Source: Gammaproteobacteria bacterium
GTDB taxonomy: Bacteria; Pseudomonadota; Gammaproteobacteria; Thiotrichales; Thiotrichaceae
Assembly (NCBI GenBank): GCA_018822845.1
Contig: JAHJJD010000028.1
Span: forward strand, 1 to 58,933
Direction of reading: 5' to 3'
Length of the DNA: 58,933 bases
The notes beneath the pieces were generated by a model. The model did no database searches and was not told the DNA's origin. It worked only from the letters and a program-made list of their open reading frames with translations. Positions 1 through 58,933 of the stretch are shown here, in pieces (position 1 is the first letter of the stretch; the number at the start of each line of letters is the position of its first letter). Both the position numbers and the translations under genes were made by a program.

Positions 1-1
1 C

Positions 2-82
2 ATGCTCGCCCTGCGCGTGACTCGCTTGAATGGCGGATGGAATGATTACTGGAAGAACTTCGCTGCCTGCCATGTCGCTTAA
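2..82 (+). CDS. C-terminal tail of an unidentified ORF (truncated by window edge)
   Basis: A frame that is open from the left edge ends at a TAA at 80-82. The visible tail contains the stretch RLNGGWNDYWKNFAA. The aromatic-rich ending is reminiscent of some transposase C-termini, but 26 residues are not enough to name a family. A copy of a 22-24 nt dispersed repeat follows within 15 bp, which fits a mobile-element boundary. Confidence 0.3.
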   Translation: MLALRVTRLNGGWNDYWKNFAACHVA

Positions 83-92
83 AATTAGGAGG

Positions 93-116
93 CATCACTT
101 CCGGTCACACCCCCCC
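93..116 (+). repeat. Short dispersed repeat (GCATCACTTCCGGTCACACC), copy 1
   Basis: The core GCATCACTTCCGGTCACACC followed by a C-run recurs at 15827-15850 in the same orientation. It also occurs in reverse orientation, with one mismatch, at about 15654-15676. Here it lies just after the stop of the partial ORF. I see only one promoter-like element in 117-192, a weak AT-rich stretch around 150-165 before the next gene. Confidence 0.6.
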
Positions 117-192
117 ATAGCGCCAAGATTGCCTTACTGGCGGGATTAGAGTATCTAATAATCTTCTGAAATCAGGCTGAAAGGAGAAAGCC

Positions 193-663
193 ATGTTGCG
201 TAAACCCCTTGCTGTACTGGCACTTGCGCTTGCCATCCCGGTCTTTGCTTCCGGCTACGCGAACTACTGCAACAGCCGCTACGGATTCTGCGTCGATTAC
301 CCAGCCAATTTCGGCATGGAGCCAGCCTCCGTCAACAATGACGGGCGGGTTTTCTATGATGGTGAAGGCTTCCGCATGACTGCCAGCGGCATCAACAATG
401 TGCTCGACGGCACAGTGAAAAGCGAGATGAAAAGCCGGGAAGACGATTTCGACAGCGTTACCTACCGTAAGCAGCAAGGCAACTGGTATGCCCTGTCAGG
501 CTACAAGGACGACAATATCCTGTACGTCAAAAGCTGGGTAGGCAGGGGCGCAATCAACAGCCTCTACCTGCAATACCCCACCGCCATGAAAGACGAATAC
601 GATGAAACCGTCAACCACCTGGTGAAATCGTTCATTCCCGGCGATCTGGCAGAGAGTCATTAA
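193..663 (+). CDS. Exported hypothetical protein, 156 aa
   Basis: I do not recognise the family. The protein starts with a short signal peptide (basic MLRK, hydrophobic stretch to about residue 19, ASG/YA cleavage region), so it should reach the periplasm or cell surface. The mature part has two closely spaced cysteines (residues 26 and 33, in NYCNSRYGFC), which could form a disulfide, and is rich in Tyr, Asp and Asn. It ends in a segment resembling the closing helix of small stress or adhesin-type domains (NHLVKSFIPG). The AAAGGAGAAAGCC leader ahead of the ATG is a strong ribosome site. It is the first of four co-directional genes for exported or membrane proteins and may be co-regulated with them. 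Confidence 0.75.
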   Translation: MLRKPLAVLALALAIPVFASGYANYCNSRYGFCVDYPANFGMEPASVNNDGRVFYDGEGFRMTASGINNVLDGTVKSEMKSREDDFDSVTYRKQQGNWYALSGYKDDNILYVKSWVGRGAINSLYLQYPTAMKDEYDETVNHLVKSFIPGDLAESH

Positions 664-700
664 TCCGCATTCATAACGGATGTTGATACTCGTCATCATC

Positions 701-739
701 AGACCTCGGTCACGGTGTTAGGCTGCCCGCTAGAGGTCT
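701..739 (+). promoter_or_regulatory. Inverted repeat that overlaps a Shine-Dalgarno site
   Basis: AGACCTC at 701-707 is repeated inverted as GAGGTCT at 733-739. The right arm contains the AGAGG that serves as ribosome site for the ATG at 746. If folded in RNA, the hairpin would hide the ribosome site. It could equally be a DNA operator. Confidence 0.35.
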
Positions 740-745
740 AATAAC

Positions 746-1360
746 ATGAACAATCAACAGCCACCCCCTGAACTCCGTTGGGAACACAATGTTGCCCTGC
801 TCACCAATCGTTTTATCCTGTTTGATCTTTTCAAAATCATGGGCATCACCTATGTGCTCATTGTCGTGCTGTTTTCACTGCTCGGCCTGTTAAGCGGGGA
901 AATGGAACTCGGCTGGCAAATGGCGCAAGTGTTTGCGGTCGTCGTACCCGCCGTCACACTTGGCCTGATGTTCATTATGCTGGTGTTTTACGTCAACCGT
1001 ATGCCGATACGCTACACCCTCAACAGCAAGGGCGTTACGTCAGAAATCCTTGGCAAACGCTCCCGCTGGGCCAACCGGACAGGCATCGTGCTCGGCCTGC
1101 TCAGTGGCAACCCCACGGTTGCAGGAGCAAGCCTGCTGGCCAAATCGAGGGAAACGACTTTCTACCGCTGGCGTGACCTGCATAAAGCGGCCTACTACCC
1201 CGCTGCACACACCATCACCCTGTTCAACGGCTGGCGTTCCGTCGCCCGTCTGCATTGCACACCCGAGCACTACCCGGAAGTTGCCAGCACGGTCAGGGAA
1301 TGCCTGCTAACCGGGGCAGCCGATCGCGACAAGACCAACAGCAAACCAGCGAGGGCATAA
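746..1360 (+). CDS. Inner-membrane hypothetical protein with two membrane segments, 204 aa
   Basis: The N-terminal third holds two strong hydrophobic helices at roughly residues 33-52 and 64-86. A soluble C-terminal domain of about 115 residues follows and begins with RYTLNSKGVTSEILGKRSRW. That layout resembles small bacterial proteins with a PH-like cytoplasmic domain after a membrane hairpin, but I cannot assign one. AGAGGTC ahead of the ATG is the ribosome site. The stop lies 2 nt before the next start, so this gene and the Sel1-like gene are almost certainly co-transcribed. The function is unknown. Confidence 0.75.
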   Translation: MNNQQPPPELRWEHNVALLTNRFILFDLFKIMGITYVLIVVLFSLLGLLSGEMELGWQMAQVFAVVVPAVTLGLMFIMLVFYVNRMPIRYTLNSKGVTSEILGKRSRWANRTGIVLGLLSGNPTVAGASLLAKSRETTFYRWRDLHKAAYYPAAHTITLFNGWRSVARLHCTPEHYPEVASTVRECLLTGAADRDKTNSKPARA

Positions 1361-1362
1361 AC

Positions 1363-1995
1363 ATGTTGCGCAGCAACCTTCTGACTTCCATCATCCTGTT
1401 GGGCGCTTTCGCCATTCCCCCGGTGCTGGCTTCGGAGCTGGATGAAGCCAAAGCGGCCTACGATGCAGCCTTCGAGCGCTACACCAAACTGGTCACGACA
1501 GACGCTGGTGCGGGTGATGTGCTTCAGGCACTGGAGGAATACAAACAGGCTCACATCCGCTACATGACGCTGAGCAATTCCGCCCGCCCTCCCCCTGAAC
1601 CCCAAGCGACAAGCGAAGCGGGCAGCCTCGACACCAGCGGTATTGAAGGCATTGTCAGCATTGACGACGCCCCCACAACAGCGCCCCCCCAATCAGCGCC
1701 AACGGATAAAACCGCCCTGGAAAAGCAGGCGCAAGCAGGCAACCCGCAAGCCATGGAAGTACTCGCGCTCACTTATCAATCCAGCTACAACGGGCAGGCT
1801 GACCCATACCGCGCCATTGAACTGCTCAAGCAAGCCGCCAAGGCAGGCGATGCCAACGCCATGGTTGCGCTGGCTGAGGAATACGAATCAGGCTTATGGA
1901 TCAAACAGGACAACAACAAAGCCAACACCCTGCGCACACAAGCTGCCAAACTGGGTTCCCGTCTGGCTGAATGGGAGCTGGAAAGTCATGAATAA
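1363..1995 (+). CDS. Periplasmic Sel1-like repeat protein, 210 aa
   Basis: The ATG at 1363 is chosen because it follows the upstream stop by 2 nt and opens a clear signal peptide (MLRSNLLTS then a hydrophobic core ending VLAS). An N-terminal helical segment (residues 25-65) is followed by a Pro/Ala linker. The C-terminal half has Sel1/TPR-like helix pairs, seen in NPQAMEVLALTYQSS and DANAMVALAEEYESG with a YRAIELLKQAAKAGD spacer. Sel1 repeats are protein-protein interaction scaffolds. The 3' end overlaps the next gene by 8 nt, implying coupled translation, so it probably partners the following PKD protein. Confidence 0.75.
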   Translation: MLRSNLLTSIILLGAFAIPPVLASELDEAKAAYDAAFERYTKLVTTDAGAGDVLQALEEYKQAHIRYMTLSNSARPPPEPQATSEAGSLDTSGIEGIVSIDDAPTTAPPQSAPTDKTALEKQAQAGNPQAMEVLALTYQSSYNGQADPYRAIELLKQAAKAGDANAMVALAEEYESGLWIKQDNNKANTLRTQAAKLGSRLAEWELESHE

Positions 1996-3964
1996 ACTTA
2001 ACTGGATCATCCCGTTACTGTGTATTGCACCCAGTATCCTGCAACCGGCTTGCGCCATAGAAAGCAAAACTGAACTGGAATACGCCCAACAGGTAGTGGT
2101 GCGCGACACCAACAAGGCCATTACCAAGAAACTCGCCAAGGCCGCCACCTATATTGCCGAACTGGACAACCCCGAACTCAAACAAAAAGCCATGGAACAG
2201 ATCAGGGAAGCCCTGCTGACGCTGGAAAATAACCCCCAGGCAGCAGATCAATTTGTCGAAGGCATCAAGCGCATGTCCCAATCAGGGGCTGACAAATTGA
2301 AACAACTCGTACAGAACAAACGGGTACAGGCGTTTGCCCAGGTTGTACTGGATGAAAGCAGTTCCAGCCTGCATGGAGCCAGCGAAAGCAGCCTGAAAAA
2401 ACTGATCGGACTAAGTGACGACGGCATTGATCAGGCAGGCAAACAAACGCTGAATACCCTCAGTGAAATCGACGCAATCGTGGCGAACAAGGGCAAAGTT
2501 CCTGCCCAACTCACCGAAAAGCTCACGGATGCCATCAAGCAATTGCCCCCCAGTCGGGCGCAAGCTGCCCGTAAACTGGTCGCCGACAAACTCAAAGGCG
2601 CATGGCAACCCATCCGCGAACACATTGGCACCGCTGTAGATGGCGGCTTTGTGCTTTGGGATGCCTACAACATCGTCGTCAGCGCAGACAGCGCCGCCGA
2701 AAAAGCCGCGAAAGCGACCGGCACTGCGGTTGGTTACGGGATGGAGGCCAGCGGCGGCCTCGCCATTCAGGCACTGGGCGGCGGTTTCCTGCACGGGCTG
2801 GTACTCAGTTGGTCGGCTGGCAAAGTGAACGAACTGGTTGCCGAAATCATCCTGCTACAACAGGATCGCGCCAATGCGGCTGAAAAAGAACGCTGGGCTG
2901 ACATCGAACTGCGCATGGATGTCATCCGGGGCATGATCAGGGTCGACGAACTGATCAAGGCAGGTGAACTGCAAAAAGCCAGCAACTACCTCGCCAAGGT
3001 GCAAAAGTTTTACTTCAAACACCAGATGCCCGGCGACGGTCTATATGAAAAAATGCAGGAGCTGGAACACAACATCGACAATGCCGGGCGACTGCAACAA
3101 GCCAACGCGATCATTGCCGAAGCCCGTATTCCTTACCTGGAATGCTTCCAGTGGGTTCGCCAGGGCCGCAACCTGACCCAGGCACTGACCTATGTGGAAG
3201 ATGCCCGGCAAATCCTGCAAAAATCCCTGCGCGATTACCCCGAACTCAAAGCCACGCTGGAAAAAGTCGAAGCCTTACAAGCGTTCATCAACAAGCTGAT
3301 CAACAACGCCAGCCCGCTTGGCAAACTGGCTGTCGATGGCCCTGATACCGTCAAGACTGGCGCATACGAAACCTATGAAATCAGTGCCAGCGGCGGCATT
3401 CCCGACTACATCACAACCAACATCGAAGGGCTGGCGCTGCCTACTGGTGCATTCGCCTATTGGCAGGCTCCCGCCGAACCCGGCGAAACCACCGTTACCT
3501 TCAAGATCAAGGACAATATCGGGCAAACCGCCAGTGTGGAAAAGCAAATCACCGTCATTGATGACGCTCCTGAAGCAGACACAGCAACCGGTGAAGTAAT
3601 CCAACTGGAAGGCCCGTCAACGGTAAACCTCAAGCTGCTGGATATGGACTACGCCGTGGTCGAACACACGTTTGTGTACCTCTACCGGGGCGTGGAAGAT
3701 GATTCCGTCATTGAATGGGATTTCGGCGATGGCAGCGAGCCATACCGCTACCCTGCCAATCATGGCAGCAAACAACCCTCCGGCGAATGGCGCTCATCCA
3801 TCATGCAAAGATATTCCAGAACAGGCACATTCCAGCCGGTTGTGCGTTTACTGGATGGCAGCGGCAAGGTGCTTGGCCAAAGCAGTACCCAGATCAATAT
3901 TCAACTGCAACACGTTGAGTATCTATCACCCCCCGCAGGACTGATACCGGAGGGGGACAACTAA
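1988..3964 (+). CDS. Exported large helical protein with a C-terminal PKD-like domain, 658 aa
   Basis: The start at 1988 is inferred from the signal peptide (MNKLNWIIPLLCIAPSIL...ACA) and the 8-nt overlap with the Sel1-like gene. Residues about 30-430 are mostly helical and charged, with a Gly/Ala-rich hydrophobic stretch near residues 245-280 that could insert in or touch a membrane. From about residue 440 the composition becomes beta-rich. VIEWDFGDGSEPYRYP, near residue 575, carries the WDFGDG signature of PKD domains, which are common in surface and adhesive proteins. I infer an envelope or extracellular structural role. The exact function is unknown, and the four-gene cluster contains no enzyme that would define a pathway. 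Confidence 0.75.
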   Translation: MNKLNWIIPLLCIAPSILQPACAIESKTELEYAQQVVVRDTNKAITKKLAKAATYIAELDNPELKQKAMEQIREALLTLENNPQAADQFVEGIKRMSQSGADKLKQLVQNKRVQAFAQVVLDESSSSLHGASESSLKKLIGLSDDGIDQAGKQTLNTLSEIDAIVANKGKVPAQLTEKLTDAIKQLPPSRAQAARKLVADKLKGAWQPIREHIGTAVDGGFVLWDAYNIVVSADSAAEKAAKATGTAVGYGMEASGGLAIQALGGGFLHGLVLSWSAGKVNELVAEIILLQQDRANAAEKERWADIELRMDVIRGMIRVDELIKAGELQKASNYLAKVQKFYFKHQMPGDGLYEKMQELEHNIDNAGRLQQANAIIAEARIPYLECFQWVRQGRNLTQALTYVEDARQILQKSLRDYPELKATLEKVEALQAFINKLINNASPLGKLAVDGPDTVKTGAYETYEISASGGIPDYITTNIEGLALPTGAFAYWQAPAEPGETTVTFKIKDNIGQTASVEKQITVIDDAPEADTATGEVIQLEGPSTVNLKLLDMDYAVVEHTFVYLYRGVEDDSVIEWDFGDGSEPYRYPANHGSKQPSGEWRSSIMQRYSRTGTFQPVVRLLDGSGKVLGQSSTQINIQLQHVEYLSPPAGLIPEGDN

Positions 3965-4090
3965 TCCAGCGTGCGCTTGTAGAACTTCGCCCCCAGCGTC
4001 ACCACCACCAGCATGAACAACAAAATCGGCCACATGTGCGGCCACAGTTCCGGCAATGTGTTGCCCTTGAGCAAAATCCCCCGCATTGAA
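3961..4090 (-). pseudogene. Relic of the 3' end of an ABC-2 permease gene
   Basis: Read on the minus strand this stretch encodes RGILLKGN, then LPELWPHMWPI, then LGAKFYKRTLD and a stop. It closely matches the C-terminus of the intact permease ending at 5039 (RGILLKGN...EIWPHVWPI...LGAKFYKRTLD). Similarity fades beyond about 4090 and no start or upstream domain exists. Exporters of this class often have two paralogous permeases with related C-termini, so this may be the remnant of the second permease or a partial duplication. It abuts the stop of the upstream PKD-protein gene. Confidence 0.8.
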
Positions 4091-4131
4091 CGCGGTGAAG
4101 TCGTCGAAGCAGATCGCATGTTTTGCAGCGG

Positions 4132-4971
4132 TTATTTCTGTGCGCTGACTCCCATCAGATGCTCGACCTTTTGTACGTGCCTGAAGCCTGCCGCCTTGAG
4201 CCGGTGGATGACGCCATCGACAAAGCTGCTGCCTTTCTTGACGATGTGTGGATTGCCGGTGTAATGAAACAGCCGCCCCTCCCGGCGCAGCACCCGGAAG
4301 ATTTCCCGGTAGAATTCTTCGCTGTATAGCTCCCCGGCGAGGGAAAAACGCGGTGGATCGTGAATGACCGAATCAAAGGAAGCCACAGGCATTGTGCCTA
4401 TCAACGCATAGCTATTGCCCTGACGTTGCACAATCCCCGCTTGCCCCAAATCGTTTGACCAAGGATTTTGCGAGCGCAGCCCCATTACCTCGCGGCTCAG
4501 TTCGATGCTGAGTACCTCGCTTGCACCTAATCGGTGGGCAGCGATAGCGGCATAGCCCAATCCGCTACAGCAGTCCAGCACCTTGTCACCCTTGCGCACC
4601 GCTTGTTGCGCCATCTCGGCGGCACTGGCAAAGGGGTCGGTTTCCTTGGAGATATGCATTTTGACACCGCTAATTTCCAGCAGGGGCGCGCCAGCCGTGG
4701 GAACGAGCTTGTAGTAGCCAGCGCTACGGTCTTCCAGGGGATTCATCGCGCCATCGCGACAGAGGAAAATCCTCTGGGTCTTCTTGACGATGCTTTTGAG
4801 TGCGTCGATAGAGAGTCGATTGTCTGCGTCGAGCACCAGGCTCTGGTCACTTAAGGCAAAGTCTTGTTCCGAAAGATTCAGGTCAGTGGAAAGCCGGACG
4901 CAGGAAAGCCCATTGGCGATGGCTTCCAGCGCTTGTCTGGCATTTTCCGTATGAAGGTAGTAGCTGGGCAT
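4132..4971 (-). CDS. Class I SAM-dependent methyltransferase, 279 aa
   Basis: The central domain has a Rossmann methyltransferase signature. KVLDCCSGLGYAAIAAHRLG, near residue 132, is the SAM-binding motif I, followed by the acidic VLSIEL and a HDPPRFSLAGELY motif IV. The D-P-P-R motif IV resembles the predicted methyltransferase group COG2521 rather than DNA methylases. The N-terminal 110 residues look like a substrate domain rich in charged residues. The substrate is not evident. The gene sits between the intact ABC permease and the permease relic, so its arrival or a local deletion may have broken the old exporter operon. Confidence 0.75.
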   Translation of the reverse strand: MPSYYLHTENARQALEAIANGLSCVRLSTDLNLSEQDFALSDQSLVLDADNRLSIDALKSIVKKTQRIFLCRDGAMNPLEDRSAGYYKLVPTAGAPLLEISGVKMHISKETDPFASAAEMAQQAVRKGDKVLDCCSGLGYAAIAAHRLGASEVLSIELSREVMGLRSQNPWSNDLGQAGIVQRQGNSYALIGTMPVASFDSVIHDPPRFSLAGELYSEEFYREIFRVLRREGRLFHYTGNPHIVKKGSSFVDGVIHRLKAAGFRHVQKVEHLMGVSAQK

Positions 4972-5038
4972 ATCGTTTGTCTATGTGGCTAGAAATATTG
5001 ACCGCACTATACACTCGTAGCTTGTGTCGTTATTAAGG

Positions 5039-6175
5039 TCAATCCAGCGTGCGCTTATAAAACTTCGCCCCCAGCGCCACGATCACCACCGTAAATAGCA
5101 CAATTGGCCACACATGCGGCCAGATTTCCACCAAGCCATTGCCTTTGAGCAGAATCCCGCGCACCAGCCGCAGGAAATGTGTCAGTGGCAACACATTGCC
5201 GATCACTTGCGCCCATTCCGGCATCCCCCGGAACGGGAACATGAACCCGGACAGCAAAATCGACGGCAGGAAGAAAAAGAACGTCATCTGCATCGCCTGC
5301 AACTGGTTGCGGGCAATGGTGGAAAAAGTCATGCCCAGCGTCAGGTTGGCGGCGATAAACAGCAGCGACACCGCATACAGCAACGCCAGACTGCCCTGGA
5401 ACGGCACGCCGAAAATGAACTTTGCCGCCAGCAAAATCAGCGTCATCTGCACCAGCCCGATCATGATGTAAGGCACAATCTTGCCCACCATCACCTCCAG
5501 CGGTTTCGCCGGGGTCGCCAGCAGGTTCTCGAAGGTGCCGCGTTCACGCTCGCGGGTCATCGCCAAGCCGGTCATCAGCACCATGGTCATGGTCAGAATT
5601 ACGCCCATCAGCCCCGGCACAATGTTGTACTGGGTAATACCTTCGGCGTTGTAACGGCGGTGGATGCGTACCTCGAACGGCGCGTCAGTCGGGCGCAGTT
5701 TCGCCAGCGAGCCGGTCAGGTCGCGGTTCAGCACCGATTGCCCCACCGACACCAATGAAGCCAGCGCATTGCTGGTCGCTGCCGGGTCGGTCGCATCCGC
5801 CTCCAGCAGGATCGCCGGGCGTTCACCGCGCACCAGTTGGCGTGAGAAATCGGGCGGGATATTGACCACGAACTGCACTTCGCCCTCCGCCAGCAGCCGG
5901 TCGGCTTCCGCTTCACTTTGCACCTGCTGCAAGATCTGGAAATAGCCGGTGTTCTCCAGACTGCGGATGAAGGTGCGGGTAAACACGCTGTTGTCCTGCA
6001 CATTGATCGCCGTCGGCAGGTGCTTGGGGTCGGAGTTGATGGCGAAACCGAACAGCAGCAACTGCATGATGGGGATGCCGACAATCATGCCGAAGGTCAG
6101 CCGGTCGCGGCGCAACTGGATGAATTCCTTCATGGCGATACCCCACAGACGGGCAAACGAAGCACCCAGCGTCAT
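5039..6175 (-). CDS. ABC-2 type transporter permease (YbhS/YbhR/YhhJ-like), 378 aa
   Basis: This is the membrane subunit of a drug- or lipid-exporting ABC system. An N-terminal helix at about residues 30-48 is followed by a large periplasmic domain (residues 50-175). A bundle of five hydrophobic helices makes up the C-terminal half and includes the family-typical RERERGTFENLLATP and a PLTHFLRLVRGILLKG end. The start ATG at 6175 overlaps the TGA of the ATPase gene by 4 nt (ATGA), so the two are translationally coupled. The longer frame upstream is only the ATPase gene read out of phase. Together with the HlyD-like lipoprotein it forms a complete inner-membrane exporter. Confidence 0.9.
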   Translation of the reverse strand: MTLGASFARLWGIAMKEFIQLRRDRLTFGMIVGIPIMQLLLFGFAINSDPKHLPTAINVQDNSVFTRTFIRSLENTGYFQILQQVQSEAEADRLLAEGEVQFVVNIPPDFSRQLVRGERPAILLEADATDPAATSNALASLVSVGQSVLNRDLTGSLAKLRPTDAPFEVRIHRRYNAEGITQYNIVPGLMGVILTMTMVLMTGLAMTRERERGTFENLLATPAKPLEVMVGKIVPYIMIGLVQMTLILLAAKFIFGVPFQGSLALLYAVSLLFIAANLTLGMTFSTIARNQLQAMQMTFFFFLPSILLSGFMFPFRGMPEWAQVIGNVLPLTHFLRLVRGILLKGNGLVEIWPHVWPIVLFTVVIVALGAKFYKRTLD

Positions 6176-7179
6176 GTTGCCCCCTGCTGGCGGGTGTGCC
6201 GCTCCATCAGGCTGATGAATACGTCTTCCAGCCCGGCGTCGATCTGTTCCCACTGGAACGCAGATTGCTGGCGGAAGGGTTGCAAGGCTGCGTCAAGTTG
6301 CGCCGCATCCGTGCCGATGACGTGCAGGCGGCTGCCGAAAGCCGTGACCTGTTCCACCGCTGGCAAGGCGCGTAACTGTGCGGCGAGAGCTTGCAGACCA
6401 CCGTCACCGCTGACTTCCCACGCTACCAGTTGCTGGCTGGCAATGACTTGCTGGATGGTTCCGGTGATCAGCAGTTTGCCACGCGCGATGTAGGCGAGTT
6501 TGTGGCAACGTTCGGCTTCGTCCATGTAATGGGTGGAAACCAGCACCGAGATGCCTTGCGCCGCCAGTTGGTGGATTTCGTCCCAGAATTCGCGCCGTGC
6601 CTTGGGGTCGACGCCTGCGGTGGGTTCGTCGAGCAGCAATAATTGCGGTTCGTGCATCATGCAGGCGGCAAGGGCGAGGCGCTGTTTCCAGCCGCCGGAC
6701 AGTGCGCCTGCGAGCTGGTTGCGGCGTTCTTCCAGTCCCAGTTTGAGCAGCACGGCGTTGACAGCCTGGGTGCGATTTTTCATACCGTACATGCGGGCGA
6801 TGAAATCGAGGTTTTCGCGGATGGTGAGGTCTTCCCACAGCGAAAAACGCTGGGTCATGTAGCCGACGTGGCGCTTGATCGCGGCAGTTTCGCGGATCAC
6901 GTCGTAACCGAGGCATTGACCTGCCCCGCTGTCCGGGGTGAGCAGGCCGCAGAGCATACGGATGGAGGTGGTTTTGCCGCTACCGTTGGGGCCGAGGAAA
7001 CCGAAGATTTCACCCTGACGGACTTGCAACGATAAGTCCTGCACCACGTGTTTGTCGCCGAAGTGTTTGTTGAGGCCACGGACGTCGATGGCGCACGGCT
7101 GCGCCGTGGAAATCCCCCTCAATCCCCCTTTTGCAAAGGGGGAGGCCGAGTCACACTTCGTAAGCTCAACCGGAGTCAT
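6172..7179 (-). CDS. ABC transporter ATP-binding protein of a YbhF/YhiH-like exporter, 335 aa
   Basis: The protein has one ABC nucleotide-binding domain. Walker A is GPNGSGKTTS (about residue 70), the signature is LSGGWKQRLALA, Walker B is LLLLDEPTAGVDP, and the switch is STHYMDEAERC. The last 90 residues form the small C-terminal domain seen in this family. The true domain begins near AIDVRGLNKHFGDKHVV. The first 27 residues are unusual: they include SPFAKGGLRGIST, which is the translation of a dispersed repeat (7106-7147), so this N-terminal extension was probably acquired from the repeat. The ribosome site AGGAGG also lies in the repeat's second arm. The start is 2 nt from the hlyD-like stop. 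Confidence 0.9.
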   Translation of the reverse strand: MTPVELTKCDSASPFAKGGLRGISTAQPCAIDVRGLNKHFGDKHVVQDLSLQVRQGEIFGFLGPNGSGKTTSIRMLCGLLTPDSGAGQCLGYDVIRETAAIKRHVGYMTQRFSLWEDLTIRENLDFIARMYGMKNRTQAVNAVLLKLGLEERRNQLAGALSGGWKQRLALAACMMHEPQLLLLDEPTAGVDPKARREFWDEIHQLAAQGISVLVSTHYMDEAERCHKLAYIARGKLLITGTIQQVIASQQLVAWEVSGDGGLQALAAQLRALPAVEQVTAFGSRLHVIGTDAAQLDAALQPFRQQSAFQWEQIDAGLEDVFISLMERHTRQQGAT

Positions 7180-7228
7180 ATCTAGCTCCCCTCCTTTGCA
7201 AAAGGAGGGGCTGGGGGAGGATTTTCTT
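7106..7228. repeat. Bipartite GC-rich element spanning the hlyD/ATPase gene junction
   Basis: Two inverted arms are separated by about 40 bp. The left arm is ATCCCCCTCAATCCCCC followed by TTTTGCAAAGGGGGAGG. The right arm is CTCCCCTCCTTTGCAAAAGG followed by AGGGGCTGGGGGAGGATTTT. The stop codon of the HlyD-like gene and the start codon of the ATPase both lie between the arms. The right arm supplies the final residues of the HlyD-like protein (NPPPAPPFAKEGS). The left arm supplies part of the ATPase N-terminus. Confidence 0.75.
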
Positions 7229-8177
7229 CCACCCTCACATCCACCGGCTGCCCAACTTTCAACCGCGCTGCATCTGCCGCACCCGGCAAAGCCTCCACCA
7301 TCACCACCAGCTTTTCGCGCGAATCCTTGCTGTAAATGACGGGCGGGGTGTATTCAGCTTGCGGGGAAATGTAGCTGATGGTCATCGGCATGGGGTCGTC
7401 GCAGCCGTCGCAACTGACGCTGACGCCTTGCCCGAGTTGCAGCATTCCCAAGCGTGGTTCGGGGACAAAAAAGCGGATTTTGCGGTTCTCCGGCGGCAGG
7501 ACGCTGACCACCGGACTGCCTGCTGCCACCCATTCACCTGCGCGGTAAAAGGTGTCATCCACCAGGCCGTTTTGTGGGGCAGTGATGGCTTTCTGGTCGA
7601 GTTGCCATTGTGCCTGGGCGAGAGCTGCGGTGGCAGACTGGACATTGGCTTGGGCGGCAAGGCGGGCTTGATCACGGCCTGCCAGTTGTGCAGTGTTGAG
7701 TTGTGCCTGAAATTCGCGGACTTTGGCGGCAGCGGTATCGCGCTGCGCCCGGTAGGTATCGAGATTGGCAACCGGCAAGTAACGTTGTGCCACCAGTTTT
7801 TGCTGGCGGGCAAGCTCGGCTTCGGCGGCTTGCAGGCTGGCCTGGGCGGATTCGAGACCTGCTTGTACTGTGGCAATTTCGCTGGGGCGTTTGCCTGTGT
7901 CGAGGTCGGCGGATTGCGCTTTGGCTTGGGCAAGACGTGCTGTGGCTTCGGCAACGGCGGCCTGTTCCTTGTCACTGTCCAGCGTGAACAGTGGCTGACC
8001 TGTGCTGACGTTATCACCACGTTTCACGCTCAAGGTTTGCAAGCGCCCGCTGGCACTGGCGGCAAGACGGATGGGTTCGGCTTCCACGTAGCCGTTCAAG
8101 ACATCCGTCCTGCCCACCTGGCATGCAGCAAGCAGCAACAGGCAGCATGACGCTAGCAGGCTAAGATGTGTTTTCAT
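7182..8177 (-). CDS. HlyD-family membrane-fusion lipoprotein of the ABC exporter (YbhG-like), 331 aa
   Basis: The N-terminus MKTHLSLLASCCLLLLAACQ ends in a lipobox (LAAC), so the protein is predicted to be a lipoprotein anchored at the periplasmic face. A biotinyl-lipoyl-like half motif (ASASGRLQTLSVKRGDNVS) precedes a long Ala/Gln-rich coiled-coil hairpin (residues 75-190), the second half motif (KAITAPQNGLVDDTFYRAGE) and a beta-barrel domain. Such adaptors connect the ABC pump to an outer-membrane channel, and none is encoded nearby. It is the first gene of the minus-strand exporter operon. Its last 12 or so residues come from the dispersed repeat described at 7106-7228. Confidence 0.88.
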   Translation of the reverse strand: MKTHLSLLASCCLLLLAACQVGRTDVLNGYVEAEPIRLAASASGRLQTLSVKRGDNVSTGQPLFTLDSDKEQAAVAEATARLAQAKAQSADLDTGKRPSEIATVQAGLESAQASLQAAEAELARQQKLVAQRYLPVANLDTYRAQRDTAAAKVREFQAQLNTAQLAGRDQARLAAQANVQSATAALAQAQWQLDQKAITAPQNGLVDDTFYRAGEWVAAGSPVVSVLPPENRKIRFFVPEPRLGMLQLGQGVSVSCDGCDDPMPMTISYISPQAEYTPPVIYSKDSREKLVVMVEALPGAADAARLKVGQPVDVRVEENPPPAPPFAKEGS

Positions 8178-8448
8178 GGCAGACTCCCATGCATGTCATT
8201 TCCCTATAGTATTGGACATATTTTCCCGGTTGAAAGCGCAAAATACAGCCAATAGTATTGAAATACCCCCAAAAACCCGGCACGCAAGTCCATGTTTCCA
8301 TTTGCATTCCACAAGTTTTAAAAAATATTGGTTTTTTTTCATATTTTCTTCATCCAGATTTCGTTGGCCTGCGTAAATACAGGTAAGCGAACCTGAAATA
8401 CAGCGGGTTCGTTGTAGACAACCTGATACCCGAATAAGGAGAAATGAA

Positions 8449-8631
8449 ATGAAACGTTCAACCGCTACACTTGCGCTTATCGCTGGCTTGTTGATGACCC
8501 TGTTTGGCGCTACGGCCTATGCCGACCCCTGCCCACCGGCACCCGGCTACACTGATTCCAGCATGAGCACCGATATGAATAAGCCAACGTTCATCGACCG
8601 CAGCTCTTGGTTCGATGAGCTGGCAAACTGA
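8449..8631 (+). CDS. Small secreted peptide, 60 aa
   Basis: A clean signal peptide (MKRSTATLALIAGLLMTLFG...AYA) leaves a mature peptide of about 35 residues that begins DPCPPAPGY and ends FIDRSSWFDELAN. AAGGAGAAATGAA precedes the ATG as a good ribosome site. It is followed by an 8-bp hairpin and then a second small exported peptide. The function is unknown, and I recognise no bacteriocin or toxin family. The single cysteine argues against an internal disulfide. Confidence 0.65.
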   Translation: MKRSTATLALIAGLLMTLFGATAYADPCPPAPGYTDSSMSTDMNKPTFIDRSSWFDELAN

Positions 8632-8640
8632 GCCTGAAAC

Positions 8641-8660
8641 GGGAGCCGGTAACGGCTCCC
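8641..8660 (+). terminator. Hairpin between the two small-peptide genes
   Basis: GGGAGCCG, loop GTAA, CGGCTCCC forms a perfect 8-bp stem with a tetraloop, directly after the first peptide gene. The following CTGTCTTTC is only weakly T-rich, so it may attenuate rather than fully terminate, or protect the upstream mRNA. Confidence 0.5.
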
Positions 8661-8681
8661 CTGTCTTTCAAGGAGTTAGCC

Positions 8682-8825
8682 ATGAAACTCAAGCAAAAAG
8701 TCTGGCTGGGCGTAGCAAGCATTTTAATGGTTACCGCCACCAGTATCAGCTACGCCATGCAACCATTGAACACATCCCAAACCACCATTTTCCTGCCGGA
8801 TCACATTTCATCTTGGCTTGAATAA
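8682..8825 (+). CDS. Second small secreted peptide, 47 aa
   Basis: ATG at 8682 is preceded by AAGGAGTTAGCC, a strong ribosome site. The first 25 residues (MKLKQKVWLGVASILMVTAT then SISYA) form a signal peptide with a YA cleavage site. The mature peptide is only about 22 residues and ends TIFLPDHISSWLE. Its ending resembles that of the preceding peptide (FIDRSSWFDELAN): both have F-I/L, an acidic residue, SSW and an acidic end. That suggests a tandem pair of related exported peptides. The function is unknown. Confidence 0.6.
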   Translation: MKLKQKVWLGVASILMVTATSISYAMQPLNTSQTTIFLPDHISSWLE

Positions 8826-8870
8826 GGAATGTATTCCCAACATGCCATTACCTGATTACCCAAAATTAAT

Positions 8871-8916
8871 ACGGAATTGAATCGGGTATATAAATCAACT
8901 CCTGATTCAATTCCGT
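8871..8916. terminator. Long inverted repeat after the small-peptide genes
   Basis: ACGGAATTGAATC (8871-8883) is repeated inverted as GATTCAATTCCGT (8904-8916). The stem is a perfect 13 bp with a 20-nt AT-rich loop, followed by TATTTATCATTT. It could terminate the peptide transcript; the long loop also fits a small palindromic repeat element. Confidence 0.55.
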
Positions 8917-9001
8917 TATTTATCATTTAATCTGGCAAATGCCTTTTCCCGGCAATTGGGATAGTATCCTTGTAGCAAGTAAATAACCTGCAAGGAATGG
9001 C

Positions 9002-10051
9002 ATGGAAACCTTCGGCAAACGTTACCACCCACCCGGCACACCACCCGGCACACTTTCCCGTCACGGTGACGGTGGTGCAACCCGCATCCGCCTGCTGGAA
9101 TACAGCAGCGAACAGTTCAGCGAAATCCTCTCCCCCACCCCGGAGCAATGCCGCATCGCCCAGCAGAATGACCTCATCGACTGGCTGGATGTAACCGGTG
9201 TTCACGACCCAACGGCCATCTGTGAACTGGGCGAAACCTTCGGCCTGCACCCGCTGGCGCTGGAAGACGTGCTCAACAGCGGCCAACGGCCCAAGGTCGA
9301 TTTCCACGAAAAGCACGCTTTCCTGATCCTCAACCTGCCACACCTGATTGGCGAAGAAATCGTACTGGAACAGGTCAGCCTGTTCGTCGGCGATGGCTAC
9401 CTGCTCAGCTTTTGCAGCGGCGATGGCGAGGCTTTCGAACCGGTACGCGCACGCCTGCGTCAGGGTTTCGGACGCATCCGCACCCGTAGCGTCGACTACC
9501 TGCTGTATGTGCTGATAGATGTGGTAATCGACTCCGCTTTCCCGTTACTGGAGGAGCTCGGAGAACAGATCGAAGACCTCGAAGACCTGGTGCTGGAAAA
9601 GCCTGACAAATCGGTCGTCAGCAGCCTGCACCAGCTCAAGCGTGACCTGTTACTGCTGCGCCGCGCCCTGTGGCCACAACGCGAAGTCATCAGCCGCCTG
9701 ATCCAGCATGATGCAGAACTGGTCGACGAAACCATGCGTCCCTATTTCAACGACTGTTACGACCATGCCGTGCAGGTGATCGACCTGATCGAAACCTACC
9801 GCGAAATGCTCAGCGGAATGCTCGACATCTACCTTTCCAGCCTCAGCAACCGGATGAACGACATCATGCGCGTGTTGACCGTGATCGCCACCATTTTTAT
9901 TCCACTGACCTTCATCGTTGGCGTCTACGGCATGAATTTTAAAAACATGCCGGAACTGGAGTGGCACTATGGCTATTACGGCGTGTGGGGCATCATGATC
10001 GTGCTGGCGACTGGAATGCTGGTAGCATTCAGGTGGCGTAAATGGCTATAA
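9002..10051 (+). CDS. corA: Magnesium/cobalt transporter CorA, 349 aa
   Basis: CorA is a pentameric inner-membrane channel for Mg2+ (also Co2+ and Ni2+). The large cytoplasmic N-terminal domain (residues 1-285) includes GLHPLALEDVLN and a long stalk helix rich in Glu. It is followed by two transmembrane helices, the first ending in the diagnostic YGMN motif (residues 308-311) and the second ending FRWRKWL. The length is typical for the family. The start has AAGGAA 7 nt upstream. The N-terminal 20 residues are Pro/Gly/His-rich (HPPGTPPGTLSRHGDGG), as in several gammaproteobacterial CorA proteins. The gene stands alone, and no Mg-responsive leader is evident. Confidence 0.95.
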   Translation: METFGKRYHPPGTPPGTLSRHGDGGATRIRLLEYSSEQFSEILSPTPEQCRIAQQNDLIDWLDVTGVHDPTAICELGETFGLHPLALEDVLNSGQRPKVDFHEKHAFLILNLPHLIGEEIVLEQVSLFVGDGYLLSFCSGDGEAFEPVRARLRQGFGRIRTRSVDYLLYVLIDVVIDSAFPLLEELGEQIEDLEDLVLEKPDKSVVSSLHQLKRDLLLLRRALWPQREVISRLIQHDAELVDETMRPYFNDCYDHAVQVIDLIETYREMLSGMLDIYLSSLSNRMNDIMRVLTVIATIFIPLTFIVGVYGMNFKNMPELEWHYGYYGVWGIMIVLATGMLVAFRWRKWL

Positions 10052-10119
10052 GCGACAGAGCGGGGAATATCCTTGAGTAGCGTTGCATTGAACAATCCGG
10101 CTTTCATCCCGCCAGTCTC

Positions 10120-10599
10120 CTATGCCGGTAACGCGCCCTTCAGAAACGCCAGTGCGCCGGTTTCGGTGCGCAACCTGCCGTGGTGCACGCCCTTGGCGGC
10201 AAAGTGGTAATCACCCGCTTTCAGGTGCAAATCGCCGAACCACAATTCGCCTTCCAGCATGATGCACTCCTCATCGAAAGGGTGCGGATGGCCGGGCATT
10301 TCAAAACCGGGGTCAAGTTTGGCCAGATAGGTCAGCAGGCCAGAATCGCCTTCCTGATGCAGGATTTTGATGTAAGCGCCCGGTCTGGCTTCGATCCATT
10401 CACCTTCACTGGCACGAATGGTCTTGAAACCTGGCAACAGCCCGGCTTCTTCCTGCGCGACCAATGACAGGATATTTCCGCGCATACGCATCGTGAGTTC
10501 AACAGGGACATCCAGACCGGGCTGCTGCTCCAGCAATAGTTCCATGATATCCAGATCAAGGGCATCTACCGCTGGTAATGTTGAATCATTGGTTTTCAT
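10120..10599 (-). CDS. Cupin-domain protein, ChrR-like partner of the ECF sigma factor, 159 aa
   Basis: The C-terminal half is a cupin with metal ligands in HPHPFDEECIMLEGE (His, His, Glu) and a second motif AAKGVHHGRL. This is the fold of the ChrR C-terminal sensor domain. The ATG overlaps the stop of the sigma factor gene by 4 nt (10596-10599), which fits a sigma/regulator pair. The N-terminal 60 residues contain no His or Cys, so the zinc-binding anti-sigma domain of classical ChrR is absent or has diverged. I therefore infer a sensor or modulator rather than a proven anti-sigma factor. Confidence 0.8.
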   Translation of the reverse strand: MKTNDSTLPAVDALDLDIMELLLEQQPGLDVPVELTMRMRGNILSLVAQEEAGLLPGFKTIRASEGEWIEARPGAYIKILHQEGDSGLLTYLAKLDPGFEMPGHPHPFDEECIMLEGELWFGDLHLKAGDYHFAAKGVHHGRLRTETGALAFLKGALPA

Positions 10600-11177
10600 G
10601 AAACGTCCACATTTGGGTAAGAATCAGTTAATGCCGCACGCAATATCGCCTGAGCGCGCCGCAGTATGGTCTTGACGGTTCCCAGCGGCTCCCCGGTGTA
10701 ATCCGCAATTTCCTGATGACTCATGCCACGGTAAAAGGCCAGCGCAAGCATCTGACGCTGCTGTCCGTCAAGCAAACGGATAGCTGCCTGCAACTCGCTG
10801 CCCTGCTCCGCATCAAGCACCACCTCCTGTGGAGTCAATGTCTGGGTATCTTCAACATCAACGGTTTCCGGCATTTCAACCTGAAGTTTGGTACTGGACG
10901 CTTCGCGCCGCAAGGTATCCAGTGCGCGGCTGTGCGCCAGCATCAATAACCAGCCCAACGGCGTAGAGCGCTCCATGTCATAAGCAGCCGCTGTCCGCCA
11001 GACTTGCAGATAAACATCACTCACGATTTCCTCTGCCAGTTCATGATTGGATGTAATTTTGAAGGCAACGGCAAACACCCGCCTGACTGTTGCATCGTAA
11101 AGAATGCCGAGCGCCTCCTGATCACCCTGCCGGATACGTTCCAGCAAAGGGTAAAAATGGGTTTGATCTTGCGCCAT
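10596..11177 (-). CDS. RNA polymerase ECF-type sigma factor, 193 aa
   Basis: Region 2 is seen in TVRRVFAVAFKITSNHELAE followed by EIVSDVYLQVWRTAAAYD. Region 4 is a helix-turn-helix in LALAFYRGMSHQEIADYTGE and PLGTVKTILRRAQAILR. An acidic linker joins them. The arrangement with a downstream cupin gene resembles RpoE/ChrR-type stress sigma factors, which in other bacteria answer singlet oxygen or metals; the trigger here is inferred only. The gene is transcribed away from the aas-like gene, with 230 bp between them that may hold the promoters of both. Confidence 0.92.
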   Translation of the reverse strand: MAQDQTHFYPLLERIRQGDQEALGILYDATVRRVFAVAFKITSNHELAEEIVSDVYLQVWRTAAAYDMERSTPLGWLLMLAHSRALDTLRREASSTKLQVEMPETVDVEDTQTLTPQEVVLDAEQGSELQAAIRLLDGQQRQMLALAFYRGMSHQEIADYTGEPLGTVKTILRRAQAILRAALTDSYPNVDVS

Positions 11178-11277
11178 TTACGCCATCTCCTGCAAAACAG
11201 TCTGCATAGCTTAGCATAGGAGCATTCGCGGCAATATTTCCCACCACAAAACCAAGCACACAGCCCTTCAGGAAAGT

Positions 11278-11293
11278 CTGGCTAACCAGCCAG
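11278..11293. repeat. Short hairpin in the sigma/aas intergenic region
   Basis: CTGGCT, loop AACC, AGCCAG forms a 6-bp palindrome. It lies between two divergent genes and may be an operator; nothing else supports a function. Confidence 0.3.
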
Positions 11294-11349
11294 GAGTCAC
11301 TTACCAATTATTACGTATGAATCAGCCAACTGGATTTACCCAACTGCAT

Positions 11350-11379
11350 GTTATCTAGTATCGTGCAGGGATAGATAAC
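11350..11379. promoter_or_regulatory. 8-bp inverted repeat upstream of the aas-like gene
   Basis: GTTATCTA (11350-11357) and TAGATAAC (11372-11379) are perfect inverted copies with a 14-bp spacer. They end 28 bp before the start codon of the acyltransferase/acyl-ACP synthetase gene. The arm spacing fits a dimeric repressor site or a 5' UTR hairpin. Confidence 0.4.
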
Positions 11380-11407
11380 AACGATTTGACCGAGGAGGAG
11401 AAGCCCC

Positions 11408-14380
11408 ATGCCGCAACTCAAGCGCATTTACGGGTTCATGATTTTTGTCGCCGCCCTGCTACTGACGCCACTGCTGCATACCGGGCTGGCGCATCTGTTT
11501 GCCGGGCAAAACAGCATCTTTCTGAATGCATGGGCGGTGCTGCTGGCCATTGCGCCATTTGCCCTGGTTGCCGTCATCCGTTACTCACGTTCGGACGGCG
11601 ACAAGCAGGCATGGCAGGCCGCCCGCCAGCATTCCGACCTGTGGCTGACCATCATGGGGCAAGGCGTATTCTGGGCAATCATGCTGGTGTTGCTGGCCAT
11701 CTACCCCGCCTTTGCCAAATCTGCCCTTGGGTTGGAAAACAGTGCCGCGATTGTACTGCTGATGGCCTTTGCCGCTATTGGCATTTTCATCGGCATCCTG
11801 ATTGCAGAACGCCTGTCGCAAACACATGTGGAAACCGGTGTGGCACCCATCGGCGCATTCGGCATCGTGGCTGGCTTGCTGCTGTTTGGCCTGGTACCAA
11901 GCATTCCCTTGCAGGCTGCGCTGTTCCTTGGCATTGGCATTATGGGCGGATTGTTCGTCGCACCGATGCACGCCTTGCTGCGCTACCATGTTCCCGACGA
12001 ACAGCAACTGGCCAAAACCCTGCCACTGAGCGACATGGTGCAAACACTGGTGATGCTGGTATTCGTCAGCGTCACTGCCGTACTGGCCTGGGCCGGGCTG
12101 GATACACCGCATCTGCTGACAGTACTGACCACCGCGACTATCGCCGGGGCACTGTATACTTTCTACCATTTGCCGCAATCACTGCTGCGTTTCGTCGTCA
12201 GCCGCCTGTTCCACGCCCGTTACCGCCTGAAAGTGATCGGCTTTGAACATCTGCCCGCACGCGGCGGTGTGCTGCTGCTGGGCAACCACATCAGTTTCAT
12301 CGACTGGGCGCTGGTGCAGATGGCCAGCCCGCGCCAGTTGCATTTCGTAATCGAGAAAGGCTATTACGAACGCTGGTATCTGAAAGGCATCCTCAACTGG
12401 TTCGGGGTAGTACCCATCAGCGGCACAGCCAGCGCCGATTCGCTGGAAAAAGTTACCGAACTGCTGAAAGCCGGGGAAGTCGTGTGCCTGTTCCCGGAAG
12501 GTGCAATCAGCCGCACCGGACAACTGGGCGAATTCAAGCGCGGCTACGAAAAAGCCATCAAAGGGACGGATGCGGTCATCGTGCCGTTCTACCTGCACGG
12601 GCTGTGGGGTAGCCGATTCTCACGTTCCAGCGGCTTTTTGCGGCAGAACCGCCAGTCCGGTTTCAAGCGTGACATCGTGGTGGCTTTTGGCAAATCGCTG
12701 CCACCCACCATTCAGGCGTATGAACTGAAACAGAAAGTGTTTGACCTGTCGTTCGCTTCGTGGGACGCCTATTCGCACATGATCGATCCGATTCCGCTCA
12801 ACTGGCTGCGTTCCGCCAAACGCCAGAGCTTCCGTATTGCAGCGTCGGACGTGATTGGTGAGCCGATGAGCCACCACCGCTTCATGACTGCGGTGTTCCG
12901 TTTCGCCGCCGAAATCGACAAGCTCAGCCCGGAACAAAATATCGGCATGTTGCTGCCCACCAGTGCGGGCGGGGCAATTGCCAACATGGCCGTGCTTTCG
13001 CTGGGTAAAACAGTCGTCAACCTCAATTTCACCGCCAGTGCCGAAGCCATCAAAAGCTCGGTGGAACAGGCTGGCCTGAAGCAGGTTTACACCTCGAAGC
13101 GTTTCCTCGACAAACTCAAGGAACGCAACATCGACATCACTGCCATCCTGCCCAATACACCGCTGGTGTTCCTCGAAGATTTGAAGGAAGGCATCCCCAA
13201 AGCCAAATTGCTGGGCACATTGCTGATGGTGATGCTGCTGCCAACCCGCGTGTTGCAATGGCTGTACCTGCCGAAAATTGACCTGGAATCCACCGCCGCC
13301 ATCCTGTTTTCCAGCGGCAGCGAAGGTGCGCCCAAAGGTATCGAGCTTTCCCACCGCAATCTGGCCATCAATGCGCGCCAGGTAGCCGATGCGCTCAACA
13401 CCCTCGACAATGATGTGATCATGGGTACACTGCCGACCTTCCATGCATTCGGCCTGTTGGCGAGTACGCTGATGCCGCTGGCGGAAGGCATCCCCATCAT
13501 CTGCCACCCCGACCCGACCGATGCGGTCAATATCGCCAAAGGCATTGCCAGATACGAAGCCACCCTGCTGTTCGGCACCAGCACCTTCCTGCGCCTGTAT
13601 GCGAAAAACTCGCGCGTACACCCACTGATGTTCCAGAGTCTGCGCTACGTGGTGGCGGGCGCGGAAAAGCTGTCGCCGGACGTGCGCCGCCTGTTCCTCG
13701 ACAAATTCGGCAAAAAGATTCTGGAAGGCTACGGCGCAACCGAAACCTCACCAGTCGCCAGCGTCAACCTGCCCGACCAACTCGACACCCGCTACTGGCG
13801 GGTACAGCCTGCCAACCGCGAAGGCACAGTCGGCCTGCCGCTGCCCGGCACCAGCTTCCGTATCGTCGACCCAGGCACGCTGGAAATATTGCCCACTGGC
13901 TCTGACGGCCTGATCCTGATCGGCGGCCCGCAAGTGATGAAAGGCTATCTGCATAACCCGGAAAAAACTGCCGAGGCCATCGCCGAACTCGACGGCCAGC
14001 GCTGGTACAAGACCGGCGACAAGGGGCATGTGGACGAAGACGGTTTCCTCACCATCGTCGACCGCTATTCGCGCTTCGCCAAACTGGGCGGCGAAATGGT
14101 CAGCCTCGGCGCGATTGAGCAGCAGGTACGCAACATCCTCGGCGAACCCGAACTGGAGCTGGTCGCCATCAACCTGCCGGATGAGAAAAAGGGCGAAAAG
14201 GTGATCCTGATGATCGCGGGTGAGCGCGATGAAGCGGAAGTCCGCCGCAAGCTGCTGGAAGGCGGGATGAATGCGCTGATGATCCCGGCGGTGATCCGCA
14301 ATGTGGAGGAAGTGCCGAAGCTGGGCAGTGGGAAGACGGATTTTGCCAATGCGCGGAAGTTGGCGTTGAGTGTTGTCTGA
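11408..14380 (+). CDS. aas: Fused MFS transporter / PlsC acyltransferase / acyl-ACP synthetase (LplT-Aas type), 990 aa
   Basis: Three modules are visible. Residues 1-265 hold about eight hydrophobic helices of an MFS (LplT-like) flippase, shorter than the usual twelve. Residues 270-470 are a PlsC acyltransferase with the NHISFID (H-x4-D) catalytic motif near residue 292 and FPEGAISR. Residues 490-985 are an AMP-forming ligase with ILFSSGSEGAPKG near residue 630, GYGATETSP and YKTGDKGHVDEDGF. Known homologues import lysophospholipids and re-acylate them with fatty acid activated on ACP, so the role is membrane lipid repair at the inner membrane. GAGGAGGAGAAGCCCC is a strong ribosome site. The reduced MFS part is the only oddity. 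Confidence 0.92.
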   Translation: MPQLKRIYGFMIFVAALLLTPLLHTGLAHLFAGQNSIFLNAWAVLLAIAPFALVAVIRYSRSDGDKQAWQAARQHSDLWLTIMGQGVFWAIMLVLLAIYPAFAKSALGLENSAAIVLLMAFAAIGIFIGILIAERLSQTHVETGVAPIGAFGIVAGLLLFGLVPSIPLQAALFLGIGIMGGLFVAPMHALLRYHVPDEQQLAKTLPLSDMVQTLVMLVFVSVTAVLAWAGLDTPHLLTVLTTATIAGALYTFYHLPQSLLRFVVSRLFHARYRLKVIGFEHLPARGGVLLLGNHISFIDWALVQMASPRQLHFVIEKGYYERWYLKGILNWFGVVPISGTASADSLEKVTELLKAGEVVCLFPEGAISRTGQLGEFKRGYEKAIKGTDAVIVPFYLHGLWGSRFSRSSGFLRQNRQSGFKRDIVVAFGKSLPPTIQAYELKQKVFDLSFASWDAYSHMIDPIPLNWLRSAKRQSFRIAASDVIGEPMSHHRFMTAVFRFAAEIDKLSPEQNIGMLLPTSAGGAIANMAVLSLGKTVVNLNFTASAEAIKSSVEQAGLKQVYTSKRFLDKLKERNIDITAILPNTPLVFLEDLKEGIPKAKLLGTLLMVMLLPTRVLQWLYLPKIDLESTAAILFSSGSEGAPKGIELSHRNLAINARQVADALNTLDNDVIMGTLPTFHAFGLLASTLMPLAEGIPIICHPDPTDAVNIAKGIARYEATLLFGTSTFLRLYAKNSRVHPLMFQSLRYVVAGAEKLSPDVRRLFLDKFGKKILEGYGATETSPVASVNLPDQLDTRYWRVQPANREGTVGLPLPGTSFRIVDPGTLEILPTGSDGLILIGGPQVMKGYLHNPEKTAEAIAELDGQRWYKTGDKGHVDEDGFLTIVDRYSRFAKLGGEMVSLGAIEQQVRNILGEPELELVAINLPDEKKGEKVILMIAGERDEAEVRRKLLEGGMNALMIPAVIRNVEEVPKLGSGKTDFANARKLALSVV

Positions 14381-14386
14381 ACTGTC

Positions 14387-14827
14387 TCACAACCGATACT
14401 CACTGCTTTCTTCATGAACCGATGGCTTTTTATAGGGAAGGGGCAATTGCGGACACTTCACTGTTTCAAACTCGGGGTCTTTGTGCACCAACGTGGCACC
14501 TTGCAGCAATGCGCTGGCGGCAATCCACGCATCCCCCAATGAAACCCGGCAGGTAGCCTTGAGTTCAGCTGCTTTTTCTAGTAGTTCCACCGACTCGTGA
14601 ACCCATTCGATCGGCAGGGACTTGCATTGCTCATACGCCAGCCGTCCGGCCTGCTCATTCTCATCCTTCCAGACCCGGTAGAGAATTTCCATCAGGCTCA
14701 TGAAACAGGCGAAGCATTTGGCTTGCCCAGTCTCGCATTGATGGAGGATATCGGCGACGGTATCTGCGCCCTCTTCCTCATCCCTTAAGGCAAGCAATGC
14801 GGAGCTGTCCAACAGGTAACGCTTCAT
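14387..14827 (-). CDS. PIN-domain toxin, VapC-like, 146 aa
   Basis: The protein has the PIN nuclease acidic set: D7 in YLLDSSALL, E47 in MSLMEIL, D99 in VSLGDAWIA and D117 in VHKDPEFE. VapC toxins are RNases that cut tRNA or rRNA when their antitoxin is degraded. The start overlaps the stop of the AbrB-type antitoxin gene by 4 nt, the usual translational coupling of such pairs. It ends 6 bp from the convergent aas-like gene. The C-terminal 20 residues (YKKPSVHEESSEYRL) extend past the normal PIN fold. Confidence 0.9.
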   Translation of the reverse strand: MKRYLLDSSALLALRDEEEGADTVADILHQCETGQAKCFACFMSLMEILYRVWKDENEQAGRLAYEQCKSLPIEWVHESVELLEKAAELKATCRVSLGDAWIAASALLQGATLVHKDPEFETVKCPQLPLPYKKPSVHEESSEYRL

Positions 14828-15051
14828 TCCCGCTCCCGGTCGAAAGCACGTTCTGCCAACAGGCGCTCAACTGACCCCTTACGTTTGCTGCTGCCCCGAA
14901 AAGCCTCAATGGGGTTTTCCCGCACCGGAATAACACGGATAGTATTGTTTTCAATAACCCATTCCAGTCGGTCAGTAGCGGAGAGGTGGAAAAATCGCCT
15001 GATTTCGGCGGGAATGACCGTTTGGCCACGTGAGGTAATGGTGCTACGCAT
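14824..15051 (-). CDS. AbrB/MazE-type antitoxin (VapB-like), 75 aa
   Basis: The N-terminus TITSRGQTVIPAEIRRFFHL is a SpoVT-AbrB swapped-hairpin DNA-binding domain. The C-terminal part (AFRGSSKRKGSVERLLAERA) is the flexible toxin-neutralising tail. It precedes and overlaps the PIN toxin gene. An inverted repeat (15065-15093) just upstream is a candidate autoregulatory operator. Confidence 0.88.
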   Translation of the reverse strand: MRSTITSRGQTVIPAEIRRFFHLSATDRLEWVIENNTIRVIPVRENPIEAFRGSSKRKGSVERLLAERAFDRERE

Positions 15052-15064
15052 AGCTATATCCCTT

Positions 15065-15093
15065 GAATTACCTATTTCAAAAAATTGTAATTC
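15065..15093. promoter_or_regulatory. Candidate operator of the toxin-antitoxin pair
   Basis: GAATTAC (15065-15071) and GTAATTC (15087-15093) are perfect inverted copies, starting 14 bp upstream of the antitoxin start. AbrB-type antitoxins usually bind such AT-rich palindromes to repress their own operon; binding here is inferred. Confidence 0.5.
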
Positions 15094-15153
15094 ATCTATT
15101 CAGGGAAAACAATCAATACCGATGGTCATGGGGATGCGTTGGCGTTGCAATCG

Positions 15154-15339
15154 TTACGCCGCCTGTTGCAGGGGCAACTCTGCCCGTTTGCTGACATACA
15201 GGACTTCGATACCCAGCATATTGCCCAGTGCGTCGTAGTCCACCATCATGCCGGGCTTGAGTTCCTCGGTTTTTTCCACTTCACCTTCGGCAAGTTGGAT
15301 GTACAGTGCATCCGCTAACGGATCAAATTCAATTTTCAT
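15154..15339 (-). CDS. DUF2283 small protein, 61 aa
   Basis: The sequence MKIEFDPLADALYIQLAEGE and PGMMVDYDALGNMLGIEVL is typical of DUF2283. These small proteins are often encoded next to DUF4258 proteins and are suspected antitoxin-like partners. The gene follows the broken DUF4258 gene by 12 bp on the same strand, the common order for this pair. The molecular function is not established. Confidence 0.85.
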   Translation of the reverse strand: MKIEFDPLADALYIQLAEGEVEKTEELKPGMMVDYDALGNMLGIEVLYVSKRAELPLQQAA

Positions 15340-15351
15340 GATTTGTTACCT

Positions 15352-15582
15352 TCACTCGAAATAGGCGGTGACAACCGTGACAGGTTCGCTGGTTTCATTG
15401 TAAATGACCCGCAAGCGTTTGAAACCCTTTTATGGAATGTCCAGCAAAGCATGAACCAAGGTAGCATCTTCGGGATCATTTTCTATCCTGTCGGGGTTGG
15501 CAAGCGTTGCCGCCAACCATTCTGGTTTGATTTTGCGCTGCTGGAGACGCTTTTTAGCGTGGTCGCTGAGCCTGTAATTCAT
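15352..15582 (-). pseudogene. DUF4258 gene with an in-frame stop codon
   Basis: The likely start is the ATG at 15582 (MNYRLSDHAKKRLQQRKI), matching the typical DUF4258 N-terminus. The frame reads through VHALLDIP to a TAA at 15430-15432. In the same frame it then continues GFKRLRVIYNETSEPV and TVVTAYFE to a TGA at 15352-15354. The second half is the expected C-terminus of the family, so a single nonsense change has split a 76-residue protein into 50 and 25. The DUF2283 partner downstream is intact. Confidence 0.75.
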
Positions 15583-15653
15583 GTTTTGTACCGCTTGTGT
15601 GGGAACACCAAAATGCCACCGACTAGCCGATTTTGCAAAAGCTTGCTGCCTGA

Positions 15654-15676
15654 CGGGTGTGACCAGAAGTGATGCT
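15654..15676 (-). repeat. Short dispersed repeat (GCATCACTTCTGGTCACACC), reverse copy
   Basis: On the minus strand this reads GCATCACTTCTGGTCACACC, one mismatch from the copies at 93-116 and 15827-15850. It lies just upstream of the DUF4258 remnant. I see no gene between 15583 and 15653. Confidence 0.55.
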
Positions 15677-15700
15677 TTGCTCAATCATCATCCTCCGAAC

Positions 15701-15808
15701 TACCCCTCACCCCCCAGCCCCCTCTCCCTCAAGGGGCGAGGGGGAGCAAGAAATAGGTTCTTTTAGCCCCTCTCCCCTTGAGGGAGAGGGGTTGGGGTGA
15801 GGGGTAAC
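15701..15808. repeat. Bipartite GC-rich repeat element (family member)
   Basis: A left arm containing CCCCTCTCCCTCAAGGGG is followed by the spacer GAGCAAGAAATAGG. An inverted right arm contains CCCCTTGAGGGAGAGGGG and ends TTGGGGTGAGGGGTAA. Related bipartite elements occur at 43247-43366 and 48441-48576. No coding content is apparent. Confidence 0.85.
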
Positions 15809-15826
15809 GGCGAAGCCGCAGAAAAA

Positions 15827-16010
15827 GCATCACTTCCGGTCACACCCCCGCCTGACGGCGGCAGGGGCGCTGCCCCTGCACCCCGAAGAGTGGCGCGGTC
15901 TGCTCCACCAAACGCTGGGGCTGCTCCGACACGCCCCTGCCTTTGGCTACGCTGCCCGCGCCACAAGAGCCGCCTCCGGCGGCCTGTTGCGGCTCCGCCG
16001 CCCTGAGCAG
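15827..16010. repeat. GC-rich hairpin cluster downstream of the TIR-nSTAND-FGE gene
   Basis: The stretch opens with another GCATCACTTCCGGTCACACC copy and contains several perfect hairpins. GCAGGGGC/GCCCCTGC with a 3-nt loop lies near 15858-15876, and GCCGCC/GGCGGC and GCGGC/GCCGC stems lie near 15970-16003. It starts 5 bp past the stop of the FGE-domain gene. Such structured DNA directly after a variable region is a known feature of DGR targets, but it is also compatible with an ordinary palindromic repeat. I see no gene in it. Confidence 0.55.
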
Positions 16011-16017
16011 CGGCCTA

Positions 16018-16122
16018 TTGACCTGAGGCCAAGCGGAACCCGATGGAGTTGAACCGGTTACCCGGCGCGTAGTAGTCGCGGCCAGCAGAACGCACGAGCC
16101 TCGGCGAGTAGGCCCACGAGCC
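16018..16122 (-). other. Candidate DGR variable region at the C-terminus of the FGE domain
   Basis: The last 35 residues read GGSWAYSPRLVRSAGRDYY then APGNRFNSIGFRLASGQ. At the positions known to vary in FGE-fold DGR targets, the codons are GCC, TAC, CTC, GGC, GAC, TAC, TAC, TTC, AAC and TCC. All are of the form NNC, as expected if an AAC-rich template were copied with adenine mutagenesis. The invariant frame residues (GGSW, RSA, GFR) use other codons. No reverse transcriptase or template copy is seen in this window, so the source would have to act in trans. The genome's GC bias also favours C in third position. Confidence 0.5.
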
Positions 16123-18102
16123 ACCGCGCAACACGCGGTAGGCGCTATCAGAAGAACTTGCAGAAGAACCCTGCGGGTTCCTTACCGGCTCCGCCGGATA
16201 TTCACCATACACATCCTGACACCACTCATCCACATTGCCATGCATATCGTGCAGCCCGAACGGGCTGGCCGGGAAACTACCGACCGGAGCCGTATTGGGG
16301 TAAGCATCCTTACAGGAAGAATCATTGCAGTTGGCGTTACCCTCCCCAATGGCATTGCCCCACGGATAGGCGGTATCCATCCCGGCGCGGGCGGCATACT
16401 CCCATTCAGCTTCGGTGGGTAAACGGTAAGCCTGGCCTGTGCGTTCATTCAGCCACCCAATATAAGCGGTGGCATCATCCCAACTCACATTCACCACTGG
16501 CTGACGGTAACGCCCCCAACCTTGGTCTGGCGGATAGTCCACGTCCATGCCCCTACGCTGCTGATCCCACACGTAGTAGTCGTATTCCATGAAAGTCACT
16601 TCGTATTTGCCAAGCTGGAAAGGTCGGGTCAGGGTGACTTCGTGGGCAGGCACTTCGCCACCATAACCCACCTTCTCATCACATTTTTCAACACCCTCCA
16701 CATTGTCCCGCCCTTCCACACAGCCCATCGTGAACTTACCCGGCGGGATGACTTCGGACATTTCTGGGAAGGGTGAATACAACCCTGTCGCCCACAACGG
16801 CTTGAGCAACGCATAACCGAACGGCAAGTTTTTGTCAGTCGCCCACCACGACGATTCAGCCAACACTCCCAACAGCCCCAACAGCAACGCCGTTTGCCCC
16901 CATGCCATCCAACGACTACGCCGCAAGTACCGTCCTTCCACACTGTCAGGCCGTGGCCGCAGCTTGCCGAACACCCGCAAGTCACGCCACCCCGCCAGCC
17001 CGAACCAACGCCCCAGCTTTGAGCGTTCCTGCCAGCGTTGCGCATCCACCTGCAACTGCTGGCGCTGGTAATCGCGGTCACGGTTATCAAACACGTAGTT
17101 GAACAACGTAGGCCAGTAGCCGATGGCGCGACCTTGCGCATCCTTGCGGTCACTGGGGCGCACCAGCATTTCGTGGACAAGTTCGACGGAAGCAACCCCC
17201 TCCTCCCCATCCGTCACAATCAAGCGCAACGGCCCTACCTGCCCGCCACCCTGCCGTACCCGTTCCCCCGCCAGTACCTGCACCACCTTTTCGCCCTGCT
17301 TCCCGCCGCCTGCCTCATGCACCGCATCCGCCCGCAACAAGCGCCGCCGCGTATGCCGCCCGCCTTCATTGATGCGCGTCAATGCCAGCAACAAATCCAG
17401 TGCCTGCTTGCGCCCGCGTTCGCCCAGACTGCCAATCAGCGCATCCGCCTGCTTTGCCAGCATCCCCACCACGCCATTATTCTGCTCGTAATACGCCCGG
17501 CTCAAGCGTTGGCTACCGTGGGTTTGCGCCTCGTTCCACAACTCGGCAAGCGCACTTTCCACCAGCGGCAATGCCCCCGGTTCACCCCGTGCATCGCGCA
17601 CCATCGCCTCCACCAACCCCTCATCCACCTGCAAACCCGCCAGCCGCGCCGGATACACAATCAGCTCGCGCAAACCCGCCTCGGTCATGGTCGGCAACAG
17701 GTAATCGCCCTTGAGGGTGTTGTACAGCTTGAGCAGTTCCGGCAGGTATTCAAAACGGTCAAGGAAATCCGAACGGATGGTGCTGATCAAAAACAGCGGG
17801 CAATCCGGGTCAGCCATCGCCGTTGCCAGCAGGCGGTCAAACTGGCGACATTGCACATCCTTCGCTAGCGTGAATAGCTCCTCGAACTGGTCAACCACCA
17901 GCAGCACCGCACTACCTGCGGGTAGCGGACGCAGCGCATGTGCCAGAGCCGTCGGTTTGTCCGCCTGACTGAGCTTGCCCAACCAGTCATCCATGTCTTT
18001 CTGCGGAAATGCCTTCGCCAGCTTTTCTGCCAACATCTCTACAGGCTTTTCGCCCGGTATCAGTGGCTCCAGGATTTTCCAGTCAGCATAGCCAGTACGC
18101 CG

Positions 18103-18105
18103 CTA
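18103..18105 (-). other. In-frame amber codon interrupting the TIR-nSTAND gene
   Basis: On the coding strand the context is GGC TTG TTG TAG CGG CGT ACT. The codons on both sides continue the same nSTAND domain, between the P-loop and the Walker B motif. No frameshift is needed to rejoin the halves. Confidence 0.9.
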
Positions 18106-19023
18106 CAACAAGCCCTGCTCAATCTTCGGTAGCATCCCAGCACGCACCAGCGACGACTTGCCCGCCCCACTGGCAGCGTGGATTTGCAGCCAGCGGTAGT
18201 AACGCGAATGCGGCTGGGCGAAAGATTCCGGCGCAAGGTCTTCGGCATAGCCCAAGCCATGCAAGGCTTGTAGCACTTCCTCATGCCGCCCGAAAAAGCG
18301 GTCGGCGTCTTCACGGCGGAAATAGCTCAAGCCACGGTAGGGTTCGCCCTTCAACTGCGGCGGCGCGGTTTGCAGGGATTCATTTGCCTGCAACGCCTCC
18401 AGCAAACCTTGCGGTAATTCACTACTGTCGGGATGCCAGACCAGCGACTGGATTTGCCGCAGGAATACCGGCAGGTCGTCAAACGCCGCTTCCGGCAACA
18501 ACACGGGGAAAATCGGCAGGCGTTCACGGTCATCATGCGGCGACAACTTGCGGCTGAGGGCGACTTCGACTTCCGCCCCCACCCAGCGTTGCTGTTGCAC
18601 ACCGTCACACCCGACCAGCAGCACGAAGGCGGCGCAGCCTTGCACCGCATCCTGCAAGCTTTTCAGCCAGTTGTCGCCGATGCGGATGGCGTCTTCATCG
18701 CGGAAAACATTGAAACCAGCCTGTATCAAACGCTTGCGCAGCACTTCCGCCGCACTCTTGTCAGTACGGCTGTAGCTGAGAAAGATATGTCCGGTTTGTA
18801 CGGGTTCCGCCATGACGAGTCTCCATGCCCATAAAATCTGTCAGTATTATGGCACATGATAAACAAGCTTATGGAAACAACTTACCCATCCCGTTTTCGC
18901 AGCCCATCAGTCAAATGAAACCACCCATCACCCTTCTGCCCCATGCCATCAATATCCCAGCCCTACAATTCCAATACTAAAAAAGAATTTTTTATTGAGA
19001 AATAATTTCCAGGAATTTCAGCC

Positions 19024-19716
19024 ATGAAAAAATTTATCACAGCCAATATTGGTCTGACTGCCTTGTTGGGTTCGGGTTTTGCCCACGCTGGCCTTTCCCC
19101 CTATTACATCGGTGTCGGGGCAGGTGTAACCAACAATAACGGATCATCCAGCAATTTCTGCCCCACCTGTAATGGCTCACAGTACGACACCAAAAAGCGG
19201 AATAACGCTTACAAGGTATACGGCGGCCTCAACCTGACCGACACGCTTGCCGTAGAAGCAGAGTTGACCGATCTGGGCAAAACTTATGAACTGGATATGT
19301 ACCGCCCTGATAATGGCATTCCCGGCAACCCTGCCGAACGTGCCCATGCCACCCAGAAAACCCGTGGCATCGGCATCAGCGCCAAAGCCAACCGCAATCT
19401 TGGCAGACGCACATCGGTTTACGGCAAGGTCGGCGCTTTTGCCTGGGAGAACAAGAACAAAATGGATTACACCAATCAGGTCGGAATCAGCGAAACCTAT
19501 AAAACCAAGGATCGGGGCATCAGCCCAACCTTGGGTGTAGGCATTGAGCACGAAATCACTGACCGCGTGAGTGTCCGCGCCGGGTGGGATCATTATTTCA
19601 ATACCGGTAAAGGCGACCAGTTCCTGCATCTGGACAGCAACCAGAATTTTGCCGACCTGCGCAGCGTCAAGACTGACACCGACATGATCTACGTGGGAGC
19701 CACCTTCAACTTCTAG
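19024..19716 (+). CDS. Outer-membrane beta-barrel protein (OmpA/OmpW-like), 230 aa
   Basis: A signal peptide ending AHA at residue 22 is followed by alternating beta strands typical of an eight-stranded barrel: YYIGVGAGV, NNAYKVYGGLNLTDTLAVEA, SVYGKVGAFAW and RVSVRAGWDHYFNT. It ends IYVGATFNF, with the terminal Phe recognised by the barrel assembly machinery. A two-cysteine loop (CPTCNG) near residue 46 is extracellular or periplasmic. It resembles the 'outer membrane beta-barrel' family of surface proteins. The gene is monocistronic, with an AT-rich 5' region (18965-19010). Confidence 0.8.
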   Translation: MKKFITANIGLTALLGSGFAHAGLSPYYIGVGAGVTNNNGSSSNFCPTCNGSQYDTKKRNNAYKVYGGLNLTDTLAVEAELTDLGKTYELDMYRPDNGIPGNPAERAHATQKTRGIGISAKANRNLGRRTSVYGKVGAFAWENKNKMDYTNQVGISETYKTKDRGISPTLGVGIEHEITDRVSVRAGWDHYFNTGKGDQFLHLDSNQNFADLRSVKTDTDMIYVGATFNF

Positions 19717-19720
19717 GTTC

Positions 19721-19775
19721 TCCCCCTCTTACTCCCTGCCCCCCTTGCGGGGGAAGGGCCGGGGATGGGGGGTAA
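19721..19775. repeat. Single-arm copy of the GC-rich repeat
   Basis: TGCCCCCCTTGCGGGGGAAG followed by GGCCGGGGATGGGGGGTAA matches one arm of the bipartite family. It lies between two convergent genes (barrel protein and dnaQ) and can form a CCCCC/GGGGG hairpin, so it may also act in termination. Confidence 0.7.
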
Positions 19776-19780
19776 AAACC

Positions 19781-20494
19781 TCATGCCTCGAACAGGCATT
19801 TTCCCGCTGATTTGGTAATGGCCGCCACGCGCTCGGCATGTGCGGCCAGCTCTTCGTCGCTGGCGCGCACGACCCGCAAGCGCCCTACATCCAGCGTCAC
19901 ACGGCGCAGTCCGGCTGCACCACCGTTGTCCTGATTACCCCCTTCCTGCTCTGCCCCCAGCAGCAGGCTGACCTGCCCACCGGTCATGGACAAATAGACA
20001 TCCGCGAGTATCTCGGAGTCGAGTAATGCGCCATGCAGGGTGCGGTGGGTATTGTCGATTTCGTGCCGCTTGCACAGGGCATCGAGGCTGTTGCGTTGCC
20101 CCGGATACATTTGCCGCGCCATCACCAGCGTATCCGTAACCGTGCAGTACTCAGTGACCGGCTTGCTGCCCGGATCAATCAGGCGTAATTCATGGTTGAG
20201 GAAACCAATGTCGAAGGGCGCATTGTGGATGATCAGTTCCGCGCCCCGCAGGTATTCCAGCAGGTCGTCGGCAATATCTTCGAAACGCGGTTTATCGGCC
20301 AGAAACTCGTTGGTAATGCCATGAACTTCAATCGCTCCGGCATCAATTTCGCGGTCAGGTTGCAGGTATTGGTGGAAATTGTTACCGGTCAAACGCCGGT
20401 TAATCATTTCCACGCAACCAATTTCGATGATGCGGTGGCCTTCCCTAGGTTCCAGACCGGTAGTTTCAGTATCGAGAATAATTTGGCGGCTCAT
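19781..20494 (-). CDS. dnaQ: DNA polymerase III epsilon subunit (proofreading exonuclease)
   Basis: This is a DEDDh 3'-5' exonuclease that proofreads for the replicative polymerase. Exo I is LDTETTGL near residue 8, Exo II is [16 protein letters not shown] near residue 90, and Exo III is [20 protein letters not shown] near residue 150. The C-terminal 50 residues form the linker and alpha-subunit contact. At 237 residues it matches gammaproteobacterial DnaQ. Its start overlaps the rnhA stop by 4 nt, giving an rnhA-dnaQ operon on the minus strand. Confidence 0.95.
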
Positions 20495-20934
20495 GTTTTC
20501 TTCTCATCAATGGCTTTGTTGGCAAGCTGGTCTACCCGTTCATTTTCATCATGGCCGCTGTGACCCTTGACCCAATGCCATGAGACCTGATGCCTGGCGG
20601 CGGCGGCGTCCAGACGTTGCCAGAGCTCCTGATTCTTGACCGGCTTGCCTGCGGCTGTTTTCCAGCCTTTGCGTTTCCAGCCATTCATCCATTCGGTAAT
20701 ACCCTGGCGGACATACTGGGAATCAGTGGTCAAACTGACCTGACAGGGACGGGTCAGGGTTTCCAGCGCCTGAATGGCGGCCATCAGTTCCATCTGGTTA
20801 TTGGTGGCATCAGGCTGATAGCCGTACAGCTCACGTTCCTGACCGTTGTAACGCAGCAAAGCGCCCCAACCACCCGGCCCCGGATTGCCGCGACAGGCTC
20901 CGTCAGTAAAAATTTCGACCACGTTATTTGCCAT
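20491..20934 (-). CDS. rnhA: Ribonuclease HI, 147 aa
   Basis: RNase HI cleaves RNA in RNA-DNA hybrids. Catalytic residues are visible: Asp in [14 protein letters not shown], Glu in [12 protein letters not shown], Asp in [11 protein letters not shown] and the C-terminal Asp in [14 protein letters not shown]. The length fits the family. The gene overlaps the upstream methyltransferase gene by 11 nt and dnaQ by 4 nt, so the three are likely co-translated. Confidence 0.96.
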
Positions 20935-21724
20935 CGTGACGTTCCTGGGGAGAAATCCGGCCAGCGCCCGGATTGACCATAATGCCGGGGCGCAAAACCG
21001 ATGCTGGTTTGCGTAGCGATGGTAACAAGGTCATGTTGGATACCTTTTTCTGTGCATGGATGATGTAGACATTGCCCGTAGCCAGATGGAACCGCTCCCC
21101 CAGCTTCTCCATCCAGCGGGTACGGTGGAAGGTGCGCTCACCGCCAAGTGCCGGGCTGAAGCCGGTCGTGACCGTTTCCAGTACGTCAAAGCCCAATACA
21201 CTCAGCCATTCCCGCACCCGGAAGGCACTGTAGAGGTGGCAGGGTAATTCCTTGCGCTGATGGAAATGGCGCAAATTGCCAAGCCCCTTGAAGCTGAACG
21301 GGTTGAAACCAATCAGGATGCAATGCCCTTCCGCCACCAGCACACGCTCGATTTCACGCAAGACCTGATGCGGCTCCTGGGTGCAATCCAGCGCATGGCT
21401 GGCAATGACCAGGTCAAGATTATTGAAAGCAAAGGGCAGATGTACGGGCGACCCGGTAATGCTGCTTTGCTCACCTTGCACCATCCCCAATGAAAAGCGG
21501 CTGGCAATCCGCGACTCTTGCAGGAAAGACCGCGTACCCGTCAACACACCGGTTTCCAGCGCATAATAACCAAACACATCGGCAGTCATCGCCGCTATTT
21601 TTTTCTGCACACCCGCCAGCGTCGCCTGCCCTGACAGGGTAGCGTACCACTGCCTGCATGCGCTTACGCCGGATGGCATGGATGATTTTTTTGAGATGAC
21701 GTTCAGCGGTTTTTCCTTGTCCAC
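20924..21724 (-). CDS. YafS-like class I SAM-dependent methyltransferase, 266 aa
   Basis: The fold and position (beside rnhA-dnaQ, diverging from mltD) match YafS of enteric bacteria. Recognisable parts are [20 protein letters not shown] (motif IV region), [20 protein letters not shown] and [12 protein letters not shown]. The annotated GTG start (21724) has no obvious ribosome site. A TATAAT-like hexamer lies directly ahead of it, so the real start may be the ATG at 21679 ([12 protein letters not shown]). The substrate is unknown. The gloB gene normally found between mltD and yafS is absent here. Confidence 0.82.
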
Positions 21725-21872
21725 GGAAGAAGTCCGTATTATATTCGGCCTACATCGCCTGATAACAAATACTTATGGCTTAGCTGTCTGACCGGATAAC
21801 CGGCATATCGCCTTATTATAACGATGAATCCGGGCTTACATAACAACAACAGGCCCAAAGGGTAAAACAAGA

Positions 21873-23210
21873 ATGAAAATAAGCAAATATGCATTCCTTG
21901 CAACGTCTGCCGTTGCCATTTTCGCGGGCTCTGGCTGCTCCAGCAACACGGTGAAACCGTCGGTCGCCCAAAGCAGTGATGATACAGAAAATTTGCTGTT
22001 CGCCAACTTCCATAAAGACTCCTCCAATAAGCGCATCCGCAAGGCATCCGCACAATCCGGTTACACCATACGCAAGGCTGCATGGCATGGTGGCAATCAA
22101 AAGTCAGGCTTTAGCACCAGCCAGCAGCAACCGGCACAGGTTGACCCCGACTTTGATACCTGGGACCGCGTTTTTCAGGGCTTCCGCCTGGGTGATCATG
22201 CCAAAAACCCACGGGTAGACGCCTTCGTCAACTATTACGGACGTCATCCGGAAAAACTGACCATGCTGTCAGAACGCGCCAGTGTTTTCCTGCACATGAT
22301 CGTGCACGAGCTGGATCGCCGCAACATGCCGACCGAACTGGCACTGCTGCCATTCGTGGAAAGCGCGTTCGACCCGGATGTATTTTCCCACGCTGGTGCC
22401 GCTGGCCTGTGGCAGTTCATTCCATCTACAGGCCAGATATATGGCCTGAAGCAGTCCCGGCAATACGATGCGCGTCTGGATCCGTTTGCGGCAACCAATG
22501 CAGCACTCGATTACCTGCAAAAACTGCACAACGACTTCAACGGCGACTGGCTGCTGGCACTGGCTGCATACAACTGCGGGGAAGGGCGCGTTCAGAAGGA
22601 AATTGACCGCAACCGCAGCAAAGGCTTGCCTGTCAGCTTCTGGCATTTGTCTTCCCTGCCACGTGAAACCCGTGAGTATGTGCCACGTTTGCTGGCTTTC
22701 AAGGAACTGATCGGCCATGCACCCCGCTATGGTATCCAGTTGCCCAATACGCCCAATCAGGCGCGTCTGGCATTCCTGCGGGTAAGCAAGCCTGTCAATC
22801 TGCGCGAAGTTGCCGTCAAGGCAGGCTTGAGCAGAGACCAACTGGTGAACCTGAACCCAGGTTTCCGCACCGGCATTACCACACCGCAATATTCCGATCG
22901 CATCATCATTCCGCGCCAACATGCACAGGCACTTATTGCGGCAGTGGATTCCCTGCCCGCTGCGAGTAGCGGCAATACCGACCTTGCCAACAAATCAGCC
23001 AGCGGCTACAACAAGGTGGCAACTGCACGAACCAGCAGCAAGAAAGCGACTTATGCCGCCAACAAACGCAAGGTTCACACTGTGCGCAAGGGCGATACCC
23101 TGCATACCATTGCCAAACGTCACGGCATAAGCGTGCAGGCATTGATGAAGCAAAACCACAAACGTTCAGCGAACATCCTGGTAGGTGAACGTTTGAACAT
23201 CGTTGCGTGA
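21873..23210 (+). CDS. mltD: Membrane-bound lytic murein transglycosylase D
   Basis: A lipoprotein signal (lipobox AGSGC at residues 19-23) anchors the enzyme in the envelope. The SLT domain (about residues 130-250) has the catalytic Glu in LLPFVESAFDPDVFSHAGAA and the motif GLWQFIPSTGQIYGL. A degenerate LysM-like segment (residues 310-350) and a clear C-terminal LysM domain (HTVRKGDTLHTIAKRHGIS) bind peptidoglycan. It cleaves the glycan strand to 1,6-anhydro ends during wall remodelling. Its stop overlaps an upstream GTG of the FHA-protein frame, and the two are likely co-transcribed. Confidence 0.95.
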   Translation: MKISKYAFLATSAVAIFAGSGCSSNTVKPSVAQSSDDTENLLFANFHKDSSNKRIRKASAQSGYTIRKAAWHGGNQKSGFSTSQQQPAQVDPDFDTWDRVFQGFRLGDHAKNPRVDAFVNYYGRHPEKLTMLSERASVFLHMIVHELDRRNMPTELALLPFVESAFDPDVFSHAGAAGLWQFIPSTGQIYGLKQSRQYDARLDPFAATNAALDYLQKLHNDFNGDWLLALAAYNCGEGRVQKEIDRNRSKGLPVSFWHLSSLPRETREYVPRLLAFKELIGHAPRYGIQLPNTPNQARLAFLRVSKPVNLREVAVKAGLSRDQLVNLNPGFRTGITTPQYSDRIIIPRQHAQALIAAVDSLPAASSGNTDLANKSASGYNKVATARTSSKKATYAANKRKVHTVRKGDTLHTIAKRHGISVQALMKQNHKRSANILVGERLNIVA

Positions 23211-23221
23211 GGTTGAATGCC

Positions 23222-23854
23222 ATGGCTCAACTGGTTGTGATGCTGGAAAAACAGGTAATCAAACGACTGGCCATCAAAGGTACGGGGCTTACGTTCGGGC
23301 GTGGCAGTAAATGTGAGGTTTCCTTGCCTGATCGCACGATCAGCAACCTTCACGCCCGCATTACCGTCGTGCGTGACGACTGTTTTCTGGAAGACCTCGA
23401 CAGCACCAATGGCACTTATGTCAATCAGCAATTGGTGGAAAACCACCTGCTGGAAGATGGTGACACTATCGGTCTCGGCAAATACCGGGTGCAATTCCAG
23501 TCCAGCCTTACGCTGGATCAGCAGCTACGCCGTTCCAGCATCCACCCCAGGCTGCTGGACAGTAACCTCCTGAACTGGCTGAAAATACTTACCGGCAAAC
23601 GTTCAGGCTACATCATTCCTCTGCGTCTGGCGCGGGTAGTCCTGGGTAGCCGCCAGACAGGTCAGATCATTATTGAGCCTGATACCAACGGCGGCTATAG
23701 TATGCAGGAAGTCGGCCTGACGGACGCCAGACTGACACGGACCCTGACCCCCGGCACTGAACTGCGGGTGGAGGACATTGCTTTCCGCTACTGCGTACAA
23801 GACCCTGATGCCAGCACAGCCGCTTCCCGAAAATCCCCAGACTTTACGGCATAA
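23222..23854 (+). CDS. FHA-domain protein, 210 aa
   Basis: The N-terminal 100 residues form an FHA phosphothreonine-binding domain: LTFGRGSKCEVSLPDRTISN, HARI, and DLDSTNGTYVNQQ. The ATG at 23222 is preferred because GAGG lies 9 nt upstream; an in-frame GTG at 23207 is the alternative. A second, weaker half (residues 110-200, including VVLGSRQTGQIIIEPDTNGG) may be a degenerate FHA copy. Such proteins read Ser/Thr phosphorylation and often serve signalling or secretion; no kinase is encoded nearby. The gene overlaps the next by 47 nt. Confidence 0.85.
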   Translation: MAQLVVMLEKQVIKRLAIKGTGLTFGRGSKCEVSLPDRTISNLHARITVVRDDCFLEDLDSTNGTYVNQQLVENHLLEDGDTIGLGKYRVQFQSSLTLDQQLRRSSIHPRLLDSNLLNWLKILTGKRSGYIIPLRLARVVLGSRQTGQIIIEPDTNGGYSMQEVGLTDARLTRTLTPGTELRVEDIAFRYCVQDPDASTAASRKSPDFTA

Positions 23855-24416
23855 TATCCGTCAGCAACGCGCCAGCCTCCCGCCAGGGATGCAGCGGCAA
23901 CTTTCCCGGCGGATTGCCCGCAGATTGCACTGCCAGCAGATATTCCGCAACGCCAGACATATTGCCTTGTACATACCGGTACGGGGGGAAGCCGACCCCC
24001 GCCTCCTGCGTGACTGGGGGCTGCCCGGTCAACGTTTTTACCTGCCGGTGCTCTCTCCTTTCCGTGATGACAGCTTGTGGTTTGTCCGCTGGGAGCAAAA
24101 TACCCGCTTCCGTCTCAACCGTTTCCGCATCCCCGAACCTGTTAGCCGCTATCGGCACAGTCACCCTGCCCGCTGGCTGGATCTGGTGGTAACGCCGCTG
24201 GTCGCCTTTGACCAGAACGGCACACGTTTGGGCATGGGGGGGGGCTTTTACGACCGTACTTTTGCATTCAAACGTCATCGGCAATGCCATTCACGCCCAC
24301 GCCTTGCCGGGTATGCCTACGCTTTCCAGCAAGCCGACGCCTTGGTACGGCAACCCTGGGATATACCACTGGATTCCATCTGCTCCGAATCATATTTTTT
24401 TGATATAAAGCACTAG
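23808..24416 (+). CDS. 5-formyltetrahydrofolate cyclo-ligase, 202 aa
   Basis: The enzyme converts 5-formyl-THF to 5,10-methenyl-THF with ATP and so recycles folate. The key motif GMGGGFYDRTFAFK near residue 145 and the N-terminal LRHNIRQQRASL with GEADPR are diagnostic. The ATG at 23808 (MPAQPLPENPQ) lies inside the FHA gene, a 47-nt overlap in another frame. The gene is usually called fau or ygfA. No 6S RNA, its neighbour in many gammaproteobacteria, is apparent upstream. Confidence 0.9.
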   Translation: MPAQPLPENPQTLRHNIRQQRASLPPGMQRQLSRRIARRLHCQQIFRNARHIALYIPVRGEADPRLLRDWGLPGQRFYLPVLSPFRDDSLWFVRWEQNTRFRLNRFRIPEPVSRYRHSHPARWLDLVVTPLVAFDQNGTRLGMGGGFYDRTFAFKRHRQCHSRPRLAGYAYAFQQADALVRQPWDIPLDSICSESYFFDIKH

Positions 24417-24495
24417 ACTATATTAGAATATACTGATATATTGTTTTACATGATCAGAAGAATTCTGATGCAGATTAACCGCATAGGAGATGAAG

Positions 24496-24963
24496 ATGAA
24501 AAAATTACTGGTTGGTTTGAGCCTGCTGGCTCTGTCTGCTACCGCAAGCGCAGACTTTTTCGGTGGCAACAATGGCGAATGGAAAATGGGACCTAATGGC
24601 CCTTATTACGAAGAAAGTGATTGGCCAGAATGGACTCCAATGTACTGGATGGATGAAATGATGGACAACTTCGACGACGAAGAAGACTTCGGCGGCGGTA
24701 TGCCTTTCTCTGGCGGCATGCCAGGCATGATGCCTTACGGTGGCGCTCCAATGGGTTATGGCGCTGCTCCAATGATGCCTCCGATGGGTTATGGCGCTGC
24801 TCCGATGATGGCTCCAATGCCACAGATGGGCGCTCCAATGCCACAAATGGGTGCTCCGATGATGGCTCCAATGCCGCAGATGAGCGCTCCGATGATGGCT
24901 CCTCCTGCAATGCCAGCCATTCCGGCAGCACCTGGCGCAACTCCTGGGCCTGCAGCTAACTAA
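24496..24963 (+). CDS. Secreted Met/Pro/Gly-rich low-complexity protein, candidate sulfur globule protein, 155 aa
   Basis: A signal peptide (MKKLLVGLSLLALSATASA) is followed by an acidic/aromatic segment (DWPEWTPMYWMDEMMDNFDD). A repetitive tail is built from GYGAAPMM, MAPMPQMGAP and similar units. The composition (Gly, Pro, Met, aromatic, almost no charge in the tail) resembles the envelope proteins of periplasmic sulfur globules, which carry signal peptides and Gly/aromatic repeats. The ATG at 24496 is chosen because AGGAG lies 6 nt upstream; the ATG at 24490 is too close. A strong terminator follows. The function is inferred from composition and from its tandem partner. Confidence 0.65.
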   Translation: MKKLLVGLSLLALSATASADFFGGNNGEWKMGPNGPYYEESDWPEWTPMYWMDEMMDNFDDEEDFGGGMPFSGGMPGMMPYGGAPMGYGAAPMMPPMGYGAAPMMAPMPQMGAPMPQMGAPMMAPMPQMSAPMMAPPAMPAIPAAPGATPGPAAN

Positions 24964-24987
24964 TTCCTGCTGGAACAGTTATACTTG

Positions 24988-25017
24988 ACAGGCCGGTTTA
25001 TCCGGCCTGTTTCATTT
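24988..25017 (+). terminator. Intrinsic terminator between the two globule-like genes
   Basis: ACAGGCCGG, loop TTTAT, CCGGCCTGT forms a perfect 9-bp GC-rich stem ending in TTTCATTT. It follows the first gene's stop by 25 bp, so the second gene likely has its own promoter or is fed by read-through. Confidence 0.85.
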
Positions 25018-25049
25018 GAGCTAGACCAAACAGGAAGGGAGCAGACATC

Positions 25050-25793
25050 ATGAAAAAAATGATCGCAGGCATATTACTGGCCAGCGCCGCAGGCAGTGTC
25101 AGCGCGGGCGGCTGGGGTTTCGACGATTTTGACTGGAACCCCAATTTCAACTGGGGAAATGGTTCATCCTGGGGCAATGGCCCAGGCAATGGCTTCAACT
25201 GGGGCAACAATCCATCATGGGGCGGCGGCCCGAACATGGGCTGGAATAATGGCCCGTCGTGGGGCGGCAACTCACCGTGGAACAACGGTTCCAGCTTCCC
25301 CAGTATGGGCTGGAACAATGGCCCGTCGTGGGGCGGCAACTCACCGTGGAACAACGGTTCCAGCTTCCCCAGTATGGGCTGGAACAATGGCCCGTCGTGG
25401 GGCGGTAACTCACCGTGGAACAACCGCCCCAACTTCCCCAACATGGGCTGGAACAACGGCCCATCCTGGAATAATGGCCCCAACTTCCCTGGCATGGGCT
25501 GGGGCAACAACAATCGCCGTTATCCACGTCCGGTAGCACCTTTTGGTATGCAACCCGGCATGTACAACGGCATGCCGCCATCCATGCAGCCACCTGTACC
25601 TCCAGTAGCGCCAGCCGCCCCGGCAACACCTGAGGCGACAGCTGCGACAGCGGAGGCACCAGCAGTTACCAACGCACCTGTTGCACCTGCGCCAGAAGCG
25701 CCAGTACCGACAACAGCTCCGGCCAGCATGGAAACAACCGCACCAGCCAGTGCCGCGACAACCGCCCCGGCAACACCTGGCCCCGCCAACTAA
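25050..25793 (+). CDS. Secreted Gly/Asn/Trp-rich repeat protein, candidate sulfur globule protein, 247 aa
   Basis: After a signal peptide (MKKMIAGILLASAAGSVSA) comes a Trp/Asn/Gly-rich region (residues 20-155). It includes a 69-bp tandem repeat in which each 23-residue unit starts MGWNNGPSWGGNSPWNNGSS. A Pro/Ala/Thr-rich tail of about 80 residues follows. The composition recalls sulfur globule protein CV3-type envelope proteins, which coat periplasmic sulfur in sulfur oxidisers. That assignment is inferred; an adhesive or matrix role is possible. The ribosome site is GGAAGGGAGCAGACATC. Confidence 0.65.
   Translation: MKKMIAGILLASAAGSVSAGGWGFDDFDWNPNFNWGNGSSWGNGPGNGFNWGNNPSWGGGPNMGWNNGPSWGGNSPWNNGSSFPSMGWNNGPSWGGNSPWNNGSSFPSMGWNNGPSWGGNSPWNNRPNFPNMGWNNGPSWNNGPNFPGMGWGNNNRRYPRPVAPFGMQPGMYNGMPPSMQPPVPPVAPAAPATPEATAATAEAPAVTNAPVAPAPEAPVPTTAPASMETTAPASAATTAPATPGPAN
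25236..25442 (+). repeat. Three 69-bp tandem repeats within the Trp/Asn/Gly-rich gene
   Basis: Units start at 25236, 25305 and 25374, each opening ATGGGCTGGAA, and a diverged fourth unit begins at 25443. The first two junctions are nearly identical at the DNA level, so copy number could change by slippage or recombination without breaking the frame. Confidence 0.9.
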
Positions 25794-25816
25794 AACGCTT
25801 GACGGCTTTGTGACAC

Positions 25817-25841
25817 GCCCCTACTTTCCACAAGTAGGGGC
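25817..25841 (+). terminator. Hairpin terminator after the second globule-like gene
   Basis: GCCCCTACTT, loop TCCAC, AAGTAGGGGC makes a 10-bp stem 23 bp past the stop codon, followed by AAATGCTTTAATACCCCCTTTT. The T-tract is imperfect, so termination strength is uncertain. Confidence 0.65.
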
Positions 25842-25883
25842 AAATGCTTTAATACCCCCTTTTCAATCTTGCCAGGAATCGTC

Positions 25884-26741
25884 TTGCTCAGTTACCGACA
25901 CGCTTTTCATGCAGGCAATCATGCCGATGTCATCAAACACCTGACACTGGCGTTGACACTTGAATATTACCTGCGCAAGGATAAACCTTTCTGGTACATC
26001 GATACCCATGCTGGTAGCGGTTTCTACCGGCTTGGCAGTACTGAAGCACAGAAAAACCGGGAATTTGCCACTGGCATCCAACAGCTTTGGGAGCAGGCTT
26101 GCATACCTGAACAGCTTGCCGCTTACCTGAATCTGGTTCGGCTGGCCAATCCGGCAGGCAAGCTGGAACACTACCCCGGCTCGCCATGGATCGCAGCACA
26201 AATGCTGCGCAAGACTGACCAGCTACACCTGTTTGAACTGCACCCGGCGGATTTCCAGGCGCTGAATTCACTGCCGGGCAAAGGCAAACGTATCCACATC
26301 CAACAGACGGATGGCCTGAAAGGCTTACACAGCCTGCTGCCCCCGCCTCCACGCCGGGCAATTACCCTGATTGACCCATCTTACGAACTGAAAACGGATT
26401 ACAGCGCAGTTGTGGAAACGCTCACCAAGGCCCATAAGCGCTTTGACAGCGGCACATACCTGTTGTGGTATCCCGTTGTCTCGCGCCAGCGCGTACAACA
26501 AATGCTGCATGATTTGCAGGCCAGCGGAATTCCCGACATTGTGCAAATCGAATTCTGCCCCTTACAGGACAGCAACAACATGGGCATGACTGGCAGTGGT
26601 ATGTTCGTCATCAATCCCCCCTGGCTGCTGGCCCAGCAGATGCGGGAAATCCTCCCGTGGCTGGCGGAACACATGAGCACCAGCACTGGCGCGGCGCATT
26701 ACACAGTGCAGCAAATTAGCCCTGAGAAAAACCGAGGATAA
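25884..26741 (+). CDS. rlmJ: 23S rRNA (adenine2030-N6)-methyltransferase RlmJ, 285 aa
   Basis: The N-terminus LSYRHAFHAGNHADVIKHLT is highly typical of RlmJ. FWYIDTHAGSGFYRLGS holds the SAM-binding region and ITLIDPSYE is the catalytic D-P-x-Y/F motif. A TTG start at 25884 places the conserved LSYRHAFHAG at the very N-terminus as in the family, with AGGA 6 nt upstream; a TTG at 25869 is an alternative. The enzyme modifies A2030 of 23S rRNA during ribosome maturation. The EVE protein gene follows after 4 bp. Confidence 0.92.
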   Translation: MLSYRHAFHAGNHADVIKHLTLALTLEYYLRKDKPFWYIDTHAGSGFYRLGSTEAQKNREFATGIQQLWEQACIPEQLAAYLNLVRLANPAGKLEHYPGSPWIAAQMLRKTDQLHLFELHPADFQALNSLPGKGKRIHIQQTDGLKGLHSLLPPPPRRAITLIDPSYELKTDYSAVVETLTKAHKRFDSGTYLLWYPVVSRQRVQQMLHDLQASGIPDIVQIEFCPLQDSNNMGMTGSGMFVINPPWLLAQQMREILPWLAEHMSTSTGAAHYTVQQISPEKNRG

Positions 26742-26745
26742 CAAT

Positions 26746-27198
26746 ATGCAATACTGGCTGATGAAATCGGAACCGGATGCATTCGGCATCGACGAGCTGG
26801 AAAAAGTCGGCGTTGAACCGTGGGATGGTGTGCGCAATTATCAGGCCCGCAACATGATGCGCGACCAGATGCAGATCGGCGATGGCATCCTGTTTTACCA
26901 TTCCAACTGCGAAATACCCGGAATCGTAGGCATTGCCGAAGTTGCCACCACAGGCTACCCGGATACGACAGCCCTAAACCCGGAAGCCAAGTATTACGAC
27001 CCCAAAAGTGACCCGGAAAACCCGCGCTGGTACAAGGTGGATGTGAAATTCGTCCGCAAACTGAAACGCACCATCAGCCTGGCAGAGTTAAAGGAAGAAA
27101 CTGCACTGACAGACATGCCACTGGTGCGCAAAGGCAACCGGCTTTCCGTCATGCCGGTAAGCACCCAGGAATGGGACCATATCTTGGGCATGGAATAG
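26746..27198 (+). CDS. EVE-domain protein, 150 aa
   Basis: The whole protein is one EVE domain: MKSEPDAFGIDELEKVG, EPWDGVRNYQARNMMRDQMQ, GDGILFYHSNCEIPGIVGIA and RLSVMPVSTQEWDHIL. EVE domains have a PUA-like fold and bind modified bases in DNA or RNA. Bacterial stand-alone members are widespread and lack a firm role. It is encoded 4 bp after rlmJ and is probably co-transcribed with it. Confidence 0.9.
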   Translation: MQYWLMKSEPDAFGIDELEKVGVEPWDGVRNYQARNMMRDQMQIGDGILFYHSNCEIPGIVGIAEVATTGYPDTTALNPEAKYYDPKSDPENPRWYKVDVKFVRKLKRTISLAELKEETALTDMPLVRKGNRLSVMPVSTQEWDHILGME

Positions 27199-27207
27199 GC
27201 CCCCGCC

Positions 27208-28038
27208 TTACTTCTGGTCTTCAGCCCCCGGCTTGCAGGCAGCAGCGCCGGGACCAAATAGCGGGCACATTCCCGGAGGCAGCTCAACACCGGGTGGTAA
27301 ACCTGCCGCCGCCGGATCAGGATGCTCACCCGTTTCGCCCTTATTTTCCGTAGCCGGAGCCTGCTCTTTCTGCACAGGTGCTTCAGCACTAACCGACTGT
27401 ACATCAGCCATCGGTGCGGCTTCCTGAGGAGAAGGCGCAACTACTGCTTCCACCTGTGCGGCAGGAACGGAATTGGCGACTGCCGGTTCAACCTTCGGAA
27501 CAGTGTCTGACTGGCGTGCTTCCAGCGCCTCCCCCACAGCCTCTCGCAAGGCATCCTGAGTGACAGCCGGATTGTTCACCTTGAACCTGGCCAAACGCAG
27601 ACGGTGGAAAACCAGTTTTGATTCCCAGTAATCCTTCTGGTACTGGTGGCGGCTCAACAAGGTTTGCTTGTCTTTATCAATCAGGGAAAGATCGTTCACG
27701 ATACGGTCCATTTCCGCCAATTGCTGCATGATGGCTTCGGAACGGGTAACCAGTTGCTGATGCTTGTCGTAATTTTCCGTATTCGTAGCCAACTTCTCAA
27801 ACTCGGCGGCCATCTCATTCAGGCGCTCTTCCTGCCGTGTATAAACGGGCGGAAGCTGCATGTTCAGTGATGTGGCAGCAGCAGGCGATTCACCACCATC
27901 ACGTGACAGATAGAGCGAGACAGCCGTCGCCAGACCAATGGCGACAAGCAGAACAGGAAGAACGACCTGCAATACTCTTGCCAGCTTCTCCTGCGCGGAA
28001 GGGGGCGGCAGTTGCTGCTTTATGACTAGTTTAGGCAT
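27208..28038 (-). CDS. Inner-membrane-anchored coiled-coil hypothetical protein, 276 aa
   Basis: A short cytoplasmic N-terminus (PKLVIKQQLPPPSAQEKLA) precedes one membrane helix (residues 23-46). A predicted coiled coil rich in Glu, Gln and Leu follows (residues 65-150, EERLNEMAAEFEKLATNTEN). A long Pro/Ala/Glu-rich periplasmic tail ends GVELPPGMCPLFGPGAAACK. The two closing cysteines could form a disulfide. I recognise no family. The gene is monocistronic and convergent with the EVE gene. Confidence 0.7.
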   Translation of the reverse strand: MPKLVIKQQLPPPSAQEKLARVLQVVLPVLLVAIGLATAVSLYLSRDGGESPAAATSLNMQLPPVYTRQEERLNEMAAEFEKLATNTENYDKHQQLVTRSEAIMQQLAEMDRIVNDLSLIDKDKQTLLSRHQYQKDYWESKLVFHRLRLARFKVNNPAVTQDALREAVGEALEARQSDTVPKVEPAVANSVPAAQVEAVVAPSPQEAAPMADVQSVSAEAPVQKEQAPATENKGETGEHPDPAAAGLPPGVELPPGMCPLFGPGAAACKPGAEDQK

Positions 28039-28311
28039 GGGAGTTTTCCGGTCAGGTTATATTCGTTGACATTTACACGCTGCGGCCACAGCTACACCGA
28101 CTTCGTAACAAACACCCAAGTACAATAACATACCTCCGTTTCATCACCACTAAACGCCTGACAAAACGATGGTTTTCACTTTTATACGGGTCACTGCCAC
28201 AAGTATCCCGGCTGCTTCACCTAGGCAAATTACCCTCGCTTACTTGATATGTAATCTTGCCTTTAATTAGACCACATATAAAACTGAATCGTTCATGAAT
28301 GCAACAGAAAT

Positions 28312-28342
28312 AAAAAGGCCGGTTATAAAAACCGGCCTTTTT
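28312..28342. terminator. Bidirectional intrinsic terminator
   Basis: AAAAAGGCCGGTT, loop ATAAA, AACCGGCCTTTTT is a perfect 13-bp stem flanked by A- and T-runs. It should terminate the minus-strand lipoprotein gene that ends at 28358. The rest of the 319-bp gap (28039-28357) shows only AT-rich, promoter-like sequence for the gene starting at 28038. Confidence 0.92.
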
Positions 28343-28357
28343 GCTTACTATTTAATC

Positions 28358-28954
28358 TTAAATGGCCTGCCCCGCAGGTGGTGGCGTAGCTGGCTGGGGG
28401 GGTTGTGATTCGGCAGGTGGCTTAGTCAGCTCTTTTTGCAGTTGCTCAACACCTTGCTTCAGACTCTTGTTCAACTCATTGACACTTTCTGAAAGGGACT
28501 TGTCCAGATCGCGCAAACCATCCTGCATGAATGAGTTCAGTTGCTCAACCACAGCCCCCATGGTGCCACTGACCATCGAACCCATGGTTTTTTGCACATC
28601 GACCTGCCACTCATCCTTGTTACGCACCAGAACTGTACGTACCGGGATAATCATATCGCCTTTCTCGCCACCATACAGCACCGTCGCGACCTCGGCGGTA
28701 TTGTCCTGAATCTTGATTTCGCCGGTTTCAAAACGTTGCGCTGAAATACTTTTGCTGCCGAGATACTGAAGATATTGGGCGCTTTCCCAGGTCACCAGAT
28801 CCTTCGCCGTATCCATGTCATCAATCAGGACAGATTGCCAGAATTTGTCAGCAACCTCGCGTGCCTGTTGTGATTCTGAAGAAAAGATGCAGCCCGACAA
28901 CAGCACACTGAACAACAGCATGCTTGTCAGCATCTTCCAGGTATTAAATTTCAT
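28358..28954 (-). CDS. Lipoprotein with an NTF2/DUF4878-like domain, 198 aa
   Basis: The ATG at 28954 is preferred: it starts a lipoprotein signal (MLLFSVLLSGC, lipobox LSGC) and has GGAG 6 nt upstream. Residues 30-115 (EVADKFWQSVLIDDMDTAKD, then ETGEIKIQDNTAEVATVLYG) resemble the small alpha+beta domain of DUF4878-type lipoproteins. A coiled coil (residues 130-175, DKSLSESVNELNKSLKQGVE) and a Pro-rich tail follow. It overlaps the 3' end of mtaB by 11 nt and ends before a strong terminator, so it is the last gene of the ppiD-mtaB transcript. The function is unknown. Confidence 0.75.
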   Translation of the reverse strand: MKFNTWKMLTSMLLFSVLLSGCIFSSESQQAREVADKFWQSVLIDDMDTAKDLVTWESAQYLQYLGSKSISAQRFETGEIKIQDNTAEVATVLYGGEKGDMIIPVRTVLVRNKDEWQVDVQKTMGSMVSGTMGAVVEQLNSFMQDGLRDLDKSLSESVNELNKSLKQGVEQLQKELTKPPAESQPPQPATPPPAGQAI

Positions 28955-30242
28955 TCTCCAAACTCCCTTGCAACACCCCATCGCAGACATTGACGCCATG
29001 CAAACGGGTTTGTGTAATGCGGTTTTCCAGTAAGGCATTATCCGCCACTGTTACCACCACTTTATAATAATTGGGAGTGTAGCCGGTATATATTCGCTGC
29101 CCGTCAGGGTTTTCGCGGGCATATTCCCACAATACCGGCACCGATTTCCCCACCTGCTCCTGCAAGAACCCTTGTTTCATGCGCTCACCCAGCGCGTGCA
29201 AAACCTGACTGCGCTGCTTCTTGACCGGTTCGGGAACAGGGTCTGGCAAACGGGCTGCCTTGGTTCCTTCCCGCGCAGAATAGGTGAAAATATGCATGTG
29301 ACCAAAACCGACCGATTCGACATAAGCGCAGGTTTCATCCCACTCAGCTTCGGTTTCACCGGGAAATCCCACGATAATGTCTGTCGTGACATTGAAACCG
29401 GGCACAGCACGGCGAGCCTCCGCCACCAAGCTGGCAAACTCGGCAGTTTTGCAGCGTCTCGCCATGCGCCGCAAGATGGAATCCGCCCCACTCTGTAATG
29501 GCAGGTGCATGTGCGGCAGCAGACGGGGATTACTGAACAGGGCAAAGAAATCGTCCGGCAGATCCCACGGCTCGACCGAGGCAAAACGCAGGCGGGGAAT
29601 ATCGGTTTCCTGAAGGATTTTCTGTACCAGCGTGTAAAGGGAACTGCCAATATCACTGCCATACCCACCGACATGTACACCCGTCAGCACGGCTTCCTGC
29701 GCGCCTTGCTGCTGAAGCGCATTGATTTCGGCAATGATTTCAGTTTCGCTGCGGCTGCGCTCGTCGCCACGTGCAACCGTGACAATACAGAATGTGCAGC
29801 GGTAACGACAGCCATCCTGAATCTTGATGAAAGCACGCTGCCGACCACGCATGAACAGCGGGGTTTCCCCCGGCTCGGTCGCCATCGCGGGCATGAGCGG
29901 GAGCTCGAAGCGTTGCATGACCGTTTGTGGCAGACGGTCTTTTTCGGTATTCGGCACGACCAGATCAACGCCGATGGCTTCCGCCACTTCATCTGCCTGC
30001 AAGGTTGCATAGCAACCGCTCACCACCAGACGCGCTTCAGGATTCTCGCGATATAAACGATGCATCAGGCGACGTGATTTGCCGGAAGCATCACTGGTAA
30101 CAGCACAGGTATTCAGTACCAGAACATCGGCATCCGGCGCAGAGGGCACGATTTGATGCCCGGCGGAACGGAACTCCTGTGACCATTGTTCCAGTTCCGC
30201 CTCATTCAAACGGCAACCCAATGCTTTCAGATGGACTTTCAT
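28944..30242 (-). CDS. mtaB: tRNA t6A37 methylthiotransferase MtaB, 432 aa
   Basis: MtaB converts t6A37 to ms2t6A37 in tRNA. The N-terminal UPF0004 domain has the three cluster cysteines in ALGCRLNE, LNTCAVTSDASGKSRR and VVSGCYATLQ. The radical-SAM motif C-x3-C-x2-C is DGCRYRCTFCIVTVARG near residue 150, and a C-terminal TRAM-like region ends the protein. MtaB rather than MiaB or RimO is favoured by the ALGCRLNEAE start and the GVHVGGYG motif. It follows ppiD by 6 bp. Confidence 0.92.
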   Translation of the reverse strand: MKVHLKALGCRLNEAELEQWSQEFRSAGHQIVPSAPDADVLVLNTCAVTSDASGKSRRLMHRLYRENPEARLVVSGCYATLQADEVAEAIGVDLVVPNTEKDRLPQTVMQRFELPLMPAMATEPGETPLFMRGRQRAFIKIQDGCRYRCTFCIVTVARGDERSRSETEIIAEINALQQQGAQEAVLTGVHVGGYGSDIGSSLYTLVQKILQETDIPRLRFASVEPWDLPDDFFALFSNPRLLPHMHLPLQSGADSILRRMARRCKTAEFASLVAEARRAVPGFNVTTDIIVGFPGETEAEWDETCAYVESVGFGHMHIFTYSAREGTKAARLPDPVPEPVKKQRSQVLHALGERMKQGFLQEQVGKSVPVLWEYARENPDGQRIYTGYTPNYYKVVVTVADNALLENRITQTRLHGVNVCDGVLQGSLENEI

Positions 30243-30248
30243 TATCCT

Positions 30249-32132
30249 TTAGAGGTTCTCGGGGTGCGTGACGACTTCAGCTGATTCGCGCAAGCCTTGC
30301 AACATGGCACCCAGCTCGCGCTGGCCAACAGTCTGGCTGTAAATGGCGTTGGCGCTTTCGTCCAGTGCGGTGTCACCGGCTTTAATGGCCTTGAGCACAA
30401 TAATGGCATAATCACCATTGGCCAATGCCGCACTTGACCAGCTTGACTTGCCTTCTGCCGGGTGATTCATGGCAAAAGCCTTGGCTGCAACTTCAGGTGT
30501 CAGCTTGCTGACGGTACGGCCAACCAGACCCAACTTTTCCACCGCAGTCTCAGTGCCCAGACCGGTTTCAGCCAAAGCAGCCCACGATTGGGTTTCACTC
30601 AGCTTTTTCAGCAATTCCTCGCCTTTCTGGGCAGTCAGCTTGCGAGCCTCCTGTGTCAGCAGGCCGGTACGGATTTCTTCCTTCACGGTATCCAGCGGCT
30701 TTTGGGTAGCAGCTTCATGGTTGGCAATGCGCACAACGACTGCATGACCATCAGCCAATTCCAGCAGGTCAGAGTTTTTGCCAGATTTCAGAACATCTTC
30801 GTCAAATGCAGCAGCACGAACCTTTTCATCAGTGGCAATCCCCTGCCCCTGGACACGGCTCAACCAGTCAGTTTGCTGTACTTTCAGGCCGGTTTCCTGG
30901 GCGGCAGGAGCCAGATCGCCATCCTGTTCGTAAACAAGTCGGCCAAGATTTTCCGCCTTGTCGAGGAACGCCTTATCAGCCTGTTCCTTGCGGTAGTCTG
31001 CCTCAATATCTGCGCGGGCTTCTGCGAAGGTTTTTTGCACTGCTGGTTTGACTTCGGTCACACGAATAATTTCGTAACCCGCTTCGGTTTTGACCGGCTG
31101 GGAGGTTTCCCCCGCTTTCAGGGCGATAACGGCTTTCTCAAACTCAGGCCCCCAGTCACCCATGACAACTGCGCCCAGCGCACCACCCTTTTCAGCCGCC
31201 AGCTTGTCATCAGAATCAGTACGGGCAATATCCTCAAAAGTACGGGTTCCTGCCTGCAAGTCGGCGTAAAGGGCATCGATACGTTTTTTGGCTTCAGCAT
31301 CTTTGGCCGGGTCTTCCACACTCACGAGGATGTGACTGGCCATACGTTCTTCAGGCTGCACATACTGATCGGCATTGTCGTCAAACCACTTTTGCAAGGT
31401 AGCGTCATCCGCAGTAATACCCGCTGCCAGATCGTCGCGTTTGAGTTCCAGATAGGATAGCTGCACCTTTTCATCTGTCATGAATGATGCCTTGTTTTGC
31501 TCATAGTACTGGGCAACCTGCTCGTCGCTGACCTGCACCTGGCTCTGGAAATCAGCTGTCTTGAGCGTGAACAGCTCCAGATCGCGCTGCTGGTTACGGA
31601 GGGACTGGTATTGCTCGGCCTCGGCCTTGGGCAGGAATGCAGTATCCAGCACTGCGCTGCGCAACTGCTGTTGGGAAAGGTCGTCCCTTACCTGGAACTC
31701 GAACTCGCTGGTCTCGCGGCGCTGCATTTTCAGGAAATTGTTGTAGGTATCCAGATCAAACTTGCCATCCTTCTGGAAAGCAGGAATGGAGGCAATTGTT
31801 TTTTGCACTTCCTGATCGCTGGCGCGATAACCGCCCTCCCGAATCTTTTGCTGGATAAGCGTCTGGTTGATAACGGATTCCAGCGCTGAATTTTTCAGAA
31901 TGGCGTCATCCATCCCTGGCGGCAGCTGGTCACCAAACTGCTGCTTCATTTCCAGCAAGGCATTTTGCACAGCCTGCACCGGAATGTCCTCACCGTTAAC
32001 CGTAGCAGCCACCAGTTTACCACCGCCCTCGAAATACGAGTTGATGCCGAACAGGGCAAACGGAATGGTAATGAGACCTACAATGGCGTAGGCAACCCAG
32101 CCTTTGGCTTTATCATGAATCGTTTGTAGCAT
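30249..32132 (-). CDS. ppiD: Periplasmic chaperone / peptidyl-prolyl isomerase PpiD, 627 aa
   Basis: PpiD is anchored in the inner membrane by one helix (residues 14-34, WVAYAIVGLITIPFALFG) and helps outer-membrane proteins leave the translocon. A SurA-N-like domain (residues 40-180) is followed by a parvulin PPIase domain seen in RMASHILVSVEDPAKD, FEDIARTDSDDKLAAEKGGA and KTEAGYEIIRVTEV. The C-terminal half is a second chaperone-like region. The lon-hupB-ppiD order is a classical gammaproteobacterial arrangement, here with tRNA genes between hupB and ppiD. Confidence 0.95.
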   Translation of the reverse strand: MLQTIHDKAKGWVAYAIVGLITIPFALFGINSYFEGGGKLVAATVNGEDIPVQAVQNALLEMKQQFGDQLPPGMDDAILKNSALESVINQTLIQQKIREGGYRASDQEVQKTIASIPAFQKDGKFDLDTYNNFLKMQRRETSEFEFQVRDDLSQQQLRSAVLDTAFLPKAEAEQYQSLRNQQRDLELFTLKTADFQSQVQVSDEQVAQYYEQNKASFMTDEKVQLSYLELKRDDLAAGITADDATLQKWFDDNADQYVQPEERMASHILVSVEDPAKDAEAKKRIDALYADLQAGTRTFEDIARTDSDDKLAAEKGGALGAVVMGDWGPEFEKAVIALKAGETSQPVKTEAGYEIIRVTEVKPAVQKTFAEARADIEADYRKEQADKAFLDKAENLGRLVYEQDGDLAPAAQETGLKVQQTDWLSRVQGQGIATDEKVRAAAFDEDVLKSGKNSDLLELADGHAVVVRIANHEAATQKPLDTVKEEIRTGLLTQEARKLTAQKGEELLKKLSETQSWAALAETGLGTETAVEKLGLVGRTVSKLTPEVAAKAFAMNHPAEGKSSWSSAALANGDYAIIVLKAIKAGDTALDESANAIYSQTVGQRELGAMLQGLRESAEVVTHPENL

Positions 32133-32242
32133 GAGCTTATTACGTTTTTGTCAGTATGTTGGTGAATAAACAACGCGCACGCCCCACGAGCGCAGAGACG
32201 CAAATCATACAGGAAGAAAAGAGGCGAGGAAATGGAAAAAGT

Positions 32243-32319
32243 TGGCGGAGCGGACGGGACTCGAACCCGCGACCCCCGGCGTGACAGGCCGGTATTCTAA
32301 CCAACTGAACTACCGCTCC
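32243..32319 (-). tRNA. tRNA-Asp (GTC), copy 1
   Basis: The minus strand reads GGAGCGGTAGTTCAGTTGG... with a CTGTCAC anticodon loop (GTC), a GGTTCGAGTCC T-arm, and an encoded CCA end. It is identical to the second copy 130 bp away. Confidence 0.97.
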
Positions 32320-32338
32320 GGAACTTTTGAAAGCAATA

Positions 32339-32370
32339 AAAAGGATGCCATTGAGGCATCCTTTTCGAAG
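32339..32370 (-). terminator. Intrinsic terminator between the two tRNA-Asp genes
   Basis: AAAAGGATGCC, loop ATTGA, GGCATCCTTTT is a perfect 11-bp stem. On the minus strand it is followed by a run of five T. It lies just after tRNA-Asp copy 2 in the direction of transcription, so copy 1 may be made by read-through or from its own promoter. Confidence 0.8.
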
Positions 32371-32372
32371 GT

Positions 32373-32449
32373 TGGCGGAGCGGACGGGACTCGAACCCGC
32401 GACCCCCGGCGTGACAGGCCGGTATTCTAACCAACTGAACTACCGCTCC
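32373..32449 (-). tRNA. tRNA-Asp (GTC), copy 2
   Basis: The cloverleaf sequence and GTC anticodon are identical to those of the copy at 32243-32319, including the encoded CCA. Confidence 0.97.
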
Positions 32450-32473
32450 GCGATACAAACTTTTAACCAACAA

Positions 32474-32549
32474 TGGTGGGTAGTGAGGGGCTCGAACCCC
32501 CGACATTCGCCTTGTAAGGGCGACGCTCTACCAACTGAGCTAACTACCC
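32474..32549 (-). tRNA. tRNA-Val (TAC)
   Basis: The minus strand reads GGGTAGTTAGCTCAGTTGGT... with the anticodon loop CTTACAA (TAC), T-arm GGTTCGAGCC and an encoded CCA. It lies between hupB and the tRNA-Asp pair and is probably processed from the same transcript. Confidence 0.97.
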
Positions 32550-32565
32550 GTCGTTGGAAAGGGCG

Positions 32566-32838
32566 CTAGTTTACTGCATCCTTTAGAGCTTTGCCAGCTT
32601 TAAATGCAGGAATTTTTGCAGATGCGATTTTGATCGATTCACCGGTACGCGGATTGCGGCCAGAGCGCTCCTGACGCTCGCGAACCAGGAAAGTACCAAA
32701 GCCAACCAGAGCCACTGCGTCACCCTTCGCCAGTGCTTCTGAAATAGATTCGACGAATGCCCGGAACGCCCGATCCGTGTCAGCCTTAGTCAGACCGGAC
32801 TTGGCCGATACTGCATCAATCAGTTCAGATTTATTCAT
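32566..32838 (-). CDS. hupB: DNA-binding protein HU-beta, 90 aa
   Basis: HU is a nucleoid protein that bends DNA as a dimer. The ATG at 32838 ([20 protein letters not shown]) gives the standard 90 residues. The conserved core [19 protein letters not shown], the arm [19 protein letters not shown] and the C-terminus KALKDAVN are present. Upstream in-frame codons are not part of the gene. It follows lon, as in most gammaproteobacteria, with 179 bp between them that show no other gene. Confidence 0.97.
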
Positions 32839-33017
32839 AAAATAGTTTCCTTGTGAATTCGTTATATAGAGGGAAAACCGAAACACTCCTGCCAGTCGAA
32901 GATCAGCAGAGCCACCCGTGCGGACACGCCCGACAGTTATACCAGCCACATCAGAAATATGTCAACAAAATGACGGACTTCAACAGCCCAGAGGCATTTC
33001 AGGCCTGCCTGGCGCAT

Positions 33018-35441
33018 TTAATGAGGTCTTGCCGGAGTAGAATCTTCCTCTTCCATCGCGGATGCAGGAGCGGTTTGCTGGCCACCCCCATCTTCATCGT
33101 CAATGTCTTCATCATCAGCCAAAGGCACAGGGATACGTTCCAGTGCCAGAGCCAGGACTTCATCAATCCACTTGACAGGACGGATCTCCAAGCCCTTCTT
33201 GACGTTGTCCGGCACTTCGGCCAGATCCTTTTCGTTTTCACTTGGGATCAAGACAAGCCTGATGCCACCACGATGTGCCGCCAGCAACTTTTCCTTCAAG
33301 CCGCCAATTGGCAAAACTTCACCTCGCAACGTAATTTCACCCGTCATGGCGACATCGGCCCGTACCGGAATTCGGGTCATGGCAGAAACCATGGCCGTTA
33401 CCATGCCAATGCCAGCACTTGGGCCATCTTTCGGAGTAGCACCTTCTGGCACATGGATATGGACATTGTGCTTGCGCAAGAATTTGCGGGTGATACCCAA
33501 CAAACGGGCACGACTTTTCACCACCGTTTCAGCCGCGTATATCGACTCTTTCATCACCTCGCCGAGACGCCCGGTGCTCTTGATCATACCGTTGCCCGGC
33601 AGCAAGGCACTCTCGATTGTCAGCAAATCGCCACCAACCGATGTCCATGCCAGCCCAGTCACCTGACCGATCTGGTTGGACTTATCCGCACGACCATAGT
33701 CGAAACGCTTCACGCCCAGAAACTTTTCAATATTACGTGGCGTTATCGACGTTTTTTTCTTGTTATTCAGCAAGTGATCCTTGACAGACTTGCGGCACAA
33801 TTTGGAAATTTCCCGGTCAAGGTTACGTACACCTGCTTCACGGGTATAGTGGCGGATAATATCCAGCACCGCAGTATCACTGATGGTCAGCTCGCCCTTC
33901 TTCAGACCATTGTTCTTGAGTTGCTTCGGAATCAGGTAATTTTTGGCAATACTGAGCTTTTCATCTTCGGTGTAGCCCGGAATACGGATAACCTCCATCC
34001 GATCCAGCAATGGCCCCGGAATGCGCATGCTGTTGGAAGTCGCCACAAACATGACATCCGACAGGTCGAAATCAACTTCCAGATAATGGTCTGCAAATGT
34101 GTGGTTCTGCTCAGGGTCAAGCACTTCCAGCAGGGCAGACGACGGGTCGCCACGGAAATCCGTCGACATTTTGTCGATTTCATCCAGCAGGAACAGCGGA
34201 TTGCGTGTACCTACCTTGGACAGGTTCTGAACGATCTTGCCTGGCAGGGAACCGATGTAAGTGCGCCGATGCCCACGGATTTCCGCCTCATCACGCACCC
34301 CACCCAATGCCATGCGGGTAAACTTGCGCCCGGTAGCACGGGCGATGGACTGGCCCAGCGAGGTTTTACCTACACCCGGTGGCCCAACCAGACACAGGAT
34401 GGGCCCCTTGAGTTTCTTGACGCGCTGTTGCACGGCGAGGAATTCGAGGATGCGCTCCTTGACCTCATCCAGCCCGAAATGATCCTCGTTCAGGACTTTT
34501 TCCGCCAATGGCAAACTATTGTTAACTTTTGATTTTTTCTTCCATGGCAAACCGACCAGCCAGTCAATGTAGTTACGCACCACGGTGGCTTCTGCCGACA
34601 TCGGCGACATCATCTTGAGCTTTTTGAGCTCAGCATCAGCCTTTTCACGCGCTTCCTTGGGCATTCCGGCATTTTCAACCTTGCGGATGAGCTCCTCCAT
34701 TTCATTTGGCGCAGCATCATCCATTTCACCCAGTTCTTTTTGAATGGCCTTGATCTGCTCATTCAGATAATACTCGCGCTGGCTACGCTCCATTTGCTGT
34801 TTGACGCGACCACGGATTTTCTTTTCTACCTGCAACAGGTCAATCTCGCCCTCCACCAACTCCATCAGATAGTGGATGCGCTCTTCGACATCCAGCATTT
34901 CCAGCACTTTCTGCTTTTCGGCAATTTTCAGGCCAAGATGGGCGGCGATAGTGTCAGCCAGACGGATAGGGTCGTCAATACTGGAAAGGGATGACAGAAT
35001 TTCGGGGGGAACCTTCTTGTTCAGCTTGACGTATTGCTCGAACAAATTGACCAGGGAACGGCTAAGGACATCAATTTTACGCTCATCCCCTGGAACTGAA
35101 GCCCGCACTTCTACCCGCGCTGCCGAAAAATCACCATCATTATCAATGGCAATAATCTCTGCCCGCTCCAGCCCTTCTACCAGCACCTTCAGGGTGCCAT
35201 CCGGCAACTTGAGTAGTTGCAGAATTGTCGCCAACGTACCAACCGTATGCACATCATCCAGCTCAGGCGCATCCACTTCGGCGCTTTTTTGCGCAACCAG
35301 CAGGATTTGCTTGTCATTATCCATTGCCATGTCAAGCGCATGGATGGATTTGTTCCGCCCAACGAACAAGGGGATCACCATATGCGGATAAACGACAACA
35401 TCGCGTAACGGCAATACAGGGACAATAATTGACTTGGCCAT
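33018..35441 (-). CDS. lon: ATP-dependent protease Lon, 807 aa
   Basis: Lon is a homohexameric AAA+ protease that degrades damaged and regulatory proteins. The N-terminal substrate domain (residues 1-310) is followed by an AAA+ module with Walker [14 protein letters not shown] near residue 355 and Walker [11 protein letters not shown]. The proteolytic domain has the catalytic Ser in [10 protein letters not shown] and the Lys in [16 protein letters not shown] short acidic tail ([12 protein letters not shown]) follows. The length matches E. coli Lon. The gene starts 71 bp after clpX, with a hairpin between. Confidence 0.98.
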
Positions 35442-35467
35442 AACTATCTCACTCTGGCATTCAGGAG

Positions 35468-35499
35468 GTGCGCCCTGCCCGTCTCAGAACAGGGCGCAC
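35468..35499 (-). terminator. Hairpin in the clpX-lon gap
   Basis: GTGCGCCCTG and CAGGGCGCAC form a 10-bp stem around a 12-nt loop. There is no T-run, so it may attenuate transcription, stabilise the 3' end of the clpX message or regulate lon rather than end transcription. Confidence 0.55.
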
Positions 35500-35512
35500 G
35501 GGAAATGTCGCT

Positions 35513-36790
35513 TTACTCGCCAGCAGCAGCCTGCTGTTCGACATTCTCATAGATGAGGTATGGGGTGGACTCGCCATTGACGACGGATTCATCCACCACC
35601 ACTTTGCTGACATTCTGCTCGGAAGGCAGGTCATACATGGTATCAAGCAGGATTTTTTCCATAATGGAACGCAGACCGCGCGCACCGGTTTTGCGATCCA
35701 TGGCCTTGCGGGCAATGGCATGCAGGGCATCATCACGGAATACCAGCTCGGAACCTTCCATCTCGAACAGTTTGGCGTACTGTTTGGTCAGCGCATTCTT
35801 TGGCTCGGTCAGAATTTGCATCAGGGCTTCTTCATCCAGCTCATCCAGCGTAGCAACAACTGGCAAACGCCCAACAAACTCAGGGATCAGGCCGTAACGC
35901 ACCAAATCTTCCGCTTCTATATCCTTGATGACTTCACCAAAACGACGGTTTTCATCCGGCGTCTTGACCTTGGCGGAGAAGCCGATACTGCCTTTCTCGG
36001 TACGGTTGCGAATGACCTTGTCCATACCGGCAAATGCACCACCCACGATAAAGAGGATGTGACGGGTATCCACTTGCAGGAATTCCTGTTGCGGATGCTT
36101 GCGCCCTCCCTGCGGCGGCACAGAAGCAATGGTGCCCTCGACCAGTTTCAGCAAGGCCTGCTGCACGCCTTCCCCGGAAACATCACGGGTAATGGAAGGA
36201 TTGTCTGCTTTGCGGGAAATCTTGTCGATTTCGTCGATGTAAACAATGCCTGTCTGGGCTTTTTCCACATCGTAATCACATTTTTGCAGCAACTTCTGGA
36301 TGATGTTCTCGACATCTTCACCCACATAACCAGCTTCGGTCAGGGTAGTTGCATCAGCAATGGTAAATGGCACATTCAGCAGACGAGCCAACGTCTCGGC
36401 CAGCAGGGTTTTACCACTACCGGTTGGGCCTATCAGCAGGATGTTACTTTTTGCCAGCTCGACATCATCCTTGCCGCCCTTTTTGTAAAGGCGCTTGTAA
36501 TGATTGTAGACAGCAACGGAAAGAACCTTTTTTGCCAGTTCCTGGCCGATGACATAATCATCCAGTCTTGCCTTGAGTTCTTTGGGGGTAGGAAGGGCAG
36601 CAGAATCATCCGTACTCTGAGCGGCATGCATTTCTTCCTGAATAATATCGTTGCAGAGATCTACGCACTCATCGCAGATGAATACTGAAGGCCCGGCGAT
36701 CAGCTTGCGTACTTCATGCTGGCTTTTTCCACAAAAGGAACAATACAGCAATTTTCCGCTATCGTGATCCCCTCTTCTATCTTTGCTCAT
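35513..36790 (-). CDS. clpX: ATP-dependent Clp protease ATP-binding subunit ClpX, 425 aa
   Basis: ClpX unfolds substrates and feeds them to ClpP. The N-terminal zinc-binding domain has four cysteines in [10 protein letters not shown] and [11 protein letters not shown]. The AAA+ module has Walker [16 protein letters not shown] near residue 120 and Walker [12 protein letters not shown], plus the ClpP-binding region near [12 protein letters not shown]. Unlike in E. coli, a strong terminator lies between clpP and clpX, and a heat-shock-like promoter may drive clpX separately. Confidence 0.98.
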
Positions 36791-36848
36791 CAGAACCTCT
36801 ATCCTGTGCCAGATCTCATGGCACTTTAAAATATTGCGACCAAGGGAC

Positions 36849-36877
36849 TATGTGGTGTCCGCACGAATGTTTTCAAG
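36849..36877 (-). promoter_or_regulatory. Candidate heat-shock (sigma-32 type) promoter of clpX
   Basis: The minus strand reads CTTGAAA, then 13-15 nt, then CACCACATA. The -35 element matches the sigma-32 consensus exactly; the -10 element only partly matches CCCCATNT. It lies about 60-85 bp upstream of the clpX start and downstream of the clpP terminator, which is where a separate clpX promoter is needed. Confidence 0.45.
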
Positions 36878-36972
36878 TCATATTATTGTGATTAACCAGC
36901 TTTCTGACAAGAACACTACGCTTTCAATGTGTATTTTACGCCTCTTTTCCTGAAAAACACCTGTCCAGACAC

Positions 36973-37002
36973 AAAAACAGCCTGTCTAAGCAGGCTGTTT
37001 TT
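36973..37002 (-). terminator. Intrinsic terminator after clpP
   Basis: AAAAACAGCCTG, loop TCTAAG, CAGGCTGTTTTT is a 12-bp stem with T-runs on both strands. It lies 33 bp past the clpP stop, so tig-clpP is separated from clpX. Confidence 0.9.
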
Positions 37003-37034
37003 GGATAAATGGCAAAAATCAAAGATTGCAGACA

Positions 37035-37667
37035 TCACGAACGGACGTTCAACACCTCGTCAACCAGACCATATTCGCAAGCAGTAACCGCATCCATGAA
37101 GTTGTCACGGTCGGTATCCTGTTCAATACGCTCCAGTGGCTGTCCGGTATGGTTAGCCAAAACCCGGTTCAACTCCTCGCGCATTTTGAGAATTTCACGG
37201 GCGTGAATTTCAATGTCGGAAGCCTGCCCACGGAAGCCCCCCAGCGGCTGATGGATCATTACCCGTGAATGCGGCACGATAAAACGCTTACCCTTTGCGC
37301 CACCCGCGAGCAATACAGCCCCCATGCTCGCCGCCTGACCAATACACAAGGTACTGACATCGGGCTTGATGAACTGCATGGTGTCGTAAACCGCCATCCC
37401 GGAAGTGATAACGCCACCGGGGGAGTTGATGTAGAGATGAATGTCCTTTTCTGAATTTTCAGATTCCAGAAACAGTAACTGGGCCACAATCAGGTTGGCC
37501 ATGTAGTCTTCGATTTCACCCACGCAGAAAATGATCCGCTCCCGCAACAGGCGGGAGTAAATATCAAAGGCGCGCTCCCCACGAGATGATTGTTCGATGA
37601 CCATCGGTACACCGACTGCACGTGGTTCCATAGGGTTGCGTTCAAACATGGTACTTTGCCTTTTCAT
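37035..37667 (-). CDS. clpP: ATP-dependent Clp protease proteolytic subunit ClpP, 210 aa
   Basis: ClpP is the tetradecameric serine protease core. The catalytic triad is visible: Ser in [14 protein letters not shown], His in [10 protein letters not shown] and Asp in [12 protein letters not shown]. The family start region [20 protein letters not shown] follows a short processed leader. The ATG at 37667 shares one base with the tig stop (TGATG). A downstream ATG at 37649 ([11 protein letters not shown]), with AAGG 9 nt upstream, is an equally good start. Confidence 0.97.
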
Positions 37668-38977
37668 CAAGCAGCTTCAGTCTGCGCCTGCTTGTTTGGA
37701 TTCATCACGCTGTCGAAGTCACGAGCCTCATCGGTAACGGTAGCTTTTTCCATTACCCAGTCAACAATCATTTCTTCCATCACAGCAGCCTCGATTGTCT
37801 GCATTGCCTGACGGTTACCACGGTAGTAATCCATCAACGCTTGCGGGTCTTCGTAAGTGGAAGCGAGTGATTCCAGCATCGCATCAACACGCGCCTGGTC
37901 ACGCTTCAGGTCATTCTGACGAATGACTTCACCAACGATCAAACCCAGCTTCACGCGGCGCTCAGCCTGCGGTGCAAACAGTTCGTCCGGCATATTATCA
38001 GCGGAAGTACCGGTATTTTGCGAGAATTCATCACGAATATAGCGGATTTCATCTGTCACCAGCACTTTTGGCACATCGAACGTGTGCAGCTCTGCCAGAC
38101 CATCCATCACCTGCTGTTTGAGCTGTGACTTGATGGCATTAGCCAGCTCACGCTCCATGTTCTTTTTGACTTCAGCATGAAACTCGTCAACCAGGCCACT
38201 TTCCAAACCAAACTTCTTGATGAAATCTTCATTGACTTCCGGCAGCACAGGTGCGCGCACTTCCTTCATGGTCAGTTTGAACTGGGCAGTCTTGCCCTTA
38301 AGGTTGTCGGCCTGATAGTTTTCAGGAAAAGCCACGTCTATAGTCTTTTCCTCACCAGCTTTCATGCCAACCAGACCTTCTTCGAAGTCTTTCAGCATAC
38401 GGCCTGCGCCCAGCTCTACAGCGTAATCGGTAGCGGCACCACCCTCAAAGGCTTCACCATCAACGGAACCATCGAAGTCGACCTTGATCATGTCGCCGTT
38501 TTCCGCCGCACGCTCAACTGTCTGCCAGTCCTTGTTCTGACCACGAATGACGTCGATCATCTTTGCCAGATCAGCATCGTCAACCGCTGCAACCGGGCGG
38601 GCAATGCTCAATGTTTCCACGCCCGCGATAGTGATTTCAGGGTAAACCTGGAAGCTGGCGGTGTATTCCATATCCTTGCCTTCTTCCATCGTTTTCAAGT
38701 CGATTTCCGGAAGACCCGCGACACGCAGCTTCTCTTGGGCAGCCGCTTCCTGGAAAGTTGAGCCCAGCAGCTTTTCCACAACTTCGTAACGGACAGAATC
38801 GGCATAACGCTTTTTCACCACAGAAAAAGGCACCTTGCCAGGACGGAAGCCATCAATCTTGACGCGCTTGACCATACCCTTCAGGCGCTTGTCGACCTCA
38901 CTATCAATCTTGTCGGCAGGCACTGCCACAGTCATCTTACGGTCAATGTTACCGGTTGTTTCTAAGGAAACTTGCAT
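37667..38977 (-). CDS. tig: Trigger factor (ribosome-associated chaperone), 436 aa
   Basis: Trigger factor binds the ribosome exit tunnel and holds nascent chains. The ribosome-binding signature [20 protein letters not shown] (residues 44-63), a central FKBP-type PPIase domain (residues 150-245) and a helical C-terminal arm are present. The ATG at 38977 ([17 protein letters not shown]) is chosen because it matches the family N-terminus and has GAGG 8 nt upstream. The gene is followed without a gap by clpP. Confidence 0.97.
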
Positions 38978-39046
38978 GCAAAAAACCTCAATCATGCACC
39001 TGCTACCAAATACAGGACGCTATTATAATCAAATGTTTGAATGGGA

Positions 39047-39131
<85 letters not shown>

Positions 39132-39239
39132 ACGTATCAGTAATCGTGACTCCCGTCAGCAAAACCCGTCCAGGAATCATAAAGGAGGCGATTATACACA
39201 GCAGAGATGAACTTGTATAACTTTGGAATGAGGGAAAAG

Positions 39240-39316
39240 TGGGGTGACTGATGGGACTCGAACCCACGACCACCGGAATCACAATCCAGTGCGCTACCAA
39301 CTGCGCTACAGTCACC
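39240..39316 (-). tRNA. tRNA-His (GTG)
   Basis: The minus strand has anticodon loop ATTGTGA (GTG). The acceptor stem carries the extra 5' G opposite C73, as expected for tRNA-His, and CCA is encoded. Confidence 0.95.
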
Positions 39317-39346
39317 ACTGAAAGCTGTCACCTGCGGGCGGGAATA

Positions 39347-39422
39347 TGGCGCGCCCGGCAGGGCTCGAACCTGCAACCTACGGCTTAGAAGGCCGTTGCT
39401 CTATCCGTTGAGCTACGGGCGC
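39347..39422 (-). tRNA. tRNA-Arg (TCT)
   Basis: The minus strand starts GCGCCCGTAGCTCAACGGAT with anticodon loop CTTCTAA (TCT), T-arm GGTTCGAGCCC and an encoded CCA. Confidence 0.95.
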
Positions 39423-39445
39423 AAGTTGTAGATCAAAAATATGAA

Positions 39446-39522
39446 TGGTCGGAGTAGAGGGATTTGAACCCCCGACCACCTGTACCCAAAACAGGTGCGC
39501 TACCAGGCTGCGCTATACTCCG
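39446..39522 (-). tRNA. tRNA-Pro (TGG)
   Basis: The minus strand starts CGGAGTATAGCGCAGCCTGG with anticodon loop TTTTGGG (TGG) and an encoded CCA. The order Pro-Arg-His-Leu ahead of tig matches the arrangement in several gammaproteobacteria. Confidence 0.95.
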
Positions 39523-39629
39523 ACGACAGAGGAAGGATATGTGCTTCCATTCCTCAATCAAGAGCGCGAACTATACGCAGCATTCGCATCAGCGTCAAGC
39601 TCCGTATAGCCGCAATCCCGATTTTTTTA

Positions 39630-39681
39630 TCCTTCCCCCTTCACCCCTTGCGGGGGGGAAGAGTTGGGGATGGGGGTTCTT
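39630..39681. repeat. Single-arm copy of the GC-rich repeat near phaC
   Basis: TTCACCCCTTGCGGGGGGGA followed by AGAGTTGGGGATGGGGGTT matches one arm of the family and overlaps the last bases of phaC. The CCCC/GGGG core could fold as a hairpin at the end of the phaEC transcript. Confidence 0.65.
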
Positions 39682-40741
39682 AGCTACGCGCTGACAGCCA
39701 TTCACCAATCGCAGGTGGAATGGTTTTCTGCGCTTTGCCACTGACGTAAATACCGATGTGACCGCCCTTGAATGACAGCTCGGTATAATCCGCAGAGCCC
39801 GTTGCCCCCTTGAGCGCACGGGAAGCATCCGGCGGAACCAGATGGTCGAATTCCGCAAACACATTCAGGATCGGCACAGTGACATTCTTCAGGTCAACCG
39901 TGTAATCGCCAATCTGGACTTCACCCTTGAGAAGCTTGTTCTGCTGGAAGAAATCCTTGGTAAACTGCCGGAAAGCTTCGCCAGCCTGATCAGGACTGTC
40001 AAAGATCCACTTTTCCATGCGCATGAAATTTTTCAGGGTCTGACTGTCGCCCATCACGTCAACCATGCCCAGGTATTTCTGCCCCATCAACTGATAAGGT
40101 TTCAGGTTCAGGAATGTCCAGTTAAGCATTTCGCCCGGAATATTACCGACCGTATCCACCAGCAGATCGACGTCGATATTCTGCACCCAGTGACTGAGCA
40201 TGTTATCAGGTGTCTGGAAATCAACTGGCGTTACCATCGTGACCAGATTCCTGACCTTTTCAGGGTGCATGGCGCTGTAGCACAGACTGAACGCACCACC
40301 CTGACAGATACCCAACAGGTTAACTGCATCAACGCCATGACGTGCACGGATTTCATCCACACAGTTGTCCAGATAGCCATTGAGGTAATCATCCAGCGTC
40401 AGGTAACGGTCGGATGCATCGGGATAACCCCAGTCAATCAGGTAAACATCCTGCCCGGAATCCAGCAACCCCTTGATGGTGGAACGGTTTTCCTGAATAT
40501 CAGTCATGTACGGGCGGTTGACCAGCGCATACACGATCAGCATCGGCACCTTGTTGGTCGGTTCCGCAGTACCTTGGTAATGCAGTAGTTTAAGCTTGTC
40601 TTCCTGATAAACCACTTCGAAAGGGGTAACGCCGGTAGAAATCTCCCCGACTTCCATCAGGTTGGTCATGCCCTTTGCGAGCTTTTCATTGAAGGTTTTG
40701 ACTTCGTTCAGAATTTCGTCTGGACGCATTTGAAACGGCAT
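39680..40741 (-). CDS. phaC: Class III poly(3-hydroxybutyrate) synthase subunit PhaC, 353 aa
   Basis: PhaC polymerises 3-hydroxybutyryl-CoA into PHB on granules. The lipase-like box GICQGG (catalytic Cys near residue 147), the catalytic Asp in FAEFDHLVPP near residue 300 and the His in FKGGHIGIYVSG are present. The short length (about 350 rather than 590 residues) and the neighbouring phaE identify a class III enzyme, common in purple sulfur and related bacteria. AAGGAGA lies 6 nt before the ATG. It follows phaE by 29 bp. Confidence 0.96.
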   Translation of the reverse strand: MPFQMRPDEILNEVKTFNEKLAKGMTNLMEVGEISTGVTPFEVVYQEDKLKLLHYQGTAEPTNKVPMLIVYALVNRPYMTDIQENRSTIKGLLDSGQDVYLIDWGYPDASDRYLTLDDYLNGYLDNCVDEIRARHGVDAVNLLGICQGGAFSLCYSAMHPEKVRNLVTMVTPVDFQTPDNMLSHWVQNIDVDLLVDTVGNIPGEMLNWTFLNLKPYQLMGQKYLGMVDVMGDSQTLKNFMRMEKWIFDSPDQAGEAFRQFTKDFFQQNKLLKGEVQIGDYTVDLKNVTVPILNVFAEFDHLVPPDASRALKGATGSADYTELSFKGGHIGIYVSGKAQKTIPPAIGEWLSARS

Positions 40742-40770
40742 GTTCGTTCTCCTTGAAAATCCAGTGCTGA

Positions 40771-41877
40771 TCAGGCTTCCGCAGAAGGCTTCTTGCTACT
40801 TGCACGAGTAGTTTTGGGCTTGGCCGCTGCTTGTGGCTTGGCTACTGCTGCCTTTGGTTTGGCTACCGCTGCTGGAACTGGTGCGGCGAAAGACATTGCG
40901 TCAACCTTGCGGGCCAGTTCCTGCAACTGCTTGCGCAGGCTGCGGTTTTCGCGGCGGATTTCCTGCTGCTTCTGGAAAGCTGCATTCAGATCCTTGCGGG
41001 TTGGCAGGTTCGCTGACTCGTAAACACTGTCCAGTTCAGCATTGATACCCTGCCGCAATGCCATCAGGGCATTTACCATGTCGCCGTAAACCACCTGATA
41101 TTCATCCGTCATGGCAAATTTGCCATAAACCTCTTCGTTTACATCCACCCACAGATCATAGAGTTCACGCAGGGTATTGATCTTCTTGTCTTCGCCACGC
41201 AGCTTGCTGACACGATCGCGCAAGGCCCTGACGGACTCGATACCCTGCTTGGCAAACGCCTTCAGGTAGTCATCGGTCGCTTCCTGATAGTTTGCGCCCA
41301 GTTGCGCCAGATCCTGCAAACGCTCCTGGGATTCACGGTTGAAACCCACTGCCGGGGTGGCGAGCACCTTGCTCAATTGTTCCTGCCAGTGCTCGGAAGT
41401 CGGCATGTGGAAACCGCCCGCCCCAACCTGCTGGAATGCCTGCATACCCATGCTCTGAAGCACACGCTGCCAGCTATCCAGAGCAGCCTGGCCAACGCCG
41501 AAGCCGTGGGCAGTATATTTCCCTGCATCCAGTTGCGCACAGCAGTTGCGGAAGCCGGACTCCATGGCATCCATCCAGGCATTCATGGCATCAGTACCGG
41601 TCATGCCACTTTTCTGCACAGTGAAAGCATTTTCCGCCAACCCCATGTAGGTCTTGCCCATGCCAACCATGCGCTGAAATGCATCAGTGGAAGCACCGGG
41701 GGTAGTGTAAGGGCTGACAGCTTTCCACCATTGCTCCAGGCCTTCCGCCCAGGCTGGTGCAGTAAACTGACTTGTAGTGCCTGGCTGACCCATTTTGGCA
41801 AGCTCTGACCACGCATCCCAATAACGCTTCTGCGCATCAGACCAGTTTTTCATCACATCTTCAGACCAAGCCGCCAT
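40771..41877 (-). CDS. phaE: Class III PHA synthase subunit PhaE, 368 aa
   Basis: PhaE forms the active heterodimer with PhaC. The N-terminus MAAWSEDVMKNWSDAQKRYW is typical. The C-terminal coiled coil (ENRSLRKQLQELARKVDAMS) and a Lys/Ala-rich tail (AKPKAAVAKPQAAAKPKT) resemble other PhaE proteins and phasins. The ATG at 41877 is preferred over the one at 41883 because the GGAGGAGGG ribosome site then sits 8 nt upstream. The gene diverges from phaA with a promoter region that contains a putative PhaR box. Confidence 0.92.
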   Translation of the reverse strand: MAAWSEDVMKNWSDAQKRYWDAWSELAKMGQPGTTSQFTAPAWAEGLEQWWKAVSPYTTPGASTDAFQRMVGMGKTYMGLAENAFTVQKSGMTGTDAMNAWMDAMESGFRNCCAQLDAGKYTAHGFGVGQAALDSWQRVLQSMGMQAFQQVGAGGFHMPTSEHWQEQLSKVLATPAVGFNRESQERLQDLAQLGANYQEATDDYLKAFAKQGIESVRALRDRVSKLRGEDKKINTLRELYDLWVDVNEEVYGKFAMTDEYQVVYGDMVNALMALRQGINAELDSVYESANLPTRKDLNAAFQKQQEIRRENRSLRKQLQELARKVDAMSFAAPVPAAVAKPKAAVAKPQAAAKPKTTRASSKKPSAEA

Positions 41878-41933
41878 TACCATTACCCTCCTCCGCTAAA
41901 AAAGATTGCATTTTACAAGCTTAACATGCTAAT

Positions 41934-41949
41934 TTGTGCATCGCAACAA
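41934..41949. promoter_or_regulatory. Putative PhaR box in the phaEC/phaAB divergent promoter
   Basis: TTGTGCATCGCAACAA contains TGCATCGCA, i.e. TGC-N3-GCA with TTG/CAA flanks. The same core recurs three times upstream of the phasin gene. PhaR repressors of other bacteria bind TGC-rich palindromes of this shape, and a phaR gene lies in the cluster. Binding is inferred. Confidence 0.55.
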
Positions 41950-42060
41950 TGTTGACACTACCGGTTATTTTGACTTGCATTCAAACCCGGCATCCGCTTA
42001 TTGTTGACATCGCAGTATATTTACAAGGACCTGATAATTTTACCCTGGGAGAACGTTTTC

Positions 42061-43245
42061 ATGCGCGAAGATATCGTGATCGTAGCCGCTGGCAGAACCG
42101 CACTCGGCACTTTTGGTGGCACCCTGTCCGGCACTCCAGCTTCAGAACTGGGCGCAACTGTCATCAAAGGCTTGCTGGAGCGTTCTGGCCTGAAACCTGA
42201 ACAAATCAATGAAGTTATCCTGGGCCAGGTGCTGACTGCGGGCGTAGGCCAAAACCCCGCCCGTCAAACCGTGCTGTCTGCTGGCTTGCCAGTTGAAGTA
42301 CCTGCCATGACCATCAACAAGGTTTGCGGCAGCGGCCTGAAAGCAGTGCATCTGGCCTACCAGGCAGTTGCCTGTGGTGATGCTGACATCGTAATCGCTG
42401 GCGGCCAGGAAACCATGAGCGCTTCCGCCCATGTACTGCCCGGCTCACGAAACGGCCAAAAAATGGGCGACTGGAAACTGGTCGATACCATGATCAAGGA
42501 TGGCTTGTGGTGCGCATTCAATGACTGCCACATGGGCATTACTGCTGAAAACATCGCTGGTCAATACGGCTTCAGCCGCGAAGCACAGGATGAATTTGCT
42601 GCTGGTTCCCAACAAAAGACCGAAGCCGCACAAAAAGCGGGCGCGTTCAACGACGAAATCATTCCGGTTGTCATCCCGCAACGCAAAGGCGACCCACTGG
42701 TATTCAACACCGACGAATTCCCCCGTGCAGGCACAACCGCCGCATCCCTCGGCAAATTGCGCCCTGCCTTCAAGAAAGACGGCTCAGTGACGGCGGGTAA
42801 CGCCTCCGGCATCAACGACGGTGCGGCTGCCGTGATCGTGATGACTGCTTCCAAAGCGGCAGAACTGGGCCTGACCCCGATGGCACGCATTGTATCCTTC
42901 GCCAGCGCTGGCGTTGACCCTGCAATCATGGGCACTGGCCCGATCCCTGCCACGACCAAGTGTCTGGAAAAAGCGGGCTGGAGCGTTGCTGATCTCGACC
43001 TGATCGAAGCCAATGAAGCTTTTGCCGCACAGGCAATGTCAGTCAATGAAAGCCTCGGCTTTGACCTGAGCAAGGTTAATATCAGTGGCGGCGCAATCGC
43101 GCTGGGTCACCCTATCGGCGCATCCGGCGCACGCGTACTGGTTACCCTGCTGCACGGCATGAAGCGTACTGGCGCGAAAAAAGGTCTGGCGACACTGTGT
43201 ATCGGTGGTGGCCAGGGCGTTGCAATGGCGGTTGAAGCGGTTTAA
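42061..43245 (+). CDS. phaA: Acetyl-CoA acetyltransferase (beta-ketothiolase) PhaA, 394 aa
   Basis: PhaA condenses two acetyl-CoA to acetoacetyl-CoA, the first step to PHB. The active-site Cys is in [11 protein letters not shown] (C89). The His is in [18 protein letters not shown], and the second Cys is in [11 protein letters not shown]. The ATG at 42061 ([20 protein letters not shown]) matches the family start and has GGGAG 9 nt upstream. A GC-rich bipartite repeat separates it from phaB. Confidence 0.97.
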
Positions 43246-43246
43246 G

Positions 43247-43366
43247 AACCCCTCACCCCTAGCCCCTCTCCCTCAAGGGGAGAGGGGAACAAGAAACAAC
43301 ACATTATCCCAACCGCTCTCTTTAGCCCCTCTCCCCTTGAGGGAGAGGGGTTGGGGTGAGGGGTAA
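43247..43366. repeat. Bipartite GC-rich repeat element between phaA and phaB
   Basis: The left arm contains CCCCTCTCCCTCAAGGGG, then the spacer GAACAAGAAACAACACATTA. The inverted right arm contains CCCCTTGAGGGAGAGGGG and TTGGGGTGAGGGGTAA. It fills almost the whole phaA-phaB gap (141 bp) and leaves only the phaB ribosome site downstream. Confidence 0.9.
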
Positions 43367-43386
43367 ACAAACATAGGAGAATACAC

Positions 43387-44115
43387 ATGAGCAAAGTTGC
43401 ACTGGTAACAGGTGGTACTGGCGGTATTGGTAACGCGATTTGCAAGCAATTCGCCGCAGATGGCTACAAGGTTGTCACCACTTATTTCGAACCTGAAGAG
43501 CAAGCCAAAGCATGGCAAGCCAAGCAGGATTATGAAGTCGCCATTTACCCATGCGATGTCAGCAGCTACGACGACTGCGCAAAGCTGAAAGAAGCTGTGG
43601 AAGCGGATTTCGGCCAGGTTGACATCATCGTCAACTGCGCTGGCATCACCCGCGACGCGACTTTCAAGAAAATCACCCCGGCCCACTGGGCTGCCGTCAT
43701 AAAAACCAATCTTGACAGCGTGTTCAACGTCACCCATCAGTTCGTCAACCAGATGGCTGAGCGCGGCTTTGGCCGTGTGATCAACATTTCTTCCATCAAT
43801 GGCCAGAAAGGCCAGTTCGGCCAAACCAACTACAGCGCAGCCAAGGCTGGCGTACATGGCTTCACCATGGCTTTGGCGCAGGAAGTGGCGCGCAAGGGCG
43901 TTACCATCAATACACTGTCTCCCGGCTACATCGCCACCGAAATGGTCATGGCGATCGCCGAAGAAGTGCGTAACAAAATCATTGCACAAATCCCTGTAGG
44001 CCGCTTGGGCACGCCTGAAGAAATGGCCGCAATCGTTTCCTTCCTGGCGTCTGACAATGCAGGCTTCATCACTGGCGCAAACATTTCCGCCAATGGTGGC
44101 CAGTTCATCCATTGA
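43387..44115 (+). CDS. phaB: Acetoacetyl-CoA reductase PhaB, 242 aa
   Basis: PhaB reduces acetoacetyl-CoA to (R)-3-hydroxybutyryl-CoA with NADPH. It is a short-chain dehydrogenase with nucleotide motif VTGGTGGIGNAI at the N-terminus, NCAGITRD, catalytic Ser in NISSINGQKG and YSAAKAG (Tyr, Lys). It ends GANISANGGQFIH, as in PhaB. TAGGAG lies 8 nt upstream of the ATG. It should be co-transcribed with phaA, the repeat in the gap permitting. Confidence 0.97.
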   Translation: MSKVALVTGGTGGIGNAICKQFAADGYKVVTTYFEPEEQAKAWQAKQDYEVAIYPCDVSSYDDCAKLKEAVEADFGQVDIIVNCAGITRDATFKKITPAHWAAVIKTNLDSVFNVTHQFVNQMAERGFGRVINISSINGQKGQFGQTNYSAAKAGVHGFTMALAQEVARKGVTINTLSPGYIATEMVMAIAEEVRNKIIAQIPVGRLGTPEEMAAIVSFLASDNAGFITGANISANGGQFIH

Positions 44116-44292
44116 TGATTGCAGGGGCGAAAAATTTTTCGCCCCTGCCCTCCCTGCACCCCCTTTTGTGCGTCCGCGAACTGTTTTTGTGTACATAACA
44201 AAACATTAAACTATAAAATCAAGGATAAGAGTGTCCTGAAGAGGCATGTCCAGTTATTTTGTTTTACACCACAGCAGGCCAACCTAGAACCC

Positions 44293-44745
44293 ATGGCAGA
44301 AGAACGCATTATCAAGAAATACCCGAACCGTCGTTTGTATGACACGACCCAGAGCTGTTACATCACACTGAACGATGTGCGCGACCTGGTTCTGGCTGAA
44401 ACACCGTTCAAGGTCATTGATCGCCAGTCTGGCGAAGACATTACCCGCAGCATCCTGTTACAGATCATCATGGAGCAGGAATCCGGTGGTTACCCCCTTT
44501 TCAGTGCCGACATACTGGAACAATTCATCCGCAATTACAGCGGTGCTACACGCAAGGGTTTCATGGAATACATGGAGCAAAGTGTTGCACTATTCACCCA
44601 GCAACAAGAAAGCATGCGTGAACAGATGCACAAAGTTCTGGCTGGCACGCCAATGGATGCATGGTTGAAAGTGGGCGAACAGAATATGCAGGCGTGGCAA
44701 AAAATGCAGGAAAGCATTCTCGGCAGCCTGCAACCCAAAAAATAA
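44293..44745 (+). CDS. phaR: Polyhydroxyalkanoate synthesis repressor PhaR, 150 aa
   Basis: The N-terminal DNA-binding domain (RIIKKYPNRRLYDTTQSCYI, then DLVLAETPFKVIDRQSGED) and the PHB-accumulation domain (YSGATRKGFMEYMEQSVALF) define PhaR. The C-terminus is Gln/Met-rich (MQAWQKMQESILGSL). PhaR senses PHB granules and represses phasin and other pha genes, and candidate TGC-N3-GCA sites lie ahead of phaE/phaA and the phasin gene. The ATG at 44293 (MAEERIIKKY) is the family start although its ribosome site is weak. Confidence 0.95.
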   Translation: MAEERIIKKYPNRRLYDTTQSCYITLNDVRDLVLAETPFKVIDRQSGEDITRSILLQIIMEQESGGYPLFSADILEQFIRNYSGATRKGFMEYMEQSVALFTQQQESMREQMHKVLAGTPMDAWLKVGEQNMQAWQKMQESILGSLQPKK

Positions 44746-44753
44746 ACCCACAA

Positions 44754-44782
44754 AAAAAATCGCCCGCTGTGAGGCAGCGGGC
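44754..44782 (-). terminator. Intrinsic terminator of the phasin gene
   Basis: GCCCGCTG, loop TGAGG, CAGCGGGC is an 8-bp GC stem. On the minus strand it is followed by TTTTTTTT (from AAAAAAAA on plus), 85 bp past the phasin stop. On the plus strand there is no T-run. Confidence 0.85.
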
Positions 44783-44867
44783 AATGGAGGATTGGTGAAC
44801 CGGGTAGCTAGAGAGAGGAGAGGAGGAGTTACACCCCGATTCACACGCCGATTGAAATCGGTATCAA

Positions 44868-45371
44868 TTAAGCTGCTTTAGCTTTGGCAGCAGCTTTCTT
44901 GGTAGCTTCAACAGTCTTTTCAGCAGCTTCTTTAGTCATTTCAACAACTTCAGATGTTGCTTTTTCAACTGCTTCAGTAGTCTTTGCAACCGCTTCAGTT
45001 GCAGCTTTCTTGCCAGCTTCTACAGCTTGCTCAGCGCCTTCCTGAGTGTACTTGGCAGCTTCTTCCATGATGGAAGTCAGTTCGTCACGAACAGCTGTCA
45101 GCATTTCAGTTGCTTCACGCATGTTGGCAACCCATTTTTCGCCACAAGAGCGGGTAACTTCCTGTTGCAGAGCGTTCAGTTCGCTCAGGTCTTTTACTTT
45201 CAGGACTGCTTCAGCATTCCTGGAACCCATTTCAACGCAAGACTTGACCAGATCAGCTTGCTTGCCAGCCAGGGTTTCGAAAGTTTTCATGTCCAGGTCG
45301 CCGATCTTCTTGGCAGAAGCCATTGCGCTGTCGCTGAACTGCTTCATGATGTTCATCATTTCGTTTTGCAT
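44868..45371 (-). CDS. phaP: Phasin (PHB granule-associated protein), 167 aa
   Basis: Phasins coat PHB granules and limit their size. The protein is almost entirely helical and has no signal peptide. The N-terminal half (residues 1-100) is the phasin domain, including MNIMKQFSDSAMASAKKIGD and RSCGEKWVANMREATEMLTA. The C-terminal half is a Lys/Ala/Glu-rich heptad repeat (AVEATKKAAAKAKAA type). It is transcribed opposite to phaR. Three TGC-N3-GCA boxes upstream suggest PhaR repression. Confidence 0.9.
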   Translation of the reverse strand: MQNEMMNIMKQFSDSAMASAKKIGDLDMKTFETLAGKQADLVKSCVEMGSRNAEAVLKVKDLSELNALQQEVTRSCGEKWVANMREATEMLTAVRDELTSIMEEAAKYTQEGAEQAVEAGKKAATEAVAKTTEAVEKATSEVVEMTKEAAEKTVEATKKAAAKAKAA

Positions 45372-45412
45372 GGTAAAATCTCCTAGTGATTAAGTATGGT
45401 TCAGTTGTTTTG

Positions 45413-45487
45413 TGCATTGCAGCACTTGATGCAATGCACAATAACTCCGCCCAACATTCATGTCAATACCTTTTTTGTTGCATCGCA
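45413..45487. promoter_or_regulatory. Cluster of three putative PhaR boxes upstream of the phasin gene
   Basis: TGCATTGCA (45413-45421), TGCAATGCA (45430-45438) and TGCATCGCA (45479-45487) all fit TGC-N3-GCA. The first two are inverted copies of each other and form a larger palindrome with GTGCATTGCA and TGCAATGCAC arms. The third shares its core with the box at 41937-41945. Confidence 0.65.
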
Positions 45488-45625
45488 CAAATTCATACAG
45501 GCGTCATCATTCCTTCATCTGCCTTGGTAGCTTGCAGTAGTTGAGGCATAATCGGCCCCGTTCTTGCGTGCAACCATGCAATCAACCTTCAGAAACCCTA
45601 GAAAGCAGACAGAAAGTAGAGCGCC

Positions 45626-48439
45626 ATGACAAACAAACCATTCGACGTTGCCAAACTTCAGGAAAACATCCGCCAGTTCGGGGAGCTACTGGGGGAAATT
45701 ATCCGCGAACAGGAAGGTGAAGCTGTTTACGAGACCGTGGAAAAGCTGCGGCAGGGCTACATTCGCTTGCGCAAAAATAACGATGCTGCCACCCGAACCG
45801 AATTGATGGATTTCATCGACAGTCTGGATGTCGATATGCTGGAGCAGGTTATCCGTGCTTTCAATACGTTCTACATCCTCAACAATATCGTGGAAGAGGA
45901 TTTCCAGCACCGTGAACGCCGCCACCAGATCCAGCAGGGCGATAGCGGATTGTGGCAAGGCTCAATCCGCCGCACCATCCAGGAACTGGCCGCAGATGGC
46001 ATGACGGCAGAGGAACTGCAATCCCTGCTCGACCAGATGCGTTACACCCCGGTATTCACTGCACACCCAACCGAAGCGCGCCGCCGCACCATGATGGAAA
46101 TCCAGCGGCGCATCTTCCTCGTCATCGACCAACTGGATACCAACCAGGATCCGGGTGAACGCGAATCGCTGCTGCGTCACCTCAAAGCGCAAATCCAGCT
46201 CATGTGGCGTACCAACGAAGTACGTACCCGCAAGCCGACTGTGGAAGATGAAATCCGCTACGGTCTGTACTACTTCCGTGAATCACTGTTCGAGGCCATT
46301 CCCACCGTTTACCGCTACTTTGAACGCGCCACCCGCATTGCCTATGGCTGGGGCGAGGTCAACGTACCCAGTTTCCTGCGTTTCGGTTCATGGATCGGCG
46401 GCGACCGTGACGGCAACCCGTTCGTCACCCCTGCCCTGACCCGCCAGGCCATCCGCATGCAGATGCAACTGGCGCTGGAAGAATACCTGCGCCGGGTACG
46501 CGCATTGCGTACTATCCTGTCGCATTCCACCCAGTTCATCACGCCTACCGAGGAATTCAGCAGCTACCTGCACAACGAAGACCAGCGCCTCGGTTTGGGT
46601 GAAGTTGCATTCCACTACGCCAAGGAAAGCTTCCACGAAGAACCCTACCGCCGCCTGCTCAGTATCATGCACCACAAGTTGCAGGAAACACTGGGCACGG
46701 TAAATGCACGCCTGGCAGGCGAACACATCCGCCCTTCCGTCAGTGCCTACACCGATGTCGCCGATTTCATCCACGAGCTATACCTGATCCGCGATTCGCT
46801 ACGCAGCCATGGCGACCATGTAATTGCCGGGCGCGAACTGAAAGACCTGATCCGGCTGGCAGAAACCTGCGGCTTTGGCCTTTACAAGCTCGACATCCGC
46901 CAGGAATCCACCATCCATAGCGAAACGGTGGCGGAAGTCCTGCAACTCTCCAGCCTGTGCAGCAATTATCTGGAACTGCCCGAAGCCGAGCGCATGGAAA
47001 TGCTGGCAGAACTCATCCAGCGCCCACGCCTGCCACTGCCACACCGCCCCAAACTCACTGAACGCACGGCTGAAACGCTGGAAGTGTTCGACAGCATGGT
47101 CGAAATGCGCAACGAAGCCGGAGCTGGCATTTTTGGCGCTTATGTCATTTCCATGACCCACACCGCCAGCCACGTGATGGAAGTGATGCTACTGGCGCGC
47201 ATGGCCGGGCTGATTGGTTACAACGCCAACCGCCAGTTGTTCTGCAACATTCTGGTTTCCCCGCTGTTTGAAACCATCGACGACCTCAAACACATCACCA
47301 GCGTACTCACCAGCCTGATGGAAAATGACACGTACCGCGAACTGCTGGAAGCCTCTGGCAACATGCAGGAAGTCATGCTGGGTTACTCCGACTCGTGCAA
47401 GGATGGCGGCATCCTCGCTTCCAACTGGAACCTGTACAACGCACAGAAGGAAGTCATCGCCCTGACTGACAAATACGGCGTCAAATGCCGCCTGTTCCAC
47501 GGTCGTGGCGGCACTGTTGGCCGGGGCGGTGGCCCTACCCACGAAGCCATCATTGCCCAGCCCCCCGACACCGTACAGGGTCAGATCAAGTTTACCGAAC
47601 AGGGCGAAGTACTGGCGGCCAAATACAGCAACGTGGAAACCGCCGCCTATGAACTGGGCGTCGGAACTACCGGCCTGCTCAAGGCCAGCGTTGGCCTGCT
47701 GAAAAAGCGCGGCCCCTACCCGGATGAATTCCTCGCCGCCATGAACGAGATTGCCGCGATTGGCGAACAGGGCTACCGCCAATTGACTGACTGGACGCCG
47801 GGCCTGATGGATTATTTCTACGAAGCCACCCCGGTACAGGAAATCGCGCTGCTGAACATTGGCTCGCGTCCTTCGCACCGCAAGAAAACCGTGCGCGACA
47901 AAAGCTCCATCCGCGCCATTCCATGGGTATTCGGCTGGGCGCAATCCCGCCATACCCTGCCCGCCTGGTATGGCATCGGTACTGCGCTAGCGCAATTCCG
48001 CGCCGCCAACCCGGACAATGGCAAACTGCTGGAACGCATGTATGCTGAATGGCCTGCCTTCCGCTCCCTGCTCGGCAACGTGCAGATGGCCATGTACAAG
48101 GCAGAAATGGACACCGCCCTGGAATATGCCGAGCTGGCCAATGACCAGGAAAATGCGCAGAAAATATTTGCTGACATCCGTGCAGAATATGAACTGACAA
48201 CGGCAGAAGTCCTCAAGACTGCCCGTCTTGCAAGCCTGATGGAGGAAACGCCATTCCTGCAATACTCATTGCAACGGCGCGACCCGTATCTGGATCCACT
48301 CAACCACATCCAGATCACCCTGATCAGGCGTCACCGCCAGTATGTGCAAGCAAACAACGGCGACACCGACTCTCCCTGGCTGCCTGTCCTGCTCCGCACC
48401 ATCAATGCGATTGCCGCCGGGATGCGCAACACAGGCTAA
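45626..48439 (+). CDS. ppc: Phosphoenolpyruvate carboxylase, 937 aa
   Basis: The enzyme makes oxaloacetate from PEP and bicarbonate and so refills the TCA cycle. The catalytic His is in VFTAHPTEARRRT near residue 146, the glycine-rich loop FHGRGGTVGRGGGPTHEA lies near residue 625, and the C-terminal end MRNTG is family-typical. The length is close to the usual bacterial size. It sits downstream of the PHB cluster on the opposite strand to the phasin gene, with a 254-bp upstream region that also carries the phasin promoter. Confidence 0.97.
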   Translation: MTNKPFDVAKLQENIRQFGELLGEIIREQEGEAVYETVEKLRQGYIRLRKNNDAATRTELMDFIDSLDVDMLEQVIRAFNTFYILNNIVEEDFQHRERRHQIQQGDSGLWQGSIRRTIQELAADGMTAEELQSLLDQMRYTPVFTAHPTEARRRTMMEIQRRIFLVIDQLDTNQDPGERESLLRHLKAQIQLMWRTNEVRTRKPTVEDEIRYGLYYFRESLFEAIPTVYRYFERATRIAYGWGEVNVPSFLRFGSWIGGDRDGNPFVTPALTRQAIRMQMQLALEEYLRRVRALRTILSHSTQFITPTEEFSSYLHNEDQRLGLGEVAFHYAKESFHEEPYRRLLSIMHHKLQETLGTVNARLAGEHIRPSVSAYTDVADFIHELYLIRDSLRSHGDHVIAGRELKDLIRLAETCGFGLYKLDIRQESTIHSETVAEVLQLSSLCSNYLELPEAERMEMLAELIQRPRLPLPHRPKLTERTAETLEVFDSMVEMRNEAGAGIFGAYVISMTHTASHVMEVMLLARMAGLIGYNANRQLFCNILVSPLFETIDDLKHITSVLTSLMENDTYRELLEASGNMQEVMLGYSDSCKDGGILASNWNLYNAQKEVIALTDKYGVKCRLFHGRGGTVGRGGGPTHEAIIAQPPDTVQGQIKFTEQGEVLAAKYSNVETAAYELGVGTTGLLKASVGLLKKRGPYPDEFLAAMNEIAAIGEQGYRQLTDWTPGLMDYFYEATPVQEIALLNIGSRPSHRKKTVRDKSSIRAIPWVFGWAQSRHTLPAWYGIGTALAQFRAANPDNGKLLERMYAEWPAFRSLLGNVQMAMYKAEMDTALEYAELANDQENAQKIFADIRAEYELTTAEVLKTARLASLMEETPFLQYSLQRRDPYLDPLNHIQITLIRRHRQYVQANNGDTDSPWLPVLLRTINAIAAGMRNTG

Positions 48440-48440
48440 C

Positions 48441-48576
48441 AACCCCTCACCCCCCTACCCCCTCTCCCTCAAGGGGCGAGGGGGAGCAAAAAAAAGGCCT
48501 GCTTGTGAGGGCAGACCTTTTCCAAGTATTTATAGCCCCTCGCCCCTTGAGGGAGAGGGGTTGGGGTGAGGGGTAA
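48441..48576. repeat. Bipartite GC-rich repeat element between ppc and erpA
   Basis: The left arm contains CCCCCTCTCCCTCAAGGGGC, the spacer starts GGAGCAAAAAA, and the inverted right arm contains CCCCTTGAGGGAGAGGGG and TTGGGGTGAGGGGTAA. Its spacer includes a terminator for erpA. Confidence 0.9.
48488..48517 (-). terminator. Intrinsic terminator of erpA, located in a repeat spacer
   Basis: On the minus strand GGTCTGC, an 8-nt loop and GCAGGCC form a 7-bp stem (one G-U pair), followed by TTTTTTTT. It lies between the two arms of the bipartite repeat, so the element has been co-opted as a transcription stop for erpA. Confidence 0.75.
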
Positions 48577-48584
48577 TCTTCTGG

Positions 48585-48935
48585 TTACGGGCTGAAAGAA
48601 GAGCCGCAACCACAAGTAGTTGTCGCATTCGGATTGCGAATGACGAACTGGGCACCCTCCAGACCTTCGGAATAATCGATCTCAGCGCCCACCATGTACT
48701 GGAAGCTCATCGGATCAATCAACAGGGTTACACCACCATTTTCGACAGCGGTATCATCCTCGTTCATATTCTCATCAAACGTGAAACCATACTGGAAGCC
48801 GGAACAGCCACCGCCCTGCACAAACACCCGCAATTTCAGATCCGGGTTGCCTTCATCATCAATCAGCGCCTTAACCTTGGTGGCCGCCGCATCTGTAAAA
48901 ACCAGCGGGGAAGGGATAGCTGTTTCAACCGTCAT
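48585..48935 (-). CDS. erpA: Iron-sulfur cluster insertion protein ErpA, 116 aa
   Basis: ErpA is an A-type carrier that delivers [Fe-S] clusters to target proteins. The three conserved cysteines are in [15 protein letters not shown] and [11 protein letters not shown] near the end. The length fits ErpA. It is followed in the genome by a bipartite repeat containing its terminator, and preceded by the bactofilin gene. Confidence 0.96.
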
Positions 48936-49002
48936 TTCAATATCTCCTGCATAAAATCATGGTAGTACGTTATCACCCTGGCATGAACAGGGCAATAAAG
49001 CC

Positions 49003-49464
49003 CTATTTCTCGTCGGATGCTGAAGCCGCCGGAGCTGCATAAGCCAACGACTCGGGTTTCTGGCGCACCAGCTTCCCGTTCACCTCGGCACCCACGGCCA
49101 TTTCCAGCAGGTTGTAGTAAACGTCGCCGCAAATACGCGCCTTTTCAAACAGTTCAACCTTGCCGCTGGCAAATACATCACCGTCAATCATGCCGTTCAG
49201 CACCATGCTTGGAACACGTACTTCGCCCTGGATATGGCCATGTTCGCTCAGGATCAGGGTTGCATCATCACCGTCTGCGGCAAGATTACCCTTGATCACG
49301 CCTTCCACATGCAAACCACCGGAGAAACGCAAATCCCCGTCAATGGTGGTTCCCTTGCCAATCAGTGTGTCGACTCTGGCGCTACGAATTTTCTGGTCAT
49401 TGTGACCGCCACTACTGGCAGAACTGCTGGGGTTTTTAGAACCCTTGGCGGATTTTCCGAACAT
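49003..49464 (-). CDS. Bactofilin-family cytoskeletal protein, 153 aa
   Basis: The central domain (residues 30-135) is a beta-helix with short repeated turns such as TLIGKGTTIDGDLRFSGGLH, VEGVIKGNLAADG and GHIQGEVRVPSMVLNGMIDG. This is the signature of bactofilins (polymer-forming cytoskeletal proteins). Flexible Ser/Gly- and Ala-rich tails flank it, as usual. Bactofilins scaffold envelope or cell-shape functions at the inner membrane. It is encoded 3 bp after the membrane protein gene ending at 49468, likely in one transcript. Confidence 0.92.
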   Translation of the reverse strand: MFGKSAKGSKNPSSSASSGGHNDQKIRSARVDTLIGKGTTIDGDLRFSGGLHVEGVIKGNLAADGDDATLILSEHGHIQGEVRVPSMVLNGMIDGDVFASGKVELFEKARICGDVYYNLLEMAVGAEVNGKLVRQKPESLAYAAPAASASDEK

Positions 49465-49467
49465 GCT

Positions 49468-50295
49468 TTACTCCTCTCTGGTAGATACGGTCAGATTGTC
49501 TGCTGACTTGTTAAATGTAGCCCAATCGTAACTTTTAGTCAGACGATCCGGCGAGTCGCCTTCTGCAAGCGTTACCCTTAATTTTACCGATTCTGGTCGA
49601 AAGTCTTTCGGGAATACCAGATTGCCTTCCAGACTTTGGTAATGCTTGACGGCAAAGGCATCCTGTATTTTTTCACCTTCAGGCGTTACATCGCGTTGTG
49701 TAACAGTGACCGTCCTACCATCCTGCTGACCAGCAATGGTAATGACGTACTTGCCATCAAGCACAGTATCGCCACTGCGAATTTGCGCCAGCACCAGATG
49801 GTACTGATAAAGCTTCTGCTCGACTTTCTTGCCCTCGGCATCGACCAGGCGCGGCTTGATGCCGAAATGCTGAATGTGTAAACCTTGTTCCAGTCCGGCA
49901 GGCGACAGGATTTCTTCGTACAACACCAGCTTCTCACGTTCGCTAGAAAGGTCAGCCGCGACTGCGGCAAATTTCTTGCTGAGTTCTTCATTGGCGACAA
50001 TCTGTACCTGTTGCTCCCGCTTGGCGGAAGCCAGCTGTTCCTCCAGGTCGAGGATCGTGCCAGACTGCTTTTTAATCAGCTTTTCCTGCTCATTCATTTT
50101 GCCGCGCAGGGTCAGCGCATGTACCCCGGAGGAATCGGCAGGCGTCAGATAACCACTGAAAAACATCCATGCAGCCAGAGCCAGCAACAACAGCAGGACA
50201 CCCAGCAGCATATACCAGCAGGGCGTGCGTTTATCACTGCCGGTAGGACGAACCTGCACCGTGCCGCGATTCTCAAACTTGTATTCCAGGCTCAT
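49468..50295 (-). CDS. DUF6776-like membrane-anchored coiled-coil protein, 275 aa
   Basis: A cytoplasmic N-terminus is followed by one membrane helix (residues 29-48, MLLGVLLLLLALAAWMFFSG). A coiled coil follows (residues 60-120, EQEKLIKKQSGTILDLEEQL). A periplasmic beta-rich domain (residues 130-265) includes LHIQHFGIKPRL, YQYHLVLAQIRS and GNLVFPKDFRPE. Such proteins are conserved next to bactofilin and argC in gammaproteobacteria. Their role is unknown; an envelope scaffold with the bactofilin is plausible. Confidence 0.8.
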   Translation of the reverse strand: MSLEYKFENRGTVQVRPTGSDKRTPCWYMLLGVLLLLLALAAWMFFSGYLTPADSSGVHALTLRGKMNEQEKLIKKQSGTILDLEEQLASAKREQQVQIVANEELSKKFAAVAADLSSEREKLVLYEEILSPAGLEQGLHIQHFGIKPRLVDAEGKKVEQKLYQYHLVLAQIRSGDTVLDGKYVITIAGQQDGRTVTVTQRDVTPEGEKIQDAFAVKHYQSLEGNLVFPKDFRPESVKLRVTLAEGDSPDRLTKSYDWATFNKSADNLTVSTREE

Positions 50296-50330
50296 GCCAG
50301 CTTACTTGCTTCCATGTACTCAAAAACAGG

Positions 50331-51362
50331 TCAGGGTAACAACCCCGGATTTCCCAGCGCCGTCCGCTCCTCAAGGCCCAACATCAGGTTCATGTTCTGC
50401 ACAGCCTGTCCGGCTGCTCCCTTGACCAGATTGTCGATGACCGAGAGTACCACAACCCGCGATTCATTGCCGGGTCGGTGCACGGCTATCCGGCACACAT
50501 TTGCGCCGCGCACGGAGCGGGTTTCAGGGTGTGAACCGGCAGGCAGGACATCCACGAAGGTTTCCTGGGCGAAACGTTGCTCATACAACGACTGCAAATC
50601 GGCTGCCGCTGTCAGCGTGGTATACAGTGTAGCGTGAATACCCCGAATCATTGGCAGCAAATGGGGGACAAAAGTAGGCTTGACCGGGCAACCTGCGATC
50701 AGCGACAGTGTCTGGGCAATTTCCGGCTGGTGACGATGGCCTGCCACCGCATATGCCTTGAAATTGTCACCCGCTTCTGCCAGCAGGGTATGCACTTCAG
50801 CCTTGCGGCCTGCGCCACTGACGCCAGACTTGGTATCGGCAATCACCTGACTCAGGTCGACCAGCCCGTTTTCGACCAGTGGCAACAAGCCAAGGGTAAC
50901 CGCAGTCGGGTAACAGCCGGGGTTGGCCACCAGCCGCGCACCGCGCACTTGCTCGCGGTTCAGTTCCGGCATGCCGTAGACAGCTTCTTCCACCAGTTGC
51001 GGGCTGGCATGCTGCATGCCATACCATTTTTCCCAGACGGCGATGTCCTTGATGCGGAAGTCGGCAGCCAGGTCGATCACTTTCACGCCTGCATCCAGCA
51101 ACGCCTGTGCGCTTTTCATGGCGACCCCATTCGGGGTGGCGAAAAACACCAGATCGCATTCCGCCAGTTGCTCGTTGGCGGGAGCAGAAAAGTCCAGATC
51201 AAGGAAACCGCGCAGGTTGGGGAACATGGCGTCAACGCGCGTGCCAGCGTGCTCGCGGGAGGTAACGTAAGTGATTTCGACGCCCGGATGGTTAACCAGT
51301 AAACGCAGTAGTTCCACACCCGTATAACCGGTCGCACCGACAATACCAATCTTCCTTTTCAC
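50331..51362 (-). CDS. argC: N-acetyl-gamma-glutamyl-phosphate reductase, 343 aa
   Basis: ArgC carries out the third step of arginine synthesis. The NADP motif [17 protein letters not shown] opens the protein. The catalytic Cys is in [18 protein letters not shown] near residue 149, and [10 protein letters not shown] and AGHRHQPEI are conserved. The length matches the long bacterial type. The argC, bactofilin, erpA order is found in many gammaproteobacteria. A divergent promoter region of 74 bp faces the thioredoxin-like gene. Confidence 0.96.
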
Positions 51363-51436
51363 AACTCCCCTTTTTCGGCTGACACTAAAAATTCCTGTAT
51401 GATACGCCTTCCTTAACGATTAACAACCATTGCACT

Positions 51437-51940
51437 ATGAAACTGGATACAAAAGGCATCGCCATACTCGCATTCATCGCAGGCATTGTGGCTTTCTTTC
51501 TGCTCTCGCCAAATCAGGGGTTACAAAGCATCCCGCCTGCTACCAACATACAAACCATCGACGGCAAAACCATTGAACTGGATTCGTTGAAAGGCAAACC
51601 TTACCTGCTGACCTTCTGGTCGGTCACATGCCCCGGCTGTGTGGGTGAAATCCCGCACCTGATTGAACTGGAAAAGAAAATGCAGGGAACCGGCTTCCAG
51701 GTCATCGGTGTTGCCATGTCGTATGACACGCCACCGGAGATCAAGGCCATGCAGGAAAAGAAAGGCATGAACTACACCATCGCCTACGACCAAAGCGGCG
51801 AACTGGCCAGTAAATTCGACATTCGGGTTACGCCAACCTCATTCATGATCACTGCCGATGGCAAGATCAAAACCCGCAAAATGGGTGAATGGGATCCTGC
51901 CGAGCTGGAACAGACCGCCCGTGAGATGCTGAAAGGATAA
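51437..51940 (+). CDS. Membrane-anchored TlpA-like thioredoxin-fold protein, 167 aa
   Basis: One N-terminal membrane helix (residues 8-24) tethers a periplasmic thioredoxin domain. The active-site CPGC occurs in WSVTCPGCVGEIPHL near residue 62, and the cis-Pro loop is in VTPTSFMI. TlpA-type proteins reduce disulfides, often for cytochrome c maturation or copper handling. The gene is 3 bp from hemJ and likely co-transcribed, which hints at a link to heme metabolism. Confidence 0.9.
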   Translation: MKLDTKGIAILAFIAGIVAFFLLSPNQGLQSIPPATNIQTIDGKTIELDSLKGKPYLLTFWSVTCPGCVGEIPHLIELEKKMQGTGFQVIGVAMSYDTPPEIKAMQEKKGMNYTIAYDQSGELASKFDIRVTPTSFMITADGKIKTRKMGEWDPAELEQTAREMLKG

Positions 51941-51943
51941 ACC

Positions 51944-52369
51944 ATGTATATCTGGATCAAGGCTATCCATGTCATTTTCATGGTGACATGGTTTGCGGGG
52001 CTGTTTTACCTGCCGCGCCTGTACGTATACCATGCCATGCCGGAAAACAGTGGCAGCTATGAACTGTTCAAGGTAATGGAACGCAGGCTGTTTGCGATCA
52101 TGACGATCGGGGCTGCCATTACGGCAGTATTTGGCTTCACCATGCTGGCATTGAACTGGCAGTATCTGCTGGTAGCAACCCACTGGTTCCATGTCAAACT
52201 GTTGCTGGTGGCGGCATTGTTCGCATATCACTACGCCTGTTACCGCTTGATGATTACTTTCAGGAATGATGCGAATACCCGCACTCACAAGTGGTATCGC
52301 ATGTTTAACGAAGCGCCCAGCGTATTGCTGATCGTGATTGTGATCTTCGCCGTAGTGAAGCCGTTTTGA
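51944..52369 (+). CDS. hemJ: Protoporphyrinogen IX oxidase HemJ, 141 aa
   Basis: HemJ oxidises protoporphyrinogen IX to protoporphyrin IX in heme synthesis. It is a four-helix membrane protein with the conserved His near residue 9 (AIHVIFMVTWFAGLFYLPRL), YVYHAMPEN, WFHVKLLLV and the final FNEAPSVLLIVIVIFAVVKP. The length is standard. A bipartite repeat follows after 10 bp. Confidence 0.95.
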   Translation: MYIWIKAIHVIFMVTWFAGLFYLPRLYVYHAMPENSGSYELFKVMERRLFAIMTIGAAITAVFGFTMLALNWQYLLVATHWFHVKLLLVAALFAYHYACYRLMITFRNDANTRTHKWYRMFNEAPSVLLIVIVIFAVVKPF

Positions 52370-52379
52370 AGACCTGAAG

Positions 52380-52482
52380 AAACCCCTCCTAACCTCCCCT
52401 TGTCAGGGGAGGAACAAGAAGCTTCTGATTCCTCTCTTTCCCCCTCCCCTGACAAGGGGAGGGTCGGGGGGGGGTTTCTTTA
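52380..52482. repeat. Bipartite repeat element, sequence variant
   Basis: The left arm contains CCCTTGTCAGGGGAGG, then the spacer AACAAGAAGCTTCTG, and the inverted right arm contains CCTCCCCTGACAAGGGG. It has the same layout and the same AACAAGAA spacer start as the other elements, but a different arm core (TTGTCAGG). It lies between convergent hemJ and rppH. Confidence 0.85.
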
Positions 52483-52950
52483 TCCCAGCAAGTCCTCAAG
52501 TTCGCCCAGCGCCCGCCGGTATACCCGGCGCTTGAAAAACACCACCTGCCGGGCAGGTCGCCAGTAGTCCACCCACTCCCAGTGGTCAAACTCGGGTTTT
52601 TCAGTAGCCTGCAAATTAACCGCATGATCATGGCCCAGCAAACGCAGCAGGAACCAGCGCTGCTTCTGCCCGATGCACAACGGTTTCGCGCGACGACGAA
52701 TCATGTAATGGGGGATGCGGTAACGCAACCATCCACGGGTTTGTCCGATGACTTCGACATGCTCCTGACGTAAGCCCAGTTCCTCATAGAGCTCACGGTA
52801 CATCGCCTGTGTCGGTGTTTCTCCTCGATCAATGCCTCCCTGTGGAAACTGCCAGGAATCCTGCCCCAGCCGCTTCCCCCAAAACACTTTGCCATCGCAA
52901 TTGCAGAGGATGATGCCAACATTGGCTCTAAATCCTTCCTCATCAATCAC
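52480..52950 (-). CDS. rppH: RNA pyrophosphohydrolase RppH, 156 aa
   Basis: RppH is a Nudix hydrolase that removes pyrophosphate from mRNA 5' ends and so triggers decay. The Nudix box is [20 protein letters not shown], followed by LGL. The family start [16 protein letters not shown] is reached by a GTG at 52950, with GGAGAG 6 nt upstream; longer in-frame sequence upstream is not conserved. WSWQFPQGG-type residues (SWQFPQGG) precede the box. It diverges from a HAD phosphatase gene. Confidence 0.94.
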
Positions 52951-53071
52951 GAAAATCTCTCCAAAGCTGAATCTTTCCTGATTTTTCCACAAACTGTCAT
53001 GGTTCGGCAATTTCATCAGCGCAGAAACCGGGTACAATCGCTCATTTTTCTCCACAGGAGTTTGGCAGGCC

Positions 53072-53725
53072 ATGACTCTGGCGCTTTTCGATCTCGACAA
53101 TACCTTGCTTAGCGGCGACAGCGACTACGAATGGGGGCAGTTTCTGGTCAGGAAAGGGCTGGTCGACCCGGAAACCTACGCAGCCGAAAACCAGCGCTTT
53201 TATGGCCAATATCAGCAAGGCACACTGGACATACTGGAATATTCGGCATTTGCCTTCAAACCGCTCAGCGAACGCAGCATGGCAGAACTGGCCGCCCTGC
53301 ACCGTGATTTCATGCAGGAAAGCATCCTGCCGATCATGTCGGACGCCGCCCACCAGTTGGTCGAGGAACACCGCAGGCAAGACCATACGCTGGTAGTGAT
53401 CACCGCCACCAACAGCTTCATTACCCGCCCGATTGCAGCAGCATTTGGCATTTCCAACCTGCTGGCAACCGAACCCAAAGTGGTGGATGGGCGCTATACC
53501 CGCGAAGTCGCAGGCATACCCTGCTTCCAGCACGGCAAGGTCAGCCGTTTGCAGGACTGGCTGCAAAACCGCCACGAAACACTGGCGGGCAGTTTCTTTT
53601 ACAGCGATTCGCATAATGATTTGCCGTTGCTGGAAATGGTGGAAAATCCGGTAGCCGTTGACCCGGATACTGTTTTGCACTCGGTAGCGCAAGAACGCGG
53701 CTGGCCAGTCATTTCCTTGCGGTAA
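53072..53725 (+). CDS. HAD-superfamily (SerB-like, subfamily IB) phosphatase, 217 aa
   Basis: Motif I is [15 protein letters not shown] with nucleophile Asp7, motif II is VVITATNSF, and motif III includes [11 protein letters not shown]. The late Asp is in [14 protein letters not shown]. This subgroup of HAD-IB phosphatases is often encoded beside rppH; the substrate may be a phosphorylated metabolite such as histidinol or serine phosphate, but it is not known. The 3' end overlaps the convergent recC 3' end by 17 nt. Confidence 0.9.
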
Positions 53726-56700
53726 GCATTCTGCCGTAAACATCAGTCGCGACTTGCAGGAAGACCTCCGCCTGCGTTTCCAGCGGATTTTCATCGCGGT
53801 ATAGCAGGTGGTATTCGGGCTTTTCGCTTTCGCCTGCAAAGCTGCCGCTGCCTTCCCAGGTACTCATGACCTTGGCGACTTGCGGCTCCTTCTGCTCCAT
53901 CAGGTTGAGGCCGGTTTTGGGGAAGAATGGCAAGGGCTGCTGCAAGCCACGCCAGTACCACGCCAGCAACCGGGATAGCTGTTCCAGTGCATCTTCCTGC
54001 GCCGCCAGCACGTAACTCTTTTCCGGCGAAAAAATGAAGGTCTGGCGGCCACACACGCCCTCTTCCAGCGTATTGAGCGCCAGATGATGCAACCAGATGT
54101 CGAGCCAGTTCCAGTAACTCAGCTTGCCGAGCGAATATACCTTACGCCCTTCTGCATCAATCTGGCTGACCACACCACTGAGCTGGAAATCACCCAGCAG
54201 CAGGCTGAAAGGCTCACGGTGCAATTCCGGCAAGGGCTGGATACTGTCGAAAAACGACTGGGTAACGCCCACTTCCCGCCTGAACAGCAGGTCGCCCGGC
54301 TTGCCATGGGGCAGCAAACCCCGCGCCCGCAACAGCGGCAAGGCGTTTTCAGCCGGTTGGGATTTTTCCAGTTGCTGAAAAATGCTGGCGCGAATGTCGG
54401 TTGCGCTGAAACCTTCCAGCGTAAACGGCTCACGCACTGGTATTTCATGGTCACGCTCGCCCATATGCAGGCCGAAGCGCTCTTTCAGGAACAGGCGCGC
54501 GGGGTGCTGGAAAAAGCGGATAAGGTCAGACAGGGTGAGTTGACGGTAGGCGGGGTCGGGTGTGGGGAGCAACTCATGCTGCCAAAAAGTGCGGGCGAGG
54601 CGCGCATTACCCCCCATCCCCAACCCTTCCCCCGCAAGGGGGGAAGGGAGCAAGAATTGGGTGCTATAGGTGAACAAGCCATCCTGCCCACTCAGGTATT
54701 TGCGGCTGAACGCCTGTAGCGGGTGTTTGGTCAACAGGCGTTTGCTACACCCTTCCTCGCAGCGCTCCAGATAATCCAGCAGTTCGCTGACCAGTACGGA
54801 AGGCGGCAGTTCGGTGTTGTCCTGCGAACTCTGGCCGACGTAGCTGATGTACAGCCAGTCACGCGCCGACAGCAGGCTTTCCAGAAACAGGTAGCGGTCT
54901 TCGTCGCGTTTGAGGCGGTCACCGCGCTTGAACGACTTTCCCATCAGGTCGAAACTGGCGCGATTGTCACGCCGGGGAAAAATGCCGTCGTTCATGCCGA
55001 TCAACCCGACAAAACGGAACGGCACGGTGCGCATCGGCATCAGGGCGCAAAAGGTGATGCCACGCCCGAGGAAACCTTCCGACTCACTGCGCTTGTCGAG
55101 CTGTTCGGACAAGGCGCTATGGAACACCGGCCATGCCAGTGCTTGCGTGAAACCGGCCTGTTGCAGTGTTTTTTTCAGGTTGTCGAGTGCCTGCCAGACT
55201 GACTGCAAGGGAGCCTCTTCGCCGACCACCGTTTTTAATACATGGCGGAAGCGGCGATCCCATTCCTGAAAATCCTGCTGCTGGCTATTCCACTGTGCCA
55301 GTTCAAAAATGACATCCAGCACTTGCTGCAAACGCCCCAGCATTTCAGCCTGACTGCCTTCGATTTCGTTGTACGGCAGCACCTCGCTGAACAACGCCTC
55401 ACCCGGCAGGGCGTAACCCAGCAACAGACGATCCAGGCCGTAGCGCCAGGTGTGTTCGCTGGTGCCTGCGCCGCCGCGCTCCGGGCGCATCTGCGCATCG
55501 GTTCCCCAGCGGATGTTGACGGCACGTATCCATGCGCGGCATTGCATGACCTGCGTTTCATCCATTCCCAGGTGCGCACGCACTTCTTCAAACTCCAGCA
55601 GGCTCAAGACGCTTTCGGCATCACAACGGCCTTGCGGCAATTCCAGCAGATGCTGGCAAAGGTTGAGGACGCCTTGCGTATAACCGGGGCTGCGGTCAGC
55701 GATGCTGAACGGCAAGGGGTATTCTGCGCTGGAAAAAACGGCGTCCAGATACGGGGCGTAGGCATCGATGTCGGGCATCATTACCACTACATCGGCAGGC
55801 GTCAGGTCAGGGTTGGCTGCAAACAGGGCGAGCAACTGGTCGTAGAGGACTTCGGCTTCGCGCATGGGGGAATGGCAGGCGTGGAAGAAAATCCCCCCCG
55901 CCCCCCCTTTTTCAAAGGGGGGAGAAGGAATGGGATGGTGATCTTCTTGTTCCCCCCTTTGAAAAAGGGGGGCTAGGGGGGATTTCTCTTCCGGCATTTG
56001 CAGGTGCAGGATGTCGGTCTGGATGCGTCGCAACAGGGTGGTTTCGCCGGATTCCACGAATAGTGCATCGTCGTCAATGTCAGCCTCGGCTTCGATCAGC
56101 AGGTCGAGGAAATCGCGCCCTTGCCTGCCCCAAGAGGCCAGCAGGGGATTACCGACGCTGATGTTTTCCTGCACGTCGGCGGCCTGCTTGCGTTTGCGCT
56201 TTTCGGATTCGATGTCGCCCCAATACTCGGGGCTGGGGTTCATCAGGTAGACGTGGATGTCGATGTATTTGGCGACTTCCGCCAGCAGTTGCACATAGCC
56301 AGGTGAAAGCACGGGGACGGAGAAGAAACTGATGCGTTTGGGTAGTTTGGCTGAGGGAGACAAAGAATCGCCTGCATGGCAGGCTCCTACGAGAGCTTGG
56401 GCGAAACGGTCTTGCAGGCGTACCCAATGGGGGAGTTTTTGTTCGCCTGCTATGCGCCACCACAGGCGGGCTTGCCAGACTTCGGAGCCGTTCCCTTCGA
56501 CTCTGTTGGCTTCGACTCCGCTCAGCCAACGGACATCCCGTTCCCTGAGCGGAGTCGAAGGGATCGGAGTCGATGCCTCCCACTCGCGTATCCATTCGGG
56601 GCGGAAAAACAGGTACTGGTCGAATACTTTGGCCAGTTGCCCCGCCAGCTGCCATGCGCCTTCCTCGCCAGTGTTGAGGTAATGCGCCAGTTCCGGCCAT

Positions 56701-57011
56701 TGCTGCGGCTCTTGCAGAAAGATGTCGAATAGCCTCCAGCGTAGGCTTGCCGGGGCGCACGGGTCTTTTTCCGGCACGTCAGTCAATACGTCACGTAGCA
56801 ATTCCCACGTCATTTCTGCCGGAAACAGATAGCGGATATTGGCGGTGATACCGTTGAAGGTAGCGGTTTGCAGGGAAAGCCAGCGACCCATGCCGCTGTT
56901 TTGTACAACGACATGTTCCTGCACCAGGGGCGACAACGGGTCTGCTTGCTGCAAGGCAGCGAAGTACCGGGCAAGTTGTTCGAGGTGGTTGGAATGGTGG
57001 AGGTGAAGCAT
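53709..57011 (-). CDS. recC: Exodeoxyribonuclease V gamma chain (RecC), 1100 aa
   Basis: RecC is the Chi-recognising subunit of RecBCD, which repairs double-strand breaks and destroys foreign linear DNA. Recognisable parts are HHSNHLEQLARYFAALQQ, VQNSGMGRWLSLQTATFNGI, FNGITANIRYLFPAEMTWEL, GRGITFCALMPMRTVPFRFV, GLIGMNDGIFPRRD and the C-terminal VLAAQEDALEQLSRLLAWYW. The length is close to E. coli RecC (1122). Four in-frame tracts look like dispersed repeats rather than RecC sequence: SPSAK/CHAGDS, SGVEANRVEG, PLFQRGEQEDHHPIPSPPFE and LPSPLAGEGLGMGG. recB and recD are not in the window. Confidence 0.94.
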   Translation of the reverse strand: MLHLHHSNHLEQLARYFAALQQADPLSPLVQEHVVVQNSGMGRWLSLQTATFNGITANIRYLFPAEMTWELLRDVLTDVPEKDPCAPASLRWRLFDIFLQEPQQWPELAHYLNTGEEGAWQLAGQLAKVFDQYLFFRPEWIREWEASTPIPSTPLRERDVRWLSGVEANRVEGNGSEVWQARLWWRIAGEQKLPHWVRLQDRFAQALVGACHAGDSLSPSAKLPKRISFFSVPVLSPGYVQLLAEVAKYIDIHVYLMNPSPEYWGDIESEKRKRKQAADVQENISVGNPLLASWGRQGRDFLDLLIEAEADIDDDALFVESGETTLLRRIQTDILHLQMPEEKSPLAPLFQRGEQEDHHPIPSPPFEKGGAGGIFFHACHSPMREAEVLYDQLLALFAANPDLTPADVVVMMPDIDAYAPYLDAVFSSAEYPLPFSIADRSPGYTQGVLNLCQHLLELPQGRCDAESVLSLLEFEEVRAHLGMDETQVMQCRAWIRAVNIRWGTDAQMRPERGGAGTSEHTWRYGLDRLLLGYALPGEALFSEVLPYNEIEGSQAEMLGRLQQVLDVIFELAQWNSQQQDFQEWDRRFRHVLKTVVGEEAPLQSVWQALDNLKKTLQQAGFTQALAWPVFHSALSEQLDKRSESEGFLGRGITFCALMPMRTVPFRFVGLIGMNDGIFPRRDNRASFDLMGKSFKRGDRLKRDEDRYLFLESLLSARDWLYISYVGQSSQDNTELPPSVLVSELLDYLERCEEGCSKRLLTKHPLQAFSRKYLSGQDGLFTYSTQFLLPSPLAGEGLGMGGNARLARTFWQHELLPTPDPAYRQLTLSDLIRFFQHPARLFLKERFGLHMGERDHEIPVREPFTLEGFSATDIRASIFQQLEKSQPAENALPLLRARGLLPHGKPGDLLFRREVGVTQSFFDSIQPLPELHREPFSLLLGDFQLSGVVSQIDAEGRKVYSLGKLSYWNWLDIWLHHLALNTLEEGVCGRQTFIFSPEKSYVLAAQEDALEQLSRLLAWYWRGLQQPLPFFPKTGLNLMEQKEPQVAKVMSTWEGSGSFAGESEKPEYHLLYRDENPLETQAEVFLQVATDVYGRMLTARK
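54606..54657. repeat. GC-rich repeat arm inserted in recC
   Basis: CCCCCCATCCCCAACCC and TTCCCCCGCAAGGGGGGAAG, then GGAGCAAGAA, match an arm of the dispersed family including its spacer start. In the recC frame it encodes FLLPSPLAGEGLGMGGN with no frame loss. Confidence 0.75.
55888..55988. repeat. Bipartite GC-rich element inserted in recC
   Basis: Two inverted arms lie inside recC: CCCCCCCTTTTTCAAAGGGG and CCCCCTTTGAAAAAGGGGGG followed by CTAGGGGGGATTT. The sequence between contains AAGGAATGGGATGGTGATC. They encode KSPLAPLFQRGEQEDHHPIP then SPPFEKGGAGGIFF in the recC frame. The arm core (CCTTTxxCAAAGG) resembles the element at 7106-7228. Confidence 0.8.
56362..56395. repeat. Repeat-like tract GCCTGCATGGCAGGCTCCTA in recC
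   Basis: TCGCCTGCATGGCAGGCTCC contains the palindrome GCCTGC/GCAGGC with a 2-nt centre (AT). It resembles REP-like palindromes found between genes in other gammaproteobacteria. In the recC frame it gives VGACHAGDS. Confidence 0.5.
56495..56577. repeat. Inverted GACTCCGCTCAG-type repeat in recC
   Basis: CTTCGACTCCGCTCAGCCAA on one side and CTGAGCGGAGTCGAAGGG on the other form a long inverted repeat (core TTCGACTCCGCTCAG/CTGAGCGGAGTCGAA). It encodes part of TPLRERDVRWLSGVEANRVE in the recC frame. Repeats with this core are common between genes in many bacteria; here it is inside a conserved gene. Confidence 0.75.
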
Positions 57012-57105
57012 TGCTGGCTACCCGTTATTAAAATCCACTTGAATCAATAATGACCGAAAATCAGTCTAAATCTGAACCTACGCTTGCTACAAAGTACAGC
57101 TTTGG

Positions 57106-57138
57106 TTGACAATCCACATCTTCCTACCGATTATCGGT
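57106..57138 (+). promoter_or_regulatory. Candidate promoter and palindromic operator upstream of ugd
   Basis: TTGACA (57106-57111) is followed after 17 bp by GATTAT (57129-57134), a moderate -10. The palindrome ACCGATTATCGGT (57126-57138) overlaps the -10, an ideal place for a repressor. The rest of the 302-bp gap before ugd shows no gene. Confidence 0.45.
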
Positions 57139-57313
57139 ATTGAATTACCTTATGCTACATGACGTGGTAGGGCGGTAGCGTGCCTATTGAGCGACAGTAT
57201 GCCGGAAAGGGTTTTCGGGTCAAACGTATAGTTTGCTACTTTCTGCCAAATCGCTTGCCCTTAGGGTAGTTCGCTCAGCCCATCACATTAACAACGACAC
57301 GAACCCATAACCC

Positions 57314-58480
57314 ATGAAAATCGCAATTGCCGGAACCGGCTACGTCGGCCTCTCCAACGCCATGCTGCTGGCGCAACACCATGAAGTAGTAGCACTGGAC
57401 ATCGTGCCAGAGAAAGTCTCACAACTGAATGCCAGACAGTCACCCATCGCGGATAGCGAGATTGAGGCATTCCTGCAACGGCAGGATTTGCAGTTCCGCG
57501 CCACGCTGGACAAGGAAGATGCCTACCGGGATGCGGCCTTTGTCATTATTGCCACGCCGACCGATTACGATACGCAGACCAACTACTTCAATACCCGCTC
57601 GGTGGAGGCGGTGATACGCGATGTGATGGCGATCAACCCGGCTGCGGTGATGGTGATCAAGTCAACCGTACCGGTGGGGTATACGGCGCGTATCCGCCAG
57701 GAAATGGGCAGCGACAACATCCTGTTTTCGCCGGAATTCCTGCGCGAAGGCTCGGCGCTGTATGACAACCTCTACCCATCGCGGATTGTGGTGGGGGAAC
57801 GTTCGCAGCGGGCGGCGACCTTTGCCGAGTTGTTGCAGCAAGGGGCGATCAAGCAGGACATCCCGACCCTGTTCACCGATTCGACCGAGGCGGAGGCGAT
57901 CAAGCTGTTTGCCAATACCTATCTGGCGATGCGGGTGGCGTATTTTAATGAGCTGGATACCTACGCCGCCACCCATGGGCTGGATACGCGCCAGATTATT
58001 GACGGGGTAAGCCTCGACCCGCGTATCGGCAACCATTACAACAACCCGTCGTTTGGCTATGGCGGTTACTGCCTGCCGAAGGATACCAAGCAACTGCTGG
58101 CCAACTACAGCGAAGTGCCACAGAACCTGATCAATGCAATTGTGGAAGCGAACCGCACCCGCAAGGATTTCATTGCCGATGACATTATCCGCCGTAACCC
58201 ACGGGTGGTGGGGATTTACCGGCTGATCATGAAGGCGGGGTCGGATAATTTCCGGGCGTCTTCCATCCAGGGCATCATGAAGCGCATCAAGGCCAAGGGG
58301 ATTGATGTGGTGGTATATGAGCCAGTGCTGGCGGAAGAGACGTTTTTCCGCTCGACGGTGATCCGCAATGTGGAGGCGTTCAAGCAGATGAGTGATGTGA
58401 TTGTGGCGAATCGGATGGTGGGTGAGTTGGATGATGTTGCAGCGAAGGTGTATACGCGGGATTTGTTTGGGAGTGACTAA
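57314..58480 (+). CDS. ugd: UDP-glucose 6-dehydrogenase, 388 aa
   Basis: The enzyme oxidises UDP-glucose to UDP-glucuronate for capsule, LPS or exopolysaccharide. The NAD-binding [15 protein letters not shown] opens the protein. The catalytic Cys is in [16 protein letters not shown] near residue 257, and [16 protein letters not shown] is conserved. The length (388) fits the shorter UDP-glucose/GDP-mannose dehydrogenase group. No polysaccharide genes are visible beyond it because the window ends. Confidence 0.95.
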
Positions 58481-58528
58481 GCCGATCGGCTACACTTGAT
58501 AGCATGTTCCCCTGATAGACACGACACC

Positions 58529-58714
58529 ATGCAAGCACCCGAAATACTCGAACGTATCCGCAATGGCGAAGACAGCACCACCCAGTTCAAACAGGATGTA
58601 ACTGACGCCAACCGCCTAGCAGAGGAAATGGTGGCTTTCTCCAATGCCCAGGGCGGGTTATTGCTCATCGGCGTGAGTGATGACGACTCGGTGAGTAGTC
58701 TGGACGATACCCAA
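58529..58714 (+). pseudogene. N-terminal fragment of an AlbA_2-domain (Schlafen/RecG-like) gene, cut by an IS
   Basis: ILERIRNGEDSTTQFKQDVT and AEEMVAFSNAQGGLLLIGVS followed by LDDTQ are the start of the AlbA_2 (formerly AAA_4) putative DNA-binding domain. Proteins of this type are normally several hundred residues long. Homology stops after residue 62 (LDDTQ), where the sequence runs into IS200-like end DNA and a stop follows after ten unrelated codons. The ATG at 58529 (MQAPEILERI) is the likely start. The 3' remainder would lie beyond the IS, outside the window. Confidence 0.8.
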
Positions 58715-58933
58715 AGTAAGTATCTTCCGGCAAAGCCGGGGCTTTAAAATGCGTGAGCCGCTCAAAGCGGCTAAACAGGGGCGCTAACGCGGCCCTGAAC
58801 TATCGGTGACACCAATAGGTGTCCCTTCACTTCCACAGATCCAATTGATCCAAACGATGATCTTCACGTTCCTGATTGCGGATATAGGCACGGATCACCT
58901 CCTCGTCACGACCAACCGTTGATACAAAATAAC
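58715..58933 (-). mobile_element. IS200/IS605-type insertion element, right end and transposase 3' part
   Basis: The segment contains subterminal hairpins (CCGGC/GCCGG at 58727-58739, AGCCGCT/AGCGGCT at 58756-58772, CAGGGGCG.../CGCGGCCCTG at 58775-58798), typical of IS200-group ends. They are followed by the 3' end of a Y1 transposase gene on the minus strand. The left end lies outside the window. It interrupts the AlbA_2 gene. Confidence 0.8.
58827..58933 (-). CDS. tnpA: IS200/IS605-family Y1 transposase TnpA, C-terminal part
   Basis: The minus strand encodes YFVSTVGRDEEVIRAYIRNQ followed by EREDHRLDQLDLWK and a stop at 58827-58829. YFVSTVG and a Tyr-x-x-Asn-Gln helix are hallmarks of the REP/IS200 Y1 transposase C-terminus. 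The upstream part (HUH motif) is beyond the window edge. Confidence 0.85.
   Translation of the reverse strand, partial: YFVSTVGRDEEVIRAYIRNQEREDHRLDQLDLWK

What the first reader, a model, noticed from the sequence alone, without database searches (positions are those of the whole stretch)
16015..18813. TIR-nSTAND-FGE conflict protein split by a single amber codon
Seen: one 933-codon minus-strand frame has a TIR domain, an nSTAND-like NTPase and a membrane helix followed by a FGE/C-lectin-fold domain, broken only by TAG at 18103-18105. The 696 codons after the stop remain open and conserved in pattern. Known: TIR, nSTAND and DGR-diversified FGE-fold fusions have been described as biological conflict systems, especially in multicellular bacteria. 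Inference: the gene is either freshly inactivated, switched by read-through or suppression, or in need of a corrected base call. A TIR-plus-P-loop fragment of 236 residues would still be made.
Basis: partly seen in the sequence, partly recalled or inferred. Interest (0 to 1): 0.85.

Follow-up and report, generated by a model that had tools for sequence, protein, structure and literature searches.

The report
Broken gene for a hypermutated sensor
A bacterial gene for a probable virus-alarm protein, whose sensing tip is rewritten by a mutation-making element elsewhere in the same genome, carries one recent stop signal that probably switches it off.

Summary
A 933-codon minus-strand frame (16015-18813) encodes TIR, nSTAND1 and FGE domains and is broken only by TAG at 18103-18105, inside nSTAND1 between Walker A and Walker B. 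The stop was seen in no relative: 9 of 9 aligned relatives that cover the codon share one sense residue. No tRNA with an amber anticodon was found (0 of 43). nSTAND1 after the stop was under purifying selection until recently. Best reading: a recent nonsense mutation; a base error is not excluded. The last 129 coding bases are a variable region of a diversity-generating retroelement on other contigs: 22 of 37 template adenines are changed against 4 of 102 other bases. The same template class matches FGE sensors fused to TIR, caspase, kinase and CHAT domains, and an intact TIR-nSTAND1-FGE paralogue has its own template. DGR-diversified TIR/nSTAND sensors are already described (PMC10907252), so this is a new, apparently inactivated member of a known kind.

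The parts
18103..18813 (-). Truncated open frame: 236 aa plus TAG; TIR domain and the P-loop end of nSTAND1
18821..18824 (-). GGAG, probable ribosome-binding site 7 nt before the ATG, so the 236-aa fragment is probably still made
   Evidence: sequence; inference
18433..18786 (-). TIR domain (TIR_2, residues 10-127); W-x3-E (residues 77-81), where TIR NADases keep the catalytic Glu (recalled), is present in 10 of 10 TIR-bearing rows of the alignment
17020..18342 (-). nSTAND1 NTPase domain, split by the stop: Walker A (from residue 214) before it, Walker B-like VDQFEE (in the stretch from residue 304) after it
   Evidence: motif names recalled
18103..18105 (-). In-frame amber codon (codon 237), not seen in any aligned relative
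16852..16908 (-). Possible membrane helix (residues 636-654), N side more positive (KR-DE +5 against +1), which would put TIR/NTPase inside and FGE outside
   Evidence: weak
16027..16752 (-). FGE-sulfatase / C-type-lectin-fold domain
16018..16146 (-). DGR variable region; remote target of the template at G000:C20:81-227 and C39:37459-37609
16015..16017 (-). Terminal TAG of the gene
15861..15879 (-). Perfect 8-bp hairpin with a 3-nt loop, about 140 nt behind the variable region; a like hairpin (10-bp arms, 90%) lies about 140 nt behind the C39 variable region. Role unknown; not listed as terminator-like

Best explanation
This is a TIR-nSTAND1-FGE sensor gene, a remote target of a DGR whose reverse transcriptase and template lie on other contigs of the same genome, recently inactivated by a real nonsense mutation. 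In its intact form (as in relatives and in the paralogue on contig C121) the C-terminal FGE/lectin-fold domain, rewritten by the DGR at template adenines, would bind an invader's molecule; the nSTAND1 NTPase would oligomerise; the N-terminal TIR domain would then consume NAD or make a nucleotide signal and stop growth of the infected cell. Shown: domains, a stop absent from the aligned relatives, adenine-restricted template/variable-region differences, purifying selection on TIR and nSTAND1 on both sides of the stop until recently. Inferred: sensing, oligomerisation, TIR activity, membrane topology, and that the stop is real. With the stop, Walker A and Walker B lie on different pieces, the first possible start after the stop is 22 codons on without a convincing ribosome-binding site (my reading), and the sensor is cut off from the effector; only a 236-residue TIR plus P-loop fragment should be made.
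For: Stop: 9 of 9 rows covering codon 237 (8 other genomes and the own C121 paralogue) have one and the same sense residue. Same place in the chromosome: G003 keeps both flanks, G006 and G013 the left one. Own-branch changes with three outgroups: before the stop 2 nonsynonymous in 535 sites against 13 synonymous in 170 (ratio 0.05); after it, to residue 600, 4.5 in 813 against 18.5 in 273 (0.08). If the part after the stop were neutral since the stop, the stop is younger than about 9-15% of that branch (95% upper bounds, assumed earlier ratio 0.05). DGR: window VR against template C39 22/37 A and 4/102 other (p=3.8e-12), against C20 21/36 and 4/104; over the 129 coding bases the only non-adenine mismatches to C20 are two in the last five codons. 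Reverse transcriptase frames of 335 aa on C39 and C3; the C39 one shows IGSLTSQ and YMDD (their meaning as DGR and catalytic motifs recalled). The G013 orthologue does not fit its own genome's template cleanly (17/89 non-A mismatches), so the window VR was most likely rewritten on its own lineage. An independent relic of the same family with a stop and internal deletions lies in G011, so loss recurs.
Against: No reads or strains of the same species could be examined, so a base error remains possible. The selection test cannot tell a very recent stop from one whose later part is still translated. Recombination (G003 is close up to about codon 420 and far after it) blurs the branch counts. In the FGE part the own-branch count is 0 synonymous and 3 nonsynonymous with three outgroups (ratios 0.21-0.36 with two), so strong constraint there is not shown. 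G009, an 82% relative, shares neither flank in the 14 kb fetched. No function of such a protein is tested in what I read of the papers.
Confidence: 0.76

Rival explanations
1. Base-calling or assembly error: the codon is a sense codon in the real genome and the gene is intact.
For: The stop is in none of the aligned relatives and the part after it looks selected. The assembly has 130 contigs and breaks at DGR templates, and FGE paralogues are many.
Against: In a control against two sister genomes (47 retained rows, duplicates and antisense shadows included, covering about 20 and 28 kb of the window) the only long conserved gene with an in-frame stop is this one; one short 155-aa frame also has a stop. 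The nearest paralogue of this part is only 55% identical, so a repeat is unlikely to confuse the assembly at the codon.
Confidence: 0.13
2. Programmed read-through or amber suppression makes some full-length protein.
For: The frame stays open after the stop and its nSTAND1 part was selected.
Against: 0 of the 43 tRNAs found have an amber anticodon (the assembly is incomplete, so a tRNA could be missing); TAG ends 4 of 26 listed window genes including this one; no aligned relative has the stop, so nothing points to a kept recoding signal.
Confidence: 0.04
3. Functional split: the 236-residue TIR fragment is kept as a free effector or as a dominant-negative decoy, or both halves are made and work together.
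For: Start site and TIR motif intact; a short TIR-FGE protein without nSTAND exists in the same genome (C39).
Against: The fragment ends inside nSTAND1 soon after Walker A; no well-placed start follows the stop; no relative shows the split, and the G011 relic is broken elsewhere and deleted inside.
Confidence: 0.07

Closest known systems
DGR-diversified putative antigen sensors of multicellular bacteria, clade 5D STAND targets (Dore et al. 2024, PMC10907252; abstract, sections 8, 11 part 1, 14 and passages read)
   Same: nSTAND1 or NACHT with a C-terminal FGE/CLec domain carrying the VR; some with an N-terminal TIR; VRs matching a template elsewhere in the genome at non-adenine sites, taken there as diversification in trans
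   Different: Another organism; here the target is far from any reverse transcriptase found and is stop-broken ('pseudogene' and 'stop codon' do not occur in that paper's main text); one template class matches sensors fused to five kinds of effector part
Remote variable proteins of cyanobacterial DGRs (Vallota-Eastman et al. is my recall of the authors; PMC7517822, passages read)
   Same: CLec variable proteins dispersed away from the reverse transcriptase, with kinase, caspase-like, TIR-like and CHAT-like domains
   Different: Not among the two papers that hold both 'diversity-generating retroelement' and 'nSTAND1'; no broken target in the passages seen
NTP-dependent conflict systems (Kaur et al. 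2020, authors recalled; PMC7159879, passages read)
   Same: TIR effectors, FGS/FGE domains and DGR association in predicted conflict systems
   Different: Those are ternary MoxR-vWA systems; none of the seven neighbours scanned has a MoxR or vWA domain
Antiviral STAND (Avs) proteins, as described in PMC10907252 section 11
   Same: Tripartite plan: N-terminal effector, central STAND NTPase, C-terminal sensor
   Different: That section names tetratricopeptide repeats as sensors and says CLec domains on STAND proteins are not yet tested; no match named Avs in PADLOC, the two pieces searched apart

Membership tests
DGR remote variable protein | Template elsewhere in the genome that differs from the VR almost only at template adenines | tested here: met
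   22/37 A against 4/102 other, p=3.8e-12
DGR remote variable protein | DGR-type reverse transcriptase in the genome | tested here: met
   RVT_1 over cut-off on C39 and C3, frames of 335 aa; IGSLTSQ and YMDD in the C39 one, motif meaning recalled; no DGR-specific model was run
DGR remote variable protein | VR at the 3' end of a CLec-fold gene; template codons that cannot mutate to stops | tested here: met
   16018-16146; 0 of 43 codons of the C20 template can become a stop by adenine changes
DGR remote variable protein | Diversification observed in a population | not testable with these tools
   no reads or strains of the species at hand
STAND NTPase conflict protein (Avs-like) | STAND NTPase with Walker A and B in one chain | tested here: not met
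   Both motifs are present but the stop separates them; together in the 9 relatives that cover both
STAND NTPase conflict protein (Avs-like) | Match to a described defence-system model over the whole chain | tested here: not met
   PADLOC: only partial TIR matches before the stop, none after it; pieces searched apart
TIR NADase effector | TIR fold with catalytic glutamate | tested here: inconclusive
   TIR_2 E=9.3e-18, W-x3-E in 10 of 10 TIR-bearing rows; best solved relative weak (7uwg, E=0.00089); activity untested
Formylglycine-generating enzyme | Enzyme activity on sulfatases | not tested
   Fold family only; a Treponema DGR-type variable protein (2y3c, E=2e-15) is among the solved relatives, behind PvdO and formylglycine-generating enzymes

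The most novel reading that the evidence does not exclude
The stop is an autoimmunity escape: a DGR that keeps rewriting the sensor must now and then make a self-reactive variant of a lethal TIR receptor, and cells survive by breaking the effector-to-sensor link upstream while the variable region stays a DGR target. The locus would then be a silent, still-diversifying store of sensor variants.
Probability: 0.12. Interest if true: 0.75.

Novelty: new member of a known kind. Interest (0 to 1): 0.42.

Why it matters
It adds a genus (unnamed here) in which DGRs rewrite one sensor module carried by several different death-type effectors, and gives a natural broken receptor beside an intact paralogue. 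If such lesions proved commoner in DGR targets than in other genes, that would be a handle on whether hypermutated bacterial sensors carry an autoimmunity cost.

Tried and rejected
Amber suppression: tRNA search of the own genome, 43 matches, anticodons read for all 43, none amber. A conserved amber codon: one search lists '1 TAG' for G009, but that is its terminal stop. DGR as the maker of the stop: rejected, the stop lies about 2 kb from the VR and no codon of the C20 template can become a stop by adenine changes.

Naming the organism: the genome-contig search (80 of 105 loci kept, best identity 47%, loci not examined further) and the plasmid search (718 records, all under 60%) gave only distant relatives. 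I suspected a Thiothrix-like bacterium and searched papers with that word (0 papers), but no call names the genus.

Comparing the C16:7260 and C121:43221 stretches as if they were VRs showed no adenine bias, because they read as templates themselves. The matches at C29:8276, C70:29293, C59 and C16:9606 are biased against the C39/C20 templates but not clean (16-25 non-A mismatches) and were not counted as targets of them; the C16 one fits the C16 template.

Papers: DGR with Thiothrix, 0 papers; DGR with nSTAND1, 2 papers, of which PMC8195603 was seen only in the listing; searches towards broken DGR targets listed 12 of 1,310 and 3 of 3, none about them by title and start of abstract; of these only PMC7517822 was opened, passages only.

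Full report
Observation. The window is G000:C9:1-58933 of a 3,999,244-base assembly in 130 contigs. On the minus strand an ATG at 18811-18813, preceded by GGAG at 18821-18824, opens a frame of 236 codons that ends in TAG at 18103-18105; 695 further sense codons follow to a terminal TAG at 16015-16017. Pfam finds TIR_2 at residues 10-127 and nSTAND1 from residue 158; the stop falls between nSTAND1 positions 59 and 65, soon after Walker A; nSTAND1 continues after it and an FGE-sulfatase domain closes the protein. Walker B-like VDQFEE is on the far side of the stop. The segment between NTPase and FGE is weakly hydrophobic (1.25; 1.25-1.89 in the ten proteins compared), with more positive charge on its N side in all ten; but stretches inside the NTPase score up to 1.50. 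An inside-NTPase, outside-FGE topology is plausible, not shown.

Is the stop shared? Of the 11 rows aligned (own, nine other genomes, own C121 paralogue), G031 does not reach codon 237; the other nine relatives all have one and the same sense residue there. Not in that alignment: a second G002 copy (no stop inside), partial or distant matches (G022, G021), and G011. G011 carries an independent relic: a TAA within the TIR part, internal deletions, and a template-like stretch behind it. Counting own 2, G002 2 and one each in G003, G006, G009, G010, G011, G012, G013 and G015, 2 of the 12 same-genus copies seen here are broken; the cap on the list may hide more copies.

How old is the stop? By parsimony with G006, G009 and G013 as outgroups, own-branch changes are 2 nonsynonymous in 535 sites against 13 synonymous in 170 before the stop, and 4.5 in 813 against 18.5 in 273 after it up to residue 600. 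Taking the later part as neutral since the stop gives point estimates of 1-3% of the branch and 95% upper bounds of 9-15% for three outgroup choices, with an assumed earlier ratio of 0.05 (half counts rounded up for the bound). For everything after the stop without the VR, with an assumed ratio of 0.15, the bound is 15%. With an assumed earlier ratio of 0 the bounds are 13-28%. The FGE part alone has too few synonymous changes to test (0 synonymous, 3 nonsynonymous with three outgroups). G003 is close to the window gene up to about codon 420 and then diverges, so recombination has shuffled this locus and the figures are rough. Either the stop is recent or the later part is still made.

Read-through or error? 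Rfam's tRNA model finds 43 tRNAs in the genome; ARAGORN reads every one, none with an amber anticodon; the assembly is not complete, so a tRNA could be missing. TAG ends 4 of 26 genes that I listed, this gene among them, so it looks like an ordinary stop here. As a control for base quality, frames of G003 and G013 were laid on the window. The retained rows span about 20 kb (G003) and 28 kb (G013) between 9.0 and 44.7 kb; the rest of the window was not checked. Of 47 retained rows (both genomes pooled; the same gene can appear twice, and antisense shadows were not all removed) three show an in-frame stop: two are this gene and one is a 155-aa G003 frame covered to 61% at 14827-15111; one more row (37561-37852), antisense to a conserved gene, changes frame. 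This speaks for a real mutation but does not replace reads.

The DGR. DNA of the gene's 3' end finds like stretches elsewhere in the genome. Two of them (C39:37459-37609 and C20:81-227) are templates rich in AAC codons; the C39 one lies just behind the reverse transcriptase gene, not in an FGE gene, though a 182-aa frame happens to run over it. Against the C39 template the window differs at 22 of 37 adenines and 4 of 102 other bases (p=3.8e-12); against C20 at 21 of 36 and 4 of 104. Over the 129 coding bases, 13 codons are changed at adenines, 12 with a new residue, and the only non-adenine differences to C20 lie in the last five codons. The same template class fits VRs on C39 (18/36; 3/101), C76 (23/37; 4/102), C29 (21/38; 5/104), C3 (26/37; 4/102) and, less cleanly, C121 (15/34; 8/94) (counts against the C39 template). 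On C39 the order is target, HRDC-domain accessory gene, reverse transcriptase, template. Contigs C3 and C76 end in the template and C20 begins just before it, which suggests that the template is repeated and breaks the assembly. RVT_1 matches lie on C39, C3 and, below the cut-off, C16, not on the window's contig: the window gene is a remote target. Its relatives by template are TIR-FGE (C39), caspase-FGE (C3), kinase-FGE (C76 and C29) and CHAT-FGE (C121): one sensor module, one template class, several effectors. Two more template classes exist: on C16 (two VRs, 18/29; 0/104 and 15/29; 1/104), with a reverse transcriptase remnant, and on C121 behind the intact TIR-nSTAND1-FGE paralogue (17/28; 3/109).

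Was the window gene diversified on its own lineage? The orthologue in G013, whose genome holds a template 96% like C20, differs from that template at 18 of 34 adenines but also at 17 of 89 other bases, so it is not a clean target. The window VR is clean. The simplest reading is that retrohoming rewrote it after the lineages parted; that the G013 copy merely decayed is not excluded. Whether rewriting went on after the stop arose is unknown. The stop itself is not a DGR product: it lies about 2 kb away, and none of the 43 codons of the C20 template can become a stop by adenine changes. Variable regions of the orthologues in G003, G002 and G010 show adenine bias against the own C121 template (15/26; 8/99, 11/26; 5/99, 15/26; 5/99), those of G009 and G012 against none of the six templates tried.

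Mechanism and comparison. Dore et al. 2024 (PMC10907252) describe clade 5D DGR targets with central nSTAND1 or NACHT, C-terminal CLec/FGE and, in some, N-terminal TIR, and propose antigen sensing; they take VRs that match templates elsewhere at all non-adenine sites as a sign of action in trans (sections 8 and 11 part 1 read). Remote variable proteins with kinase, caspase-like, TIR-like and CHAT-like domains are known from cyanobacteria (PMC7517822, passages). So architecture, trans targeting and effector variety are each known; this is a new member, found apparently inactivated. Antiviral STAND proteins share the plan but not the sensor. What I read of the papers holds no test of such a protein's function.

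Verdict. Observation confirmed. Interpretation as fresh inactivation is best supported (0.76); base error 0.13; functional split 0.07; read-through 0.04. The bold reading, a lesion selected as escape from self-reactivity of a hypermutated receptor, is not excluded and can be tested by counting lesions in DGR targets against non-targets.

Noticed in passing
G000:C39:33500-38500 (L059), C3 (L261), C76 (L262), C29 (L063), C121:12500-17500 (L064): One DGR template class fits FGE sensors fused to TIR, caspase, kinase (twice) and, less cleanly, CHAT domains; two 335-aa reverse transcriptase frames, the C39 one with an HRDC accessory gene upstream.
   Followed up: partly
L065 (G000:C121:42500-47500): Intact 992-aa TIR-nSTAND1-FGE paralogue with its own adenine-rich template about 230 bases downstream; no RVT_1 match was found on this contig.
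   Followed up: partly
L067 (G000:C16:5500-11500): Second template class with two clean VRs on opposite strands and only a remnant reverse transcriptase (127-aa frame) near it.
   Followed up: partly
window 52374-52412; own C121 paralogue and relatives near residue 538 of the window protein: A palindrome-like repeat of the window recurs inside the C121 paralogue's coding sequence; at the same linker G006, G009 and G013 carry in-frame insertions of other sequence, and the window gene has only a few residues there.
   Followed up: partly
L278 (G011:C19:17000-25500), 3843-4633: Independent relic of the same TIR-nSTAND1-FGE family with a stop, internal deletions and a template-like stretch left behind.
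   Followed up: partly
G003:C1:3492284-3495106: Gene at the same chromosomal place whose first about 420 codons are close to the window gene and the rest of another class, which looks like replacement of the sensor half by recombination.
   Followed up: no
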